A stretch of 62,501 nt of DNA, taken from Nitrosovibrio sp. Nv4 (GTDB lineage Bacteria; Pseudomonadota; Gammaproteobacteria; Burkholderiales; SG8-39). The stretch covers positions 1 through 62,501 of the forward strand of contig CAMDRF010000004.1 in assembly GCA_945906765.1 (NCBI GenBank), in the 5' to 3' direction. The notes beneath the pieces are model-generated. The model saw only the letters and a list, made by a program, of their open reading frames with translations, was not told the DNA's origin and made no database searches. Positions 1-62,501 of the stretch are shown in pieces; the first letter of the stretch is position 1, and every line of letters starts with the position of its first letter. Both the position numbers and the translations under genes were made by a program.

Positions 1-675
1 GGTCCCAACGGCGCCGGCAAGACCACGCTAATCAACGCGATCACCGGCGCAGTGCCGCTCGCCGCCGGGCGCGTGCTGCTCGACGGGCAGGAGATCTCGG
101 GTCACGCGTCGCACCACATCGGGCGGCGCGGAGTCGGTCGCACGTTCCAGCATGTGGAGCCGTTTCACGAGATGACCGTGATCGACAACGTGCTGGTCGG
201 GGTCGGCCGTCGCAGTCGGGGACCCTTTCTCGGTGCGGCGCTTAACACACGTTCCGCATCGGCCAACGAACGCGAAGCGACCGCCTTCGCGACCGAGACG
301 CTGGACGCGTTCGGACTGCTCGCTTACCGCAACACGCGTGCGTCGGATCTGCCGTTCGGATTGTTGAAGCGCATGGACCTGGCGCGCGCACTGGCAGCGC
401 GCCCGACGCTTTTGCTGCTCGACGAGCCGACCTCCGGAATGAGTGAATCGGAAGCCGACACCGCGATCGCCACCGCGCGCGAACTGGCGGCGCGGCGCGG
501 CATCACGCTGCTTGTGGTCGAGCACAACATGCGGGTGATGATGGCGCTCGCCGGCCGTATCACGGTCATGCAGTTCGGCGCGGTCGTTGCCGAAGGCACG
601 CCCGAGGAGATCCAGCGCAACCCGACGGTGATCGACGCCTACCTGGGCGAGGAGACGGCCGATGCTGGTCGTTGA
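1..675 (+). CDS. livG: Branched-chain amino-acid-type ABC transporter ATPase (LivG-like), 5' end cut
   Basis: ATP-binding subunit of a HAAT-type (Liv) uptake transporter. The frame is open from base 1 and begins inside the Walker A loop (GPNGAGKTT), so only the extreme N-terminus is missing. Walker B is LLLLDEPTSGM and the switch His lies in LLVVEHNMR. The signature motif is the divergent form LPFGLLKRMDLARAL, as in many LivG proteins, rather than LSGGQ. The stop overlaps the start of the next ATPase by 14 bases, the usual LivG-LivF arrangement. The substrate cannot be read from the sequence; the following catabolic genes suggest an aromatic or other organic acid rather than an amino acid (inference). 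Confidence 0.93.
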   Translation, partial: GPNGAGKTTLINAITGAVPLAAGRVLLDGQEISGHASHHIGRRGVGRTFQHVEPFHEMTVIDNVLVGVGRRSRGPFLGAALNTRSASANEREATAFATETLDAFGLLAYRNTRASDLPFGLLKRMDLARALAARPTLLLLDEPTSGMSESEADTAIATARELAARRGITLLVVEHNMRVMMALAGRITVMQFGAVVAEGTPEEIQRNPTVIDAYLGEETADAGR

Positions 676-1372
676 GAACCTGCGCTCCGGCTACACCGGC
701 ATCGACGTACTGCACGACGTGCAGCTCGAGGTACCGACCGGTTCGATCGTTGGTGTGCTCGGAGCCAACGGCGCCGGTAAGACCGCGTTGCTGCGTGCGA
801 TTTCTGGGTTGAACCCGGTGCGCGCCGGCCGGATCATGTTCGACGGCGAGAACCTGGCGGGCTCGTCGACTGACACGATCGTGCGCCGCAGGGTGATCCA
901 CATGCCGCAGGGAAGAATGCTGTTCGGCGACATGAGCGTGCGCGAGAACCTCGAACTCGGCGCATTCCTGATCGACGACCGGGCAACCTTCAACGAGCGG
1001 CTGGCGCACGTGTTCGAACTCTTTCCCATCCTCAAGGAGCGTGCGACGCAGATGGCTGCCTATTTGTCAGGCGGCGAACAGCAGATGCTCGCGCTGGGCC
1101 GCGCCTGGATGTCGAGCCCGAAACTGCTGCTGCTCGACGAGCCGTCGCTCGGATTAGCGCCGAAGATCTTCGATGCCATTCTCGACACGGTGCGAACGAT
1201 CCATGGGGCCGGTGCATCAATCCTGATCGCCGAGCAGAACGCGCGCAAGGTGCTGCGCTTGGCCGATCACTGCTATGTGATGGAGAACGGAAAGGTCGCG
1301 TTCCATGGAACGGGCACCGAGCTGCTGCGCGACGAACGCATCGAAAGAACCTATCTTGGAGCGAGTCACTAA
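662..1372 (+). CDS. livF: Branched-chain amino-acid-type ABC transporter ATPase (LivF-like)
   Basis: Second ATPase of the Liv-type transporter, 236 aa, the normal LivF length. It shows Walker A GANGAGKTALL, signature LSGGEQQMLALGRAW, Walker B LLLLDEPSLGLAP and the switch His shifted to IAEQN, which is typical of LivF. The ATG at 662 lies inside the end of livG in another frame, so the two are translationally coupled. The stop is 3 bases before the next gene. The membrane and solute-binding subunits must lie upstream of this window. Confidence 0.95.
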   Translation: MLVVENLRSGYTGIDVLHDVQLEVPTGSIVGVLGANGAGKTALLRAISGLNPVRAGRIMFDGENLAGSSTDTIVRRRVIHMPQGRMLFGDMSVRENLELGAFLIDDRATFNERLAHVFELFPILKERATQMAAYLSGGEQQMLALGRAWMSSPKLLLLDEPSLGLAPKIFDAILDTVRTIHGAGASILIAEQNARKVLRLADHCYVMENGKVAFHGTGTELLRDERIERTYLGASH

Positions 1373-1375
1373 GCC

Positions 1376-2236
1376 ATGAAGATCATCGACGTCCACTCGC
1401 ATTGGGGCACGAAGCGCGGTTACACGCTGCGCACGCCGGAAGAACTCGCCCAGCAGAAAAAGACCTGGAACTCCGAGCCCACTTATCACACCGAAGACGA
1501 GATGGCCGCTTACTTTCGCGCGAGCAACGTGAAGGCGATCCTCGACTTCGGCTTCACGAAGTTCATGCCGCTCGCCGAGGCGGCGCCGATCCACGACTAC
1601 GGCTTCCAGACGCAGCGCGCGCATCCGGACGAAATCCTCGGTCACTGGATCCATATCGACCCGGGCACCGGCGAGGCGAGTGTTCGCGAACTGCGGCGTT
1701 GCATCGATGAAGCGCCGGGCTTTCTCGGATTCGCTGTGTCGGGCTCTGGCAGCGGTCCGGCGAGCGACCCCAAATGGTTTCCGTTTTACGACCTGTGCAT
1801 CGAAGCGGGCGCGCCGGCGTTGATCTTCGTCGGCACGACAGGCCTGGGTGCCGGCCTGCCGGGCGGCAACGGCATCATTCTCGACGACTGCCATCCGCGC
1901 CATCTGGACTTCGTCGCGGCGAAGTTCCCGAAGCTAACGATCGTGGCCGCGCGGCCCGGCTGGCCGTGGCAGACCGAGACGATCGCGGTGCTGATTCACA
2001 AGCGCAACGTCTGGTACGAGGTGCACGGCTGGTCGCCGAAGTATTTCACCGCAGATCTCAAGCACGAGATCGCGCGCCGGCTACGCGACCGCGTGATGTT
2101 CGGTGCCGATTACCCGCTGTTTACCTACGAGCGGCTGGTGCGTGACTGGCGTGCCGAAGGCTTCGACCAGGAGACACTCGACAACGTTTTTCATCGCAAT
2201 GCAGAACGCTTTCTCGATCAGGTGGGGCGCAAGTGA
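1376..2236 (+). CDS. Amidohydrolase-2 family hydrolase/decarboxylase
   Basis: A 286-aa TIM-barrel metal-dependent hydrolase of the amidohydrolase-2 (ACMSD-like) family. The N-terminal metal motif is DVHSHWG (HxH), and the conserved aspartate is in the late motif MFGADYPLF, followed by the family's C-terminal NAERFL block. Members hydrolyse or decarboxylate ring-derived acids, so a step in aromatic or cyclic acid breakdown is plausible; the substrate is unknown. It follows livF by 3 bases. Its TGA overlaps the GTG of the next SDR, so it belongs to the same operon. Confidence 0.85.
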   Translation: MKIIDVHSHWGTKRGYTLRTPEELAQQKKTWNSEPTYHTEDEMAAYFRASNVKAILDFGFTKFMPLAEAAPIHDYGFQTQRAHPDEILGHWIHIDPGTGEASVRELRRCIDEAPGFLGFAVSGSGSGPASDPKWFPFYDLCIEAGAPALIFVGTTGLGAGLPGGNGIILDDCHPRHLDFVAAKFPKLTIVAARPGWPWQTETIAVLIHKRNVWYEVHGWSPKYFTADLKHEIARRLRDRVMFGADYPLFTYERLVRDWRAEGFDQETLDNVFHRNAERFLDQVGRK

Positions 2237-3012
2237 ATCTCGAACTCAAGAACAAGGTGGCGATCGTCGGTGGTGCAAGCAAAGGCATCGGCTTCGGCAT
2301 CGCTCACATCCTCGCGCAGGAAGGCGCATCGGTAGCGATTACTGCCCGCCGCGAACCCGAGCTGTCGGCGGCGGCCGAGAGAATCCGCAAGGAAACAGGG
2401 GTACGCGTGCTGCCGATCGTGGCCGACGCGCGCAGGGCGGAGGACTGCCGGCGCATCGTCGAAACCGTGAAAGCGGAGTTCGGCGGGTTGGACATCCTGA
2501 TCAACAACGACGGCGCACCGCCTATCGGCGAAATCATGTCGTTCGACGACGCCGCGTGGACCAAGGCGGTCGAGCAGAACCTGATGTACGTCGTGCGCAT
2601 GGTGCGCGAAGCGGTGCCGTTGATGAAGGAGCGCGGCGGCGGCAGCATTCTCAATATCACGGCGATTTCGGCGATCCAGCCGATTCCGGGATTTGCACTC
2701 TCCGTGGCCACGTGGTCCGGTGTGATCGGCTACGCCAAGACGCTGTCGCTCGAAATCGCACCGTTCGGCATCAACGTCAACACGATTTGCCCGGGTTATA
2801 TCGACACGACCCGGCTGCGAAAAGTGTTTGCGGCCGGCGAGGAGCCGGCGGAAGTCGTGCAGGCTCGGTTGCGCGAGGAGATCCCGGTCAAGCGCATCGG
2901 CACCGTCGATGACATCGGCAACCTCGTTGCATTGCTCGTGTCCTCGAAAGGCTCGTACATCACCGGCGCGGCGATCCAGGTCGACGGCGGCCTGTTGCGC
3001 TCCGTGCGCTAG
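2233..3012 (+). CDS. Short-chain dehydrogenase/reductase with altered active site
   Basis: A 259-aa Rossmann-fold SDR starting at a GTG that overlaps the previous stop (GTGA). The cofactor loop is GGASKGIGFG and the NNDGAP motif is present, as is the C-terminal ITGAAIQVDGG typical of FabG-like enzymes. By hand alignment the catalytic Tyr and Lys of YxxxK appear replaced by Ser and Trp (LSVATWSGVIG where FabG has Y-A-A-S-K-A-G). It may therefore use different chemistry or be non-canonical. A second SDR at 48627-49406 has a similar divergence. The likely role is reduction or oxidation of a hydroxy/oxo intermediate in the same catabolic pathway. Confidence 0.85.
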   Translation: MNLELKNKVAIVGGASKGIGFGIAHILAQEGASVAITARREPELSAAAERIRKETGVRVLPIVADARRAEDCRRIVETVKAEFGGLDILINNDGAPPIGEIMSFDDAAWTKAVEQNLMYVVRMVREAVPLMKERGGGSILNITAISAIQPIPGFALSVATWSGVIGYAKTLSLEIAPFGINVNTICPGYIDTTRLRKVFAAGEEPAEVVQARLREEIPVKRIGTVDDIGNLVALLVSSKGSYITGAAIQVDGGLLRSVR

Positions 3013-3021
3013 GAGATCGCC

Positions 3022-4644
3022 ATGATCGAAGCACCCCGTCCGCCGAGCCAGGCGACGATCGACGAATACACCGCCAAGGGCTGGTGGGGCAACCGCACGT
3101 TCTTCGAAGTCGTCGAGCGCCACGCGCGCGAGCACCCCGAACGCGAGGCGATGGTCGACGGCCGCCGCCGCATCAGCTACGGCCAGTTCTGGAAGGAAGT
3201 GAAGCGCTTCGCCGAATTCCTGCGACGGCAGGGCGTGAAGCGCGGCGACGTGGTCACGCTGCAGCTGCTGAACCGCATCGAGTTTCCGGTGGTGTTCTTC
3301 TCGCTCGAACTGATCGGCGCGGTGGCCAACAAGATCAGCGCGGATTTTCGTTCGATGGAAGTCGAGTACATCCTGAAGTTCTCCAACTCACGCGTCTACG
3401 TCTGCGCGAGCCAGTTCAAGGGCTTCGATTATCTGGCGATGATCCGCGAGATTCGGCCGCGGCTGCCCGAGCTGGCGATGGTGATCTGTGTCGACGACGT
3501 CGACGCCGCCGACGTGCGCAGCTTCGCCAAGGTGGTCGACGAGACACCTGAGATCGCGGACGCCGACCGCGTGCGCATAGGTCCATTCGAGATCTTGCGG
3601 ATGTGCTTCACGTCCGGCACGACCGGCAATCCGAAAGGCGTCCTGCACTGCACGAACACAACGATGTGCACGTGCGAGCTGATCAACGATGAACTGAAGG
3701 TTACCGAGAAGGACGTGCTGCTCGACTACCTGCCGGTGGGTCTGAACTGGGGATACATCACGCTGGTGCAGTCGGTGCTGGCGGGCGCCAAGGCGATCCT
3801 GATGGAGCGCTTTTCCGCCGAAGGCGCGCTCGAGATCATCAAGCGCGAGAAGGTGACCTACATCCCGACCGCGCCGGCGTCGATCGTCGCGATGCTGAAC
3901 TCGTCCGACCTGAAGAAGCGCGACCTTTCCTCGCTGCGCGTGGTGATCACCGGCGGCGCATCGGCAGCAGTCGAGACGATCAAGGCGTTCCAGGCTGCGC
4001 TGCCGAGCGCGAAGCTGATCGAGCTCTACGGCATGCTGGAGACGGGCTTCCATTCGTTCACCCGGCTCGACGACGATCCGCTGAAGGTCAACGGCACCGT
4101 CGGCCGCCGCGTGAAGGAAATGGGCCTGCGCATCATCGACGACGACGGTAACGACATGCCGTACGGCGAGGTCGGCGAGATCGCCGCGATCGGGCCGTCG
4201 GTGCATTTCGGCTATCTGAACAACCCGGATGCGAACCGCGACAGCTTCACTGGCGACGGCTGGTTCCGCACCGGCGACCTCGGCCAGTTCGTCGACGCGG
4301 AATGCAATGTCCGTATTGCCGGTCGCAAGAAGGAGATCATCAACCGCGGCGGAAAAAAGTATTTTCCGCGCGAGATCGAGGAACTACTGTACGAACACCC
4401 GGCCATCCTGCAGGTGGCGATCGTCGGTGCGCCCGATGCGCGGCTCGGCGAGAAGAACTTCATGTGCGTGGTACTGAAGCCGGGGGCGACGTTGACCCTA
4501 GACGAAGTCGTCGCGTTCCTGCGCGGCCGCGTCGCCGATTACAAGTTGCCTGAACAACTGGAGATCATGGACGCGCTGCCGATGACTCCGACCGGCAAAA
4601 TCCGCCGGCCGGAACTCGTCAAGCAGGTGAAACAGAAAACGTGA
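3022..4644 (+). CDS. Acyl-CoA synthetase / AMP-dependent ligase
   Basis: A 540-aa ANL-superfamily adenylate-forming enzyme. It has the P-loop FTSGTTGNPKG, the adenine-binding ELYGMLETG, the A8 region GWFRTGDLG ... GRKKEIINRGG and the A10 catalytic lysine in PMTPTGKIRRPEL. It would activate a carboxylic acid to acyl-AMP and then acyl-CoA. It starts 9 bases after the SDR with a GGAGA-type ribosome site and ends the transporter-amidohydrolase-SDR-ligase operon. Substrate specificity is not visible; a carboxylate generated by the amidohydrolase is a reasonable guess. Confidence 0.93.
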   Translation: MIEAPRPPSQATIDEYTAKGWWGNRTFFEVVERHAREHPEREAMVDGRRRISYGQFWKEVKRFAEFLRRQGVKRGDVVTLQLLNRIEFPVVFFSLELIGAVANKISADFRSMEVEYILKFSNSRVYVCASQFKGFDYLAMIREIRPRLPELAMVICVDDVDAADVRSFAKVVDETPEIADADRVRIGPFEILRMCFTSGTTGNPKGVLHCTNTTMCTCELINDELKVTEKDVLLDYLPVGLNWGYITLVQSVLAGAKAILMERFSAEGALEIIKREKVTYIPTAPASIVAMLNSSDLKKRDLSSLRVVITGGASAAVETIKAFQAALPSAKLIELYGMLETGFHSFTRLDDDPLKVNGTVGRRVKEMGLRIIDDDGNDMPYGEVGEIAAIGPSVHFGYLNNPDANRDSFTGDGWFRTGDLGQFVDAECNVRIAGRKKEIINRGGKKYFPREIEELLYEHPAILQVAIVGAPDARLGEKNFMCVVLKPGATLTLDEVVAFLRGRVADYKLPEQLEIMDALPMTPTGKIRRPELVKQVKQKT

Positions 4645-4708
4645 GTGACCCTCGCCGCAGGTCTGACGGATACTCGCCGCTTTCGTCCGAAGGTCGCTGA
4701 CCCGACGC

Positions 4709-5159
4709 ATGGCGCGCAGAGCGATTCGCCGGTGGTTTCTCGCGTTCCTGCTGCTGGTCGTCGCGTCGATCGCCCGCGCCAACGGCCCCTTACTTTCTTT
4801 ATGTGCCGCTGCCGCTTGCCCCACGCAGCGGCAATAAAGCGCTGGACACCCGCTGCGCGGGCGTTGCTTGCCGGGCAGGTGTGGGCCCGGAACTCGGCTT
4901 CGCGCAGAAGTTTGGCGAGGCGAGCGAAGATACGACCGCGATGGTGCTGGCGAAGCTCGAATGGCAGCGGGACATCCTCACTGTGTCCGCTTCCCGGCAT
5001 TCTGGCTCCGTCCTTCACGACCGCAATTGGCCGCTTTCAGTCGATCGCTCAGCACACTCGGATCAGGCGGGTCCATCGCTCACATGGGACGGCTCAAGAA
5101 TCGCTGGCGCAAGACTTGCGCCCAGCACGGCGGACGCTAATCCCCACATTACTCCGTGA
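4709..5159 (+). pseudogene. Frameshifted remnant of an exported protein
   Basis: An ATG at 4709 opens a clear Sec signal peptide (basic MARRAIRRW, then a Leu/Val core and the cleavage-like SIARA). That frame ends after about 42 codons. The next frame over, from about 4785, reads on with protein-like sequence: GPELGFAQKFGEASED, then AKLEWQRDI. Together this looks like one secreted protein broken by a one-base shift near the run of C at 4786-4789, and it loses protein-like composition after about 5010. I do not recognise the family. It sits in the otherwise gene-poor stretch between the ligase and the aprA remnant. Confidence 0.4.
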
Positions 5160-5275
5160 AGGCCTCCCACCAGAAAGCCGATGGCACCACCGATGACCAG
5201 CATCGCAACCACCAAGTACGGTCCTCGCGCCAGAGTCCCGCCGGCAGTCCTCCAGAAGCGATAAGCGATAGGCAA
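5063..5275 (-). CDS. Possible small membrane protein
   Basis: A frame of about 70 codons starting at a TTG (5275), 11 bases downstream of an AAAGGAG ribosome site on the minus strand. It encodes a hydrophobic, glycine-rich protein with two likely membrane segments (LVVAMLVIGGAIGFLVGG and a following GLASAVLGASLAPA). Support is the ribosome site plus membrane-like composition. Against it, the reading frame also continues upstream without a clear start, and it overlaps the tail of the pseudogene on the other strand. Function unknown. I see no gene between 5276 and 5522. Confidence 0.35.
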   Translation of the reverse strand: MPIAYRFWRTAGGTLARGPYLVVAMLVIGGAIGFLVGGLHGVMWGLASAVLGASLAPAILEPSHVSDGPA

Positions 5276-5522
5276 TTCAATCCTGCTCCTTTCGCGCGCC
5301 TGGCCGTTGGCGACGGGTTGGCGCTGATTCAGCGCTGCCGAGCAATGCGCCGGGAGCATGTTGCGCGTGCGCTCGACCGATTGCTATAACGGTTACGTCG
5401 GGATGGCGCTAATCCTGCGGGGCGTGGGGTCATCGCATGGTGCGAGGGAAGCGCTTGACCTGGCATTGTCTTTCATGCCGATCACGCGGATCGCGTCTAA
5501 TAAAGCAGTACCTGTCGCCGCG

Positions 5523-6112
5523 TCAGTCGATGATGTGGTGGACCGGCGCCTTCTCCATCGCCCACTTGCCGGTATCGCGGTCGTAGCGGAACAGCGTGTG
5601 ATGGGTGACGGACTCCGAGGCCAACAGCCGGTGGTTCAGTTCCCAGGTTCGCTGCAGATGGTGCAGGTCTTCGGCGCCCATGTGGGGCATGTCTTCCTTC
5701 AGCATGGCCAGCAACTCGAGGCCGCGGTTGAGCAGCACGCCGTTGGTCATGTAGTTGGTGCTGATGCCGCCGGCGTATTCGTCCATGATCTTCTCGAGGC
5801 GCTGAAGACCGTGGATCGGCAGGAGGTAACTCGGCGATACGGTCCCGGCGGCGATGCGGCCTTCCGTGAAAGATCCTGAGGAGAACTTGTGGGCGGTGCC
5901 CCGATGGTGTCGCCGGCGCCAAACAGGCCGTCGACCGTCATCATGCGGTTGTAGCCCCACTGGTACTCCTGCGGAGCGTAGTCTTCCGGTCCGCTCGCCC
6001 ACGCGCCCGAGCAGGTGGCGTGAGAGCCCATGACGTAAGGCTCGGAGGTGGTCAGCTCGGGGTTGATGTGCTTCGGGTCGATATGCTGCGAGGTCCACAC
6101 CACTCCCATCGC
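5523..6112 (-). pseudogene. aprA: Decayed second copy of aprA (C-terminal part)
   Basis: The minus strand encodes a C-terminal piece of adenylylsulfate reductase alpha. It starts near the region equivalent to DPKxxNPELTTSEPYVMGSH, reads through GYNRMMTVDGLFGAGD, then shifts frame near 5885 to HKFSSGSFTEGR. It next lacks about 45 residues that the intact AprA has between GRLAAK and QGLERLQKLMDEY, and finally runs on to a stop at 5523. The N-terminal two thirds are absent. Differences from the intact AprA at 7336-9204 (for example STNYMTNGVLL against VSYMTNEKLL) show it is a diverged homologue, not a recent duplicate. It cannot make a functional enzyme. Confidence 0.85.
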
Positions 6113-6207
6113 AGACGGTGAACTAAGCAATCGCCGTTGAGGCAATCCCCTTCATGGGTTCGCATCCTTGGCGCGCGAACCGGCTCATCCATGTCACGGC
6201 AGGACGC

Positions 6208-6375
6208 CTACGGCTTTTTCGGCGTCTTGTATTCGGCTTCTTTCTGGAACGGTTCCCAGACGGTTTCGAAACCGACAAACCCCTTTTCGTTCGGCGGCAT
6301 CTGACGCGTGGTCAGAAAACGCGCGCGACCGTCAGGCACCTTGGCGGGGGGCTGCTTGTGCTTTTGCTCGCTCAT
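6208..6375 (-). CDS. Small conserved-looking protein in the apr operon (55 aa)
   Basis: A 55-codon frame starting with ATG (6375) 5 bases after an AAAGGTGA ribosome site, reading MSEQKHKQPPAKVPDGRARF and ending EYKTPKKP. It is hydrophilic and proline/lysine rich, with no cysteine and no membrane segment. It lies 30 bases after the SlyD-like gene on the same strand, so it is probably the last gene of the aprMBA operon. I do not recognise the family. The ribosome site and position argue for a real gene; the length is the main doubt. Confidence 0.6.
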   Translation of the reverse strand: MSEQKHKQPPAKVPDGRARFLTTRQMPPNEKGFVGFETVWEPFQKEAEYKTPKKP

Positions 6376-6405
6376 AAGTCACCTTTCTTGCCGTGAATTT
6401 GGAAC

Positions 6406-6948
6406 TCAAACCGGTCTCAAGCGCGACGGATCGATAGCCGGGCCCGCATCGATCGCCCCGCCCGCCATTGTCTCTTTATCGGTCGCGTCGCGCACGGTCA
6501 GTATTTCGAGCTTGAAGACGACCTCTCTGCCGCAAAGCGGGTTGTTACCATCGACCGTCAGCGTCTCGTCGTCCAGGTGCGTCACGAGAAAACTGCGGGT
6601 CTGACCCTTGTCGTTCTCCATGAGCATGGAGGTGCCGACCTGACGATACTCCTCGGGGACGTTCTCGAGGCGATCGGAAAAAACCAGCGATTCGTCCCTG
6701 GGGCCGAAGATCTGATTGCCATCGAGCACCACTTCGATGGTGTCGCCGGCGGACTTGCCCTCGAGCTCCATATGGACGGACGGGGCCAGGATTTCGTTGT
6801 GTCCGTGAACATAGCCCAACGGGAACTCGACCCTGGTGAGGACGTGCCCCGACTTTCCGTCGGTCACCCTGTAGGTCAGCTCGACGAACTTGCCCGCTCG
6901 GACAACTTCGCGGATAACTTCGCGGATGACTTCAGAAGATGGTGGCAC
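6406..6948 (-). CDS. SlyD-like FKBP peptidyl-prolyl isomerase
   Basis: FKBP-type prolyl isomerase and chaperone of the SlyD group. After an N-terminal stretch it shows GKFVELTYRVTDGKSGHVL, the split FKBP domain with an insert-in-flap region (FGPRDESLVFSDRLENVP) and the hallmark TVDGNNPLCGREVVFKLEILTVRDAT. The His-rich metal-binding tail of E. coli SlyD is absent. The GTG at 6948 has AAAGGTCAGG upstream; in-frame ATGs at 6987 and 6972 are alternatives. It overlaps the end of the 135-aa gene by 17 bases. Near the start it carries three tandem 12-base repeats encoding EVIR-EVIR-EVVR. It may assist folding or cofactor assembly of AprBA (inference from position). Confidence 0.85.
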   Translation of the reverse strand: MPPSSEVIREVIREVVRAGKFVELTYRVTDGKSGHVLTRVEFPLGYVHGHNEILAPSVHMELEGKSAGDTIEVVLDGNQIFGPRDESLVFSDRLENVPEEYRQVGTSMLMENDKGQTRSFLVTHLDDETLTVDGNNPLCGREVVFKLEILTVRDATDKETMAGGAIDAGPAIDPSRLRPV

Positions 6949-7339
6949 CGAAAATCCTGACCTTTCCATCCTCATAGCCGAGGACAAGCCTGCCGAGCCA
7001 CTCGCCTTGTTTCTTGGTGCTCCGCTGCCGGTAAAGAACCGTCACATGCTCGCCCCGGCGGATGACGCCGAGCGGGTCGACTTCTTCAGACAGAGTCCTC
7101 GCCAGTTCGCTATTCGCGAACTGGTGGCCCGCGACAACCTGGTTCATGGCAAGCGCCATGGCACTGGAAAAGTTCCTCGCGAATTCTCCGTACTTGCCTT
7201 CGTTCGAAGATTTGACGAGGTCGCGCCACAGGGGTCCGGCAATGGTCAGGAGCTCTTCATCGGTTTTCTCGGTGATGTTCACGCGCGCGTCTGCGCGAGC
7301 GGAAGGGACCGGCTTCAAAGGGCTCGTTACACCCGTCAT
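6932..7339 (-). CDS. Unknown 135-aa protein coupled to aprA
   Basis: The ATG at 7339 overlaps the aprA stop as ATGA, so translation is coupled. The 135-aa product starts MTGVTSPLKP, has a central helical part (WRDLVKSSNEGKYGEFARN ... ALAMNQVVAGHQF) and ends with a beta-rich half containing VTVLYRQRSTKKQGEWLGRL and a closing FGATIF. No cysteine, signal peptide or membrane segment is visible. I do not recognise a family. The fold might be NTF2/SnoaL-like judging from the helix-then-strand order, but this is a weak guess. Its place between aprA and a chaperone suggests a role in Apr assembly or regulation. Confidence 0.75.
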   Translation of the reverse strand: MTGVTSPLKPVPSARADARVNITEKTDEELLTIAGPLWRDLVKSSNEGKYGEFARNFSSAMALAMNQVVAGHQFANSELARTLSEEVDPLGVIRRGEHVTVLYRQRSTKKQGEWLGRLVLGYEDGKVRIFGATIF

Positions 7340-9204
7340 GCTACTTCGTCCCCAACCAGGTGATAGCAAGGCGCCTTCTCCATGGTGTACTCGCCGCTTT
7401 TCGGATCGCGGCGCGAAACCGTCAGCACGTGCCAGTTCGCGTCGTCCACCTTCATGGCGTCGCCCCGGTAGTAGTAGCCCGGCCAGCGGGTTTCCTTGCG
7501 GAACAGCGTGTGCTGCGTGACGCACTCGGCGGCGCGATGACGGTGTTTCAATTCCCACGCACGCAGCAATTCGTGAAGGTCCTTCGCGGCCAGACTCTCG
7601 AGGTCTTCCTCCATGATACTGAGCTTCTTGAGACCGATATTCAGGAGCTTCTCGTTGGTCATGTAGCTGACGGTGACGCCGCCGCAATACTCGTCCATCA
7701 GCTTCTGCAGACGTTCCAGACCCTGCTTGGGATTGATGTAGTGCGGGTTGACATCGCCCGCGACGACCGCATTCCGGTGGATCCTGTAATGCTCCAGGGG
7801 CTTGAAGATCTCGGCCTTGCGGCGCTCGATCTGCTCGTCGGAGACGACGATGCCTTCGGCCTTGCCGTCGTCGATGTACTTGCAGGCGGCCTTGGCGGCG
7901 AGACGGCCTTCGGTGAACGACCCCGACGAGAAGGCGTGCGGCGTGCCGCCGACCGCGTCGCCGGCGCCGAACAGCCCTTCGATCGTCGTCATGCGGTTGT
8001 AGCCCCAGAAATACTCGGGAGGGGAAATGTCCTCGGGGCCCGAGCACCAGGCACCCGAACAGGTCGCGTGGGAGCCCATGACGTACGGTTCGGACGTGGT
8101 CAACTCGGGATTCTCGTTCTTGGGATCCACATCGGTCGCGGCCCACAGCACCGCCTGGCCGACGGTCATGCCGAGGAAGTTTTCCCAGCCGACTTCTTCC
8201 AGATGGGGATCCTGGAAGGCGCGCATGGTCACCATGTGAATGGGGCCGCGGCCGGCATTCACTTCACTGATGATGCAATGGTTGCGTAGACAGGTCGGGA
8301 TCGGCCTGTGGGTCAAGTGCGAAGCTTCCGGATCGAGATATTCCTTGCCGACCATTTGCTGAAGGGCGGGGAACCACTTCGATTCATACTCCTCGCCCAG
8401 GCAATTTTGCGTATAGGTCTTCAGGTGCAGGAAGTACGCGCCGACCGGGCCATAACCGTCCTTGAACCGCGCCAGCACGATGCGATTTTCCATCTGCGTC
8501 ATCTTGGCGCCGGCATTGATCATGAGCCCATAGGCGGACGCGGACGACCAGGGCGCATACCACGTGCGGCCGGCCCCTTCGCCCACCGAACGCGGCTTGA
8601 AGATGTTGGAGGCGCCGCCCGCGCCGCAGATCACGGTCTTTGCCTTGAAGACGTGGTAGTCGCCCGTGCGGACGTTGAAGCCGACGGCGCCGGCAACCCT
8701 GTTCTCCCTGCCGTCGTCCATCAGCAGGTGGGTGACGCAGATGCGGTTGAAGACCTTGTCCGCCGATTTCTTGGCGGCCTCGGCCACGATGGGCTTGTAG
8801 GACTCGCCGTGAATCATGATCTGCCATCGCCCTTCACGCAGGTAGCGCCCGGTTTTCGGGTCCTTCATGATCGGCAGGCCCCACTCCTCGAACTGATGCA
8901 CCGTGGAGTCGACGTGGCGGGCCATGTCGAACAGCAGGTCTTCGCGCACCAGACCCATCAGGTCGATGCGGGCGTAGCGGACATGGTCCTCCGGGTTGTT
9001 TTCGCCCCAGCGCGTGCCCATGTAGCAGTTGATCGCGTACAGACCCTGGGCGACCGCACCCGAGCGATCGATATTGGCCTTCTCGGCAATGACGATCTTC
9101 TTGTTCTGGCCCCAGAATCTCGCTTCCCAAGCGGCACCGGTGCCGCCAAGGCCTGCGCCGACGACCAGGACGTCGATGCCGTCTTCGATGATCGTTTCGG
9201 CCAT
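7336..9204 (-). CDS. aprA: Adenylylsulfate (APS) reductase alpha subunit
   Basis: FAD-containing catalytic subunit of dissimilatory APS reductase, working here in the oxidative direction (sulfite plus AMP to APS) in the cytoplasm. It is 622 aa, full length. The FAD dinucleotide loop is VVGAGLGGTGAAWEAR, and substrate-site blocks THRPIPTCLRNHC and ELTTSEPYVMGSHATCSGAW are present. Its ATG overlaps the aprB stop (TAATG), and its own stop overlaps the next gene. An aprM-type membrane partner replaces the qmoABC module found in other lineages. Confidence 0.97.
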   Translation of the reverse strand: MAETIIEDGIDVLVVGAGLGGTGAAWEARFWGQNKKIVIAEKANIDRSGAVAQGLYAINCYMGTRWGENNPEDHVRYARIDLMGLVREDLLFDMARHVDSTVHQFEEWGLPIMKDPKTGRYLREGRWQIMIHGESYKPIVAEAAKKSADKVFNRICVTHLLMDDGRENRVAGAVGFNVRTGDYHVFKAKTVICGAGGASNIFKPRSVGEGAGRTWYAPWSSASAYGLMINAGAKMTQMENRIVLARFKDGYGPVGAYFLHLKTYTQNCLGEEYESKWFPALQQMVGKEYLDPEASHLTHRPIPTCLRNHCIISEVNAGRGPIHMVTMRAFQDPHLEEVGWENFLGMTVGQAVLWAATDVDPKNENPELTTSEPYVMGSHATCSGAWCSGPEDISPPEYFWGYNRMTTIEGLFGAGDAVGGTPHAFSSGSFTEGRLAAKAACKYIDDGKAEGIVVSDEQIERRKAEIFKPLEHYRIHRNAVVAGDVNPHYINPKQGLERLQKLMDEYCGGVTVSYMTNEKLLNIGLKKLSIMEEDLESLAAKDLHELLRAWELKHRHRAAECVTQHTLFRKETRWPGYYYRGDAMKVDDANWHVLTVSRRDPKSGEYTMEKAPCYHLVGDEVA

Positions 9205-9683
9205 TAGTAGTAGACGCCCGTCTTCAGCTTGAGACCTGCCGCCTCGAGCGTACGCAGACCGCCGTCATCCATGCGGATCCATTTCGGCTCGTTGTACAGC
9301 AGCTGGCCGTCGCGCATTTCCTTGCTGGGTCCGGGAACTTCCGCGAGCTTGGGGATCGCCGTCCCCCAGGGCTTGGTGGTGATGGGCGAGAGGAAGTTCT
9401 TTTCCGTGCCGTTGCGGAATTTGATCTTCCAGGCGATCGTGCCCTTCTTTTCGTCGCGCTGGACGCGAACGCTGTGGCCCAGCGGGGCGAAATCGGCATA
9501 GCCGCGCATGTCGATCGCATTTTGCGGGCAAGCCTTCACGCAGGCGTAGCACTCCCAGCACATGCTCGGCTCGATGTTGTAGGCGCGCCGGTAGGTCTTG
9601 TCGATGTGCATGATGTCCGAGGGACAGATGTCGACGCAATGTCCGCATCCGTCGCACCTCGTCATGTAAACGAAGGTAGGCAT
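9204..9683 (-). CDS. aprB: APS reductase beta subunit
   Basis: Iron-sulfur subunit of APS reductase, 159 aa. Two [4Fe-4S] motifs are visible at the N-terminus, CDGCGHCVDICP (residues about 9-20) and CWECYACVKACP (about 42-53), followed by a beta-rich middle and the AprB tail that wraps around AprA (GPSKEMRDGQLLYNEP). It passes electrons between the FAD of AprA and the membrane partner. It starts at an ATG 9-10 bases after a GGGAG site and lies 44 bases after aprM. Confidence 0.97.
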   Translation of the reverse strand: MPTFVYMTRCDGCGHCVDICPSDIMHIDKTYRRAYNIEPSMCWECYACVKACPQNAIDMRGYADFAPLGHSVRVQRDEKKGTIAWKIKFRNGTEKNFLSPITTKPWGTAIPKLAEVPGPSKEMRDGQLLYNEPKWIRMDDGGLRTLEAAGLKLKTGVYY

Positions 9684-9727
9684 GGGTTCGCTCCCTGGTC
9701 AGTTCGCTGGAATCCGCGGGCTGTCTT

Positions 9728-10567
9728 CTAATAGTGGCGCGGTGGTTCGCGCTTGATGCCAAGCCCCATGTCCATTGGGGCGTCTCGCAACAGTTCCATG
9801 GAGTGTCTTTCCCGTTGTGCGGGATCGTCACGGGTCAGCGTCGGCAGATTCTCGACCGTGCCATTGGCCTCGGAAATGCGTTTCTCGAACGCCGCCGCGG
9901 GCTTGAAGAACATGTGCGCGAACTTCGACCACGGCACCGATCCGAACAGTACCGTCGTGGCGATGACGTACAGGCCGAAGACCGCGGTGGCCCCGGAATT
10001 CCCCCGCGCTTGCAGGTAGGCCCAGATCAGCCCGAGCGTCACGCTGACCAGAAGCGAGAGGATGAACAGATCCGCGCGCATCAGGCGGAACGGCGAACCG
10101 CCCTCCGCGGCGACATCCACCCGGATGAAGAACCAGAACCAGTACCCACCAACGCAAATCATCGCACCGCCGATCCACCAAAGCTGCGGCAGGATGGCGG
10201 GCGTGGGCGTCGCGGGCGTCGGGTAGCCGAACACCATGATGGCGGTGGTCACGACGTAGATCACGAATCCGTACATGGTCAGCAGGTGGGCGACGCGGCG
10301 GCGCGCGTTGCAGAATTCCCCGGACGCCAGGACGTCCACGAGGCCGGTCTTGACGGCGAGCGACACCAATTCGCCGCCACCGACTTGCCGCGGTCCTTTG
10401 CTCTTCGATTTCCGCCAATTATCGAAAAAATACTTGGCGCTCCCCTTATGCACGATGTCAAACAGCGTCCCCGCCGCTACCAGGACGATCATGATGACGA
10501 CATAGGTCTGCATGACGGCAGGCGGTATGGACGCCGAAAGCTCGGCAAACGGATTGCTGGTGAACAT
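9728..10567 (-). CDS. aprM: AprM, putative membrane anchor of APS reductase
   Basis: A 279-aa membrane protein with about five hydrophobic segments, resembling the haem-b subunits of heterodisulfide and nitrate reductases (HdrE/NarI-like). It starts with a periplasmic/TM segment (VVIMIVLVAAGTLFDIVHK), then HLLTMYGFVIYVVTTAIMVF and a late FGSVPWSKFAHMFFKP block with His residues suited to haem or quinone interaction. Located directly upstream of aprBA, it is the AprM of sulfur-oxidiser lineages that lack QmoABC, presumably linking AprBA to quinone. The C-terminus is cytoplasmic and charged. Confidence 0.9.
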   Translation of the reverse strand: MFTSNPFAELSASIPPAVMQTYVVIMIVLVAAGTLFDIVHKGSAKYFFDNWRKSKSKGPRQVGGGELVSLAVKTGLVDVLASGEFCNARRRVAHLLTMYGFVIYVVTTAIMVFGYPTPATPTPAILPQLWWIGGAMICVGGYWFWFFIRVDVAAEGGSPFRLMRADLFILSLLVSVTLGLIWAYLQARGNSGATAVFGLYVIATTVLFGSVPWSKFAHMFFKPAAAFEKRISEANGTVENLPTLTRDDPAQRERHSMELLRDAPMDMGLGIKREPPRHY

Positions 10568-10721
10568 CGATGCCTCTCTTCGCGGCCGATTCTACGGGCC
10601 TGGGCGAGGTTGCCCGCCCAAAAAACGACTATGCGGCTATAGACGCGTTGAATGCGCGACCGGGCCGGGGGCTGCATGCTAGGCTTGGACCGAGATTGTC
10701 GCGCCGCCGCGCCGGCAAACA
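10568..10721 (+). promoter_or_regulatory. Divergent promoter region aprM / SulP transporter
   Basis: 154 bases separate the divergent starts of aprM (minus) and the SulP gene (plus), so promoters for both must lie here. I see no convincing -35/-10 pair by eye, and there is no strong ribosome site before the SulP ATG (GCCGGCAAACA-ATG). The divergence suggests co-regulation of APS reductase with an inorganic anion transporter, probably for sulfate export. Confidence 0.45.
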
Positions 10722-12872
10722 ATGAAAAACCTGCGCCGCTTGCTTCCTTTTCTCGCCTGGTTTCCGCTGCGGCGGGAGACTTTCAGGGCCGACCTCGTCG
10801 CCGGCGTCACTGTGGCGATGGTGTTGATCCCGCAGTCGATGGCTTACGCGCAGCTCGCCGGGCTGCCGCTGCATTACGGGCTGTACGCCGCGTTTCTCCC
10901 GGTGCTCGTCGGTGCGCTGTGGGGGTCCTCGCACCAGTTGGCGACGGGGCCGGTCGCGATGGTGTCGCTGCTCACGGGCGCGACCCTGTCGCAGTTCGCC
11001 GCGTCCGGCTCCGAGCAGTTCATCGCGCTCGCCATCGTCCTCGCGCTGATGGTCGGCGTCATGCAGCTGGCGATGGGCCTGTTCAAGCTCGGGGCGATCG
11101 TCAGCTTTGTGTCGCACCCGGTGGTCGCCGGTTTCACGAACGCCGCGGCCATCATCATCGCGTTGTCGCAGCTCAACAAGGTGCTCGGCATCGCCGCCAG
11201 CCGCGGCGAGAGCTTCATCACCGAACTGTGGGGCGTGCTGCGGCAGATCGGCGACACGCATGTGCCCACCCTGCTGATGGCGCTCGCCGCGCTCGCCATC
11301 ATGATCGCCCTGCGGAAATTCGCCCCGCGCTGGCCGGGCGTGCTGATCGCCGTGGCGATCACGACCCTCGTCAGCTGGCAGATCGGCTATGAACGCAAGG
11401 GCGAAGCGCCGATCACCGCCATCGCCGACAGCGAAGTGCGGTCCCTGGCCACCCGGTTCGCCGCCACCGCCGGGCGCGCCGCGCACCTCAACCAGCAGGT
11501 TGCCGCCAAGTCGGCCGCACTCAAGTCGTTCGAAAAGGCGCCAGAGGGAAACAGCCAGCACATGCTCGCACTGAGATTCGAGATCGAGGTGATCAGGCTG
11601 GAGATCAAGGACGCCGAGCGCGAGAACCGGATCCGCGCCCGCGCGCTGCGCAAGTTCGCGTTCGAGCGCGGGGCGAACCCCGCCGGCGCGGAGCCGCACG
11701 CGGAACCGCAGCTCCTCCACCTGACGGACGGCGTCCCCTCCGCAATCGAGACCGACGGCCGTCGCTGGCGCATCGGCCGGATCGTCAACGACCGGCTCGA
11801 GCTGATCGGCGGCGGCGAGGTGGTCGGCGCCATCCCCTCCGGGCTGCCTGCGATCAAGCTCCCGGTGCTGAGCTGGGACGTACTCACGACGCTGCTGTCC
11901 ACGGCGTTCGTGATCGCGCTGGTCGGGTTCATGGAGGCGCTGTCGATGGCCAAGGCGATGGCCACCCGCACCCGGCAGCGCATCGACCCGAACCAGGAAC
12001 TGATCGGACAGGGCCTCGCGAACATTGCCGGCAGCTTCAGCCAGTCGTTTCCGGTGAGCGGATCGTTCTCGCGCTCGGCCGTAAACCTGGCCGCGGGCGC
12101 CGTCACCGGGCTGTCCTCCGCGTTCACGTGGCTCATCGTGCTCGTCACGCTGCTATTTTTGACACCACTCCTGTATCACCTGCCGCAGGCGGTGCTCGCC
12201 GCCATCATCATGCTGGCCGTGATCAACCTCGTGAATCTCAAGGCGATCCGGCGCGCGTGGCAGGCGCAGCCACATGACGGCGCCGCGGCGATCGTGACGT
12301 TCGCGGCGACGCTGGGCTTCGCGCCCCACCTGGACAGCGGGATCCTGCTGGGCGCGGGACTGGCCATCGTGCTCTATCTTTACCGCAGCATGCGCCCCCG
12401 CGTCGCGGTGCTGGGACGCCATTCTGACGGCACCCTGCGCGACGCGCAGCTGCACAAGCTCCAGACCAGCGAGTACATCATCGTGATCCGCTTCGACGGT
12501 TCGCTCTACTTCGCCAACGTGCCGCATTTCGAGGATGCGGTTCTCGCCGAGGTCGCCCATCACACCAAGGCAAGGTACCTGCTGATCGTGGGCGACGGCG
12601 TCAATCAGGTGGACGCCTCGGGCGAGGAAGTCCTGCGCCACCTGGTTGAGCGGCTGCGCGACAACCGGATCGGCGTCGCGTTCAGCGGACTCAAGCGGCA
12701 GGTGCTGCAGGTCATGCGTAACACCGGGCTGGACGCGTTCATCGGCGAGCGCGACCTGTTCCGCACCGAAGACCAGGCTCTCGATGCCATCCGCCGGCGC
12801 ATCGACGATCCCGGCTACGACCCGGCAGCCTGTCCGCTGCGGCACGAGGCCGCCGCCGGTCGTCCGCGCTGA
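10722..12872 (+). CDS. SulP-family inorganic anion transporter with a coiled-coil insert and STAS domain
   Basis: A 716-aa SulP (SLC26-like) transporter. Residues 1-225 hold the first membrane half with the family signature around MVLIPQSMAYAQLAGLP. Residues about 370-530 hold the second half with FGFMEALSMAK-type sequence and the GSFSRSAVN motif. A C-terminal STAS domain (about 555-700) is present. Between the halves, residues about 225-368 are a hydrophilic insert with a heptad-like helix (RAAHLNQQVAAKSAALKSFE, then IEVIRLEIKDAERENRIRAR) that ordinary SulP proteins lack. Divergent from aprM, it may move sulfate or another sulfur oxyanion; direction unknown. Confidence 0.9.
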   Translation: MKNLRRLLPFLAWFPLRRETFRADLVAGVTVAMVLIPQSMAYAQLAGLPLHYGLYAAFLPVLVGALWGSSHQLATGPVAMVSLLTGATLSQFAASGSEQFIALAIVLALMVGVMQLAMGLFKLGAIVSFVSHPVVAGFTNAAAIIIALSQLNKVLGIAASRGESFITELWGVLRQIGDTHVPTLLMALAALAIMIALRKFAPRWPGVLIAVAITTLVSWQIGYERKGEAPITAIADSEVRSLATRFAATAGRAAHLNQQVAAKSAALKSFEKAPEGNSQHMLALRFEIEVIRLEIKDAERENRIRARALRKFAFERGANPAGAEPHAEPQLLHLTDGVPSAIETDGRRWRIGRIVNDRLELIGGGEVVGAIPSGLPAIKLPVLSWDVLTTLLSTAFVIALVGFMEALSMAKAMATRTRQRIDPNQELIGQGLANIAGSFSQSFPVSGSFSRSAVNLAAGAVTGLSSAFTWLIVLVTLLFLTPLLYHLPQAVLAAIIMLAVINLVNLKAIRRAWQAQPHDGAAAIVTFAATLGFAPHLDSGILLGAGLAIVLYLYRSMRPRVAVLGRHSDGTLRDAQLHKLQTSEYIIVIRFDGSLYFANVPHFEDAVLAEVAHHTKARYLLIVGDGVNQVDASGEEVLRHLVERLRDNRIGVAFSGLKRQVLQVMRNTGLDAFIGERDLFRTEDQALDAIRRRIDDPGYDPAACPLRHEAAAGRPR

Positions 12873-12885
12873 GCGCCGCGGCTCA
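12868..12885. terminator. GC hairpin between convergent genes
   Basis: Inverted repeat CTGAGC ... GCTCAG with a 6-base loop exactly where the SulP and TSUP genes converge (stops at 12872 and 12883). It could stop transcription from both sides, but no U-tract follows, so it is only a candidate. Confidence 0.3.
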
Positions 12886-13917
12886 GGCGTGGCGGTAGCC
12901 GCGCGCCATCGCCGCGACGATGAGGAAAGCGCCGGAGGCGAGCGCGAGCACCATGAGGGCGAAGCTCGCCCGCTCGAGCAGCCTCATGCTCGTCTGCTCA
13001 AGCGCCATGACGCCAAGCTGCGCCAGATAGACCGGCACGACCAGCGCGCGGCTCACGGCGACGATCAGCATCACCGTGGCCATCACCACCTTGATCATGA
13101 ACGGCTTGACGAAGGTGGTGCCGATGGCGCCGAGCTGCACGCCGAACAGGGAGCCCAGCAGGATCAGCATCGCAAGACGGATGTCGACCAGCCCGGCGAG
13201 CGAAAAATTCAACGTGCCGCCGAGACCCATCACGAAGGCGATCACCAACTCGGTCGCGCTCGCCACCAGGCTCGAGGCGCCGAGCACGTACATCATGCCG
13301 GGCACGCCGACGAAGCCGCCCACCGCGATGCTCGAAGCGAGCAGCCCGGTGGCGAAGCCCAGCGGCAGCACGAACAGCACCGACACCCGGATGTTCGCCA
13401 CCCGGAAGCGCACCATCGTTCCCGGGATCTCGACCGACTGCACCCACTGCGCGAGCCGTGAAGTCTGCTCCAGCGCGCTGTTGCGGTAAGTGCGGCGGTA
13501 GCTGCGCAGCGCGTCGCGCAGCACGAACGAGCCGACGATCGCCAGCACGATGACGAACGCGAGGCTGACGTACAAATTGGAACCCGCCTCGCCGTAGAGC
13601 CTGCGGATGTCCTGTTGAATGCCCGCGCCCCACCACATGCCGGGCGTTGCCGTGAGCGCCATCCATAGCCCGAGCTTGAGGTCCACCTGCCCGTACTTGT
13701 GACGCTTGTAGGCGCCCACCAGAGCCTTCGGGAACTTGTGGCACAGGTTGGATGCCACCGCCACCACGCCGGGCACGCCCAGGCTCATCATCGCCGGCGT
13801 CAGCACGAACGCCCCGCCTGAGCCGATGAAGCCGCTCACCAGGCCGCCGATGAAACCGACGATCAAGAGGAACGCGACGCTCTGCGGCGCAAGAACGATG
13901 AACGACTCGCCGCTCAT
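12883..13917 (-). CDS. TSUP (TauE/SafE) family sulfite/organosulfonate exporter
   Basis: A 344-aa membrane protein of the TSUP family, typically moving sulfite or organic sulfur anions. Two repeats of hydrophobic helices are visible, with the family block GFIGGLVSGFIGSGGAFVLTP near the N-terminus and its echo ASSIAVGGFVGVPGMMYVLG in the second half. I chose the ATG at 13917 because GGAGG lies 9 bases upstream; an ATG at 13941 is weaker. It is the last gene of a minus operon with a small membrane protein and a phosphodiesterase. Export of sulfite or sulfate from lithotrophic oxidation is the likely job. Confidence 0.88.
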   Translation of the reverse strand: MSGESFIVLAPQSVAFLLIVGFIGGLVSGFIGSGGAFVLTPAMMSLGVPGVVAVASNLCHKFPKALVGAYKRHKYGQVDLKLGLWMALTATPGMWWGAGIQQDIRRLYGEAGSNLYVSLAFVIVLAIVGSFVLRDALRSYRRTYRNSALEQTSRLAQWVQSVEIPGTMVRFRVANIRVSVLFVLPLGFATGLLASSIAVGGFVGVPGMMYVLGASSLVASATELVIAFVMGLGGTLNFSLAGLVDIRLAMLILLGSLFGVQLGAIGTTFVKPFMIKVVMATVMLIVAVSRALVVPVYLAQLGVMALEQTSMRLLERASFALMVLALASGAFLIVAAMARGYRHA

Positions 13918-13921
13918 CGCT

Positions 13922-14182
13922 TCATTCCTCCAACTTAACATCGGTGGTCTCGCCCGCCGGACGCGGGACCACCCCCAGCACCTCCCAGAAATAGCCGGTG
14001 CACGCGCCGTGCACCAGGGAAAAGAGGAACGCGGTCAGCACCGGCAGCGCGGGATACCAGCCGTCGGTGCGCGTGAATGCCGCCATCACCTCTTTTTCGT
14101 TGGCAAACAGCAAGACGTAGCACAGGGCCGACGCGGCGCCCGAGACGAGCAGGAGCAACCAGGGCTTGGGAGATGCGGTCAT
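13922..14182 (-). CDS. Small membrane protein (86 aa)
   Basis: An 86-aa protein with two membrane segments (PWLLLLVSGAASALCYVLLF and ALPVLTAFLFSLVHGACTGYFW) and a short charged tail ending DVKLEE. The ATG at 14182 overlaps the upstream phosphodiesterase stop as ATGA, and its stop is only 4 bases from the TSUP start, so it is translationally tied to both. I do not recognise the family; similar small proteins accompany TSUP genes, so it may be an accessory subunit (inference). Confidence 0.75.
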   Translation of the reverse strand: MTASPKPWLLLLVSGAASALCYVLLFANEKEVMAAFTRTDGWYPALPVLTAFLFSLVHGACTGYFWEVLGVVPRPAGETTDVKLEE

Positions 14183-14691
14183 GCGTCCAGCCGCCGGATC
14201 TCGAAGCGCATCGCATCGAGCTCGGCGAAGATCCACGTCGCGGGAGCGGCAAGACCGGCCACCGTGCCGGGATTCACCAACCAGGTCTCTGTCCCCTTCA
14301 CGTTCGCGACGCGCTCGATGCCTGCAACATGGGAATGGCCGCAGCACACGAGGTCCCAAGCGCCGGTGCAGGCCATGGCATGGCCGTACTCGGGGTAGTG
14401 CACCACGAAAATCCGGCGGCCGCCGAGTTCGAGGCGCGCGTCGGGGCCGTAGTACTGCAGCAGGCCGCCGCTCCCGCGCGAAAGTTTGTGCAGCATCATC
14501 GAATCGCCGAGGTTGTTGCCGTGGATGACGTGGAGCGGCAGCCCCAGCGCCATCGCCGGCCGCAGCGTCTGCGCGCCGATGACATCGCCGCAGTGAACCA
14601 CGGCTGACGCGCCCTGTGCTTTCGCCTCGCGCACTGCCTGCGCGAGTGCATCCGCGCGGTCGTGGCTGTCCGAAACGATGCAGATTTTCAC
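14179..14691 (-). CDS. Metallophosphoesterase, YfcE/MJ0936-type phosphodiesterase
   Basis: A 170-aa calcineurin-like phosphoesterase. All metal motifs are present: DSH (VSDSHDR), GDxxG-like CGDVIGAQ, GNN (HGNNLGD), and GHSH (CCGHSHVAGIE). It is the length of the YfcE group, whose members hydrolyse phosphodiester substrates. The ATG at 14691 is divergent from soeA, leaving about 130 bases for promoters. Link to the downstream TSUP gene is by overlap only; no sulfur role is evident. Confidence 0.88.
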   Translation of the reverse strand: MKICIVSDSHDRADALAQAVREAKAQGASAVVHCGDVIGAQTLRPAMALGLPLHVIHGNNLGDSMMLHKLSRGSGGLLQYYGPDARLELGGRRIFVVHYPEYGHAMACTGAWDLVCCGHSHVAGIERVANVKGTETWLVNPGTVAGLAAPATWIFAELDAMRFEIRRLDA

Positions 14692-14822
14692 GTGCGTATC
14701 TTAACCGAGCGCCGATAAGGAGGGTGTCAGGGACGGCTTATGGCGCCATCAGTTTCACTCATTGCTGCGCCGCTGAAACGGTTGCAGAATCCGTCTTCGG
14801 AATTTCACGCCGGGAAGTCGAA

Positions 14823-17678
14823 TTGGCCACCGAGGTTAAAACCACTACTTGCTACATGTGTGCGTGCCGTTGCGGCATCCGCGTACACCTGCGCGACGGC
14901 GAGATCCGCTACATCGACGGCAACCCGGACCATCCGCTCAACAAAGGCGTGATCTGCGCCAAGGGGGCCAGCGGCATCATGAAACAGGTGTCGCCCGCGC
15001 GTCTCACTCGACCGCTCAGGCGACGCGAAGGCGCGGAGCGTGGCGCGGGCGACTTCGAGCCGATTTCCTGGGAGGAAGCTTTTTCCATTCTTGAAAATAG
15101 ATTGAGAAAAGTTCGGGAAAGCGACCCGAAGAAATTCGCGCTGTTCACCGGGCGCGACCAGATGCAGGCCCTGACCGGCCTTTTCGCGCGCCAGTTCGGC
15201 ACCCCCAATTACGCCGCGCACGGCGGATTCTGCTCGGTGAACATGGCCGCGGGCATGATCTACACCATCGGCGGCTCGTTCTGGGAGTTCGGCGGCCCGG
15301 ATCTCGAGCGCGCCAAGCTCTTTGTCATGCTCGGCACCGCCGAGGACCATCACTCCAATCCGCTCAAGATCGCGATCTCGAAATTCAAGCGGCGCGGCGG
15401 GCGCTTCATTTCGGTCAACCCGGTGCGCACGGGCTATTCTGCGATCGCCGACGAATGGGTGCCGATCCGGCCCGGCACCGACGGTGCGCTGCTGCTCGCG
15501 CTGACCCACGAAATGATCGCGCAGGGGCTGTACGACCGCCCCTTCGTCGCGCGCTACACCAACGGCGGCCAGCTGGTCATCACCGATCCGGCTTCACCGC
15601 GCCACGGACTGCTGGCGGTGGACGAAGGCGGCGATCCGGTCAATCCGCTCTATCCCCAGAACCAGCTTTGGTGGGACCGGCATTCCAACGGCCCGGTGGT
15701 AAGCCATACGCCGGACACCGATCCCTATCTCTTCGGGCACTTCACCCTTGCCGACGGCACCCGCGTGCAGCCGGCGTTTCAACTGCTCGCCGACCGGGTT
15801 CTGCCGCATACCGCGGAATGGGCCGAAGGCATCACCGGAGTTTCCGCCGCGACCATCCGGCGCCTCGCCAATGAGATGGGTGTGACGGCGCGCGACGAGA
15901 AGATCGAGCTGCCGATCGCCTGGACCGATTGCTGGGGCAACGAGCACCAGACGGTCACCGGCAATCCGGTCGCCTTCCATGCGATGCGCGGGCTCGCGGC
16001 GCATTCCAACGGTTTCCAGACGGTGCGCGCACTCGCCATCCTCATGAGCCTGCTCGGCACCATCGATAGGCCCGGCGGTTTCCGTCACAAGGCGCCTTTT
16101 CCGCGCGCCATTCCGCCGTCGGCCAAGACGCCCACCGGCCCCGAGGGCGTGCAGCCGAACACGCCGCTCGCCGGCCTCGCGCTCGGCTGGCCCGGTTCGC
16201 CGGAGGATCTGTTCATCGATGCCGACGGCAATCCGGTGCGCATCGACAAGGCGTTTTCCTGGGAATACCCGCTGGCGGTGCACGGGCTGATGCACAACGT
16301 GATCACCAACGCCTGGCGCGGCGATCCGTACCGGCTCGACACGCTGATGATCTTCATGGCCAACATGGCTTGGAACTCGACCATGAACACCGTCGAGGTG
16401 CGGCGCATGCTCAACGACCGCGTCACCGAAGGCGAAGCGCGTGGTGAGTACAAGATTCCGTTTCTCGTGGTCTGCGATGCGTTTCAGTCGGAGATGACCG
16501 CGTTTGCCGACCTGGTGCTCCCCGACACGACCTACCTCGAACGCCACGACGTCATGTCGATCCTCGATCGTCCGATCTCCGAGTTCGACGGGCCGATGGA
16601 CGCGGTGCGGGTGCCGGTGGTTCCCCCGAAAGGCGAATGCAAACCGTTTCAGGAAGTTCTGATCGAGCTGGCGGGAAGGCTGGGGTTTCCGGCTTTTTCC
16701 AACAAGGATGGCTCAAGAAAATACAAGGACTATCCCGACTTCATCATTCGCCACGAAACCGAGCCCGGCTCCGGAATCGGCTTTCTCGCCGGCTGGCGCG
16801 GCGCCGACGGGAGCAAATCCATGCGCGGCGAGCCGAACCCCAACCAGTGGGAGATGTACAAGCGCAACAACTGCATTTTCCACCAGCCGCTGCCCGCCTC
16901 GTATCGCTACATGCGCAACTGGAACCGCGGCTACATGGAGTGGGCGCAGCGTACGCGCATCCGGCGCTGGGGCGACCCGATCCTGATCCATCTTTATTCG
17001 GAGGTGCTGCAGCGCTTTCGCCTCGCCGCCCAGGGCAAGTGGCCGGGCCGTCGGCCGCCGCCGCATCTCGCCGGCCGCGTCGAGACCTACTTCGATCCGC
17101 TGCCTTTCTACTATCCGCCACTCGAACTGCGCGCGACCGATGTCGAGAAGTATCCGCTTGCCGCAATCACGCAGCGGCCGATGGCGATGTACCACTCCTG
17201 GGATTCGCAAAATGCCTGGCTGCGGCAGATCCACGCCCACAATTACCTCTTCATCAACCCGCGCACGGCGCGCTCGAGCGGCGTCGAGGATGGCGCCTGG
17301 CTGTGGGTGGAGTCGCAATGGGGCCGGGTGCGCTGCATGGGCCGCCTGAGCGAGGCGGTCGAGCCCGGAACCGTATGGACCTGGAATGCGATCGGCAAGC
17401 AGCCCGGCGCCTGGGGGCTTGCGCCGGAGGCCAACGAGGCGCGCAAAGGGTTTCTGCTCAACCATCTGATTACCGACACGTTGCCGGGCGCGACTTCCAA
17501 TTCCGATCCGATCACCGGCCAGGCGGGCTGGTACGACGTGCGCGTGCGCATCTATCCGGCGGCAGCCGGCGAAAAGCAGGAGGTGTTTCCCACGTTCGAG
17601 ACGCTGCCGCCGGCGCCAGGGACCGGGAAGCGCCCGGGCTGGATTGCGTACGTGGCCGGCAAGGAGACGGGAAAATGA
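14823..17678 (+). CDS. soeA: Sulfite-oxidising enzyme, molybdopterin subunit
   Basis: Catalytic Mo-bisMGD subunit of the cytoplasmic, membrane-bound SoeABC complex that oxidises sulfite to sulfate. The N-terminal [4Fe-4S] motif CYMCACRCG ... GVICAKG is at residues about 11-50, followed by the molybdopterin oxidoreductase core and the C-terminal dinucleotide-binding domain. I chose the TTG at 14823 (951 aa) because conserved sequence begins right after it; in-frame upstream sequence to 14616 is not protein-like. The family identity rests on the soeB and soeC genes that follow and the sulfur context. Phs/Psr-type polysulfide reductases are the main alternative. Confidence 0.88.
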   Translation: MATEVKTTTCYMCACRCGIRVHLRDGEIRYIDGNPDHPLNKGVICAKGASGIMKQVSPARLTRPLRRREGAERGAGDFEPISWEEAFSILENRLRKVRESDPKKFALFTGRDQMQALTGLFARQFGTPNYAAHGGFCSVNMAAGMIYTIGGSFWEFGGPDLERAKLFVMLGTAEDHHSNPLKIAISKFKRRGGRFISVNPVRTGYSAIADEWVPIRPGTDGALLLALTHEMIAQGLYDRPFVARYTNGGQLVITDPASPRHGLLAVDEGGDPVNPLYPQNQLWWDRHSNGPVVSHTPDTDPYLFGHFTLADGTRVQPAFQLLADRVLPHTAEWAEGITGVSAATIRRLANEMGVTARDEKIELPIAWTDCWGNEHQTVTGNPVAFHAMRGLAAHSNGFQTVRALAILMSLLGTIDRPGGFRHKAPFPRAIPPSAKTPTGPEGVQPNTPLAGLALGWPGSPEDLFIDADGNPVRIDKAFSWEYPLAVHGLMHNVITNAWRGDPYRLDTLMIFMANMAWNSTMNTVEVRRMLNDRVTEGEARGEYKIPFLVVCDAFQSEMTAFADLVLPDTTYLERHDVMSILDRPISEFDGPMDAVRVPVVPPKGECKPFQEVLIELAGRLGFPAFSNKDGSRKYKDYPDFIIRHETEPGSGIGFLAGWRGADGSKSMRGEPNPNQWEMYKRNNCIFHQPLPASYRYMRNWNRGYMEWAQRTRIRRWGDPILIHLYSEVLQRFRLAAQGKWPGRRPPPHLAGRVETYFDPLPFYYPPLELRATDVEKYPLAAITQRPMAMYHSWDSQNAWLRQIHAHNYLFINPRTARSSGVEDGAWLWVESQWGRVRCMGRLSEAVEPGTVWTWNAIGKQPGAWGLAPEANEARKGFLLNHLITDTLPGATSNSDPITGQAGWYDVRVRIYPAAAGEKQEVFPTFETLPPAPGTGKRPGWIAYVAGKETGK

Positions 17679-18406
17679 CGCAGCTTGCCCTGGTCATAGA
17701 CCTCAACGTTTGCGTCGGCTGCCATGCGTGCGTGACGAGCTGCAAACAGTGGAATACCTCCGGCGAAGCCGGCTACCTTTCGGACGACAACCCGTACGGC
17801 GCCGACCCCACCGGGACATTTTTCAATCGCGTGCAGACATTCGAGGTCGGCGAGTTCCCGAAGACGGAGACGGTGCATTTTCCGAAGTCCTGCCTGCATT
17901 GCGAGGATCCGCCGTGCGTGCCGGTGTGCCCGACGGGCGCGAGCTACAAGCGCGCCGAGGACGGTATCGTGCTGGTTGATTACGACAAATGCATCGGCTG
18001 CAACTACTGCGCCTGGGCCTGCCCCTACGGCGCGCGCGAGATCGACGAGCACCAGAAGGTGATGAAGAAATGCACCCTGTGCGTCGATCGCATTTATGAC
18101 CAGGCGCTACCGGAAGCCGAGCGTAAACCCGCCTGCGTGATGGCCTGCCCAACCAGCGCGCGCCTGTTCGGCGACGTGCACGATCCGGAATCGGAAGTTT
18201 CCCGCGCGATCCGGGACCGCGGGGGCTACGCCCTGATGCCCGAATGGGGCACGCAGCCCGCGAATCACTACCTGCCGCGGCGCAAGGCGGTGGCCGAGAT
18301 CCATCCGGATGAGCTGACGCGGCACGACAATCCGCTCAAGGTCGACGGCCAGCTGCCGCGGCCGGCGCCCGGCGAGCCGGCGCTCGATGATGTGACGAGC
18401 TGGTAA
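17675..18406 (+). CDS. soeB: Sulfite-oxidising enzyme, iron-sulfur subunit
   Basis: A 243-aa ferredoxin-type subunit with four Cys clusters: CVGCHACVTSCK at the N-terminus, CLHCEDPPCVPVCPTGA, CIGCNYCAWACPYGA and a C-terminal split cluster (CTLCVDRI ... PACVMACP). This is the DmsB/PsrB/SoeB pattern for four [4Fe-4S] clusters, carrying electrons from SoeA to the membrane subunit. No signal peptide, matching a cytoplasmic complex. The ATG overlaps the soeA stop (ATGA). Confidence 0.92.
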   Translation: MTQLALVIDLNVCVGCHACVTSCKQWNTSGEAGYLSDDNPYGADPTGTFFNRVQTFEVGEFPKTETVHFPKSCLHCEDPPCVPVCPTGASYKRAEDGIVLVDYDKCIGCNYCAWACPYGAREIDEHQKVMKKCTLCVDRIYDQALPEAERKPACVMACPTSARLFGDVHDPESEVSRAIRDRGGYALMPEWGTQPANHYLPRRKAVAEIHPDELTRHDNPLKVDGQLPRPAPGEPALDDVTSW

Positions 18407-18409
18407 GCC

Positions 18410-19330
18410 GTGCGGCCCGCCTGGTCGGTCATCCTCTTCACCACGCTCGCGGGCGCGGGGCAGGGGCTGTTTCTCGCGCTTTTTGCCGCGGATCTGTTTG
18501 CGAGGGCGCCGCCGGATTTCGCCGCGGCCGGTGCGGCGGTCGCGTTGGGCCTGCTGGCGGCGGGCCTCGCCGCGTCGTTCTTCCATCTCGGGCATCCGGA
18601 GCGCGCCTGGCGCAGCGCCGCGATGTGGCGCACCTCGTGGTTGTCGCGCGAGGTCATCGTGTTGCCTGCGTTTATGGCCGCGGTGGCGGTGTACGGTCTG
18701 ACGCATGCTCTTTCGTATGACAGGAATATTTCTCTCCTGATAGGAGCGGCGGCCACGGTGCTGTGCTTCGCGCTGTTCGTGTGTACCGGGATGATCTACG
18801 CCTGCCTGCCATTCCTGCAGGAGTGGCGCACGCCGCTGACGGTGGTGAATTTCATCGCCTTCGGCTGCGCCTCGGGGTTTACCGCGGCTGCCGCGCTGGC
18901 GGCCGTGCGGTATCCGGCGCTTGCGCCGCGGTACGCGCTCGCCGCGCTGGTGCTGGGCGGCGCCGCCTACCTGACGCGGCTCGCGTCTCTCGCGCGCAAT
19001 GCGCGCCTGCGGCCGAAGTCGACGCTCGCCACCGCGATCGGCATCAAGCATCCCAAGATCGTGCAGATCGCGCAGGGCGCCATGGGCGGCTCGTTCAATA
19101 CGCGCGAGTTCTTCCACGGCCGGCCGCGCGAAGTGGTGCGCGCGGCGCGCTGGGCGTTCCTCGCGCTCGTGTTTCCGCTGCCGGCGTTGCTGCTGGCATT
19201 CGCGCAGAATTCCTTCGCCGCGCTCTTTGCCGCGTTCGCCCTCCAATACGCCGGATTGCTCGCCGAGCGCTGGTACTTCTTCGCCGAAGCGAAGCATCCG
19301 CAGAATCTTTATTACCAGGCGATTGCCTGA
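18410..19330 (+). CDS. soeC: Sulfite-oxidising enzyme, membrane subunit (DmsC-like)
   Basis: A 306-aa integral membrane protein of the DmsC type with about eight hydrophobic segments. It starts at a GTG 3 bases after soeB (MRPAWSVILFTTLAGAGQGL) and contains the family block FFHLGHPERAWRSAAMWRTSW. A late conserved region reads NTREFFHG followed by two helices. It would hand electrons from SoeB to quinone. Being DmsC-like rather than NrfD-like supports Soe over Psr assignments. Confidence 0.9.
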   Translation: MRPAWSVILFTTLAGAGQGLFLALFAADLFARAPPDFAAAGAAVALGLLAAGLAASFFHLGHPERAWRSAAMWRTSWLSREVIVLPAFMAAVAVYGLTHALSYDRNISLLIGAAATVLCFALFVCTGMIYACLPFLQEWRTPLTVVNFIAFGCASGFTAAAALAAVRYPALAPRYALAALVLGGAAYLTRLASLARNARLRPKSTLATAIGIKHPKIVQIAQGAMGGSFNTREFFHGRPREVVRAARWAFLALVFPLPALLLAFAQNSFAALFAAFALQYAGLLAERWYFFAEAKHPQNLYYQAIA

Positions 19331-19345
19331 AACCGGAGACCGTCC

Positions 19346-19702
19346 ATGAAAGTACTCGTCGCAGTAAGTGCCGGAACCGATGACCCGACCCGCGCCACCT
19401 TGGGAATGATGGCCGCGAAAGTCGCGCTCGACAAGGGCCATGACGTCGTGGTGTGGTTGCAGGGCGAAGCGGCGGTGATCGCCAATAAGAACGTCTATGG
19501 CAATATCCAGGGCATCAACATGCCGGCGATGAAGGGCGTGGCCGAAGCGCTGGTGGCGGCGAAGGTGCCGCTGTGGGTCTGCGAAGCCTGCGGCAAAGGC
19601 CGCAATGTCGCGCCGGAGAACTGGTTGGAAACCGCGAGCTACAAGACGATGGGCGACTACATTGGCGCTGCTCTTTCCTTCGACAAGAGCCTCAGCTTCT
19701 GA
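19346..19702 (+). CDS. DsrE-family small protein after soeABC
   Basis: A 118-aa protein with the DsrE/DsrF-like fold: an N-terminal strand-loop VLVAVSAGTDDPTRA, then ALDKGHDVVVWLQGEA, and a cysteine pair in WVCEACGKGRNV that occupies the usual active-site region. Such proteins carry or relay sulfane sulfur. It lies 15 bases after soeC with a GGAGA-type site and is probably the last gene of the soe operon. Specific role unknown; it is not DsrE of the dsr cluster. Confidence 0.8.
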   Translation: MKVLVAVSAGTDDPTRATLGMMAAKVALDKGHDVVVWLQGEAAVIANKNVYGNIQGINMPAMKGVAEALVAAKVPLWVCEACGKGRNVAPENWLETASYKTMGDYIGAALSFDKSLSF

Positions 19703-19709
19703 GCGCCGG

Positions 19710-20282
19710 TTATTTCTGCTCCAGCACCCAGCCGGTAAGGCGCTTCAGGTCGGCATCGGAGAGGCCCGGGTTCGGCGGCATCGGCACCTGGCCCCAGACG
19801 CCCTGGCCGCCGGCGCGGATTCTCGCGGCGAGCCGCTGCGGCGCCGTCGCGTCCGAAGAATATTTCGCTGCGATTTCCCTGAAGGAAGGGCCGACGACGC
19901 GCTGCGCGAGCGTGTGGCAGCCGGTGCATGCATGGGCATTGAGCAGCTTCTGCATCGGGTCGGCGCCGCCGGCGGCAAGCGTGTCAGGCGAGGGCGGCGG
20001 GGCGGGATCGCGGCCGTAGTAGGCCGCGAGATAGTCGAGGATGATCGCGATCTCGGCGTCATCCATCGGCGTGCCGCGCTCCTTCATGTTCTTCAGGTTG
20101 TCGGCCCACTCGCCGCGCGACAGCGGCGTGCGGCGGATGTGCTGCAGCTCGTGGCAGATCTTGCACTTGTTCTCGGTCAGGGTGGAACCCGGACCGGAGA
20201 TTAGTTTGTCCTGGTCCTGGGGCGTGCCTGCCGGGGAAAAGATTCCGAGGAAAACGAGGACAAGCAACTTATCAAGCCTCAA
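19710..20282 (-). CDS. Dihaem cytochrome c, probable electron acceptor of SorA
   Basis: A 190-aa exported cytochrome with two haem motifs, CKICH and CTGCH, each followed by Met-containing regions (for example KNMKERGTPM and PMPPNPGLS). I chose the TTG at 20282: it follows GGGAG by 7 bases, overlaps the end of sorA by 11 bases and gives a clean signal peptide (RLDKLLVLVFLGIFSPAG). It should receive electrons from the periplasmic sulfite dehydrogenase encoded just upstream. Classical SorB has one haem, so this partner differs; SoxD-type cytochromes are dihaem. Confidence 0.85.
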   Translation of the reverse strand: MRLDKLLVLVFLGIFSPAGTPQDQDKLISGPGSTLTENKCKICHELQHIRRTPLSRGEWADNLKNMKERGTPMDDAEIAIILDYLAAYYGRDPAPPPSPDTLAAGGADPMQKLLNAHACTGCHTLAQRVVGPSFREIAAKYSSDATAPQRLAARIRAGGQGVWGQVPMPPNPGLSDADLKRLTGWVLEQK

Positions 20283-21495
20283 CCAGCACTCCCACGCGGT
20301 GCACGCCGTTCCAGAAGTAGCCCAGCGGGTTCCAGGCGGACACCATCGGCTGCGCGTTGCCGCGGTCGTCCCAGGCGCGCGCAACGAAGGTCATGTACCC
20401 GAAGCGTTGCGGCTGGTAGTCGAAGGTGAAGGTGCGCCAGGCGTACCGGTCGCCGCGCGAGGCGAGTCGCGCGCGTTGCCAGGTCACGCCTTCGTCCACC
20501 GAAATCTCCACGCGGTCGATCGAGCCTTCGCCGACCCAGGCGCGGCCGCGCACCGTGATGCGCCCCGAGCCCTTGACGCGCGAATTCGGCGCGGGGAATG
20601 TGATCATCGACTTCACCGGCCAGGCTTCGGTCGAAACCGCGTCGGGCGGCATTTTCTGGCCGGGTTCGACCGGCCATTTCGGCATCACGTAGCTGCTCGT
20701 CATGTAGGCGCCCTTGAACGGCGCGTCCAGCACGTGCAGCGTGGTCACCCACTTGGTCGATGCCGAGCCCACCCAGCCCGGCACCACCAGGCGCAAGGGA
20801 TAGCCGTGAACCTTCGGCAGCGGCGCGCCGTTCATGTCCCAGGCGATGAGCGTGTTCTCCTCCATCGCCTTGGCGAGCGGCACCGAGCGGATCACCGGCG
20901 CCGCGGTCGCGATCATCCCCGGGTCGCCGCCCTGTCCGGCGACATGCGCGGCGCCGGACTTCAATCCGGCGGCCTTGAGCAGGCCGGCAAGCCGCACGCC
21001 GGTCCACGCCGGGCAACCCATGCCGCCGGTCTGGCTCCAGGGCGTACCGCTCGCGGCCGGCAGGTAGTTGGTGCGGCCCGCGCCGGCGCACTCGAGCATG
21101 CCTCGCAGGGTCACGGCGGGAAAAGCCTTCTTCAGTTCGTCGAGCGAGAACGACAGCTCCTTGTCCACCAGGCCTTTCACCGTGAGCCGGTGCTGCGCGG
21201 CGTCGATGTCCGGGTTCAGCAGGTTGTTGCGCACGAACATGCGGTCATTCGGCGTGACGTCGAAGTCGTGCTCGTGCGCCGGCACCGAGCCGGTGAGCGG
21301 GCGCTCGGAGTGGTACTGCATCGCGGCATGCTTCTCGCGCTTGATGGCGTCGTTGCCGATCGTGCCGGCCGGCGCGGCGGGCGCCGCGGCCGGCTTGTCC
21401 TGCGCCAGCGCATCACCGATCGCGGCGAGCGCTCCGGCACCTGCGGCCCGGGTCAGAAAACTGCGGCGTGATTGGTCAGGTCTGCGGTCTTCCAT
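20272..21495 (-). CDS. sorA: Periplasmic molybdenum sulfite dehydrogenase, SorA-like
   Basis: A 407-aa sulfite-oxidase-family protein. A Tat signal is visible at the start (SRRSFLTRAAGAGALAAIG). The Mo-ligating cysteine lies in LRGMLECAGAGR, and the oxidoreductase molybdopterin domain is followed by the dimerisation domain that ends AWNPLGYFWNGVHRV. I chose the ATG at 21495 (AGGAGG 5 bases upstream) over that at 21519. It probably oxidises sulfite in the periplasm and reduces the cytochrome encoded downstream. SoxC is a close relative, but no other sox genes are in this window. Confidence 0.83.
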   Translation of the reverse strand: MEDRRPDQSRRSFLTRAAGAGALAAIGDALAQDKPAAAPAAPAGTIGNDAIKREKHAAMQYHSERPLTGSVPAHEHDFDVTPNDRMFVRNNLLNPDIDAAQHRLTVKGLVDKELSFSLDELKKAFPAVTLRGMLECAGAGRTNYLPAASGTPWSQTGGMGCPAWTGVRLAGLLKAAGLKSGAAHVAGQGGDPGMIATAAPVIRSVPLAKAMEENTLIAWDMNGAPLPKVHGYPLRLVVPGWVGSASTKWVTTLHVLDAPFKGAYMTSSYVMPKWPVEPGQKMPPDAVSTEAWPVKSMITFPAPNSRVKGSGRITVRGRAWVGEGSIDRVEISVDEGVTWQRARLASRGDRYAWRTFTFDYQPQRFGYMTFVARAWDDRGNAQPMVSAWNPLGYFWNGVHRVGVLVEA

Positions 21496-21527
21496 GGAAC
21501 CTCCTCGTTCGGTAAGCACAATCGAGA

Positions 21528-22133
21528 TTAGATAAACAGGCTTACGTCAGCATCGCGCGCCATCGGCAGGAAGTGCGCCGCGCCGCAGTACTCCTTCACT
21601 TCCGGAATGAAATCGTCGCGCGTGTAGCCGAACAGGTCCACCGTCATCTGGCAGCCGATCAGCTTGACGCCGCCTTCGATGCACGCCTCGCGCAACTCGG
21701 CCACGCCGGCGACCCCCTTGTTCTGGATGGTCTGCTTCATCAATGCCGTGGCCATCGTTTCGAAGCCCGGCACGATGGCCTGCACGGCGTTCGGAATGTT
21801 CCAGTTGATCCCCTTGAACCAGTCCGGGCCGAAGGGCATCTTCATCGGCATGCCGGGGTTGCCGAGCGGGCTTACCTTCAGGTCGCTGATGTCCTTGCGC
21901 AGCAGGCCCAGCCCGTAGAAGGTGAAGAACATCGACACGTCCCAACCCATTGCCCCGGCGGTCGAGGCGAGGATGAACGGCGGATAGGCCCAATCGAGCG
22001 TGCCCTTGGTGGAGATGATGGTCATCGAGGGCGTTTTCGCGGCCCGCAGCTCGGCGAGCTTCTGTGGCAGCAGGGCGTCGAGACGCTCGGCGATCAGCCG
22101 GTCGAGCGCGGCGGTGTCGGGTTGCGCAGCCAT
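21528..22133 (-). CDS. dsrE2: DsrE2-type sulfur-transfer membrane-associated protein
   Basis: A 201-aa protein of the DsrE2 (DsrE/DsrF/DrsH-like) family. The conserved core is MTIISTKGTLDWAYPPFILA followed by MGWDVSMFFTFYGLGLL, and the second half has the active-site-type cysteine in KLIGCQMTVDLFGY plus CGAAHFLP near the end. DsrE2 works with TusA (and often a rhodanese) in cytoplasmic sulfur relay. The gene is divergent from the CsoR-family repressor and tusA, with an operator-like dyad at 22175-22191 just upstream of it. Confidence 0.88.
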   Translation of the reverse strand: MAAQPDTAALDRLIAERLDALLPQKLAELRAAKTPSMTIISTKGTLDWAYPPFILASTAGAMGWDVSMFFTFYGLGLLRKDISDLKVSPLGNPGMPMKMPFGPDWFKGINWNIPNAVQAIVPGFETMATALMKQTIQNKGVAGVAELREACIEGGVKLIGCQMTVDLFGYTRDDFIPEVKEYCGAAHFLPMARDADVSLFI

Positions 22134-22174
22134 GGCGGCCTTCCTTGGGCGTTGCTGAAATTAAAAAAAGCCTA

Positions 22175-22191
22175 ATACCCTCCAAGAGTAT
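22175..22191. promoter_or_regulatory. Operator-like dyad upstream of dsrE2
   Basis: Sequence ATACCCTCCAAGAGTAT, an imperfect inverted repeat (ATACYC ... GRGTAT), lies 42 bases upstream of the dsrE2 start. It resembles the ATACC-GGTAT dyad at 22294-22304 before the repressor gene. The pair suggests that the CsoR-family protein controls both arms of this divergent locus. Inference from sequence symmetry only. Confidence 0.45.
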
Positions 22192-22293
22192 ATGCAAGAA
22201 CTTTCATGTGCCGCACAGCAGCATAAAAGGCATTGTTCGGCCAATAAAATTTATCTTTATCCGCGCTTGCGCGGGGTTGGCGCGGAAGATACC

Positions 22294-22304
22294 ATACCCG
22301 GTAT
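22294..22304. promoter_or_regulatory. Operator-like dyad upstream of the CsoR-family gene
   Basis: ATACCCGGTAT is a perfect dyad around a central base, placed 13 bases before the ATG and immediately upstream of the AGGAGG ribosome site. CsoR/CstR-family repressors bind ATAC ... GTAT palindromes with G/C tracts, so this is a likely autoregulatory site. Confidence 0.5.
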
Positions 22305-22317
22305 AGGAGGCGGCACG

Positions 22318-22593
22318 ATGTCCGGACCCCGCATGCACGATCCCAAGGAAAAACAGGCGATGCTCGCGCGGCTGGCGCGCGTCGAGGGGCAGGTGCGCGC
22401 GCTCCAGCGCATGATCGGGCGCGACGAGGAGTGCGAGGCGATCGCGCAGCAGCTTTCGGCGTCGCGCAAGGCGCTCGACCGCGCGTTCTACGAGATGGTC
22501 GCCTGCATGATCCGGCACGGCGCGCAGGCGCGCGGCGGCGCGCGCGTAGCGGGCGCCGGACAGGTTGCCGATCTACTCGCGCGTTACGCGTAA
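22318..22593 (+). CDS. CsoR/FrmR-family repressor with atypical cysteines, putative persulfide sensor
   Basis: A 91-aa all-helical repressor of the CsoR-RcnR-FrmR family (RLARVEGQVRALQRMIGRDEEC). The ATG at 22318 follows AGGAGG by 7 bases. Cys39 matches the first ligand of CsoR, but by alignment the second-site His is Met and the usual second Cys is Gly. Instead there is Cys63, 24 residues after Cys39. This does not fit a copper or nickel site, nor the 29-residue spacing of the persulfide sensor CstR. Between dsrE2 and tusA, a sulfane-sulfur-sensing role is the likeliest, controlling itself and both flanking sulfur-relay genes (inference). Confidence 0.82.
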   Translation: MSGPRMHDPKEKQAMLARLARVEGQVRALQRMIGRDEECEAIAQQLSASRKALDRAFYEMVACMIRHGAQARGGARVAGAGQVADLLARYA

Positions 22594-22622
22594 ACTTTCG
22601 GACAAATGGAGGTGAATACCGC

Positions 22623-22850
22623 ATGAACTTTGACAAAGAACTCGACGCCCGCGGGCTGAACTGCCCGCTGCCGATCCTGAAAGCGAAGAAATCGCTCAAC
22701 GACATGCAATCCGGGCAGGTGCTGAAGATCGTCGCCACCGATCCGGGCTCGGTGAAGGATTTTCAGGCTTTTTCCAAACAGACGGGCAACGAACTCCTGT
22801 CGCAGACCGAGGCGAACAAGGAATTCATCGTCTTCCTCAGGCGCAAGTAG
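22623..22850 (+). CDS. tusA: TusA-family sulfur carrier
   Basis: A 75-aa TusA (SirA-like) protein. The active-site motif is LDARGLNCPLPILKAKKSL, with Cys15 carrying the persulfide. It starts with ATG 9 bases after GGAGGTGA and lies 29 bases after the CsoR-family gene, so the two form a + strand unit. In sulfur oxidisers TusA accepts sulfur from a rhodanese or DsrE2 and passes it to DsrEFH and DsrC. Confidence 0.95.
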   Translation: MNFDKELDARGLNCPLPILKAKKSLNDMQSGQVLKIVATDPGSVKDFQAFSKQTGNELLSQTEANKEFIVFLRRK

Positions 22851-22851
22851 C

Positions 22852-23220
22852 CTAGGCGACGCTGCCGAAGCCCTTGTCGATGGCGCCGGCCGGCGCCTTG
22901 AGCCCCGCGATCCGGCAACCTTGGGCCACCGGCCCCGCGGGAAAGAGCACGTAGAGATGCCGGATGCCGCCCTGGCGATGAAATTTTTCATCGAGCGCGT
23001 CGTGCAGTTCGCGCAGTTTGACGGCGGTCGCCTCGTGCTTGGCGTAGTACTCGTGCAGGGCGCGCAACGCTGCCCAGTGGTCTTCGCCGATCTCCAAGCC
23101 TTCCTGCCGCGCGACCTCGCCGGCGGTCGCCGGCGTCCAGCCCTCCGGCGCGTGAGGGAATCGAGGGTCCCTGCTCGCGCCGCGTCCGCCGCCGACGATC
23201 TCATCCATCAGACTCGTCAT
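22852..23220 (-). CDS. DsrC-family protein with only the CysB-type cysteine
   Basis: A 122-aa DsrC/TusE-family protein: EGWTPATAGEVARQEGL, then IGEDHWAALRALHEYYAKHE and the C-terminal arm ending GCRIAGLKAPAGAIDK. Canonical DsrC has two cysteines 11 residues apart in this arm. Here only Cys102 (the CysB position) remains, the CysA position is Ala113, and the protein continues for nine more residues. This is the reverse of TusE, which keeps only CysA. It cannot form the intramolecular trisulfide of DsrC. Convergent with tusA (1 base between stops) and probably co-transcribed with the upstream tandem-TusA gene. Confidence 0.82.
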   Translation of the reverse strand: MTSLMDEIVGGGRGASRDPRFPHAPEGWTPATAGEVARQEGLEIGEDHWAALRALHEYYAKHEATAVKLRELHDALDEKFHRQGGIRHLYVLFPAGPVAQGCRIAGLKAPAGAIDKGFGSVA

Positions 23221-23250
23221 GTCCCTATCCTTTCAGGGGGAAAACCTGCC

Positions 23251-23739
23251 TCAACGCTTGCGGATCTGGAACTGGTATTCGCCGGGCGCGCTTTCCCGCG
23301 CATCGGCAAGTTCCAGGCCGGTCGCCTTCACCCAGCTGCGCACGTCCGCCCTGATGCCCGGGCAGTCGCTGATGAGTTGCAGCACTTCACCCTTGCCCAT
23401 GCCGTTCAACAGCTTCTTCGCCTCGACGATGGGGCCCGGGCAGGTGGCGCCGCGCACATCGAGCACGGCATTGGGAGAGACGCGCCGCGCCTTGCCCTTG
23501 CGGATGTAATACCCGGTTGCGCCTCGCGCCAGTTTCCTGGTTTTCACGATCTCGACGTCGGCATACTTGGGCCAGGAATAGAGGTCGTCCCTGGTAGAGG
23601 GACAATCGGAAACCAGCAACATCACTTCGCCCGCAAGCAGATCGTCGAGCACTCGCTTGGCGCCCAGCATCGGCCCCGGGCAGGCGGAGCCCTTCATGTC
23701 GAGGGTGACGTGCGGTTTTGGAGAGGTTGCCTTGACCAT
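23251..23739 (-). CDS. Tandem TusA-domain protein
   Basis: A 162-aa protein made of two TusA domains in a row. The first has MKGSACPGPMLGAKRVLDD and the second VRGATCPGPIVEAKKLLNG, so both keep the CPGP active-site cysteine. Each domain has a further cysteine in SDCPSTRDD / SDCPGIRAD. The ATG at 23739 is preferred; a GTG at 23763 is in frame. With the DsrC-like gene 30 bases downstream it forms a sulfur-carrier pair. Tandem TusA proteins could hand sulfur between two sites of one polypeptide (inference). Confidence 0.85.
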   Translation of the reverse strand: MVKATSPKPHVTLDMKGSACPGPMLGAKRVLDDLLAGEVMLLVSDCPSTRDDLYSWPKYADVEIVKTRKLARGATGYYIRKGKARRVSPNAVLDVRGATCPGPIVEAKKLLNGMGKGEVLQLISDCPGIRADVRSWVKATGLELADARESAPGEYQFQIRKR

Positions 23740-23773
23740 AGCGGCGCGCGAGCCATGCAGCACTAGAACGGGT

Positions 23774-23784
23774 GAGTATATACC
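23774..23784. promoter_or_regulatory. GAGTATATACC motif upstream of the tandem-TusA gene
   Basis: GAGTATATACC, with a GTATATAC core palindrome, lies 35 bases upstream of the tandem-TusA ATG. It resembles GAGTATATGC in the dsrE2 promoter (22186-22195). It might be another site of the CsoR-family regulator or simply a -10-like element. Weak evidence. Confidence 0.25.
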
Positions 23785-23835
23785 GCTGGGACAATGCGTT
23801 GCCGTTTGCGCGGGAGGTCGCCATGGAAGTCTTGC

Positions 23836-24420
23836 TCAGCGGGGCGCGGTATCAACCGTCTGTTCGACCAGTTTCTTGATAACGCGCGCCATTTCCGGTG
23901 CCTCGATGTCCATCATCTGCTCGACCACCCACTTGTTGTCACCGCTCGCCATGGCATCGGACACCCTGGTGGCGAAATAGCGCAGGCAGGCAAAGCCAGG
24001 CTCTCCGTCGGGGCACTCGAAGCCGGCGTACTCCGCGAAGCGGGTGTTGAGCAGCTCGATGAATGGTTTGCGGTATTCCCCCGGTCCGAACAGATCCAGC
24101 TGGTTGTTTTCCATGGTCGCCGCCAGGTGGCCCGCCAGCTCGCCGATGAGCGTGGCGCGGTCGGCCTCGCCCAGCTTGCCGTACACCGCGCGGTCTACGA
24201 GTTGAACGAGAAAAGCAATGAACTCGGTGAGCACACCGGTCACCAGCCGGTCCGAGCCGAAGCGAAAGCCCTCTTTCTCCATGTGCTTGAAGATCTCGAG
24301 CGAGATCTTCCAGACGTTCGCGCCGATCACGCCCGCTCGCTCGGCGAGCGTGCGCGCGCGTTTGTTGCGCCAGCGGGTTTTGGCGAGCGCCAGCGTAGGG
24401 CGGCTGCTGATGATGGCCAT
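23836..24420 (-). CDS. Unknown 194-aa helical protein in the tus region
   Basis: Predicted all-helical cytoplasmic protein, no signal peptide or membrane span. It starts MAIISSRPTLALAKTRWRNK, has IFKHMEKEGFRFGSDRLVTG, and near the end carries two cysteines in AGFECPDGEPGFACLRYF, then DNKWVVEQMMDIEAPEMARV. I do not recognise the family. The two closely spaced Cys could be redox active or bind sulfur. It is the first gene of a probable minus operon with the tandem-TusA and DsrC-like genes (97-base gap) and is divergent from the Sel1 gene. Confidence 0.8.
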   Translation of the reverse strand: MAIISSRPTLALAKTRWRNKRARTLAERAGVIGANVWKISLEIFKHMEKEGFRFGSDRLVTGVLTEFIAFLVQLVDRAVYGKLGEADRATLIGELAGHLAATMENNQLDLFGPGEYRKPFIELLNTRFAEYAGFECPDGEPGFACLRYFATRVSDAMASGDNKWVVEQMMDIEAPEMARVIKKLVEQTVDTAPR

Positions 24421-24471
24421 GGTTGCCGGTCAATGCACTATATTCGGGAATAATAGACCCGGGAGCGAAGC

Positions 24472-24912
24472 ATGTCTGAACTGAATATGGAGCTCTCGAG
24501 CGGCATCGCCGCCTTCGAGGCCAAGGAGTTCGCGAGGGCGATGCAGCTGCTGGAGCCGCTCGCCGAGCAGGGCGATCCTCAGGCGCAATACCGCGTTGCG
24601 ATCATGGCCCAGGTGGGCCTGGGCATGGTGAAAAACTGCGCGCGCGCGGTCAAATGGATGCGCGCCGCCGCGGAACAGGGTTTTGGTCTCGCGCAGCACG
24701 GCCTGGGCTTCATGTACTTCCAGGGCGAATGCACCAAGGGCGACCCGGCGGAAGCCGCAAGATGGTTCCGGCTGGCCGCTGCGCAGGGCATGGCGGGATC
24801 GCAAGCGACGCTCGCGACGATGTACGAAAAGGGCGTGGGCGTGGAGCGCGACGCGGCCGAGGCCGCCAAATGGCGCGCGCTGGCCGAGAAGGACTCCTGT
24901 GCTTCGCCCTAA
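24472..24912 (+). CDS. Sel1-repeat protein
   Basis: A 146-aa protein built of Sel1-like helical repeats, visible as AMQLLEPLAEQGDPQAQYRVA, AVKWMRAAAEQGFGLAQHGLG, AARWFRLAAAQGMAGSQATLA and AAKWRALAEKDS. No signal peptide, so it is cytoplasmic. Sel1 repeats bind protein partners; no catalytic residues are expected. The 51-base gap to the divergent 194-aa gene must contain promoters for both. Partner unknown. Confidence 0.85.
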   Translation: MSELNMELSSGIAAFEAKEFARAMQLLEPLAEQGDPQAQYRVAIMAQVGLGMVKNCARAVKWMRAAAEQGFGLAQHGLGFMYFQGECTKGDPAEAARWFRLAAAQGMAGSQATLATMYEKGVGVERDAAEAAKWRALAEKDSCASP

Positions 24913-24932
24913 CGCGCGAGTGTGTTCCGCCC

Positions 24933-25130
24933 TTACTTCCTGATCCAGGCCTCGAAGCCGGCGGAGTTTTTCTCCAGGCCGTGCGCGTAGCCGGCTTCAT
25001 AGGCTTCGTTCAGGCGCTGCTCCTCGCGCTTCGGGTTGTGCAAAAATCCGCCGGCCCAGCCGTTGATGTACTCCGGATCGACGCCCTGCTTCTGCATCCG
25101 GTCGACGGTGTCGTAGTAAGGATTGCTCAT
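24933..25130 (-). CDS. Small conserved-looking protein (65 aa)
   Basis: A 65-aa hydrophilic protein (MSNPYYDTVDRMQKQGVDP ... GWAGGFLHNPKREEQRLNEA) ending SAGFEAWIRK. No cysteine or membrane segment. It faces the Sel1 gene tail to tail and starts divergently from the 107-aa gene. I do not recognise it, but it has a clean ATG and biased composition typical of a real gene. Confidence 0.65.
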   Translation of the reverse strand: MSNPYYDTVDRMQKQGVDPEYINGWAGGFLHNPKREEQRLNEAYEAGYAHGLEKNSAGFEAWIRK

Positions 25131-25207
25131 GAGGTGCGCGCTTTCCTGTATTCGAGTCAGCCTATGGTAATGGATGTCCGGGAACGTTCAACCATGCCGG
25201 AAGAGAT

Positions 25208-25531
25208 ATGCGATTCAAGGTGATCGTCGGCGAGCAGGTCTATGCGGTGGAGGTGCCCGACGATCTGCTGCGCGAGGCGGGGGATTTCCACGCCAGGCTG
25301 GACCGCGACATGGACCGCGGCTGGCAGATGAGCCGCGAATTCGTGGCGTGGCCTGACCGGCTGCAACGCTGCCAGATCGTCGCCGACAAACTGCTCACCG
25401 GCATCATGCAGGGCAACGAGTCGACGGCGATGCTGATGGCCGGCTACATCGCGCTGCGCATGCCCGGCGCCATCGGAGTGGACGTTGACGCCTCGGGTGA
25501 GATGCAAAACACCGAGTTGCTCTACGGCTGA
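25208..25531 (+). CDS. Unknown 107-aa protein, first gene of the hydroxylase operon
   Basis: A 107-aa cytoplasmic protein starting MRFKVIVGEQVYAVEVPDD, rich in charged residues, with a helical middle (RCQIVADKLLTGIMQGNEST) and the end DASGEMQNTELLYG. It resembles no family I can name. The ATG at 25208 has GGAAGAG upstream. The next gene starts 3 bases after its stop, so it opens a five-gene operon (25208-27435). Confidence 0.75.
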   Translation: MRFKVIVGEQVYAVEVPDDLLREAGDFHARLDRDMDRGWQMSREFVAWPDRLQRCQIVADKLLTGIMQGNESTAMLMAGYIALRMPGAIGVDVDASGEMQNTELLYG

Positions 25532-25534
25532 GTC

Positions 25535-26128
25535 ATGGCGTTTTCCAGCGCAGCGATTCTCGAAGTCAAACCCCTGAGTTTCATCTATGAGATGGAGCGC
25601 GCGCTGTCGCCCGACGTGTGCCTCGAAACGATCCGGCGCTTCGAGGCCCGCGCCGATCAGCAGCTTGCCGGGCGCATCGGCCAGGCCGGTACGGAGGCCC
25701 CGGAGGTGAAGCGCTCGACCGACCTGCGCATCAGCGGACGGGAGGACTGGCGCGACATCGACCGGACCCTGTCTCGGCAGCTCGTCGACACGTTCAACGA
25801 GTTCGCGCGCGAATTCCCCTTCTTTGCCGCCAACTCCTTCAAGGATATCGGCTACAACCTGCAGCGCACGCTGCCCGGCGAGTATTACCACTGGCACGTG
25901 GATGCCGGTCCGGGGCCGTTCAGCGAGCGTCAACTGGTTGCGATCTGGTACCTTAACGATGTCCCGGGGCCGGGAGGCGAGACCGAGTTTCCGCTGCAAG
26001 AAGTCACGATCCGGCCGGCGCAGGGCAAGCTGATCCTGTTCCCGCCGTTCTGGACCCACGTGCATCGCGGCGTCACACTGGAAAAAGGCGTCAAGTACAT
26101 CGCCACCACATGGATCTGTTTCGCGTAA
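25535..26128 (+). CDS. 2OG-Fe(II) oxygenase, prolyl-4-hydroxylase-like
   Basis: A 197-aa double-stranded beta-helix dioxygenase. The iron triad reads HWHVD (HxD) near residue 115 and the distal His in FWTHVHRGVT. The 2-oxoglutarate-binding Lys is probably the one in KGVKYIATTW. The middle block AIWYLNDVPGPGGETEFPL is typical of P4H-like proteins that hydroxylate prolyl residues in proteins. Second gene of the operon, with a second hydroxylase of another subgroup 12 bases downstream. Target unknown. Confidence 0.85.
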   Translation: MAFSSAAILEVKPLSFIYEMERALSPDVCLETIRRFEARADQQLAGRIGQAGTEAPEVKRSTDLRISGREDWRDIDRTLSRQLVDTFNEFAREFPFFAANSFKDIGYNLQRTLPGEYYHWHVDAGPGPFSERQLVAIWYLNDVPGPGGETEFPLQEVTIRPAQGKLILFPPFWTHVHRGVTLEKGVKYIATTWICFA

Positions 26129-26140
26129 CCCTGAGACCGC

Positions 26141-26815
26141 ATGCTGCTCCTCCTTCCTGCCGCACTTAGAGCCGACGAACTGGCACTCGTGCGCGCCCTG
26201 CTCGCGGCCGCGCGCTTCGTCGATGGGCGGCTTTCGGCGGGCGCCGTCGCGCGGCGCGTCAAGCACAATGAGGAGATGGACCCCGCCGCGCAGGATCTGG
26301 AACGGCTCAACCGCGTGGTCATGGGCGGCCTCGCGCGCCATCCGGTGTATCGGGCCGGCGCCCTGCCCCTGCACGTGGCGGGTCCTCTGTACGCGCGCTA
26401 CCGCCCCGGCATGACCTATGGCGATCACCTCGACGACCCGATCATGGGCGCCGACGGGGTGAAATACCGTTCGGATATCGCGCTGACGGTTTTTCTGAAT
26501 TCGCCGGATGAGTACGATGGCGGCGAGCTGGTGATCCGCAGCGCGGCGGGCGAGCAGGTGGTGAAGCTGGCGGCCGGCGACGCGGTGCTCTATCCGGCCG
26601 GCAACATTCATCACGTGAGCCCGGTTACCCGCGGCGAGCGCCTCGTGGCGGTCACCTGGGTGCAGAGCCTGGTGCGCGACGCGGCGCGGCGCGAGTTGCT
26701 TTACGGCCTGAATGCGGCGCGCGAGAAGCTGCTGCGGGACGCACCCGAGGCGGCGGAAACGGGGCAGGTCAATGCCGCTTACCTGAACCTGATTCGCATG
26801 TGGTCGGACCTTTGA
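26141..26815 (+). CDS. PKHD-type (PiuC/YbiX-like) 2OG-Fe(II) hydroxylase
   Basis: A 224-aa protein of the PKHD-type hydroxylase family. The iron ligands are YGDHLDDPIM (HxD) and the distal His in GNIHHVSPVTRGERLVA, where the Arg binds 2-oxoglutarate. The family's FLNSPDEYDGGELVI block and the C-terminal helical tail with LNLIRMWSDL are both present. PiuC-type genes usually sit near siderophore receptors. Here it follows a P4H-like gene in a sulfur gene region, which is unusual. Substrate unknown. Confidence 0.9.
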   Translation: MLLLLPAALRADELALVRALLAAARFVDGRLSAGAVARRVKHNEEMDPAAQDLERLNRVVMGGLARHPVYRAGALPLHVAGPLYARYRPGMTYGDHLDDPIMGADGVKYRSDIALTVFLNSPDEYDGGELVIRSAAGEQVVKLAAGDAVLYPAGNIHHVSPVTRGERLVAVTWVQSLVRDAARRELLYGLNAAREKLLRDAPEAAETGQVNAAYLNLIRMWSDL

Positions 26816-26825
26816 GGCGGGCGCG

Positions 26826-27116
26826 ATGAGTGATTCGGAAGCATCCATGGAGGCGCGGATCCTGCAGGCGGTGAAGCTGACCCTCGCCAATGTCATCAAG
26901 GACACGGCCACGCCTCACGGCATGCGTCATCCGTTGTCGGACGGCACCATTCAGGATCTGCGCCAGTGCCTTGCACTCATCAGCGCGCGAGAGCGCGAAC
27001 TCGCGCAGGCCGCAGGCAAGGCGGCGGACGAGAAACCACACTACGCCGACGAGCCGGCGCGCGGGGATACGGTGGTCCACTTCTACAGAAAGAAACCCAC
27101 CGGGGAAGAAACATAA
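26826..27116 (+). CDS. Unknown 96-aa protein
   Basis: A 96-aa hydrophilic, mostly helical protein: SMEARILQAVKLTLANVIKD, then DGTIQDLRQCLALISARERE and a charged tail ending RKKPTGEET. One cysteine. No motif I can name. It is 10 bases after the PKHD hydroxylase and 4 bases before the S24-like gene, so it belongs to the same operon. Possibly an adaptor or substrate protein (inference). Confidence 0.75.
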   Translation: MSDSEASMEARILQAVKLTLANVIKDTATPHGMRHPLSDGTIQDLRQCLALISARERELAQAAGKAADEKPHYADEPARGDTVVHFYRKKPTGEET

Positions 27117-27120
27117 AATA

Positions 27121-27435
27121 ATGGCAGATAACAGTTGCGGCGCGCTCGAACCCTATGCCCTGCGCGTGCTGGGCGACAGCATGGAGCCCGAGTTCGCCGA
27201 TGGCTGCGTCGTCATCATCGACCCGGGCTACGCGCCGCGCGACGGTTCCTACGTGGTGGTCGAATTCGCGGGCGACGTCTTTTTCCGTCAGTTGGTATTC
27301 GACGGCGAGCGCCGTTTTTTGAAACCCCTCAATCCGAAGTACGGTGGTTTCGAGCTGACCCCGCCCTACACCGTCCGCGGCGGCGTGGTGCAGCAGAGAG
27401 GCCGGCGCCGCTCGCAGCACAGACACTACGATTAA
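27121..27435 (+). CDS. Stand-alone S24/LexA-fold protein with catalytic Lys replaced
   Basis: A 104-aa protein covering only the LexA/UmuD-type peptidase domain (S24). The nucleophile motif LGDSMEPEFADGC (Ser20) and the strand pair PRDGSYVVVEFAGDVFFRQL are clear. At the position of the general-base Lys (VxVKRL in LexA) this protein has Arg56 in FFRQL. There is no DNA-binding domain before it and no Ala-Gly cleavage site. It is therefore probably catalytically inactive or altered, and may act as a binding or dimerisation domain. Last gene of the + operon; its stop is 6 bases from the convergent DsrC-like gene. Confidence 0.8.
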   Translation: MADNSCGALEPYALRVLGDSMEPEFADGCVVIIDPGYAPRDGSYVVVEFAGDVFFRQLVFDGERRFLKPLNPKYGGFELTPPYTVRGGVVQQRGRRRSQHRHYD

Positions 27436-27441
27436 GCGGCG

Positions 27442-27783
27442 TCAGTACCCGCCCTTGCGCAGGCTCTCGGGCAGCCCGGCGATCTTGCCCGCCTGCTTGG
27501 AGGGGTTGCCGGGGTAAAGATCGAACAGGGTCTTGTTGTCCACCTTGCGGCCTGGCCATTTTTCCTGTATTGCCTTGAGGATCGCGCGGTTGTTCGGTTG
27601 TTCGCCGTTGTGGTTGACATAGGCATCGCGCAGGTACTCGATCACGTCCCAGTGGTCCTGCGTAAGGGTGATCCCCTCGGCGGTCGCGATTACCTCAGCG
27701 ACGGCCCTGTCCCAATCGTCCAGCGATTCCAGAAAGCCGTTCTCCGTCGTCGCAATCTGCTTGCCATTCACTTCGTACGCCAT
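27442..27783 (-). CDS. DsrC/TusE-family protein without any cysteine
   Basis: A 113-aa DsrC-family protein: MAYEVNGKQIATTENGFLES, LTQDHWDVIEYLRDAYVNH, and the arm GNPSKQAGKIAGLPESLRKGGY. Both arm cysteines of DsrC are glycines and there is no cysteine anywhere, matching the cysteine-free regulatory members of the family (sometimes called RspA) rather than a sulfur carrier. It is the last gene of the TauD-TPR-Cas6-like operon, 17 bases after the Cas6-like stop. A binding or regulatory role is likely; persulfide transfer is excluded. Confidence 0.85.
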   Translation of the reverse strand: MAYEVNGKQIATTENGFLESLDDWDRAVAEVIATAEGITLTQDHWDVIEYLRDAYVNHNGEQPNNRAILKAIQEKWPGRKVDNKTLFDLYPGNPSKQAGKIAGLPESLRKGGY

Positions 27784-27800
27784 GATCTCCTCCGCTGTGC

Positions 27801-28469
27801 TCAGTCCAACCTGGTGCGCAGGTCGGCGATGTCTTTGTGGGGAATAAAGAGGCCGCAGCCGAGCATGCGCCCGGCGCCCAGGCCGTGCTGTTGCAGCGCG
27901 AGCGCGTGCTCAGGTGTGAGGCCCGCCAACATCAGGCTGCGGGTCTGGTAGCTGCGCGCCGGGGTTGCGACCCGAGTCACGCGGCCGCACAACATCCTGT
28001 CAGCGTTGATACCGAGCGCGCCAAGCTCGTCGGCCGCGGCGGCCAGAAACGCGGCCTCATCGTCCACGGCTTCACTGTTCGTGTCCGCGAGCACCACGCA
28101 GCGCGAAAACAGGGTCGTGATGCGCGACAGCGGTCGCACGGCGAGCCTGTCCAGGCGCAGCGGGCAACCAGCGACCTCCAGGGTGCGGCCGAGCAGGGCG
28201 CAGGCGTTGTCCAGGCGGTGCCGGGGCAGGCGCAGTGCGAGCTTGGCACGACGCGAAAGTTGCAGCATCGCGTCCGCACCCTCGGGCCGCATCCAGCCGC
28301 TTGCCGAAGCCGCGCCGTAGACGGTATGCAGGCCGGCGCCGGGCTCCTCGGCAAACCAGGGCAGCGCGCCCTGGATCGCCTGCGACAGCGCGTAGGCATG
28401 ATCGACCGGCAGGCTGCGGCAGGAGATGGCGAACACCGCGTCCACGATATCGGCGAGAGCATCCTGCAT
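27801..28469 (-). CDS. Cas6/Cmx6-like protein (RAMP fold), no CRISPR nearby
   Basis: A 222-aa protein that I match to the Cas6/Cmx6 (type I-MYXAN) family of CRISPR RNA endonucleases. Family blocks in order are SLPVDHAYALSQAIQ (His24 at the position of a catalytic His), GALPWFAEEPGAGLHTVYGA, RRAKLALRLPRHRL, AVRPLSRITTLFSR, FLAAAADELGALGI, MLAGLTPEHALALQQHGLG and the C-terminal glycine-rich RNA-binding loop GAGRMLGCGLFIPHK. ATG at 28469, 1 base after the previous stop. No CRISPR repeats or other cas genes are visible in the window. It probably binds or cuts another structured RNA (inference). Identification is from remembered motifs. Confidence 0.75.
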   Translation of the reverse strand: MQDALADIVDAVFAISCRSLPVDHAYALSQAIQGALPWFAEEPGAGLHTVYGAASASGWMRPEGADAMLQLSRRAKLALRLPRHRLDNACALLGRTLEVAGCPLRLDRLAVRPLSRITTLFSRCVVLADTNSEAVDDEAAFLAAAADELGALGINADRMLCGRVTRVATPARSYQTRSLMLAGLTPEHALALQQHGLGAGRMLGCGLFIPHKDIADLRTRLD

Positions 28470-28470
28470 T

Positions 28471-29193
28471 TCAATCCACGGGCAACGCGGCCTGCAGGGC
28501 CTCGCGGTCGAACCACCAGTCGTCCTGCACCAGCACATCGACGACGTTGCGCAGGCGCGGCAGGAACAGCGCCGGATCGCTGAGTTCCATGTCCTCGATC
28601 CACTTGTTGAAGTTCTGCTGCCCGTCGACGCCGCTGTGCCGGCGCGCGACCGTGGCGAGCACCTGGTTGGCGTAGAGCAGCAGATGATCGCGCTGCGGTT
28701 CCCTGGCGCGCATATCCACCAGGTAGTACGCCGTGACCGCGGCCACCGCCGCGCCGTCGGCGTCGGGCGGCGTCTCCTCGACCACGCGCTGCAGGAGCGC
28801 GACGCTCAGCTCCGGATCGATCGGGTAGGTCACGGCGAGCCAGATGCCGTGGCCGAGCGCGGCGAGCGATTGCGGCTGGTCGGAAAGGAACAGAATGTCG
28901 CAACACTGCGCCGCGCCCTCCCAGGCCTGTTCGGCCATGTACAGGTCGAAGGCTTCGCGCGCGGCGGCCCAGGCTTCGGCATGCTTTTCGAGCCGTACCA
29001 GCGCGCGGCCCAACTGCAGCAGCAGGTCGGCGCGCCGCAGCGTTTCCGCGCCGGCGGAGAGCTCCGCGAGCTGGCCGCGCAGATCCTCCACCAGGCGCTT
29101 GAGCATGCCGGTGGACTCCTTCGCGTCCTCGCTGTTGTCGGCGTTGCCGACGGCCGGATCTTCCTTGATGTACTTGAGAGGGATATGCTTCAT
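28471..29193 (-). CDS. Unknown 240-aa helical-repeat (TPR-like) protein
   Basis: The ATG at 29193 overlaps the TauD-like stop (ATGA). The product begins MKHIPLKYIKEDP and has a helical-repeat look, for example DLLLQLGRALVRLEKHAEAW and YMAEQAWEGAAQCCDILFLS, and later LYANQVLATVARRHSG. The C-terminal part is acidic and aromatic (DVLVQDDWWFDREAL). No signal peptide. TPR-like repeats suggest a protein-binding scaffold. I cannot assign a family. Its tight coupling to both neighbours suggests it acts with the dioxygenase and the Cas6-like protein. Confidence 0.78.
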   Translation of the reverse strand: MKHIPLKYIKEDPAVGNADNSEDAKESTGMLKRLVEDLRGQLAELSAGAETLRRADLLLQLGRALVRLEKHAEAWAAAREAFDLYMAEQAWEGAAQCCDILFLSDQPQSLAALGHGIWLAVTYPIDPELSVALLQRVVEETPPDADGAAVAAVTAYYLVDMRAREPQRDHLLLYANQVLATVARRHSGVDGQQNFNKWIEDMELSDPALFLPRLRNVVDVLVQDDWWFDREALQAALPVD

Positions 29194-30116
29194 TCGGGTC
29201 TTGCGCCGTTTATGCGGCCGGAGTATCGGGCGCGGTATACCAGCCTGCCCGGGCCGGACGCCCGGTAATCGCTGAAAGCAGTACGGTCGTGCAGCACGTT
29301 GTTGCACACCAGCCCCTGGCCACCGGCAAGACGCAGGGAAAACACGTACCGGGAGCCTGCGGGCGAATCCGCATCGAGAATCCCATTGAGAAACGCCACC
29401 GCGGCGCGCGTGGTTTCGCCGGATTGCCATTCGACGCTGCGCGTGCGCGCGGTGTAACGCATGTGCAGCGTGCCGGCGTCGGTGGAGAACACCGGACCGG
29501 ACTGGGCGGGCCGGATCACGGTTCCCTGCTCAGTATTGGCGGGAATGGTCATCGCATCCGGCGCCGAGAGCGCCTTGACGTATTCCGGGTCTGCGTCGCG
29601 CAGCAAAAGGTAGGCGATCTCGTGATCGAGCAGGCGGTTTGCGCCGCCTGTGGCGGCGGGCCGCACGCAGTGCAGGATGAAGGCGCCGATGCGCTGTTGC
29701 GGGGCATTGTAGTAGCCATCGGTATGCCATCGCAGGCGCTGGTTCGAGTAAGGAATGTAGCCAAGGCCCGATTTTCCCGGCGTCACCTCGAGCGAGCTGA
29801 CGCCGTCTTCGTCCGCGAGCGGATTGGCATGCAAGCGTCCAAGGCCCAACTGCAGGCCCAGGCAGCCAGCGATGTTCTTGTCGGCGACGCCGGCAAGGGG
29901 GCATGCATAGACGGCCATATTCGCCATGCCGCACACGCGACGGAGTTCTTCCGCCTCGCTGTCGCTCAGTTTGCGCGGATCGCGCACTTCCACGATCAGG
30001 TCCTCGGCGCGGCGCGGATAGCGCGCGAGTTTTCGCTCGCGCCAGCGCAGGTAGGCATGCGAGTGCTCTGGCGCAAACGGGTCTTCGGCGGCGTCTGGAA
30101 GGAAGGCGACGTTCAA
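29190..30116 (-). CDS. TauD/gamma-butyrobetaine-type 2OG-Fe(II) dioxygenase
   Basis: A 308-aa TauD/TfdA-superfamily dioxygenase. The iron ligands are in LRWHTDGYY (HxD) and the distal LHDRTAFSD, with the 2-oxoglutarate Arg in RLVYRARYSG. The region LEVTPGKSGLGYIPYSNQ precedes the HxD as in the TauD group. I chose the TTG at 30116, where protein-like sequence begins (NVAFLPDAAEDPFAP); an in-frame ATG at 30245 adds 43 unconvincing residues. First clear gene of the minus operon divergent from dsrA. TauD releases sulfite from taurine, but the substrate here is unknown and could be a protein or RNA. Confidence 0.85.
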   Translation of the reverse strand: MNVAFLPDAAEDPFAPEHSHAYLRWRERKLARYPRRAEDLIVEVRDPRKLSDSEAEELRRVCGMANMAVYACPLAGVADKNIAGCLGLQLGLGRLHANPLADEDGVSSLEVTPGKSGLGYIPYSNQRLRWHTDGYYNAPQQRIGAFILHCVRPAATGGANRLLDHEIAYLLLRDADPEYVKALSAPDAMTIPANTEQGTVIRPAQSGPVFSTDAGTLHMRYTARTRSVEWQSGETTRAAVAFLNGILDADSPAGSRYVFSLRLAGGQGLVCNNVLHDRTAFSDYRASGPGRLVYRARYSGRINGARPE

Positions 30117-30427
30117 GGCAGCACGTGCGGGGCCGAGTCGGGGTCGGGGAACACAACGTACCGCATAGTTGGCAGCAGCAAAATGCCGCAGCGCGGTACC
30201 GCGAGCGCCTCGAACAGGCGCGGACCGGCGCCCCTGCCGGTGCAATCTGTTGAAACAACGCTTGTTTTAGTGCCCCCGGGGCGGCGCGTCTATCCCTTAA
30301 GTGGGGGGTCCGCGCCGACCCGAGTATCCCCAAAGATCCCGCAGATCCCCGAGGCGGCATAAGGGGGCAACGTTACACTTTTGCGCACCGTTCTGGCCCG
30401 ATCCTGTACTGCCTGGAGGAGGAATCC
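30117..30427. promoter_or_regulatory. Divergent intergenic region TauD operon / dsrA
   Basis: 311 bases between the TauD-like TTG and dsrA. The promoter of the whole dsr operon must lie here, most likely in the part nearest dsrA. dsrA has a strong GGAGGAGG ribosome site 6 bases before its ATG. On the minus strand a short frame ends TTGA at 30113, overlapping the TauD start, with protein-like codons (PRLFEALAVPRCGILLLP) but no ordinary start codon; it could be a leader peptide or a relic. I see no clear -35/-10 or strong hairpin. Confidence 0.4.
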
Positions 30428-31738
30428 ATGTCCGAGCCGCAACAGCCGCCCAACAACCCCGAGCGGCACAGCACCTTCATGCCGAAGGAAAAGCACTCGA
30501 GCAAGCCGTTTCATCCGACGCCCATGCTCGACCAGCTCGAGAGCGGACCCTGGCCGAGTTTCGTCACCGGGCTGAAGCGCCTGGCGAACGAGAACAACAT
30601 GATGGTCGACCTGCTCGGCCAACTGGAGCATTCCTACAAGACGCGCCTCGGGTACTGGAAAGGCGGCACGGTGTCGGTGTTCGGCTACGGCGGTGGCATC
30701 ATCCCGCGCTTTTCCGAAGTCGCGAGCATGTTCCCGGAATCGAAGGAGTTCCACACGCTGCGCGTACAGCCCCCGGCGGGCAATCACTACACCACCAAGC
30801 TGCTGCGCCAGCTCTCGGGTTCCTGGAGCAAGTGGGGCTCGGGCCTGGTCGCCTTCCATGGCCAGACCGGCAACATCATGTTCATCGGCGCCACCACCGA
30901 GAACACCCAGCATTTCTTCGACGAGATCAACGAGTACGGTTTCGATCTGGGCGGCGCCGGCCCTTGCGTGCGCACCGCCATGTCGTGCGTCGGCGCGGCG
31001 CGTTGCGAGCAGTCGTGCGCCAACGAGCACCGCATTCACCGCACGCTGGTCAACAATTTCGTCGACGACATGCACCGCCCGGCGCTGCCCTACAAATTCA
31101 AATTCAAGGTCTCGGGCTGTCCGAACGACTGCATGAACTCCATCCAGCGCGCCGACTTCGCCGTGATCGGCACCTGGCGCGACGACATGCAGGTGGACCA
31201 GAAGGAAGTCAAGAAATACGTTGAGAGCCACGGCCGCAAGTACATGATCGACAATGTGATTGCGCGCTGCCCGACCAAGGCGCTGTCGCTCAACGACGAT
31301 GACACGCTCGAGGTCGACAATCGGAGCTGCGTGCGCTGCATGCACTGCATCAACGTCATGACCAAGGCGTTGAAGCCCGGCAAGGACCGCGGCATCACGC
31401 TGCTCATCGGCGGCAAGCGCACTCTCAAGATCGGCGACACCCTGGGCACCGTGATCGTGCCGTTCATGAAGATGGATACGGACGAGGACTACGACAAGCT
31501 GCGCCAGCTCGCCGCCACGGTGATCGATTTCTGGGCCGAAAACGGCCTGGAGCACGAGCGCATCGGCGAGATGATCGAGCGCATCGGGCTGGCGAATTTC
31601 CTGGAGGGCATCGGCGTCGATGTCGATCCCAACATGATCAGTCATCCGCGCACCAGCTCGTACGTGCGCCTGGACGACTGGGACCAGGAAGCGCAGAAGT
31701 GGATCGACCGCAAGAAGCCGGCCGCCGTCCAGGCCTGA
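30428..31738 (+). CDS. dsrA: Reverse dissimilatory sulfite reductase alpha subunit
   Basis: Alpha subunit of the sirohaem sulfite reductase that in sulfur oxidisers releases sulfite from DsrC-bound sulfur. It is 436 aa. The sirohaem-[4Fe-4S] ligands are CVGAARCEQSC (Cx5C) and SGCPNDC (Cx3C), and an inserted ferredoxin domain carries CVRCMHC with a partner Cys in ARCPTKAL. First gene of a 14-gene + operon. The oxidative direction follows from dsrEFH and dsrL downstream and the absence of dsrD. Confidence 0.97.
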   Translation: MSEPQQPPNNPERHSTFMPKEKHSSKPFHPTPMLDQLESGPWPSFVTGLKRLANENNMMVDLLGQLEHSYKTRLGYWKGGTVSVFGYGGGIIPRFSEVASMFPESKEFHTLRVQPPAGNHYTTKLLRQLSGSWSKWGSGLVAFHGQTGNIMFIGATTENTQHFFDEINEYGFDLGGAGPCVRTAMSCVGAARCEQSCANEHRIHRTLVNNFVDDMHRPALPYKFKFKVSGCPNDCMNSIQRADFAVIGTWRDDMQVDQKEVKKYVESHGRKYMIDNVIARCPTKALSLNDDDTLEVDNRSCVRCMHCINVMTKALKPGKDRGITLLIGGKRTLKIGDTLGTVIVPFMKMDTDEDYDKLRQLAATVIDFWAENGLEHERIGEMIERIGLANFLEGIGVDVDPNMISHPRTSSYVRLDDWDQEAQKWIDRKKPAAVQA

Positions 31739-31753
31739 ACGAAGGAGCGCGCA

Positions 31754-32851
31754 ATGGCACAAGCACAGGCAGTGGTGGCAAAGAAAAAAATGCGTACGCC
31801 GATCGAGAGCGGCTGTCCCGACGGCATGCAGTACATGCATCCGCTGATGATCAAGAACTTCGGCAACTGGAAGTACCACGACCGGCCCCGGCCGGGCGTG
31901 CTGCACCACGTCGCCTACTCGGGCGACGAGATCTGGACGGTGCGCGTCGGCACCCAGCGCCAGCTCGGGCCCTACGAGATCAACCTGCTGTGCGACATCG
32001 TCGACCAGTACGGCGAAGGCCACGTGCGCTTCACCATCCGCTCGAACCTGGAGGTCATGGTTTCCAGGTGGGAGAAGGTCGGCCCGCTGATCCAGGCCTT
32101 CAACGACGCGGGCTATCCGGTCGGCGGCACCGGCAACTCGGTGACCATGATCGCGCACACCCAGGGCTGGCTGCACTGCGACATTCCGGGCACCGATGCC
32201 TCGGGCGTGGTGAAGTCCCTGATGGACGAACTCTACGGCGAGTTCATCAAGGAGGAAATGCCCAACCGCGTGCACATCACCACCTCCTGCTGCCAGATCA
32301 ACTGCGGCGGCCAGGGCGACATCGCGATCAACGTGCAGCACACCAAGCCGCCGAAAATCAATCACGACCTGGTGGCGAATGTGTGCGAACGGCCTTCGGT
32401 GGTGGCGCGCTGCCCGGTGGCGGCGATCCGCCCGGCGATCGTCAACGGCAAGCCTTCGCTCGAAGTGGACGAGAAGAAATGCATCTGTTGCGGCGCCTGC
32501 TATCCGCCCTGCCCGCCGATGCAGATCAACGATCCGGAGCACTCCAAGCTCGCCATCTGGGTGGGCGGCAAGAACTCGAACGCCCGCTCCAAGCCGATGT
32601 TCCAGAAGCTGGTGGCGGCCGGCCTGCCCAACAACCCGCCGCGCTGGCCCGAAGTCGCCGCGGTGGTGAAGAACATCCTCTACACGTACAAGAAGGATGC
32701 GCGCGACTGGGAACGCGTCGGCGACTGGGTGGAGCGTATCGGCTGGCCGCGGTTTTTCGAGCTCACCGGGCTGCCGTTCACCAAGTTCCACATCGACAAC
32801 TGGCGCGGGGCGCGCAACAGCCTCAACGCCTCGGCCCACATCCGCTTCTGA
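31754..32851 (+). CDS. dsrB: Reverse dissimilatory sulfite reductase beta subunit
   Basis: A 365-aa beta subunit forming the alpha2-beta2 DsrAB enzyme. The sirohaem region is TTSCCQINCGGQGDIAI, and the ferredoxin domain has CICCGACYPPCPPM with a second Cys set in VVARCPVAAIR. It begins 15 bases after dsrA with a GGAG site. DsrC docks between DsrA and DsrB with its C-terminal arm reaching the active sirohaem. Confidence 0.97.
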   Translation: MAQAQAVVAKKKMRTPIESGCPDGMQYMHPLMIKNFGNWKYHDRPRPGVLHHVAYSGDEIWTVRVGTQRQLGPYEINLLCDIVDQYGEGHVRFTIRSNLEVMVSRWEKVGPLIQAFNDAGYPVGGTGNSVTMIAHTQGWLHCDIPGTDASGVVKSLMDELYGEFIKEEMPNRVHITTSCCQINCGGQGDIAINVQHTKPPKINHDLVANVCERPSVVARCPVAAIRPAIVNGKPSLEVDEKKCICCGACYPPCPPMQINDPEHSKLAIWVGGKNSNARSKPMFQKLVAAGLPNNPPRWPEVAAVVKNILYTYKKDARDWERVGDWVERIGWPRFFELTGLPFTKFHIDNWRGARNSLNASAHIRF

Positions 32852-32877
32852 GCACGGGCGGATATGAAGGGCGCGGC

Positions 32878-33270
32878 ATGAAATTCGGCATCCTGGTCAA
32901 CGAAGGGCCCTATACGCACCAGGCCTCGGACACCGCGTACCAGTTCGTCAAGGCGGCGCTCGCCAAGGGGCACGAAATTTATCGCGTGTTCTTCTATCAC
33001 GACGGCGTGAACAACGCCACGCGGCTCACCGTGCCGCCGCAGGACGACCGCAACATCGTCAAGCGCTGGAGCGAGCTCGCCGCGCAGCACAAGCTTGACC
33101 TGGTGGTGTGCATCGCCGCGGCGCAGCGCCGCGGATTGATGGACAAGAGCGAGGCCAAGCGCAACGGCAAGGACGCCGACAACATCGCGCCGGGTTTCCG
33201 TATTTCGGGCCTGGGCCAGCTCATCGAAGCGGGTATCCAGGCCGACCGCCTGGTTGTGTTCGGCGCCTGA
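32878..33270 (+). CDS. dsrE: DsrE sulfurtransferase subunit
   Basis: A 130-aa subunit of the DsrEFH hexamer, which passes sulfur from TusA to DsrC. The persulfide-carrying Cys78 is present in LVVCIAAAQRRG, the position known from Allochromatium DsrE. ATG at 32878 with GAAGG upstream, 26 bases after dsrB. dsrEFH is a marker for oxidative dsr systems. Confidence 0.96.
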   Translation: MKFGILVNEGPYTHQASDTAYQFVKAALAKGHEIYRVFFYHDGVNNATRLTVPPQDDRNIVKRWSELAAQHKLDLVVCIAAAQRRGLMDKSEAKRNGKDADNIAPGFRISGLGQLIEAGIQADRLVVFGA

Positions 33271-33283
33271 CACGGGAACAGCG

Positions 33284-33667
33284 ATGAGCGAAGAAAACGC
33301 CGGCGGCGTCGCCAAGAAGTTCCTGTATGTGAACCGCAAGGCGCCCTACGGCACCATCTACGCGCTCGAGTCGCTCGAAGTGGTGCTGATCGGCGCGGCG
33401 TTCGAGCAGGACGTGAGCCTCGCGTTCCTGGGCGACGGCGTCTACCAGTTAACCAAGGGGCAGGACACCAAAAGCCTGGAAGTAAAGAACTTCTCGCCGA
33501 CTTACCGGGCGCTGGAAGACTACGACGTCACCAAACTCTACGTGGAAGAGGGAGCGTTGCAGGCGCGCGGCCTGAGCGAGAGCGATCTCGTGGTCCCGGT
33601 CGAGGTGGTGAGCGCGCAGCGCATGGCCGAGATCATGGAAGGCCAGGACGTGATCCTGAGCTTTTAA
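33284..33667 (+). CDS. dsrF: DsrF sulfurtransferase subunit
   Basis: A 127-aa DsrF with the DsrE/F fold (FLYVNRKAPYGTIYALESLE). It lacks a cysteine, as expected: DsrF is the structural subunit of DsrEFH. ATG at 33284, 13 bases after dsrE, preferred over 33254 because conserved sequence begins near KKFLYVNRK. Confidence 0.95.
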   Translation: MSEENAGGVAKKFLYVNRKAPYGTIYALESLEVVLIGAAFEQDVSLAFLGDGVYQLTKGQDTKSLEVKNFSPTYRALEDYDVTKLYVEEGALQARGLSESDLVVPVEVVSAQRMAEIMEGQDVILSF

Positions 33668-33678
33668 AGGCGAAAACG

Positions 33679-33978
33679 ATGCTGCATACGGTCAACAAGT
33701 CGCCATTCGACAACAGCACGCTGCAGACCTGCCTCAAGTTCGCCCGGCGGGGCAGCGCGGTGCTGCTGATCGAGGACGGCGTGTACGCGGCGGCCAGGGA
33801 CACGGCCGTCTCGAAACAGGTGCAGGAGGCCTTGAAGAGCGTGTCGATTTACGCGCTTAAGCCCGATGTCGAGGCGCGGGGCATGCAAAACCGGGTGATG
33901 GACGGCGTTCGCCTGGTGGACTACGGGGGGTTCGTCGATCTCGTGGTGGAGCACAACGCCGTGCAATCCTGGCTTTGA
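33679..33978 (+). CDS. dsrH: DsrH sulfurtransferase subunit
   Basis: A 99-aa DsrH (TusB-like). The cysteine of the family is Cys18 in STLQTCLKFAR, close to Cys20 of Allochromatium DsrH. The sequence continues GSAVLLIEDGVYAAA and ends with VVEHNAVQSWL. Third member of the DsrEFH complex; starts 11 bases after dsrF. Confidence 0.95.
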   Translation: MLHTVNKSPFDNSTLQTCLKFARRGSAVLLIEDGVYAAARDTAVSKQVQEALKSVSIYALKPDVEARGMQNRVMDGVRLVDYGGFVDLVVEHNAVQSWL

Positions 33979-33998
33979 CCTTGAAGGGAGTACACGAC

Positions 33999-34331
33999 AT
34001 GCCTATCGAACTGAACGGCCAAACCATCGAAACCGATGAGGAGGGCTATCTCGCGAACCGCACCGACTGGAACGAGGACATAGCGAAGGAGATGGCGCGC
34101 CTAGACAGTTGCGACCTGGGCGAGAACCACTGGGAGGTGATCAACTTCCTGCGCGAGTACTACGAGCAGTACCAGATCGCCCCGGCGGTGCGGGTGCTGA
34201 CCAAGGCGATCGGCAAAAAGCTGGGCGCCGAAAAGGGCAACAGCAAGTACCTGTACGAGCTCTACCCCTACGGCCCCGCTAAGCAGGCCTGCAAGTACGC
34301 GGGACTGCCCAAGCCGACCGGCTGTGTGTAG
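33999..34331 (+). CDS. dsrC: Canonical DsrC with both arm cysteines
   Basis: A 110-aa DsrC, the sulfur-carrying co-substrate of DsrAB and DsrMKJOP. The C-terminal arm is KQACKYAGLPKPTGCV, with CysB at 98 and CysA at 109 (penultimate), both needed for the trisulfide. ATG at 33999 follows GAAGGGAG. It is the only one of three DsrC-family proteins in this window with the full pair. Confidence 0.97.
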   Translation: MPIELNGQTIETDEEGYLANRTDWNEDIAKEMARLDSCDLGENHWEVINFLREYYEQYQIAPAVRVLTKAIGKKLGAEKGNSKYLYELYPYGPAKQACKYAGLPKPTGCV

Positions 34332-34361
34332 TACGCGCTTCGCCGGAACCTGGAGAGACCG

Positions 34362-35111
34362 TTGTCGGTACTGACAGTCCTCTACGCTCTTCTCTTTTAT
34401 GTCGCCACCGCCACCCTTGCCGGCGGCGTGGCCTGGAAGTGCTGGGTGTATGCGCGCACGCCGCAGCCCTTGAAGATTCCGATCCCGCCGGCGCCGGCCA
34501 CGCGCCGCGGGGTCGTGCTGCGCATGCTCACCGAGGTCACGCTCTTCCGAAGCCTGTTCCGTTCCAACAAGTGGATCTGGCTGTTTGGCTGGATCTTCCA
34601 CGTCGCGCTGCTGGCGGTGTTGCTGCGCCATCTACGCTATTTCACCGAGCCGGTCTGGTTCTGGGTGGACATGGTCCAGCCCTTCGGCCTGTACGCCGCC
34701 TTCGCCATGCTCGCCGGGCTGGTGGGACTGTGGGCGCGGCGCTTCCTGGTCGATCGCGTGCGCTACATCAGCAGTCCCTCCGATCACCTGATGCTCGCGC
34801 TGCTCGTGGCCATCGCCGCGAGCGGGCTCGCCATGAAGTATCTGGTGCACACCGACATCATCGCGCTCAAGGCGTTCTTCCTGGGGCTCATGGTTTTCAG
34901 CTGGCAGGAGCTTCCGGCCGATCCGGTGCTGCTGGTTCACCTCGCGCTGGTGGCGGTGCTCATGATCGTTTTCCCTTTAAGCAAGCTGCTGCACGCGCCG
35001 GGGGTATTCTTCAGCCCGAGCCTCAACCAGGTGGACGACGCGCGCGAGCGGCGCCACGCGGCCGGCTGGTCGGCGAAGATCGTCCGCGCCGGCCGAACGC
35101 CGGGAGGCTGA
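34362..35111 (+). CDS. dsrM: DsrM, haem-b membrane subunit of DsrMKJOP
   Basis: A 249-aa NarI-like cytochrome b with five to six membrane segments (VLYALLFYVATATLAGGVAW, then IFHVALLAVLLRHLRYF and LVHLALVAVLMIVFP), whose His residues suit haem b binding. It starts at a TTG after TGGAGAG, 30 bases after dsrC. It links DsrK to the quinone pool. The dsrK start follows immediately at the next base after its stop. Confidence 0.93.
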   Translation: MSVLTVLYALLFYVATATLAGGVAWKCWVYARTPQPLKIPIPPAPATRRGVVLRMLTEVTLFRSLFRSNKWIWLFGWIFHVALLAVLLRHLRYFTEPVWFWVDMVQPFGLYAAFAMLAGLVGLWARRFLVDRVRYISSPSDHLMLALLVAIAASGLAMKYLVHTDIIALKAFFLGLMVFSWQELPADPVLLVHLALVAVLMIVFPLSKLLHAPGVFFSPSLNQVDDARERRHAAGWSAKIVRAGRTPGG

Positions 35112-36605
35112 ATGGCCACCGCATTCGAGACGCCGCCGCTGGGCGAGTACCCGGTGATTCCGCTGCTGCGCGAAGGCGCCATGGCGCACAGCAAGCCGTT
35201 TGTGGCCAAGCCCGATCTTCAGAAGGGGCTCGGCTTCCCGGGCGAGCTGGTGCCCGAGTGGGAGAAGGTCGCCGTCACCAAGTTGGGCGAGCTCGTCTCG
35301 CAGTCGCGCGCCCTGCGGGTGTTCCTCGACTCCTGCGTCAAATGCGGCGCCTGCACCGACAAGTGCCACTACTATCTGGGCACCGCCGACCCAAAGAACA
35401 TGCCGGTGGCGCGCCAGGACCTGTTGCGCTCGGTCTATCGCCGCTACTACACCTTCGCCGGCAAGTTTTTCCCGTGGCTGGTGGGCGCACGCGACATGAC
35501 CAAGAAGGTGCTGGACGACTGGTACAGTTACTTTCACCAATGCTCGCAGTGCCGGCGCTGCGCGGTGTTCTGTCCCTACGGCATCGACACCGCCGAGATC
35601 TCGATGGCCGCGCGCGACATCATGGATACGGTGGGCCTGGGCCAGAAGTATTCCAACGAGATCATCGGTAAGGTCCACAAGATCGGCAACAATCTCGGCT
35701 TGCCCGAGCCGGCGCTGCGCAACACGCTCGACGGCCTGGAAGAGGACGTGAAGGAAGCGACCGGGGTGGAGGTCAAGTTCCCGCTCGACGTGAAGGGCGC
35801 CGAAGTGCTGCTCGTCACGCCGAGCGCCGATTTCTTCGCCGAGCCGCACATCGACGGACTGATCGGCTACGCCAAGGTGTTCCACGCCGCCGGCATCTCC
35901 TGGACGCTGTCTTCGCATGCCTCGGAAGCGGCGAATTTTTCGCTCTTCATCGGCAACCACGACAACCTGCAGAAGGTGGCCGAGCGCATCCGCGAGGCGG
36001 CGCTCGAGCTGGGCGTCAAGCGCATCGTGGTGGGCGAGTGCGGCCATGCCTGGCGCGTCGCCTACAGCTTCTGGAACACGCTCATCGGGCCGTTCGATTT
36101 CCTCGACCCGCGCTACCCGGCGCCGCAGCACATTTGCGAGCTGACCTACGACCTCATCCGCCGCGGCGCGCTCACGCTCGACAAGAGCGCCAACGACGAC
36201 AAGGTGGTGACCTTCCACGATTCCTGCAACGTGTCGCGCGGCTCGCGCATGGGTAATGTGCCGGGTGGGCAGTTCACCATCCCGCGCGAGATCATCCGCG
36301 CCTGCGTCAACAAGTTCGTCGACATGGCGCCCGAGACCATCGGCGAGACCACTTTTTGCTGCGGTGGCGGCGGCGGCCTGCTCACCGACGACCTGGTCGA
36401 GTTGCGCGTCAAGGGTGCGTTGCCGCGCATGCAGGCCCTCCAACGTGTGGTGGAGGAGCACGGCGTCAATTACATGGCCGCGATCTGCGCCATCTGCAAG
36501 AGCCAGTTCACCAAGGTGCTGCCTTACTACGAGCATTCCAGGGACATGATCGGCAGTGTGCACGGCCTGGTGGGCAACGCGATCGTGCTCGGACCAAAGC
36601 GATAA
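35112..36605 (+). CDS. dsrK: DsrK, iron-sulfur subunit with CCG domains
   Basis: A 497-aa HdrD-like cytoplasmic subunit that reacts with DsrC. Two [4Fe-4S] motifs, CVKCGACTDKCHYY and CSQCRRCAVFCPYG, are in the first third. The CCG-type catalytic cluster ligands follow: CNVSRGSRMG, then CCGGGGGLLTDD and CAICKSQFTKV near the end. It oxidises reduced DsrC and sends electrons to DsrM. Confidence 0.96.
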   Translation: MATAFETPPLGEYPVIPLLREGAMAHSKPFVAKPDLQKGLGFPGELVPEWEKVAVTKLGELVSQSRALRVFLDSCVKCGACTDKCHYYLGTADPKNMPVARQDLLRSVYRRYYTFAGKFFPWLVGARDMTKKVLDDWYSYFHQCSQCRRCAVFCPYGIDTAEISMAARDIMDTVGLGQKYSNEIIGKVHKIGNNLGLPEPALRNTLDGLEEDVKEATGVEVKFPLDVKGAEVLLVTPSADFFAEPHIDGLIGYAKVFHAAGISWTLSSHASEAANFSLFIGNHDNLQKVAERIREAALELGVKRIVVGECGHAWRVAYSFWNTLIGPFDFLDPRYPAPQHICELTYDLIRRGALTLDKSANDDKVVTFHDSCNVSRGSRMGNVPGGQFTIPREIIRACVNKFVDMAPETIGETTFCCGGGGGLLTDDLVELRVKGALPRMQALQRVVEEHGVNYMAAICAICKSQFTKVLPYYEHSRDMIGSVHGLVGNAIVLGPKR

Positions 36606-36617
36606 CCGGAGATAGAC

Positions 36618-38627
36618 ATGTCGGCATCAGGGACCAAGCCCGAAGCGAAGAGCGGGCACACCGGGCACACGTTCCGCAGGTACAAGGACGGCGATCACGA
36701 GTGGGGTTCGGCGCAGGAGCAGATCTTCAGCGCCGACGAGACCGACAAGTGCCCGACCTACGTGCACAAGACCCCGCCCTGCCAGGCGAGTTGCCCGTCG
36801 GGCGAGGACATCCGCGGCTGGCTCAATATCGTGCGCGGGGTGGAAAAGGCGCCCAAGGGCACGAGCATGCAGGAGTACGCGTTCCAGCGTGTGAGCACCG
36901 CCAATCCGTTTCCCTCGATGATGGGGCGGGTGTGTCCGGCGCCCTGCCAGACCGGCTGCAATCGCAACGTCGTCGAAGACACCGTCGGCATCAACGCGGT
37001 CGAGCAGTACATCGGCGACTACGCGCTGGAGCAGAATTTCAGTTTTCAGGCGGGTCCCGAGACCGGCAAGAAGGTTGCCATCATTGGCGGCGGCCCGGCG
37101 GGACTCTCGGCGGCGTATCAGCTGCGTCTCAAAGGGCATGCGGTGACGCTTTACGACGATCACACCGAGCTGGGCGGCATGGCGAAGTACGGCGTGCCGG
37201 GCTACCGCCTGCCGCGCAAGCATCTGGACGGCGAGATCGACCGCATCACCGCGATGGGCGTGGAGGTCCGGCTCGGCACGCGCATCGGTACGGATATCCC
37301 GCTGCGAGATATCGAGGCGCAATTCGACGCCGTGCTGCTGGCGATCGGCCTCAAGGCCGGGCGCGGCTTGCCGGTGCCGGGCGCGGACGCGCCCAATTGC
37401 ATCAGCGGCGTCGCGTTTCTCGAGGCTTTCAACCAGGGGCGGCTTCAGTCCGTCGCGGGCCGCGTGGTGGTGGTCGGCGGCGGCGATACGTCGGTGGACG
37501 TGGTTTCGGTGGCGCGCAGGCTGGGCTATCTCGAAGACCTGAAGGAGACTGAGCGTCCCGAATTCGTCATCATGGGCCACACCGCGCACGACGTGTCGGC
37601 CACGGCGGCACGGGAAGGCGCCGACGTGATGCTGATCTCCATGCAACCGGTGGAGCAAATGAACGCCGCCAAGCATGAGATCGAGGACGCCCAGCGCGAG
37701 GGCGTGAAGATCCGCGGCAGCCTGTTGCCGGTGAAGGTTCTCCTCGACGAGAAGACCGGCCGCGCCAAGGCGCTGCGCGTGGTCGAGCTGGACTATTCGA
37801 GTGGCAAGATGGTGCAGAAACCCGGCACTGAAATGGACCTGGAAGCCGACCTGATCGTCTCGGCCATCGGCCAGTCCGGTAACTTTCAGGGCCTCGACGG
37901 CTTTGACAACGGCAAGGGTCTGGTGAACGCCGACAAGTTTTATCAAGTGCCGGGCAAGCCGGGTGTGTTCGCCTGTGGCGACGTCATCCGCCCGCATCTG
38001 CTCACTACGGTGATCGGCCAGGGGTCGATCGCCGCCGACAGCATCGACCGTTATCTGAACAAGCAGGAGATGGCGAAGCGGCCCAAGGTCGACGTGCACC
38101 ACTTCAACCTGCTCGACAAGCTGCGCGAAGTGAACCTTGAGCCCGAGCTGTTCAAGGCGCTTGAGGAGCCGGAGCTGCGCGAGATCGACCGTGGCCTGCG
38201 CGGCACCGACCTCGCCGGCAAAGCGGTGGGCGGCTTTGCGGTTCACAACTACGAGGACCGCAGCGCCGCGGAAGTCTGCAAGTCCGATGAGTTGTTCCTC
38301 GGCCATTTCCCCTATCAGGAGCGCATCAAGCGCAGCGAGATCGGCCCTTCGGCCGAGGAGGTGCTCGGTCACTTTGCCGAGCGTATGGTCGGCCTGAACG
38401 ACAAGCAGGCGGTGGACGAGGCCAAGCGCTGCATGAGCTGCGGCATGTGCTTCGAGTGCGACAACTGCGTCATCTACTGTCCGCAGATCGCGGTCAAACG
38501 CACTCCAAAGGCCGAAGCCACCATGGGCCGCTACGTCTACACCGACTACGACCTGTGCATCGGCTGCCACATCTGCGCCGATGTCTGCCCGACCGGCTAC
38601 ATCAAGATGGGCATGGGCGACCACTGA
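36618..38627 (+). CDS. dsrL: DsrL, NAD(P)H:acceptor oxidoreductase of reverse Dsr
   Basis: A 669-aa GltD-like flavoprotein. The N-terminal Cys-rich domain (PPCQASCPSGEDIRGWL, then CPAPCQTGCNRNVVED) binds [4Fe-4S] clusters. FAD site IIGGGPAGLSAAYQLRLKG and NAD(P)H site VVVGGGDTSVDVV follow, and a C-terminal ferredoxin domain carries CMSCGMCFECDNCVIYCP and CIGCHICADVCPTGY. DsrL takes electrons from DsrAB during sulfur oxidation and is a marker of oxidative dsr. Starts 12 bases after dsrK. Confidence 0.96.
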   Translation: MSASGTKPEAKSGHTGHTFRRYKDGDHEWGSAQEQIFSADETDKCPTYVHKTPPCQASCPSGEDIRGWLNIVRGVEKAPKGTSMQEYAFQRVSTANPFPSMMGRVCPAPCQTGCNRNVVEDTVGINAVEQYIGDYALEQNFSFQAGPETGKKVAIIGGGPAGLSAAYQLRLKGHAVTLYDDHTELGGMAKYGVPGYRLPRKHLDGEIDRITAMGVEVRLGTRIGTDIPLRDIEAQFDAVLLAIGLKAGRGLPVPGADAPNCISGVAFLEAFNQGRLQSVAGRVVVVGGGDTSVDVVSVARRLGYLEDLKETERPEFVIMGHTAHDVSATAAREGADVMLISMQPVEQMNAAKHEIEDAQREGVKIRGSLLPVKVLLDEKTGRAKALRVVELDYSSGKMVQKPGTEMDLEADLIVSAIGQSGNFQGLDGFDNGKGLVNADKFYQVPGKPGVFACGDVIRPHLLTTVIGQGSIAADSIDRYLNKQEMAKRPKVDVHHFNLLDKLREVNLEPELFKALEEPELREIDRGLRGTDLAGKAVGGFAVHNYEDRSAAEVCKSDELFLGHFPYQERIKRSEIGPSAEEVLGHFAERMVGLNDKQAVDEAKRCMSCGMCFECDNCVIYCPQIAVKRTPKAEATMGRYVYTDYDLCIGCHICADVCPTGYIKMGMGDH

Positions 38628-38643
38628 CCATCGGTGACGGAAA

Positions 38644-39027
38644 ATGAAGCAGCGCATTGCGGGGATGCTGGTGCTCGTGCTGCTGGCGGCGGGGTTCGCC
38701 GACGCGGGCGACAAGCGGCCCGCGCGCGTGGCGTTGCCGGCGATCAAGATAGAAAAAGGCGAAAAATGCGTAGCGCCGGTCGATGAAATGCGCCGCGACC
38801 ACATGAAGATGCTGCTGCACCAACGCGACAGGACCATGCGCCAGGGACTGCGCGAGCCCCTCTTCAGCCTGAAGAATTGCGTCGAATGCCACGCCGGCCG
38901 CGAGACCGGCAGCGTGCTCGGCAAGGACGGTTTTTGTTCGAGCTGCCACAGCTACGCCTCGGTCAAGATGGACTGCTTCGAGTGCCATACGCCGCTGCGG
39001 CAAAAGAAGGTGGCGGGCAAACCGTGA
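38644..39027 (+). CDS. dsrJ: DsrJ, periplasmic triheme cytochrome c
   Basis: A 127-aa cytochrome with an N-terminal signal/anchor (MLVLVLLAAGFADAG) and three CxxCH motifs: CVECH, CSSCH and CFECH. The extra cysteine in EKCVAPVDEMRRDHM is at the place of the unusual Cys haem ligand described for DsrJ. Periplasmic part of DsrMKJOP. Confidence 0.94.
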   Translation: MKQRIAGMLVLVLLAAGFADAGDKRPARVALPAIKIEKGEKCVAPVDEMRRDHMKMLLHQRDRTMRQGLREPLFSLKNCVECHAGRETGSVLGKDGFCSSCHSYASVKMDCFECHTPLRQKKVAGKP

Positions 39028-39749
39028 ATCCCGAGCGCCGCCAGGTGCTGGGTTGGGGCGCCGCCGCAGCAGCCGGCGCGGTGTTGGCGCCGGGCCTCAG
39101 CCTGATCGAACTTGCGCGGGCCCGCTCTCCCGAGGAGGCCGCCTCCGCCCTGCAGCGCTGGGGGCTGCTGATCGACATCTCGAAGTGCGGGGAGTGCAAT
39201 GACTGCGTGACCGCGTGTCACGAAGAAAACGGCGTGACGGGCCACGGCCGCCCCGAGACCGACGCGCAGTGGATCCGCAAGGTGAACCTGCGCGACAAGC
39301 GCACCGGCCATGCGCAGACGCTGCCGATGATGTGCCAGCACTGCGAGGACCCGCCGTGCGTGGATGTGTGCCCGACCGGCGCCTCGTTCAAGCGCGAGGA
39401 CGGCATCGTGCTGGTTGACAAGCACACCTGCATCGGCTGCCGCTACTGCGTCATGGCGTGCCCGTACGGCGCGCGCTCCTTCATCCACGAGGCGGTGAGC
39501 GGCCAGAAGGCGGACGTGCCGCGCGGCAAGGGCACGGTGGAGTCCTGCACCCTGTGCGTGCACCGCGTGGATCGCGGCGAGACCCCAGCCTGCGTGGAAG
39601 CGTGCAATCGGGATGGCGGCAAGGCGATGGTGTTCGGCGACCTCAACGATTCCTCGGCCGAGATCCACCGCCGCCTGCGCAGCGAGCCCTCGAGCCAGGT
39701 GCGCGCCGATCTCGCGCTCAACACCGGCGTGCGTTACCAGGGCCTGTAA
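39024..39749 (+). CDS. dsrO: DsrO, periplasmic iron-sulfur protein
   Basis: A 241-aa ferredoxin-like subunit exported by Tat: ERRQVLGWGAAAAAGAVLAP at the start. Four Cys clusters follow, including CGECNDCVTACH, CQHCEDPPCVDVCPTGA, CIGCRYCVMACPYGA and CTLCVHRV with PACVEACN. Starts at GTG overlapping the dsrJ stop. It connects DsrJ to DsrP in the complex. Confidence 0.95.
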   Translation: MNPERRQVLGWGAAAAAGAVLAPGLSLIELARARSPEEAASALQRWGLLIDISKCGECNDCVTACHEENGVTGHGRPETDAQWIRKVNLRDKRTGHAQTLPMMCQHCEDPPCVDVCPTGASFKREDGIVLVDKHTCIGCRYCVMACPYGARSFIHEAVSGQKADVPRGKGTVESCTLCVHRVDRGETPACVEACNRDGGKAMVFGDLNDSSAEIHRRLRSEPSSQVRADLALNTGVRYQGL

Positions 39750-39751
39750 CC

Positions 39752-40948
39752 GTGGCGAGCGTCCAGTACCGCGAGATCGACGGCCGCAGCGGCGGCTTTT
39801 ACGCTCTGCTCGGCGGGCTCGGCGTTCTCATCGCGGCCGGCCTCGGCGCCGCCTGGAGCATGGAGCATCACGGCCACGCGGTCACCGGCATGAGCAACCG
39901 GATCGTATGGGGAATGCCGCATGTGTTCGCGCTGTTCCTGATCGTCGCCGCCTCGGGCGCGCTCAACGTCGCCTCGATCGCCTCGGTGTTCGGCCGCGAT
40001 TTATACAAGCCGCTCGCCCGGCTCTCCGGTCTGCTCGCGATCACGCTGCTTGCCGGCGGCCTTGCGGTGCTGGTGCTCGATCTCGGGCGCCCCGACCGCC
40101 TGATCGTGGCCATGACCTACTACAACTTCAAATCGATCTTCGCCTGGAACGTCTTCCTCTACACCGGTTTCTTCGCCGTGGCGGCGCTCTACCTGTGGAC
40201 CCTGTTCGAGCGGCGTATGAACGGCTACAGCAAGCGCGCGGGCCTGCTCGCGTTCCTCTGGCGCCTGGTCCTCACCACCGGCACCGGCTCGATCTTCGGC
40301 TTGCTCGTCGCGCGCGAGCCCTGGAACAGCGCGCTGCTCGCGCCCCTCTTCATCGTCATGTCGTTCTCCTTCGGGCTGGCGGTCTTCGTGCTGGTGCTGA
40401 TGGCGGCCTGCCGCTGGAGCGGCCGCGCGCTGGGCGACGTGGTGCTGAACCGGCTCGGCAAGCTGCTCGGCGTGTTCGTCGCGGTGGTCCTGTATTTCGT
40501 CGCGGTCCAGCACCTCACCAACCTCTATATCGCGCGCCAGCACGAGGTCGAGCGCTTCTTTCTCTGGGATGGAGGGATCTACCCCGCGCTCTTCTGGTTC
40601 GGCCAGATCCTGATTGGCGGCATTCTGCCCCTGGTTCTGTTGTTCAAACTCCCGTCGCGTCGCGCCATCGCAGCAGCGGCGGCGGGCGTGATTCTGGGCG
40701 GCTTCGCCCAGCTCTACGTGATCATCATCGGCGGGCAGGCCTACCCCCAGTTGATGTTCCCGGACAAGCATGTCGCGAGCAGCTTCTTCGACGGCGTGGT
40801 GGCCGCCTACTCCCCCAGCCTGCCGGAAGTGGCGCTCGGCGCGGGCGGCGTGGCGCTCGCGCTGGCGCTCACCGCCGTGGCGCTCAAGGTGCTGCCGTTC
40901 CTGCCGCGCAGCCTCGCGGACGGCGACGTCGATCCGGCGGCGGCGTGA
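39752..40948 (+). CDS. dsrP: DsrP, NrfD-like membrane subunit
   Basis: A 398-aa integral membrane protein with about ten hydrophobic helices, NrfD family (GGFYALLGGLGVLIAAGLG, then RPDRLIVAMTYYNFKSIFAW). GTG start at 39752, 2 bases after dsrO. It exchanges electrons with quinone on behalf of DsrJO. Its stop overlaps the dsrN start. Confidence 0.95.
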   Translation: MASVQYREIDGRSGGFYALLGGLGVLIAAGLGAAWSMEHHGHAVTGMSNRIVWGMPHVFALFLIVAASGALNVASIASVFGRDLYKPLARLSGLLAITLLAGGLAVLVLDLGRPDRLIVAMTYYNFKSIFAWNVFLYTGFFAVAALYLWTLFERRMNGYSKRAGLLAFLWRLVLTTGTGSIFGLLVAREPWNSALLAPLFIVMSFSFGLAVFVLVLMAACRWSGRALGDVVLNRLGKLLGVFVAVVLYFVAVQHLTNLYIARQHEVERFFLWDGGIYPALFWFGQILIGGILPLVLLFKLPSRRAIAAAAAGVILGGFAQLYVIIIGGQAYPQLMFPDKHVASSFFDGVVAAYSPSLPEVALGAGGVALALALTAVALKVLPFLPRSLADGDVDPAAA

Positions 40949-42348
40949 ACCGCCTCCTCATCTCCGCGGCCCACAAGTCCTCGGGCAAGACCACGGTATG
41001 CATCGGCTTGTGCGCCGCGCTGCGCGCGCGCGGCGCGGTGGTGCAGCCGTTCAAGAAAGGCCCGGACTACATCGATCCGCTATGGCTCGGCCTCGCGGCC
41101 GGGCGGCCCTGCTACAACCTCGACCCCTACCTGAGCGGCGCGGAGGAGATCCGCGCCGAATTTGCGCGGCGCATGCATGGCGCATCGCTCGGCTTGGTGG
41201 AAGGCAACAAGGGCCTGTACGACGGGCTCGACCTGGACGGCAGCAACAGCAACGCCGCGCTCGCCGCGCTGATCGGCGCGCCGGTGGTGCTGGTGATTGA
41301 CGCGCGCGGCATGACACGCGGCATCGCGCCGCTCATTCTCGGCTACCAGGCGTTCGACGCCAACATCCGCATCGCCGGCGTGATCCTCAATCAGCTCGGC
41401 GGCGCGCGCCACGAGGCGAAGCTGCGCGCGGTGATCCGGCACTACACCGGCATTCCGGTACTGGGCGCCGTGCAGCACGACGAGCGCATGGCCATCGTGG
41501 AGCGTCACCTGGGCCTCGTGCCGAGCAACGAGACCGATTCCGCGCGCGCGTGCGTGGACGAAATCGCGGCGCGCATCGCCGCCCAGGTCGATCTCGACGA
41601 GGTGCTCGCGGTCGCCCGTCAGGCGGGACCGCTCGGCACGGCCGAGCCGATTTCAAATGCCAGGTGCGGCCCCTCGGTGCGCGTGGGCATCGCGCGCGAC
41701 GCCGCGTTCGGCTTCTACTACCCGGGCGATCTCGAGGCCTTGCGCGCCGCCGGGGCGGAGCTCGTAGCCTTCGACGCCCTGCACGATGCGCATCTGCCGC
41801 CGGTGGACGGTCTGTTCATCGGCGGCGGATTCCCCGAAACCCACATGGATACGCTCGCCGCGAACAGCAGCCTGCGCGCCGAACTGCGCGCCGCGATCGA
41901 CGCGGGACTCCCGGCGTATGCCGAGTGCGGCGGGCTCATGTACCTTGCGCGCGGCATCGAGTGGAACGGGCGCCGCGCCGAGATGGTCGGTGTCGTCCCG
42001 GCCGACATCGTCATGCACGCCCGTCCGGTCGGGCGCGGCTACGTGCACCTGCGCGAAACCGGCCGCGGGTTGTGGCCGGCGCCGCAGGCCGGCGAAGCGG
42101 CGCTCATCCGGGCGCACGAATTTCACTACTCGAGCGTCGAGAATCTCGCGCCGGGCGTCGAGTTCGCCTATGAGGTGGAGCGCGGTCATGGCATCGACGG
42201 CCGGCACGACGGCATCGTGCACAAGAACCTGCTGGCATCGTATGCCCACCTGCGCGACGTCCGAGGCAACCCGTGGGCGCGGCGCTTTGTCGATTTCGTG
42301 AGGAGTTGCCATCATGCCGCGGGCCTGGAGCACCGGCTGACGCCATGA
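40945..42348 (+). CDS. dsrN: DsrN, sirohaem amide synthase (CobB-like)
   Basis: A 467-aa ATP- and glutamine-dependent amidotransferase related to cobyrinic acid a,c-diamide synthase. The P-loop-like N-terminus is ISAAHKSSGKTTVCIGLC, and the glutaminase domain has the Cys nucleophile in YAECGGLMYLARG and a catalytic His in RAHEFHYSS. DsrN amidates sirohaem to the form used by DsrAB. GTG start overlaps the dsrP stop. Confidence 0.94.
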   Translation: MNRLLISAAHKSSGKTTVCIGLCAALRARGAVVQPFKKGPDYIDPLWLGLAAGRPCYNLDPYLSGAEEIRAEFARRMHGASLGLVEGNKGLYDGLDLDGSNSNAALAALIGAPVVLVIDARGMTRGIAPLILGYQAFDANIRIAGVILNQLGGARHEAKLRAVIRHYTGIPVLGAVQHDERMAIVERHLGLVPSNETDSARACVDEIAARIAAQVDLDEVLAVARQAGPLGTAEPISNARCGPSVRVGIARDAAFGFYYPGDLEALRAAGAELVAFDALHDAHLPPVDGLFIGGGFPETHMDTLAANSSLRAELRAAIDAGLPAYAECGGLMYLARGIEWNGRRAEMVGVVPADIVMHARPVGRGYVHLRETGRGLWPAPQAGEAALIRAHEFHYSSVENLAPGVEFAYEVERGHGIDGRHDGIVHKNLLASYAHLRDVRGNPWARRFVDFVRSCHHAAGLEHRLTP

Positions 42349-42662
42349 TCATCATCACGCCGCAGGCCGCGGAGCAGATCGCCAGGTCGGCGCAGCAGGC
42401 CGGCCCGGGCGAGGTCTGGCTGCGCCTTGCAGCGCGCCTGGACGACAAGGGCGTGATCGAGTACGGCATGGGCTTGGACGCCAAGGCCGATGGCGACCTG
42501 GCGTTCGCGGTGGGCGGGATCAGCCTGCTGGTGTCCCCAGGCAGCGTCGAGCTGCTCACCGGCGCGACGCTCGATTACGTGGAAATCAATCCCGGCGAGC
42601 CGCGCTTCATCTTCAGCAACCCGAACGACCCTTCGCACAAGGCGCCCAAGGCAATCGGGTAA
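42345..42662 (+). CDS. dsrR: DsrR, A-type-scaffold-like regulator
   Basis: A 105-aa IscA-like protein (MIIITPQAAEQIARSAQQAG, then AVGGISLLVSPGSVELLTGA). It lacks the cysteines of A-type scaffolds, the known feature of DsrR, which acts on dsr expression after transcription in Allochromatium. The ATG overlaps the dsrN stop (ATGA). Last gene of the canonical cluster; no dsrS follows. Confidence 0.93.
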   Translation: MIIITPQAAEQIARSAQQAGPGEVWLRLAARLDDKGVIEYGMGLDAKADGDLAFAVGGISLLVSPGSVELLTGATLDYVEINPGEPRFIFSNPNDPSHKAPKAIG

Positions 42663-42709
42663 CGGCGGGAACTGGACGCCACGGCACGGGGAAGTTAGGC
42701 TGGGCACCC

Positions 42710-43846
42710 ATGTCGGATCCCGCTGTCCCCCATTCAGGCGCAGGCGCGCCGGCATCCGCGGAGAAATCCGGATCCTTGCCGCAAACTCAGGCGGTGCGCC
42801 TGGCGCGCAAGACGCAATCGCTCGACATCCTCTACGAGGTTGCGGCCAGCCTCAACCAGGCCGGCAGCCTGGAGCAGTTGATTGGCAGCTTTCTGGACGT
42901 GTTGATCGATCTGCTGGATGCGCGCGGGGGGGGCGTACGGCTTGCGGCGGCGGACGGGCAGAGTCGCCTTGTTGCAAGCCGCGGCCTCGCGCCGGAAGCA
43001 ATCGAGCGCGACCGGGCCCAGTCCATTGAAATTCCGGTGCAGTATCAGGGCCGCGTCCTCGGCGTGTACAACCTGCTTCTCGACCGTCCGCTCGCAGCCA
43101 TGGGCGAAGACCTGCCCGACCTTCTGGTCAGCGTCGGCCGGCATCTCGGCCTGGCGATCGAAAAAACGCGCCTGGAAGGCGAGGCGCGCCGCCTTGCAAT
43201 CATGGAAGAGCGCAACATCATCGGCAACGAGCTGCACGATTCCCTGGCGCAGTCGCTGATCGGCATGCGGCTGCAGCTGAATGTGCTGGGCGAATCGCTC
43301 GCGCGCAAGGACTTCGGCGCCGCCCGCTATGAGGTCAAGGCACTGCAGCGCGCGATGCAGCAGGCGAGCGCGGACCTGCGCAGCCTGCTCACCGATTTCC
43401 GGCTGAAGATTGACGAAGCGGGCCTCGCGCAGACGGTTGCCAAGCTCGTCGAACGATTCCGCCGGGAAACCGGCATCGCGGTGTTCTTCCAGAACGAATG
43501 CCAGGCGCTCGCGCTCAGCGCCGCGCAGGAGATTCAGGTCTACTACATCATCCAGGAGGCCCTCGCCAATATCCGCAAGCACGCCCGCGCCCGCAACGTG
43601 CGCATCCTGCTCAATAACGAGGGCGATCTCTACACCGTTCTGATCGAGGATGACGGCCTCGGCATGGCGGGACCGGAGGAGCCGATGCCCGCCGAGCACG
43701 CCGGGCTCGACATCATGCGCGAGCGCACCGAACGCTTGCCGGGCCAGATCGTGATCGAGAGCGAACCGGGCGAAGGCACGCGGATCGTGTTGATCTTCAA
43801 TGCGCCGCCGCAGGCCGGGGCATCCATGGCCGCGGCGGGACGCTGA
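42710..43846 (+). CDS. Soluble NarX/NreB-type sensor histidine kinase with GAF domain
   Basis: A 378-aa HisKA_3-type kinase without membrane segments. A GAF-like sensor occupies about residues 30-150 (SLNQAGSLEQLIGSFLDVLI). The phospho-acceptor His is in ERNIIGNELHDSLAQSLIG, and the ATPase domain has the N-box QEALANIRKHARA and the G-box DDGLGMAG. The sensing region lacks the Cys cluster of NreB, so its signal is not obviously an iron-sulfur cluster. It starts 47 bases after dsrR, so it may be read from the dsr promoter, and its regulator follows 1 base later. Confidence 0.9.
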   Translation: MSDPAVPHSGAGAPASAEKSGSLPQTQAVRLARKTQSLDILYEVAASLNQAGSLEQLIGSFLDVLIDLLDARGGGVRLAAADGQSRLVASRGLAPEAIERDRAQSIEIPVQYQGRVLGVYNLLLDRPLAAMGEDLPDLLVSVGRHLGLAIEKTRLEGEARRLAIMEERNIIGNELHDSLAQSLIGMRLQLNVLGESLARKDFGAARYEVKALQRAMQQASADLRSLLTDFRLKIDEAGLAQTVAKLVERFRRETGIAVFFQNECQALALSAAQEIQVYYIIQEALANIRKHARARNVRILLNNEGDLYTVLIEDDGLGMAGPEEPMPAEHAGLDIMRERTERLPGQIVIESEPGEGTRIVLIFNAPPQAGASMAAAGR

Positions 43847-43847
43847 C

Positions 43848-44525
43848 ATGCGCGTGCTGCTCATCGACGACCATGCCCTGGTGCGCAAGGGCATCGGCGA
43901 GCTGCTGCAAAGCCGCGGCGCCCAGGTGGTGGCCTCGGTGAGCTCTGGCGAGGAAGGTGTGCGCCGCGCGGTCGAATTGCTCCCGGACATCATCCTGCTG
44001 GACGTGAAGATGCCGGGTGTGAACGGCATCGAAACCGTCGAGCGGCTGCGCGCCGCCGGGGTCAGCGCGCCGGTGGTGATGCTGACCATGAGCCGCGAGG
44101 ACGCGGAGCTCGGCGCCGCGCTGCGCGCCGGCGCGCAGGGCTATCTGCTGAAAGACATGGAACCGGAGGAACTGCTGCCGGCTCTGCAAGCGGCACTGCG
44201 CGGAGAAAGCGTGGTGGCCCGCGAGATGGTCGGGACGCTCGCAGATATCGTGCGCGATGACGCGGGCGCGAGGCCGGCGGCGCCGCGCCCGGCCGATCCG
44301 TTCGCCGGGCTCACGCCGCGCGAGCTGGAGATTCTCGGGCTCGTCGCCGACGGATCGAGCAACAAGATGATCGCGCGCGCGTTGTCGATCACCGATGGCA
44401 CGGTCAAGCTGCACGTGAAGGCGATCCTGCGCAAGCTCGGCATGCGCTCGCGCGTCGAGGCCGCCGTGGCGGCGGCAGGGCACGGTCTGGGAAAGAACAG
44501 GAAAAAACCGGGCGCCGTTTCTTGA
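43848..44525 (+). CDS. NarL/FixJ-type response regulator
   Basis: A 225-aa regulator: receiver domain with the acidic pair LIDDHALVRKG, phospho-acceptor Asp in IILLDVKMPGVNG and Lys in GYLLKDME, then a LuxR-type HTH (FAGLTPRELEILGLVADGSS ... IARALSITDGTVKLHVKAIL). Paired with the kinase just upstream. Likely controls dsr or neighbouring sulfur genes (inference from position). ATG at 43848. Confidence 0.92.
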   Translation: MRVLLIDDHALVRKGIGELLQSRGAQVVASVSSGEEGVRRAVELLPDIILLDVKMPGVNGIETVERLRAAGVSAPVVMLTMSREDAELGAALRAGAQGYLLKDMEPEELLPALQAALRGESVVAREMVGTLADIVRDDAGARPAAPRPADPFAGLTPRELEILGLVADGSSNKMIARALSITDGTVKLHVKAILRKLGMRSRVEAAVAAAGHGLGKNRKKPGAVS

Positions 44526-44538
44526 TGCGTCTGTGTGC

Positions 44539-45528
44539 TTACTCCAGCGTGTTGACGAACAACTGCGTGCGCGCCAATCCGCGCTCCAGCAGCAGGTATT
44601 CCGCCGCGTTTGTCAGCGGTGCGGGCCCTGCAACGTAAACGTCGCAGCTCTCCAGCCCGGCATGGGCGGCCAGCGCCTGCGGTAGGACGCGTTCGACGGC
44701 CTCCCGCGACCAGGCGCCCTGCAGAGTCAAGGGGAGGTAGCGGAAATCGTCCAGCGCGTCGCTCCATGAGCGGCACAGATTGTCGAGGTAGTGGCCGTCG
44801 TTGGCGGCGAGCCAGATGAGACTCAGCGATTCCGCCGATTCGAGCGCCATGGCATGCTCGATCAGGCTCTTGATGGGCGCGAAACCGGCGCCGCCCGCGA
44901 TGAATACGAGTGCGCGGTTCGATTCTTCGTTCAGCACGAAGCCACCGCGTGGTCCCTCGATTCGCACTGTGTCCGCACCGCCCAGGCCCTCGAACACGCG
45001 CGCGGCAAAGGTGTCGCCCGCGTGCCGGCGAACGTGGAATTGCAGGTTGCGGTCGTCGCAAGGACAGCTTGCCACCGGATAGGAGGCCGATATGCCACCG
45101 GGCAATTCGAGCGCTACCGACTGGCCGGCGAGAAAGCGCAGCCGATTGCTGCGCGGTGTCTGCAGGTGCAGCAGCCGCATGTCTTCGGCAAGCGGGGTGA
45201 CTGACTTTACCCGGGCCTCGATGTTCTGCAAGGGCATGTCGGTGGCGCCGTGCGCCTCGCGCGCCTCGAGCACGAGGTCGCCAACGGCCGTGTTGCAGCA
45301 CAGGAGCACGACCCCGGCGCCTTTCTCCGCCGCGCTCAACACGTAGTCAGAGTGGCGCGTTTTCTGCACTTGGCCCGAGAGCACTTTCGCCTTGCATTTG
45401 CCGCAACCGCCGGCGCTGCAGCCGTAGTCGAGCGCGAGCCCGGCGCGCAGCGCCGCCTCGAGCAGGTTGTCGCTGCCTTCGACGAAGAACTCGTGACCGC
45501 TCGGCATGAGCTGAACGTGCGCCGTCAT
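44539..45528 (-). CDS. Plant-type ferredoxin fused to FAD/NAD reductase
   Basis: A 329-aa two-part reductase. The N-terminal [2Fe-2S] domain has CSAGGCGKCKAKVLSG and LLCCNTAVGDLV; the FAD-binding domain has YPVASCPCDDRNLQFHV; the NAD domain has VFIAGGAGFAPIKSLI. This is the layout of oxygenase reductases. ATG at 45528 follows TGAGG; earlier in-frame ATGs exist to 45630. It is convergent with the response regulator and divergent from cysG. With the Rieske protein downstream of cysG it may serve an electron chain for Soe/Dsr maturation or an oxygenase not seen here. Confidence 0.88.
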   Translation of the reverse strand: MTAHVQLMPSGHEFFVEGSDNLLEAALRAGLALDYGCSAGGCGKCKAKVLSGQVQKTRHSDYVLSAAEKGAGVVLLCCNTAVGDLVLEAREAHGATDMPLQNIEARVKSVTPLAEDMRLLHLQTPRSNRLRFLAGQSVALELPGGISASYPVASCPCDDRNLQFHVRRHAGDTFAARVFEGLGGADTVRIEGPRGGFVLNEESNRALVFIAGGAGFAPIKSLIEHAMALESAESLSLIWLAANDGHYLDNLCRSWSDALDDFRYLPLTLQGAWSREAVERVLPQALAAHAGLESCDVYVAGPAPLTNAAEYLLLERGLARTQLFVNTLE

Positions 45529-45646
45529 GATCCTCAGAAAATCCTGCTGCATCCGCAGCGGCCGCGGTTCTCCGCTCCGCGCGGCCCTGGACAGGGTAAG
45601 CAGCTGGGACATGCGGCGCTCGATTTGCAACTATCATATCGGCAGC

Positions 45647-47032
45647 ATGAATTATCTGCCGATATTCCTCGATATCCGCGACCAGCCTTGCCTGGTGGTG
45701 GGCGGCGGCGAGGTGGCCGCGCGCAAATGCGCGATGCTGCTGCGCGCGGGGGCACGGGTGACGGTGCTCGCGCCGTCGCTGAACGCGGCTTTCAGCGCCG
45801 ATCTTGCCGCTGCCCGGATCGTGCATCGCGCGACGGAATTTCGGGACGAGGATCTTGCCGGGGTTGCGCTGGCGATTGCCGCCACCGACGACGATGCTGT
45901 GAATCGCGCGGTGGCCGCGGGCGCCAGGGCACGGCATATCCCGGTAAACGTGGTGGACCAGCCGGCGCTGTGTTCTTTCATCCTGCCCTCGATCATCGAG
46001 CGCGCGCCCCTCATCGTTGCGGTATCCAGTGGCGGTGCCTCGCCGGTGCTTGCGCGGCTGCTGCGCGCGCGCCTGGAGACGCTCATTCCCGCTGGCTACG
46101 GCCGCCTCGCCGCGCTGGCCGGAGCGTTCCGTGACCAGGTCAAGGCGCGCTTCGAGCCGGCGCAACGGCGGCGCTTCTGGGAACGCGTGCTGCAAGGTCC
46201 GATCGCCGAATTGGTGTACGGCGGCCGGGAGGGCGAGGCCCGCAAGGCCTTGCAGGAAACACTGCATGACCCGCGCCTCGTCATCAGCGGCGGCGAGGTG
46301 TCTCTGGTCGGCGCCGGACCGGGGGATCCGGATCTGCTCACCTTTCGTGCGCTGCGCCTCATGCAGCGGGCCGACGTGGTAGTGTATGACCGGCTGGTTT
46401 CGCAGCCTGTTCTTGATCTGGTACGGCGCGACGCCGAGCGCATTTATGCCGGCAAGGAGCGCGCCAAGCACGCGCTGCCGCAGGAAGACATCAATCACCT
46501 GCTGATTCGCCTGGCGAAGGAAGGCAAGCGCGTGGTGCGCCTGAAAGGCGGCGATCCGTTCATTTTCGGGCGCGGCGGCGAAGAGCTCGACACGCTCGCC
46601 GCCGAAGGTGTCCCGTTCCAGGTGGTGCCCGGCATCACGGCGGCTTCGGGCTGTGCGGCCTATGCCGGCATCCCGCTCACTCACCGCGATTGCGCGCAGT
46701 CCGTGGTATTCATCACCGGCCACCTGCAGGACGGCAGCATGAATCTCAACTGGCCGGCGCTGGCGCAGCCGCGCCAGACCATCGTGTTCTACATGGGACT
46801 GATCGGCGTGGATATCCTGTGCCGCGAGTTGATCGCGCACGGCCTGCCGGCCGCGACGCCCGCCGCGCTCATCCAGCAGGGCACCATGCCGGAGCAGCGC
46901 GTACTTGCCGGCGATCTGGAGACGCTGCCCCGGATCGTGCGCGAGGGCGGCGTGAAAGCGCCCACCCTCATCATCATTGGCGAGGTGGTGAAGCTGCGGG
47001 ATCGCCTCAAATGGTTCGAGCCGGCGGCATGA
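45647..47032 (+). CDS. cysG: Sirohaem synthase CysG (fused dehydrogenase-ferrochelatase and methyltransferase)
   Basis: A 461-aa multifunctional enzyme converting uroporphyrinogen III to sirohaem. The N-terminal part has the NAD site CLVVGGGEVAARKCAMLL and the dimerisation/chelatase region. The C-terminal SUMT domain has SLVGAGPGDPDLLTFRALR and the methyltransferase block KGGDPFIFGRGGEEL. It supplies the sirohaem that DsrN amidates and DsrAB binds. ATG at 45647; its stop overlaps the Rieske gene start. Confidence 0.95.
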   Translation: MNYLPIFLDIRDQPCLVVGGGEVAARKCAMLLRAGARVTVLAPSLNAAFSADLAAARIVHRATEFRDEDLAGVALAIAATDDDAVNRAVAAGARARHIPVNVVDQPALCSFILPSIIERAPLIVAVSSGGASPVLARLLRARLETLIPAGYGRLAALAGAFRDQVKARFEPAQRRRFWERVLQGPIAELVYGGREGEARKALQETLHDPRLVISGGEVSLVGAGPGDPDLLTFRALRLMQRADVVVYDRLVSQPVLDLVRRDAERIYAGKERAKHALPQEDINHLLIRLAKEGKRVVRLKGGDPFIFGRGGEELDTLAAEGVPFQVVPGITAASGCAAYAGIPLTHRDCAQSVVFITGHLQDGSMNLNWPALAQPRQTIVFYMGLIGVDILCRELIAHGLPAATPAALIQQGTMPEQRVLAGDLETLPRIVREGGVKAPTLIIIGEVVKLRDRLKWFEPAA

Positions 47033-47364
47033 GCGTCACGCAAGGATTCGTGGTGGCGGCAAGGGCGGGCGAGCTTGCGCCGGGCCGCATGAAGCGGGTC
47101 GATATTGGCGGCCGGCGCATCCTGCTGGCGAACGTCGGGGGACATTACTACGCGGTGGACGATACCTGCACCCATGAAGATGCTTCGCTCTCGACCGGTT
47201 TCCTGAAAGACGAGCTGGTCAAATGCCCGCTGCACGGCAGCCGCTTCAACGTTCGCACCGGCGAAGCACTTGAGGAACCGGCGGAGGCGGCGCTCCGGAC
47301 CTATCCGCTGCGCCTGGAAGGCGAGCGCATCCTGATCGATTTGTCCGAAGCGGGGACGCCATGA
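47029..47364 (+). CDS. Rieske [2Fe-2S] ferredoxin
   Basis: A 111-aa soluble Rieske protein: cluster motifs CTHED (CxH) and KCPLHGSRF (CxxH), 16-18 residues apart, as in Rieske ferredoxins of dioxygenase systems and NirD-like proteins. No signal peptide or membrane anchor. Overlaps cysG and the next gene at ATGA junctions, so all three are coupled. Partner unknown; the reductase at 44539-45528 is a candidate. Confidence 0.92.
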   Translation: MSVTQGFVVAARAGELAPGRMKRVDIGGRRILLANVGGHYYAVDDTCTHEDASLSTGFLKDELVKCPLHGSRFNVRTGEALEEPAEAALRTYPLRLEGERILIDLSEAGTP

Positions 47365-48479
47365 GCATCCCCGTCCGGGCGATCCCCGCCGATCCCGCGG
47401 CCCTGATGCGTTCCATCCTCAAGCGCATCGCCACCGGCCCGGAGCTGAGCAAGGACATCTCGCGCGAGGAGACCTGCGCCGGCATGCGTCTGGTGCTCGA
47501 TGGGCAAGTCGATCCGGTGCAGGCCGGGATATTCCTGATCGCGCTGCGCATGAAGCGCGAGACGGACGATGAAAACCGCGGCGTCCTCGAAGCCATCCGC
47601 GAGGCGACGCGCCATGCCATCGCGCCGGTGGACGAGGTGGTGGATATCGGCGATCCCTACGACGGCTACATCCGCACGCTGCCGGCTTCGCCCTTCCTTG
47701 CGCCGGTCCTCGCCGCCTGCGGCGTCGCGGCGGTATCTCATGGCGTCGAGCGCATGGGGCCCAAGTACGGCGTCACGCATCGGCAGGTGCTTGGCGCCGC
47801 CGGCCTGCCAGTGGATCTGGCGCCCGAAGAAGCCGCCGCGCGCGTGGGCGACCCGGCCATCGGCTGGGCCTACATCGATCAGAGTAATTTCTGCCCGAAA
47901 CTCCATGCACTCGCGGCCCTGCGCACGCTGATCGTCAAACGGCCGGCCATTACCACCGTCGAGGTTCTGGCCGGGCCCATCCGCGGCCGTGTGAAAACGC
48001 ATCTCGTCACCGGTTACGTGCACAAACCCTATCCGCGCATTTACGCGCTGCTCGCGCGCCACGCCGGCTTCGATTCCGCGCTCATCGTGCGCGGGGTCGA
48101 GGGCGGCGTGATTCCGTCCCTCTCTCATGCCGGCAAGGTGTTCCACTATCACGGCGGCGGCGAGGAGAACTCCACGGATTGCAAGCCGGCCGACTTGGGA
48201 ATCGACCAGTCCGTGCGCGCGCCGCGCATTCCCGGCGCGAGCCTCGAGGGCCAGAGCGAAGCGCCGCTCGATGCCGCCGCCGTGGCGAAAGCGGCCGCCG
48301 AGGCCGGCATGGCGGCGCTCGCCGGCGAGCCCGGCGCGACGCGCGACTGCCTGACCTACGGCGCTGCGCTGTGCCTGTGGCATCTCGGGCGCCACGGCGA
48401 CCTGAGAAGCGCCGCCGACGCCGTGCGAATCACACTCGATCGCGGCAAGGCGCTGAAGCATCTTCATCAGGCAATTTGA
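47361..48479 (+). CDS. TrpD2/YbiB-like phosphoribosyltransferase-family protein
   Basis: A 372-aa member of the anthranilate phosphoribosyltransferase superfamily (glycosyltransferase family 3). The N-terminal helical domain (EETCAGMRLVLDGQVDPVQA) and the VVDIGDPYDGYIRTLP loop replace the GTGGDG PRPP loop of true TrpD, so it is of the YbiB/TrpD2 type, which bind nucleic acid rather than anthranilate. ATG overlaps the Rieske stop. A role linked to sirohaem or to RNA/DNA is open. Confidence 0.8.
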   Translation: MSIPVRAIPADPAALMRSILKRIATGPELSKDISREETCAGMRLVLDGQVDPVQAGIFLIALRMKRETDDENRGVLEAIREATRHAIAPVDEVVDIGDPYDGYIRTLPASPFLAPVLAACGVAAVSHGVERMGPKYGVTHRQVLGAAGLPVDLAPEEAAARVGDPAIGWAYIDQSNFCPKLHALAALRTLIVKRPAITTVEVLAGPIRGRVKTHLVTGYVHKPYPRIYALLARHAGFDSALIVRGVEGGVIPSLSHAGKVFHYHGGGEENSTDCKPADLGIDQSVRAPRIPGASLEGQSEAPLDAAAVAKAAAEAGMAALAGEPGATRDCLTYGAALCLWHLGRHGDLRSAADAVRITLDRGKALKHLHQAI

Positions 48480-48547
48480 TGAGCGCCTTCGCAACTCCAA
48501 TGCGTGAACCGCGCTCGCCACGCCACAATTCCGCATGAGCGAAGCCA

Positions 48548-48592
48548 CTGATGGGCTTCGGCGGCATCACCGCGCTGGGCTGCACCATCGTC
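48548..48592 (+). pseudogene. Tiny remnant of a YeeE/YedE sulfur-transport protein
   Basis: A short frame reads PLMGFGGITALGCTI, the distinctive conserved segment (MGFGG-x-x-ALGCT-I) of YeeE/YedE (thiosulfate transporter TsuA-like) proteins. After CTI the GQG that should follow is missing and the sequence degenerates. Only about 15 residues are preserved, so this is a suggestive relic, not a gene. The rest of the 147 bases between the TrpD2-like gene and the convergent SDR shows nothing coding. Confidence 0.35.
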
Positions 48593-48620
48593 GCCGGCGC
48601 GGCGCTAGAGGGCGCCCGCC

Positions 48621-48636
48621 AACGCTCTAGAGCGTT
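48621..48636. terminator. Perfect 16-base palindrome at convergent gene ends
   Basis: AACGCTCTAGAGCGTT is a perfect palindrome that contains the TAG stop of the minus-strand SDR. It lies between the convergent TrpD2-like and SDR genes and could act as a hairpin or protein site; no loop or U-tract supports a classical terminator. Confidence 0.3.
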
Positions 48637-49406
48637 CCTGGATAGGCGCCGCCGTCCATCAGCAGATTCTGGCCGGTGATAAAACCGGCGTGTGTGCTGC
48701 ACAGGAACGCGCAGGCGGCGCCGAACTCCTCGATGCTGCCGAAGCGCTTCGCGGGGTTGGCTTCGGCGCGCGCTTGCGCCAGCTCCTCCGGCGTTTTGCC
48801 GAGTTTTTTCGCGTTGAATACCATATTGGCGCGCAGGCGATCGGTGTCGAATGGCCCGGGCAGCAGGCCGTTGATGGTGACGTTATGCGCCACCGTCTGG
48901 CGCGAGAGGCCGGCGACGAAGCCGGTGAGGCCGGTGCGGGCGCCGTTCGACAGGCCGAGCTCCGGAATCGGCATCTTTACCGCAGCGGAGGTGATGTTGA
49001 CGATGCGGCCGAATTTGCGCGCGATCATGCCGTCCAGCGTCGCCTTGATCAGCTCGATCGGCGTCAGCATGTTGGCGTCCAGCGCCTTCAGCCAGTCCTC
49101 GCGCGACCAGCTCCTGAAGTCGCCGGGCGGCGGGCCGCCCGCGTTGTTGATGAGAATGTCCGGGTTGGGGCAGGCGGCGAGCGCCGCGGCGCGTCCGTCG
49201 GCCGTAGCGATGTCGCCCGCGATCGCGATGACCTGCACGCCGCTGCTTTTGCGGATCGCCTCCGCCGTCGCCTCCAGCGCCTCCTTGCCGCGCGCGGTGA
49301 TGACCAGATTCACGCCCTCGCTCGCGAGCGCCATCGCGCAGCCCTTGCCCAAGCCCTTCGATGCCGCGCATACCAGCGCGGTCCTGCCCTTGATTCCCAG
49401 ATCCAT
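48627..49406 (-). CDS. Short-chain dehydrogenase/reductase, FabG-like, divergent active site
   Basis: A 259-aa SDR: AALVCAASKGLGKGCAMALA cofactor loop, NNAGGPPPGDF, and the end TGQNLLMDGGAYPGTL. Where classical SDRs have YxxxK it reads LGLSNGARTGLTGF, the signature of a divergent SDR subgroup. It resembles the SDR at 2233-3012 in length and in this region (IPGFALSVATWSGVIG there). Substrate unknown. It follows an EamA transporter by 2 bases on the same strand. Confidence 0.87.
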   Translation of the reverse strand: MDLGIKGRTALVCAASKGLGKGCAMALASEGVNLVITARGKEALEATAEAIRKSSGVQVIAIAGDIATADGRAAALAACPNPDILINNAGGPPPGDFRSWSREDWLKALDANMLTPIELIKATLDGMIARKFGRIVNITSAAVKMPIPELGLSNGARTGLTGFVAGLSRQTVAHNVTINGLLPGPFDTDRLRANMVFNAKKLGKTPEELAQARAEANPAKRFGSIEEFGAACAFLCSTHAGFITGQNLLMDGGAYPGTL

Positions 49407-49408
49407 GA

Positions 49409-50317
49409 TCAGTTCCTTTTAAGAGAGACGAGCAGCACGCCCGAGACGACGAGTGCGCCGCCGAGCATCTGCGCCACGCTGAGCGCGCCATTGAGCAGGA
49501 CAAAATCGGCGAGCACGGTGGTGACCGGGCCGAGTGCGCCGATGAGCGCGAAGTGGTTGGCGCCGATGCGCTTCAACGCCTCGGCGACGAGGAATACCGG
49601 CAGCACGGTGCATACGCTGGCGAGCGCGATCGCGATCCACCACAGGTTCGCGGGCAGCTCGAGCGCGGCCGGCGATTCGAGGATGAAAAACTGTACGACC
49701 GCCGGCGCGGTGGAAACAATCATGGTGTAGGCGGTGAAGCGGATGCTGCCGACGCGCTGCACCAGCTGGCCGCCGGTGACCAGATACACGGCGTAGCACA
49801 TTGCCGAGGCGAAGATCAGCAGGGCGCCGAAGACGAAGCTGCTGTGCTCCGGCGCCGCGGAAATCTGGCTCGAGAGCAGCAACGCGATTCCGCTGTAGGT
49901 AATCGCGAGGGCGGCAAGCTGCCGCAGGGCCGGGTTCTTCTTCAGGAACACGGCGCTCAGGATCACCACCAGCGTCGGGTAGAGAAACATGATCAGCCGC
50001 CCGACGCCGGCTGAAACGTATTGCAGGCCGAGAAAATCGAGCAGGCTGGCGAAGTAGTAGCCGAGGAAGCCCAGGCCGACAATGCCGAGCCAGTCGCGCC
50101 GCGCGATCGGTGCGGCAGAAGGATTGTTGCGGCGCATCCACCAGGCCATCGCGAGGAAAAACGGCAGCGACAGCGTCATGCGCAGGAAGAGAAGAGTGGT
50201 CGCGCTGACCGGATGCACCGAATAGCCCAGCTTGATGAGAATCGGCCGGAAAGCGAAGGTCACCGTTCCGGCGAGGGCAAACACGATGCCCCACATTCTG
50301 AAGCTGTTTGAATTCAA
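49409..50317 (-). CDS. EamA-family (DMT) transporter
   Basis: A 302-aa ten-helix drug/metabolite transporter with two EamA repeats, beginning MWGIVFALAGTVTFAFRPIL and, in the second half, FVFGALLIFASAMCYAVYLV. TTG at 50317 overlaps the stop of the gene upstream (TTGA); an ATG at 50296 is an alternative start. Substrate cannot be inferred. Confidence 0.87.
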   Translation of the reverse strand: MNSNSFRMWGIVFALAGTVTFAFRPILIKLGYSVHPVSATTLLFLRMTLSLPFFLAMAWWMRRNNPSAAPIARRDWLGIVGLGFLGYYFASLLDFLGLQYVSAGVGRLIMFLYPTLVVILSAVFLKKNPALRQLAALAITYSGIALLLSSQISAAPEHSSFVFGALLIFASAMCYAVYLVTGGQLVQRVGSIRFTAYTMIVSTAPAVVQFFILESPAALELPANLWWIAIALASVCTVLPVFLVAEALKRIGANHFALIGALGPVTTVLADFVLLNGALSVAQMLGGALVVSGVLLVSLKRN

Positions 50318-51420
50318 GCCAGATCTCGAAGCGCCTGCTGAAGTCGCCGCGAATTTTCCGGTTGTGCCAGTTGGATAATTTCATTCAATCCCGAGGGACT
50401 ACGAAGATGCAGACGTTCGTAGATCGCAATCGGGATCTCTCGGTTATCCTTGAAGCGCTGATCCGGCTCTCCCGACTTGTTTACATACATCCAAGTTTTT
50501 CCGACAACTTCTGCGCCTTTTGGTAACTCGCCAGACTCAACAAATCGTTCCTTTGACGTTGAGATAGAGAGGTCTGAATACCTTATCGCACCATATCCTT
50601 CAGGTGCTTCTACAAGAATTCGATCGGGTAAGAAAAACAGGTTCTGTTGCCCGACAGGAAGCATTGGCACGGAAATATTTGTCTTGAGGTGTATTGGCCC
50701 GGCCCCAACGTTCGGCAAGATCGCCTTCCTCTCTATGGTCGACGTCGCGCCAGCAGAACGCCTTGAGTCAGGCGCGCTTTGCTCTGACGAGATGTGCCAC
50801 GCACCTCCAGATGCGGCAAGGTCTTCAAACGCAGTGCAGAGATCGCGATACGGTTTCTCGATGTCGTCGTCAAGTTCGTACATTGAGACCATGTAACGCT
50901 CCGCTTCATCTTTCTGGTAACACCAGAAGGTCAGTGCAATCCCAATTACTGAAGCGCAGGTCCATAGCCAACTGCTAACGCCAGAAACGCCGAGTCCGAC
51001 AACGACCGCTATGGTTACACCGGCAATCCAAGGCCACGTATTCGCTCTGTTGCGCTTTGCATTCAACTCGCCAAGTAGTTCCTCGGATGTCGCGTCGACC
51101 ATTCTGAGCGCACTTCCACTTTCAAATTCAGTGACTTTGGGCGCATCCGAATCTGCTATGGCATCGCGCGAATCATTATTCTCCAATGACGGCGGCACGA
51201 TTTTCTTGGCCAAGTCCCTGAACGCGGTTGCACTCCCGATTGGCTGGCCTGGAAGCGTTTTCCGGTAATAGATGCCTTCGCGGCCCGCGTGAACATAATT
51301 GCCTTGGGCCCCAGAGCCGATGCGGAGTCCACGAACGCCGGCGGAGATGCCAATTCCCGATTTCGAAATATTGAATCTAAGAGGTCCTACCGAGATTGCC
51401 TTGCGTATGTAGAACGGCAT
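50314..51420 (-). CDS. DUF4236-domain protein, atypical lower-GC gene
   Basis: A 368-aa protein opening with the DUF4236 motif (MPFYIRKAISVGPLRFNISK, then SGIGISAGVRGLRIGSG), followed by a linker, two membrane segments around residues 135-165 (TWPWIAGVTIAVVVGLGVSG) and a C-terminal part of unknown fold. Base composition is visibly lower in GC than the flanking genes, with frequent A/T third positions, so it was probably acquired from elsewhere. Function unknown; DUF4236 proteins are common in mobile or variable regions. Confidence 0.8.
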   Translation of the reverse strand: MPFYIRKAISVGPLRFNISKSGIGISAGVRGLRIGSGAQGNYVHAGREGIYYRKTLPGQPIGSATAFRDLAKKIVPPSLENNDSRDAIADSDAPKVTEFESGSALRMVDATSEELLGELNAKRNRANTWPWIAGVTIAVVVGLGVSGVSSWLWTCASVIGIALTFWCYQKDEAERYMVSMYELDDDIEKPYRDLCTAFEDLAASGGAWHISSEQSAPDSRRSAGATSTIERKAILPNVGAGPIHLKTNISVPMLPVGQQNLFFLPDRILVEAPEGYGAIRYSDLSISTSKERFVESGELPKGAEVVGKTWMYVNKSGEPDQRFKDNREIPIAIYERLHLRSPSGLNEIIQLAQPENSRRLQQALRDLA

Positions 51421-51430
51421 GACAGCGTTG

Positions 51431-52999
51431 CTACCGCCGTTTAGATGTCATGCTAACTGGCGATCTGTATCGTTTCGATACCGGCGGCATTCCCTCTTTT
51501 GGGTTCGTGCCGCCATCGAGTCTCGTAATTGAACTGAGGATGCCTCGAATTATTCTTTGTCCAATATCGCGTCCGATTTGAGAGCCAATCGCCCTCTGAA
51601 TATTTCTCGCAAGTGGAGAATCGAGAAGAGCCTTTAACGCATTGGACGCCTTGTCCATGGTTGATTGGGCAGGCTGCTCGCCGGAGTCTTTCTCTTTCGT
51701 TGGTGGCACCTCCAGCCCGACATGAAGCATTTCAAACGCGGACTCCTTGTCAATTACCTCCTGATACTTCTGGCAAAGAGAGGATCCCTCGATCAATCGG
51801 AGCCTCTCGCTCTCCGATATGGGGCCGAGCTGGCTTCCGGGAGGAACGACAAATGCCCGTTCAACTACGTTTGGTCGTCCTTTCTCGTCAAGAAACGAAA
51901 TCAGGGCCTCCCCCACAGCGAGTTCAGTGATGATTCGTTCGACCTTGAGCTTCGGATTCGGTCGCATGGTCTCGGCGGCCGATTTCACTGCCTTCTGGTC
52001 GCGCGGGGTGAAGGCGCGCAGCGCGTGCTGCACGCGGTTGCCGAGTTGCCCCAGCACCGTGTCCGGGATGTCGAGCGGGTTCTGAGTCACGAAGTAGACG
52101 CCTACGCCCTTGGAGCGGATGAGGCGCACCATCTGTTCGATCTTATCGAGCAATGCCTTGGGCGCTTCATTGAAAAGCAAATGTGCTTCGTCGAAAAAAA
52201 ACACGAGAACTGGTTTCTCGGGATCGCCAAGTTCTGGAAGGTGCTCAAAAAGCTCTGCAAGCATCCACAAAAGGAATGTGCCGTAGAGCTTGGGCGAATT
52301 CATCAGTTTTTCGGCGGCAAGGATGTTGACAACTCCCTTGCCATCTCGAACCTGCATTAGGTCTTTGATGTCCAACATGCGCTCGCCAAAGAACGAATCC
52401 GCGCCTTGGCTTTCAAGCGAAAGAAGACCTCTCTGGATGGCTCCGATTGAGGTGGTAGAAACGTTGCCGTACTCCGTGGTGAAATCCGATGCTTTGTCTC
52501 CCACATACTGGAGCATTGCGCGGAGGTCCTTTGCATCGAGCAAAGGGAGCTTCCGATCGTCGGCGATCCTGAAAACGAGATTGAGCACGCCCTCCTGGGT
52601 GTCGTTCAGGTTGAGCATCCGCGCGAGCAGCAGCGGGCCCATGTCCGACACCGTGGCGCGCACCGGATGGCCGCTCTTGCCGAACACGTCCCAGAACGTC
52701 ACCGGGCAGGCGGCGAAGGCGATGTCGATCTTGAGGCTCTTGGCGCGCTCGGCGACTTTGGGATTGCCGCCGCCGGCGGAGTTGGGGCCTCCGGCTAGTG
52801 CGAGCCCGGCGAGATCGCCTTTCACGTCGGCCATGAACACCGGCACGCCGATGGCGGAGAAGCCTTGCGCCAGGGTTTGCAGCGTCACGGTCTTGCCAGT
52901 GCCGGTCGCGCCGGCGATCAGGCCGTGGCGGTTGGCGAGCGCGGGCAGCAGGACAAGATCCGCCTTCGGGTTTTTCGCGATCAGAATCGGCGCGGCCAT
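51431..52999 (-). CDS. HerA-like ATPase (DUF853), mosaic composition
   Basis: A 522-aa HerA/FtsK-type ATPase with Walker A in [20 protein letters not shown], Walker [19 protein letters not shown], a following [17 protein letters not shown] sensor block and an arginine-containing [16 protein letters not shown]. Members act on DNA ends or in defence-related loci, but most DUF853 genes are single housekeeping-like genes. The first 140 codons and a middle stretch (about 51990-52140) are GC-rich like the genome, while other parts are AT-richer, suggesting recombination with a foreign allele. Start is 17 bases from the divergent yebC start. Confidence 0.87.
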
Positions 53000-53016
53000 G
53001 ACGGTAAAATTATCAC

Positions 53017-53742
53017 ATGGCCGGACACAGTAAATGGGCGAATATCAAGCACCGCAAAGCGGCGGCCGATTCCAAGAAGGGCAAGGTGTTCACGCGCCTG
53101 ATCAAGGAAATCACCGTCGCGGCGCGCATGGGGGGCGGCGACCCGGACTCCAATCCGCGCCTGCGCATGATGCTCGACAAGGCGCGCGACGCCAACATGA
53201 CCAAGGACAGCGTGACGCGCGCCATCCAGCGCGGCACCGGTGAGCTCGAGGGCGTCGACTACGAGGCGATCCGCTACGAGGGCTACGGCACCGGCGGCGC
53301 CGCGGTGATGGTCGAGTGCCTGACCGACAACCGCACCCGCACGGTCGCCGAGGTGCGCCACGCCTTCGCCAAGCATGGCGGCAACATGGGGGCCGACGGC
53401 GCGGTGGCGTTTTTGTTCAAGCATTGCGGGCAATTCGTCTTTGCGCCGGGCGCGAACGAGGACCAGGTCATGGCGGCGGCGCTGGACGCCGGCGCCGACG
53501 ACGTGGTGACAAACGCGGACGACTCCGTGGAGGTCCTCTGCGCGCCGCCAGATTTCGACAAGGTCAAGGCCGCCCTGGAGAAGTCCGGGCTCAAGCCCGA
53601 TGCCGCCGAAGTCACGATGAAGCCCTTGTCCGAGACCGCACTCGCCGGCGCGGACGCGGAGAAAATGCGCGGTCTGCTGGATGCGCTGGACGAACTGGAC
53701 GACGTCCAGAACGTTTATACGACGGCGGCGCTCGACGAGTGA
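53017..53742 (+). CDS. yebC: YebC/PmpR-family protein
   Basis: A 241-aa YebC (TACO1-type) protein: [20 protein letters not shown] at the start, then [19 protein letters not shown] and acidic C-terminal lobes. Members regulate transcription or help ribosomes translate polyproline. It overlaps ruvC at GTGA and opens the ruv operon, the usual order in proteobacteria. Confidence 0.96.
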
Positions 53743-54254
53743 GGATTCTTGGCATCGATCCCGGTCTGCGCATCACGGGCTTCGGCGTCATCGAGCAAAC
53801 GGGCAGCAAGCTTCGCTACCTCACCAGCGGTTGCGTGCGCTCCGGCGAGGGCGAGCTCGCCGCGCGCCTCAAAGTGATTCTCGATGGCCTGGCGGAGGTG
53901 ATCGACGCGAATCGGCCGCACGAAGTCGCGATCGAGAAGGTTTTCGTCAACGTCAATCCGCAGTCGACGCTGCTGCTGGGCCAGGCGCGCGGCACCGCGA
54001 TCTGCGCCGCGGTCATCGCCGGCCTGCCGGTCGCGGAGTACACTGCGCTGCAGGTCAAGCAAGCCGTGGTCGGCAAGGGCCACGCAAAAAAAGAACAGGT
54101 GCAGCACATGGTCAGAAGGTTGCTCGCACTGCCCGGAGACCCCAGCCCCGACGCCGCCGACGCGCTCGCCTGCGCCATCTGCCATGCGCATGGCAGGCAA
54201 CTGGGTGGTTTTTCGACTAAAGGTCTTCGCATCCGGAAAGGGCGCCTGGCGTGA
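53739..54254 (+). CDS. ruvC: Holliday junction endonuclease RuvC
   Basis: A 171-aa resolvase. The first catalytic Asp is in [17 protein letters not shown], Glu in [13 protein letters not shown] and the C-terminal [12 protein letters not shown] carries the last acids. GTG start overlaps the yebC stop. Cuts four-way junctions together with RuvAB. Confidence 0.96.
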
Positions 54255-54820
54255 TCGGGCGCCTTGCAGGCACGCTCATCGCCAAGCAACCGCCTCAAGT
54301 ACTGCTCGAGGTAGCAGGCGTCGGCTACGAGATCGACGTCCCGATGAGCACTTTCTACAACCTGCCCGCGACTGGCGAAGCGGTGACCCTGCACACGCAC
54401 CTCGTAGTGCGCGAAGACGCCCATGTGCTCTACGGATTTGCGACGCTCGAAGAGCGATCGGCATTTCGCAAACTGATCCGCATCTCGGGGGTCGGCGCGC
54501 GCACTGCGTTATCCGTTCTTTCCGGCCTCTCGGTCGCGGATCTCGCGCTGGCGGTGACGCTGCAGGATACGGCGCGGCTCACCAAGGTTCCCGGCATCGG
54601 CAAGAAGACGGCGGAGCGCCTGCTGCTGGAACTCAAGGGCAAGCTCTCCGACGCGCTGCCGGCAGGGGCGAAAACCGGCTCGGGCAATGATGTGCTGAAC
54701 GCGCTGCTGGGATTGGGCTACAGCGAGAAGGAAGCGCTCAATGCGGTTAAGGGTTTGCCCACGGGGTTGGCGGTGACCGAAGGCATACGGGCGGCGTTGA
54801 AGGCGCTGGCGAAAAGCTAG
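54251..54820 (+). CDS. ruvA: Holliday junction DNA-binding protein RuvA
   Basis: A 189-aa RuvA: OB-fold N-terminus ([20 protein letters not shown]), two helix-hairpin-helix motifs ([20 protein letters not shown], then [20 protein letters not shown]) and a C-terminal RuvB-binding domain. GTG start overlaps ruvC. Normally followed by ruvB; here 5 kb of decayed restriction genes intervene on the other strand. Confidence 0.96.
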
Positions 54821-55938
54821 TCAGCGAATCGCCCTAAGTCGGGAGATTGCTTCCGCGATCTCCTTCTGCTTCGCCTCGATCAGGTCGAGAATTTCCTCCG
54901 GCGTGCGCGTGTCCTCTTCGACTTTGGCATTCGGATTTACGGCCTTCAGGTCGTAACCTTTCTGTTCGAGAACCGCGCGCTCGACGGTCCAGCTGCGCTC
55001 GCTCGATTCGCGCTTCGGCAGCCGCGCGAAGAAGTCCTCGAAGTGCGCGAGCGTGAGCGGGGACTTCTTTCCCATCTTGATGTCGGAGAGATCGTAATAC
55101 CAGATGCGCTCCGTCGGTCCGCCGCGGGTGAAGAAAAGGAGGTTCGTCTTCACGCCGGCGCCGGCGTTCACGAATGCGCCCGCCGGGCTTGAGGCTGTCG
55201 ATGACGTGCTGCAGGAACAGCACTTGTGTGGCGCCGGTCTTGTAGGGGAAGCGCGTTTGCGCGTCCTTGCCTTCCGTGCCGCCGAACGGCGGGTTGGTGA
55301 GCACCACGTCGTAGAGCGATGGCGCATCCTGAAACAGGCCACCGTATATTTCCCCGCCCGTCAGCGTATTGCCATGCCAGAGATGCGGCTCATCCACCCC
55401 ATGCAGGACGAGATTGGCGAGCGCGATCGGATAGATCAGGTTCTCCTTCTCCCGGCCGTAAAGCGTCCTGTGCTTGAGGGTATCCAGTTCGTCGGGTGTG
55501 ATGCTGTCGCCCAGGCGGCCGCGCATGTACTCGAAGGCCTGCGCGAGAAACCCGCCGGTGCCGCAGCCGGGGTCGTACACCGTCTCGCCCGCCTTCGGGT
55601 CGACGGCGCGCACCACCGCGCGGATGACTTCCCGGGGCGTGAAGAACTGCCCGCCGTCGTTGCCCTTCTCGCCCATCTTGAGCAGCAGTCCCTCGTAGAT
55701 AACGGAAGGGCGCGGCGAACGAAGGCGAGAATTCCGCGCTCACCGCCTCGGCGTGCTCCGCTTCGTACTGCTCGCGCTCGTCCAGAATCCGCAGAAACAG
55801 GATCCAGGTCAGCTCGGGCACGTACTGCATCGAGCCCGCGCAGTTGGAGCGGCGCATCACGTCGCAGATGCTCTTGATCGCGCCGTTCAGCGACTGCTGC
55901 GTCGCGTGGCGCTTGCCGTTCTGCGTCCCAGTTCTCAT
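54821..55938 (-). pseudogene. hsdM: Broken type I modification methyltransferase gene hsdM
   Basis: Three frames together encode an HsdM relic. Frame 1 from the ATG at 55938 gives the N-terminal helix region (IKSICDVMRRSNCAGSMQYV, ILFLRILDERE). Near 55710 it shifts and, after losing about 100 residues, frame 2 reads YEGLLLKMGEKGNDGGQFFT, the SAM motif DPGCGTGGFLAQAFEYM and the catalytic NPPFGG. Near 55180 it shifts again with about 40 residues missing (GGR to GAGVKTNLLFFTRGG), ending at 54821. It cannot make an active enzyme. Confidence 0.88.
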
Positions 55939-57101
55939 TTGGCCGGCTCCAGTTCCGCGGCCAGGAGTTCGACGTAGCGCCGGTAGCTAAAGACGCGGCC
56001 ACGCCGCCGGTTCGTCAACTCACCGACGATGCCGATGCGTTCGAGATGCGCGAGCGTCTTGTTGACTGTGGCAGGTGTGAGCTTTGTCGCCTTGACCAGG
56101 GCGGCCGTAGTGGCGAGCGGTTGGCGCTGCAGGGCCTGGTGGACCGCAAGAGCCGATTCCGCCGCGCGCCCGAGGACCGCGATGCGATCGCGGTCCTTGT
56201 TGACGAGCGCCAGCAGCGCATGCGCTGTCGTCACGGCCTCGGTCGCGCTGACCTCGATGCCCTCGGCGAAGAAGTCGAGCCAGCGTTCCCAGTCTCCGCG
56301 CAGGCGCACCTCGTTGAGCAGCTCGTAATACAGCGCGCGATGCGTCTTGAAGAACAGGCTCGGATACAGCATGGGCTGGCTCAGCACGCCGTCGGCCACG
56401 AGCTGCATCACGATGAGCAGCCGTCCGATGCGCCCGTTGCCGTCGAGGAACGGGTGGATCGTCTCGAACTGGACATGCACCAGCGCCGCCTTGAGGAGCG
56501 GCGGCGTGGACTCCGGCTCATCATTGATGAAACGTTCCAGGCGCCCGAGGCATTCCGGCACGGCATCGGCGGGCGGCGGCACGAACACTGCGTTGCCAGG
56601 CCGCGTGCCCCCGATCCAGACCTGCGAGCGGCGCACCTCCCCCGGGGCCTTGCCGCGGCCGCGGGGGTGGGTGAGCAGCACCTTGTGCATGTCGCACAGG
56701 AGCCGCGCGCACAGCGGCAGGCCGCCCCGCAGCTTCTTCAGGCCGGTCTCCAAGGCCGCCACGCAGCGGCTCACCTCCCGAGCGTCCTCCACCGGCACGC
56801 CGGGCTGCTCGTCGATCTCGTAGAGCAGCAGATCGGCGATCGAGGACTGCGTGCCCTCGATCTGCGACGACAGCACCGCCTCCTTGCGCACGAAGCTGTA
56901 GAGCAGAAGCGCGGCGTTGGGCAGCATGCTCGTGACCGCGTTTAGCCGCCCGAGCGCCACCAGCGCGGCGTCGAAGCGCCGCCGCAGCGCAGGCGACCAC
57001 GCCACCACCGGCTCCGGCGGCAGCGGCGCGGGCACGAAGGCCTGGAAAGGCTCGCTTGCCGTCGTGACCTTCACGTAGCGGCCGGGGGAAGGGCGGTGCA
57101 C
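55935..57101 (-). CDS. Fic-domain protein with class II inhibitory motif and C-terminal winged helix
   Basis: A 388-aa intact Fic protein. The inhibitory helix motif SSQIEGTQSSIADLL is at about residues 77-91. The catalytic loop HPFLDGNGRIGR (HxFx(D/E)GNGRxxR) is complete near residue 210. A C-terminal winged-helix-like region has KATKLTPATVNKTLAHLERI. Fic enzymes transfer AMP to target proteins. Its stop overlaps the hsdM start (ATGA), and it sits inside a type I restriction locus, a common place for Fic genes. Palindromes upstream suggest autoregulation. Confidence 0.92.
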   Translation of the reverse strand: MHRPSPGRYVKVTTASEPFQAFVPAPLPPEPVVAWSPALRRRFDAALVALGRLNAVTSMLPNAALLLYSFVRKEAVLSSQIEGTQSSIADLLLYEIDEQPGVPVEDAREVSRCVAALETGLKKLRGGLPLCARLLCDMHKVLLTHPRGRGKAPGEVRRSQVWIGGTRPGNAVFVPPPADAVPECLGRLERFINDEPESTPPLLKAALVHVQFETIHPFLDGNGRIGRLLIVMQLVADGVLSQPMLYPSLFFKTHRALYYELLNEVRLRGDWERWLDFFAEGIEVSATEAVTTAHALLALVNKDRDRIAVLGRAAESALAVHQALQRQPLATTAALVKATKLTPATVNKTLAHLERIGIVGELTNRRRGRVFSYRRYVELLAAELEPAK

Positions 57102-57402
57102 GGTTCGGGCAACCTGAAATAAGAATGGCCGTTATTTTAGTTTAATAGCCAAAAGTAAATCAACGGCCGACCGTAATTTAGGTTCCCGCTACCCCGCCCT
57201 TATTTTCGTTTTCGGCCTAAAACGAAAATAATGGAATTCCTTGTTAGCGCGGCGCTAACAAGCTCCCGCCCCACGAAATATGGGTCAAGTATCGGTCAAG
57301 TGATCGGTCAAGCCGCCTCGTCAGCGCAGCAGGGCGATTCCGCACCTGAAATAAGCCGGATCGCTATTTTAGGATCCGGGCGAAGACGCCCGGGCGAAAG
57401 CG
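57102..57402. promoter_or_regulatory. AT-rich fic upstream region with three palindromes
   Basis: A 301-base AT-rich gap with no gene. It holds two copies of CTGAAATAAG-(8-9 bases)-TATTTTAG, at 57114-57140 and 57346-57372, and between them a perfect 13-base inverted repeat TTATTTTCGTTTT / AAAACGAAAATAA with a 6-base loop at 57200-57231. The repeated A/T half-sites look like operators for a small regulator, possibly the winged helix of Fic itself (inference). Confidence 0.55.
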
Positions 57403-57751
57403 CTAGTCCCGAAGCAGCGCCTTGAAGCCCGCCTGCTCGAAATGGTGGTCGTGGGCGAGGGCGTCCTTGATTCCCTGCTCTTCCATGATCAGAAAAAATG
57501 CACAGTCGGTCAGGCCCCATTCCTTGTCGCCTCGGTTTTCATACCGGTCGACGGCGCGACGGAAAAGGTCTCTCGTCTGAGGCACAACCGTAACGTTTGG
57601 ATTGCCTGCAATCGCCTCAGCGACCATCTCGGAGGTAACGATGTGGCATCGGAGCCAACTCTTTCGTTACGGTTTGGGCCTTCTGGTGAAGGTCGTCCTG
57701 CGGGTTGAGCGTCGCTTGCCAATACCCGGTGTCCGCGAAGACCGTCCGCAC
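57403..57751 (-). pseudogene. Frameshifted PIN-domain toxin
   Basis: A GTG at 57751 opens a PIN-like N-terminus with the first acidic residue (RTVFADTGYWQATLNPQDD), which stops after about 44 codons. The next frame resumes at about 57640 with HIVTSEMVAEAIAGN, then DRYENRGDKEWGLTDCAFFL with the later acids and a tail ending QAGFKALLRD at 57403. This is a VapC-like ribonuclease split by one frameshift near 57645. It lies just downstream of its likely antitoxin. Confidence 0.75.
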
Positions 57752-58268
57752 GGCGAATCGTATTTAGGCCCCTCGACGGCGGCCGGCCGAAGATCCGTAA
57801 CCTTACGGATGCTTCTCAGTTGCCCCGTGGCCCCCGAAAACTCTCCGACCCCGATGACGCGAAGCCGCCTCTCCGCGTGGTCCCGCAGGGCTTCCGTGAA
57901 CAGGACTTCCTGTTCTGGCGCAAAAACGCCGCGAACCTTGTGATCGTGTTTTCCAGTAGGTCAGCCGCCTGATCGAGCTCGCCTTCCAGCAAAGAGAGAT
58001 TCCCCGTGTCTTCCGGGATCACGCGCTTGAGCGGAACCCCCGTCGAGCCTTCCGTCAGCCCGTAGAACTTGATCGACAGGCTCGCCTCAAAACCCCTGGG
58101 CAAGCGCTCGCGATCCGGGTGCTGGGCGCGCCAAAGCGACTTCGCGGTTTCCACCAGAAGTGCCTTGTACGCCATCAATTCGGGCAGCACGTCGAGATCG
58201 AGGCCGTGATCGTCGAATCGCGGCCCCTCAAACCTCAGCGTCGTCAAATCGCGAGTCTTGTCATCCAT
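57667..58268 (-). pseudogene. Frameshifted antitoxin-like gene upstream of the PIN toxin
   Basis: ATG at 58268 (MDDKTRDLTTLRFEGPRFDD) begins a helical protein that reads well to about 57945 (LLEGELDQAADLLENTITRF). The frame then shifts and continues FAPEQEVLFTEALRDHAERR with RSIRKVTDLRPAAVEGPKYD before running into the PIN gene; the shifted frame stops at 57667. Position directly before a PIN gene suggests the antitoxin partner. I do not recognise the family by name. Confidence 0.55.
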
Positions 58269-58420
58269 CCGGACCTCCTTGCCTAACAACTCTCAGTACG
58301 GGCGCGAGTGTAAGCCGAAGCGAGGCCTCTCAGCGACCAAAGGCCAGATATCAGCCGGCGCACGTACCCGCGTGTTGCGGAATCCAAACAACGCACGAGA
58401 ACTGATCCGGTTGGCGCACT

Positions 58421-58693
58421 TCAGACGCTCCCGGCAAAGGCGCGGCGGAGGTAGGCAGAGGGCAACTTCTCGACCAACTTAATCTGCTCGTCAGTCTTAC
58501 TGATCGCTTCTTGGATCAACCGCACCTGCTTGGCGAACTCGTGCTGCGCTTCGATTCCCGGCACTTCGACTGAGGCCACGGCTAGGCGCTTGAAAAGAAG
58601 CCGTTCGCGCACGGCGCCCCGCGTAAGTCCTTTAATGAAGTTTTCGCCGTAGAGGGAGCGCAACCAATAGTAGAACGTGCTCTTATTGATCAC
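58421..58693 (-). pseudogene. hsdS: C-terminal fragment of specificity subunit hsdS
   Basis: About 90 codons matching the end of a type I specificity protein: TFYYWLRSLYGENFIKGLTR from the second target-recognition domain, the core region VEVPGIEAQHEFAKQVRL and the coiled-coil end TDEQIKLVEKLPSAYLRRAF. The first recognition domain and most of the second are missing. The ATG at 58693 overlaps the hsdR stop. Confidence 0.8.
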
Positions 58694-59800
58694 GCCCCAA
58701 ACATCCTTTCTTTCGTCTCACGCAGCACGTCGGCAGGCTTACCAACGGATTTCAGAGCGTCGAGGCCGCCGACTTTGGCGACTTCGGGGACTTCGAAGAC
58801 TTTGGGGTTTTCCAGGCCGTCGGTGCCGCTGCGGGCGAACTGGGAAGCGATGGCCTTCACTGTTGCGGCGGCGTTGGGGGGAATCGTTGAGAGCCAGGCG
58901 CCGTTTTTGTAGTTGAAGGCGTCGGCGCGGTCGGAGCGGGTGCGGGGGAGCATGCCGTAGCCGAGGTCGGCGAGCGCACGTACTTGAAGAACACGATGTT
59001 GCGCACGGCGGGCACGTCGACACCGGTGGTGAGCAGGTCGACGGTGGTGGCGACGAAGTGATGGCGTGACGCGGCGCGCAGGCCGGGCAGGAAGTCGCCG
59101 CCACCGCTCTCGGAGGTGCACTTGAAGGCGTAGGGTTCGGCGCGCGGCTTGCCGTTCTTCGTGCACCACTCGGCGTAGAGGTTGTTCATCGCCGCGGAGA
59201 CGGCGTCCGCGTGGCGGTCGCGGGCGCAGAAGATGATGCTCTTCTGCTCCGGCCCGCCGGTTTCCAGCAACCGGGCGAAGAGGTTCTTCGTCATTTCCGC
59301 GACACGCTCGGGCATGAGGAGCTTTTCCTCGATGTCCGGGGCGTCGTAGCGGTCTTTGGCCGCGTCCGGGTAGTAGCGCCGCGTCGCCTCGCCCCCTGAC
59401 TACCGGACAAGCAAGGGCTTAGCCGCAGGTGCATCGAGCGAGATGCCCTTTGCCTTCTCATACCGTGCACGCAGCGTCGCGGGTGACGAGAATTCCGCAA
59501 GTGGCCGGGGATTCGAGGTCAGTCCCGTTGTTGCATCAAACTCGACGAACAGGCGCCCATTCGAAGAAAAAATGAACGGCACGTTCATACGCCGCGCCGA
59601 TCCGTAACCCTTGGCCTGCTCCAGGCCGTGGCCGGGCGGCAGTCCTTCGGCCTTGGCTTCGATCAGCGCCGCGCCTTGCCGCTGACCACCTCGACCGTGC
59701 CTGCGGTTTCCTCGCGGCGAATGAGGTCCTCTGTCCACCCGCAGCCACGGATGGCCGGATCAATCAGCTTTGCCCGGGTATCGGACTCGTTGTAGGCCAG
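58690..59800 (-). pseudogene. hsdR: Broken type I restriction subunit hsdR
   Basis: Relic of an HsdR. The N-terminus [20 protein letters not shown] starts at a CTG (59800) where ATG would be expected. After a small deletion and frameshift it continues IEAKAEGLPPGHGLEQAKGY to a TAG at 59402, an in-frame nonsense codon (LLVR-stop-SGGEATRRYY). A large deletion then removes the Walker helicase motifs, joining to KDRYDAPDIEEKLLMPERV. Another frameshift near 58975 precedes the tail that ends KERMFGA. Not functional. Confidence 0.87.
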
Positions 59801-59856
59801 AACGTCCCCCTGTACGCATCATAACGGCAGGCCACAGGGCCGGTAAGATAGAGGGG

Positions 59857-60909
59857 ATGGCAGTTGAAACCGACCGTCTGATCTCCGCCAAGCCCTCCTC
59901 GGTGCAGGAGGAGCAGATCGAGCGTTCGCTGCGTCCGGCGACGCTCGCCGAATATGTCGGCCAGGACAAGATCCGCGAACAGCTCGACATCTACATCCAG
60001 GCGGCGCGTGGGCGCAGCGAAGCGCTGGATCACGTGCTTCTCTTCGGGCCGCCGGGTCTGGGCAAGACCACGCTCGCGCACATTCTTGCCAAGGAATTGG
60101 GCGTCAATCTGCGCTCGACCTCCGGGCCGGTGCTGGAGCGTCCCGGTGACTTGGCCGCGATCCTCACCAACCTCGAACCGAAGGACGTGCTGTTCATCGA
60201 CGAGATCCATCGCCTGTCGCCGGTCGTCGAGGAGATCCTCTACCCGGCGCTGGAGGACTACCAGATCGACATCATGATCGGCGAGGGCCCCGCGGCGCGC
60301 TCGATCAAGCTCGACCTGCCGCCCTTCACGCTGGTGGGCGCGACCACGCGCGCCGGCATGTTGACGAACCCCTTGCGCGATCGTTTCGGCATCGTCGCGC
60401 GGCTCGAGTTCTACAGCCAGGAAGATTTGACGACGATTGTGCGTCGTTCCTCCCAGCTTTTGAAAATAGAAATTGAAAATCAAGGAGCGAGCGAGATCGC
60501 GCGGCGTTCGCGCGGCACGCCGCGCATCGCGAACCGGCTGCTGCGGCGCGTGCGTGACTACGCGCAGGTCAAGGCTGACGGCAGGATCTCCAAGCCGGTG
60601 GCCGACGCCGCCCTGAAAATGCTCGACGTGGATGCGCTGGGTCTGGACCTCATGGACCGCAAACTCCTGCTTGCGGTGATCGAGAAATTCTCCGGTGGCC
60701 CGGTCGGGCTGGAGAATCTCGCGCACGTGATCGGGGAGGAAGCCGACACCATCGAAGACGTGTTGGAGCCTTATCTGATCCAGTGCGGCTACCTGCAGCG
60801 CACGTCGCGCGGGCGCATGGCGACGCTTACCGCTTACCGCCATTTCGGCATCACAGCCCCGGCGGGCGCGCAGGATCTTTTGTCGCAGCCTGACCCGAAC
60901 GCCACGTGA
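59857..60909 (+). CDS. ruvB: Holliday junction branch migration ATPase RuvB
   Basis: A 350-aa AAA+ motor: [20 protein letters not shown], Walker [13 protein letters not shown], Walker [10 protein letters not shown], sensor [18 protein letters not shown] and a C-terminal winged helix ending PRGRMAT-type sequence ([15 protein letters not shown]). ATG at 59857 with GAGGGG. Separated from ruvA by 5 kb, so it needs its own promoter in about 55 bases after the hsdR relic or read-through. Confidence 0.96.
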
Positions 60910-61307
60910 ATACGTTCAACTTGCAGGTGCGGGTCTATTACGAGGACGTCGATGTCGGTGGCGTCGTCTACTATGCCAACTACCTGCGCTACTTCGAGCG
61001 GGCGCGCAGCGAGTGGCTGCGGAGCCTTGGCGTGAACCAAGAGCGCCTCGCCGCTGTCGAAGGGATCGGCTTCGTGGTGGCGCGCGCCGAAATCGACTTC
61101 AGGGCGGGGGCGCGGCTGGATGATCTGCTCAGCGTCACGGTAAAAATGACGGAACACAAGAAAACCTACCTCTGGCTGGAGCAGGAAGCGCGCCTTGCCG
61201 ACGGCAAGCTGTGCGCCAAGGCGCGCATTCAGGCCGCCTGTGTGCGGCATAGCGACATGCGGCCGCAGCCGATTCCCGAATTCCTCACCACAAGGATCGC
61301 GGCATGA
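60906..61307 (+). CDS. ybgC: Acyl-CoA thioesterase YbgC
   Basis: A 133-aa hot-dog thioesterase: [20 protein letters not shown] with the catalytic Asp, then [14 protein letters not shown]. Always at the head of tol-pal operons. GTG start overlaps ruvB. Confidence 0.95.
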
Positions 61308-61990
61308 CGATGACGCAGGACATGGAGCTCTGGACGCTCATCGCCAACGCCTCCTTCGTGGTGAAGGCGGTGATGCTGCTGCTGCTCGCGGTGTCGTTCA
61401 TGTCGTGGATGTTCATCTTTCGCAAGTGGATGACGATCCGCAGCGCGCGCGCGCAGACCGAGCAGTTCGAGCGCGAGTTCTGGAGCGGCAACGACATCAA
61501 TTCCCTGTACCAGGGCTCGGTCAACAACCGCCACACGATCGGCAGTCTGGAGCGCATTTTCGAGGCCGGCTACCGCGAATTCACCAAGCTGCGCGCGCAG
61601 CGGGGCACGGACGCCTCGACCATGGTGGACGGTGCGCGCCGCGCGATGCGCGCCACTTACCAGCGCGAGATGGACCACCTCGAGAGCCACCTTTCGTTTC
61701 TCGCCTCGACCGGCTCGGTCAGCCCCTACGTCGGCCTGTTCGGTACGGTGTGGGGGATCATGCATGCCTTCCGCAGCCTCGCGAACGTGCAGCAGGCGAC
61801 GCTGGCGCAGGTGGCGCCGGGAATCGCCGAAGCGCTGATCGCCACCGCCATCGGCCTGTTCGCGGCGATTCCCGCGGTGGTGGCGTACAACCGCTACTCG
61901 CACGACATCGACCGGCTTGCGATCCGTTTCGAGAGCTTCATGGAGGAGTTCTCCAACGTGTTGCAGCGGCAGGCGGCAGTGAGGACCTGA
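61304..61990 (+). CDS. tolQ: TolQ, inner-membrane proton-channel subunit
   Basis: A 228-aa TolQ/ExbB-type protein with three membrane segments (NASFVVKAVMLLLLAVSFMSWMF split around residue 25, and the later VSPYVGLFGTVWGIMHAF and ALIATAIGLFAAIPAVVAY). ATG overlaps ybgC. Part of the Tol-Pal envelope machine. Confidence 0.95.
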   Translation: MTMTQDMELWTLIANASFVVKAVMLLLLAVSFMSWMFIFRKWMTIRSARAQTEQFEREFWSGNDINSLYQGSVNNRHTIGSLERIFEAGYREFTKLRAQRGTDASTMVDGARRAMRATYQREMDHLESHLSFLASTGSVSPYVGLFGTVWGIMHAFRSLANVQQATLAQVAPGIAEALIATAIGLFAAIPAVVAYNRYSHDIDRLAIRFESFMEEFSNVLQRQAAVRT

Positions 61991-62403
61991 TGGCGAGATT
62001 GCATTCCAAGCGCGGCGCGATGTCCGAGATCAACGTCGTGCCCTATGTCGACGTGATGCTGGTGCTGCTCGTGATCTTCATGGTCACCGCGCCGCTGGTC
62101 ACCCCCGGCGTGATCGACCTGCCCTCGGTGGCGAAGGCGGGCCAGCCCAAAGTCGTGCCGCTCGAGGTGGTGATCAAGGAGGACCGTTCCCTGTCGGTGC
62201 GCGAACGCGATGCCTCGGGCCGGATTGTGAGCGACCGGCCGGTGGAGCGCGGCGATTTCCCGAAGATTTTCAAGGATCCGAAGGTTCCGGTGCTTGTCGC
62301 GGGGGACAAGAACGTGCGCTACGAGGCGGTGCTCCAGGTAATGGACGACCTTCGCGCGCAGGGTGTGGAGCGCGTCGGTTTGCAAGTAAAGCCAAAACAA
62401 TGA
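61990..62403 (+). CDS. tolR: TolR, inner-membrane proton-channel subunit
   Basis: A 137-aa TolR: single N-terminal membrane segment with the proton-binding Asp in INVVPYVDVMLVLLVIFMVT, then a periplasmic domain. ATG shares one base with the tolQ stop. Confidence 0.95.
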   Translation: MARLHSKRGAMSEINVVPYVDVMLVLLVIFMVTAPLVTPGVIDLPSVAKAGQPKVVPLEVVIKEDRSLSVRERDASGRIVSDRPVERGDFPKIFKDPKVPVLVAGDKNVRYEAVLQVMDDLRAQGVERVGLQVKPKQ

Positions 62404-62501
62404 CTGCTGCGGCCGGCACTGCCGCGATGTTCGACGAGCGAATTGATCCGGGCAGGATTACGTCGTTCGTGCTTGCGGCGGCGATGCATATTGCGCTGTT
62501 C
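62400..62501 (+). CDS. tolA: TolA, 3' end cut by window
   Basis: The first 34 codons of a protein starting at the ATG that overlaps the tolR stop; it has a short cytoplasmic start and the beginning of a membrane segment (ITSFVLAAAMHIALF). Order and topology match TolA. The rest lies beyond the window. Confidence 0.75.
   Translation, partial: MTAAAGTAAMFDERIDPGRITSFVLAAAMHIALF

Follow-up and report, generated by a model that had tools for sequence, protein, structure and literature searches.

The window (the whole 62.5-kb stretch of DNA that was analysed), which comes from a sulfur-oxidising bacterium, contains a 184-bp gap from which dsrE2 on the minus strand (21528–22133) and csoR and tusA on the plus strand (22318–22593 and 22623–22850) diverge. 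The dsrE2 gene encodes a sulfur carrier (PF13686, E 1.6e-45; 209.1 bits against the NCBIfam model SulfCarrDsrE2, cut-off 210), csoR a repressor of the CsoR family and tusA a sulfurtransferase/carrier (PF01206, E 4.9e-24). The start of tusA is 29 bp behind csoR, and the two genes probably form one operon. Relatives conserve dsrE2 in 13 loci, and in 12 loci they have tusA following csoR.

The remainder of the window looks like a sulfur-oxidation island with apr-, soe-, sor- and dsr-type genes. Profile matches identified the sulfur carriers and sorAB, whereas the apr, soe and dsr genes were named by recognising their translated sequences. On the strand opposite tusA lie genes for a DsrC/TusE-family paralogue (22852–23220, 122 aa), kept beside tusA in several relatives, and for a protein of two fused TusA domains (23251–23763), kept nearby in several relatives. 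Two further proteins, recognised by eye (27442–27783 and 33999–34331), are presumably DsrC-like; the former has GGY as its last residues, lacks a cysteine in the C-terminal region, and lies upstream of the dsrA-like gene. The 194-aa protein encoded at 23836–24420 gave no Pfam or NCBIfam match, and has a relative with 78% identity near the equivalent divergon at locus L006.

Residues and fold of the window repressor

The csoR product is a 91-aa protein (translated from the plus strand and beginning MSGPRMHDP...RDEECEAIAQQLSASRKALDRAFYEMVACMIRHG...) that matched the Pfam profile Trns_repr_metal (PF02583) with 66.7 bits against a cut-off of 22.8 (E 2.4e-18). Its AlphaFold2 model consists of three helices (residues 9–34, 39–72, and 76–89), and the best fold matches of this model were chains of CsoR, FrmR, CstR, and InrS, with a probability of 1.00. 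The profile match, the three-helix fold and the cysteine at the first ligand position (X) place the protein in the CsoR/RcnR family (DUF156, PF02583), of which csoR is the only gene in this genome.

The X cysteine is Cys39 (codon 22432–22434), at the start of helix 2, and the second and third ligand positions, Y (+25) and Z (+29), are occupied by Met64 and Gly68. Another cysteine, Cys63 (codon 22504–22506), stands at +24, the residue preceding Y, and shares with Cys39 the single continuous predicted helix 39–72. These residues confirmed the reading of the earlier note, which had placed Met and Gly at the second and third CsoR ligands and a cysteine 24 residues after the first.

The copper site of CsoR and RicR is formed by Cys-His-Cys at X, Y, and Z, and the nickel/cobalt site of RcnR has His at Y and Z together with the X cysteine. 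The window repressor has Cys, Met, and Gly at these positions, and scored 33.9 bits with the RicR model (cut-off 175) and 37.5 bits with the RcnR model (NCBIfam equivalog cut-off 138). FrmR is marked by Pro2 and Cys35; here residue 2 is Ser, and the FrmR model gave 43.8 bits against an NCBIfam equivalog cut-off of 133. All these metal and formaldehyde sensors (CsoR, RicR, InrS, RcnR, and FrmR) share with the window repressor the fold, the X cysteine and an operator of inverted half-sites, but differ in having His at Y, in the Z cysteine of CsoR and InrS, in their effectors and, in the chains aligned, in the absence of a cysteine at +24. None of the aligned solved family members has Cys at this position, which is E in CsoR (4adz) and CstR (7mq1), I in FrmR (5lcy), and D in InrS (5fmn) and in 6ahx.

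Conservation of the cysteine pair and its gene context

Homologues were gathered at the levels of the same family, order, class and phylum, with additions from contigs of public genomes, and the tree of the branch was built without the Cys39 and Cys63 columns, from a short alignment and with modest support. Both cysteines are invariant in a 25-row alignment (A1), and the pair occurs in 67 of the 77 branch members, hence in at least 67 proteobacterial homologues. These 67 proteins and ten relatives without Cys63 are grouped by one split of the tree (SH-aLRT 81), and proteins with His at Y (CsoR, InrS, FrmR, and RcnR types) all lie on the other side (SH-aLRT 84). CstR-type sequences stand beside the +24 branch, nearer to it than the metal sensors.

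Six of the ten relatives without Cys63 keep Cys39 and four have lost it too; Cys63 without Cys39 was found in no sequence of the homologue set. The four with neither cysteine form separate tree groups (L082/L121 and L073/L074), so that double loss seems to have happened more than once. Residue Y varies freely in the branch (M, L, S, A, V, T, Y, D, N, F, or Q), and Z varies too. Because His is absent from Y and Cys from Z in all 67 pair members, no conserved metal site is left. A search for plasmid carriage returned three weak matches only, and virus contigs five weak relatives. The open-access literature that we searched holds no description of the +24 branch, of which there may be a prior mention as an unnamed cluster; it is apparently a large, undescribed branch of the CsoR family. 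The earlier note had called the cysteine arrangement novel; this calls for qualification, the pair being common to a broad proteobacterial branch that has the CsoR fold and operator type.

Of the 67 pair members, 46 have a core sulfur gene no more than 1.5 kb away, compared with 1 of 45 homologues with His at Y (metal/formaldehyde-type; Fisher p 8.5e-14) and 0 of the 10 branch members without Cys63 (Fisher p 4e-5), both p-values being overstated because the panel of sulfur genes was drawn from neighbours of the +24 branch and the rows are related. No panel gene was present within 1.5 kb in 21 of the 67. For a link between loss of Cys63 and loss of sulfur neighbours the tree offers four independent contrasts at most, too few for a test. 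The neighbour sets of the branch comprise dsrE2 and tusA; YeeE/YedE proteins (Sulf_transp, DUF6691) with a persulfide-dioxygenase-like metallo-beta-lactamase protein; sox genes; SQR/FCSD-like genes; and an RND pump with a membrane-fusion protein, a YgaP-like transmembrane protein and thioredoxin. Six loci in which Cys63 or both cysteines are lost (L162, L166, L168, L169, L171, and L172) have no sulfur genes nearby, and several of them share other conserved neighbourhoods.

Predicted operators in the divergent gap

Two dyads with ATAC and GTAT half-sites lie in the 184-bp gap and are predicted operators. O1 (22175–22191), upstream of the adjoining dsrE2, is the 17-bp sequence ATACCCTCCAAGAGTAT, that is ATAC-CCTCCAAGA-GTAT, of the form ATAC-N9-GTAT. 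O2 (22289–22304), just 5' of the csoR ribosome-binding site, is the 16-bp sequence ATACCATACCCGGTAT, that is ATACC-ATACCC-GGTAT, of the form ATAC-N8-GTAT. No other match to ATAC-N(8,9)-GTAT exists in the 62.5-kb window; the two sites compare with a chance expectation of 0.09, and 0 of 100 shuffles contained two. This count and the residue check described above show that the arrangement of cysteines and dyads is genuine and clearly exceeds chance. A search around O1 and O2 for sigma-70 consensus promoters found none.

Among the 13 divergent dsrE2-type loci, 12 have an O1-type ATAC-N9-GTAT upstream of dsrE2 and 12 an O2-type ATAC-N8-GTAT upstream of csoR (expected 0.00 in Markov shuffles in either case). 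The TAA and GC..A flanks of O1 are conserved too, and relatives keep the element ATACC-N6-GGTAT of O2; in L142 the dyad on the csoR side lies 183 bp from the start. Elsewhere in the branch, ATAC-N8-GTAT stands upstream of csoR in 29 of 53 loci (expected 0.12), often as ATACTATAGGGGGTAT, a G-tract flanked by ATAC/GTAT arms. Such a G-tract between the arms is usual for the CsoR family. The gap holds predicted operators of the CsoR type, with inverted ATAC/GTAT half-sites by csoR and dsrE2 that are conserved among relatives.

Dyads on both sides of the gap had been proposed before. The first (22175–22191) was correctly placed, but the second had been misregistered and begins five bases too far right: we rejected the 11-bp ATACCCGGTAT because its inner arm is not kept in relatives and the overlapping ATAC-N8-GTAT at 22289–22304 is. 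The CsoR-family protein ScCsoR (SCO0620) of Streptomyces coelicolor was reported to bind the 16-bp site ATACCn6GGTAT (PMC7533328); O2 matches this form exactly, and O1 has one extra central base. In the whole genome the strict ATAC-N8/9-GTAT pattern occurs at 12 places, compared with 6 for a reversed control. The other ten, away from the divergon, fall within or next to unrelated genes, and a wider regulon was rejected on these grounds; a site abutting the groES start was judged to be due to chance.

Proposed function and rival explanations

On its family, the placement and conservation of its cysteines, its operators and its gene context, all established by sequence comparison, the window repressor is probably a sulfane-sulfur-responsive, autoregulating repressor with the CsoR fold, similar to CstR in action but with its second thiol shifted from Z to the residue before Y. 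CstR of S. aureus and S. pneumoniae (PDB 7mq1–7mq3) and the CstR-like YrkD of B. licheniformis share with it the CsoR fold, the X cysteine at the start of helix 2, a residue other than His at Y, a two-cysteine site and sulfur gene targets. CstR is reported to sense persulfides and polysulfides through sulfur links (di-, tri-, and tetrasulfides) that join Cys31 to Cys60 of an adjacent subunit (PMC9774590). Its second cysteine is at Z (+29), where the window repressor has Gly and its own second cysteine at +24; the residues of 7mq1 at +24, +25, and +29 are E, N, and C. Furthermore, the characterised CstR proteins in the cited literature are from Firmicutes, whereas the +24 branch was found in Pseudomonadota. 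The window repressor thus lacks the two cysteines 29 residues apart that mark CstR, yet on present evidence it appears to work like CstR.

ScCsoR is released from DNA by HSnH, for which both of its cysteines are needed, and shares with the window repressor the O2 form of the operator and autoregulation, the latter predicted here (PMC7533328). Its targets include PDO, rhodanese, and TauE, and members of the +24 branch also adjoin PDO-like and TauE-like genes; however, its cysteines, 37 and 66, are 29 apart, and it governs the removal of sulfane sulfur, not dsrE2 and tusA (PMC7533328). TTHA1953 of Thermus thermophilus is likewise a two-cysteine CsoR-family repressor of lithotrophic sulfur oxidation (sox) whose DNA binding is weakened by oxidation, but it has C39 and C68 (29 apart), a consensus TACNNTACNNNNGTANNGTA without a G-tract, and targets distant from its own gene (PMC10318464). 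In all the published CsoR-family proteins that we found to respond to sulfane sulfur or to control sox genes (CstR, ScCsoR, and TTHA1953), the cysteines are 29 apart. SoxR and sHdrR of Hyphomicrobium denitrificans are sulfane-sulfur-responsive repressors of sulfur oxidation genes from the unrelated ArsR family; in SoxR a sulfur bridge links two cysteines, and related regulators are found near RND pumps, TauE, and YeeE-type genes (PMC12423496, PMC11582611).

The earlier note had suggested a different class of sulfane-sulfur sensor. Sensing of sulfane sulfur gains comparative support from the excess of sulfur neighbours over homologues with His at Y, the conserved operators and the ScCsoR form of O2, but a separate class does not: because the +24 type makes up a broad proteobacterial branch within the CsoR fold and operator type, we consider it a variant of CstR-like sensing rather than a separate system.

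From these comparisons we infer how the repressor would bind DNA, repress, meet its inducer and react between subunits. In its reduced form it would occupy O2, around the start of csoR-tusA, as well as O1 on the upstream side of dsrE2, keeping both transcripts low. The inducer would be rising cytoplasmic sulfane sulfur, as persulfides or polysulfides, possibly carried on TusA. Cys39 would become persulfidated and then react, over the antiparallel interface of helix 2, with Cys63 of the adjacent subunit. The product would be either a bridge (disulfide or polysulfide) or a persulfide that the second thiol stabilises. The modified repressor would leave the DNA, and dsrE2 and tusA would be expressed. 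The co-encoded TusA is itself a possible sulfur donor to the repressor, by analogy with Hyphomicrobium, where Li et al. propose that TusA may hand sulfur to SoxR and sHdrR (PMC11582611).

In the monomer model, about 36 Å separate Cys39 from Cys63 (24 residues of helix 39–72, each rising 1.5 Å), so any bridge between them is predicted to join two subunits. At the interface of CsoR-family proteins, X meets Y' and Z' of the neighbouring subunit. A contact of Cys39' with Cys63, one residue before Y, is therefore plausible by analogy, although on an ideal helix this residue points about 100 degrees away from Y, which counts against such proximity.

It is possible, though we hold the idea only tentatively, that sulfane sulfur is sensed by persulfidation of Cys39 alone, with Cys63 in a structural or stabilising role and no bridge between subunits. 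ScCsoR offers a parallel, being persulfidated solely on Cys37, though Cys66 is needed for release (PMC7533328), and the six branch members with Cys39 but no Cys63 fit the same idea, as does the lack of any with the reverse. On the other hand, every branch member with a panel sulfur gene within 1.5 kb carries Cys63, and the ten members without Cys63 have no such gene there. We think it rather unlikely, but conceivable, that the +24 site differs from CstR in geometry and chemistry, Cys63' lying off the Y/Z face and the trigger being a longer polysulfide bridge, or a persulfide that the co-encoded TusA passes straight to the repressor, which would then read out carrier loading, not free polysulfide.

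The example of TTHA1953 points in another direction. Under non-reducing conditions this protein loses DNA with H2O2 or Cu(II), but it gave no response to NaHS (PMC10318464), which counts against the sulfane-sulfur reading and would suit a general sensor of thiol oxidation (peroxide or disulfide stress) that happens to stand near sulfur genes and has no sulfane-sulfur specificity. The genes beside the +24 branch make, move, or consume sulfane sulfur, not peroxide, and we regard such a sensor as improbable. A sensor of Cu(I) or Ni/Co with unusual ligands such as His7-Cys39-Cys63-Met64 is very improbable. Membership of the family speaks for it, as does His7, which aligns with position 3 of the RcnR model and is conserved in most dsrE2-type members; however, conservation of His7 does not extend beyond the dsrE2 group, Y and Z vary freely, the RcnR, FrmR, and RicR scores are far under their cut-offs, and the neighbours are sulfur genes rather than metal exporters. 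A formaldehyde sensor of the FrmR type is scarcely credible in spite of FrmR being among the nearest solved structures (E 1.4e-8), given the low FrmR score, the lack of His at Y, the absence of formaldehyde genes among the neighbours we noticed, and Ser as residue 2, the P2S variant of FrmR, like C35A, being below the formaldehyde-sensing threshold (PMC5016687).

In the literature that we found, characterised regulators of lithotrophic sulfur oxidation are few, and none is described there for the dsrE2/tusA route feeding Dsr. The +24 branch offers a candidate, together with operators, a cysteine hypothesis, and natural variants lacking one or both cysteines. If the proposed CstR-like sensing is right, the CsoR scaffold hosts a second sensing thiol at two places along one helix, allowing a direct test of how geometry governs the choice of inducer in a well-studied allosteric family.

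Once expressed, DsrE2 and TusA would supply sulfur to the cytoplasmic Dsr pathway of sulfur oxidation, whose genes lie nearby. In both dsrE2 and sox settings, csoR genes of the branch repeatedly adjoin a gene for an outer-membrane porin of the FadL/OmpP1/TodX type (the member tested matched PF03349), a candidate entry route for hydrophobic sulfur. The porin gene lies beside dsrE2 in eight loci (L004, L139, L140, L142, L143, L144, L146, and L148) and was seen in others (L012, L016, L017, L164, and L170); in the window, sorAB occupy its place.
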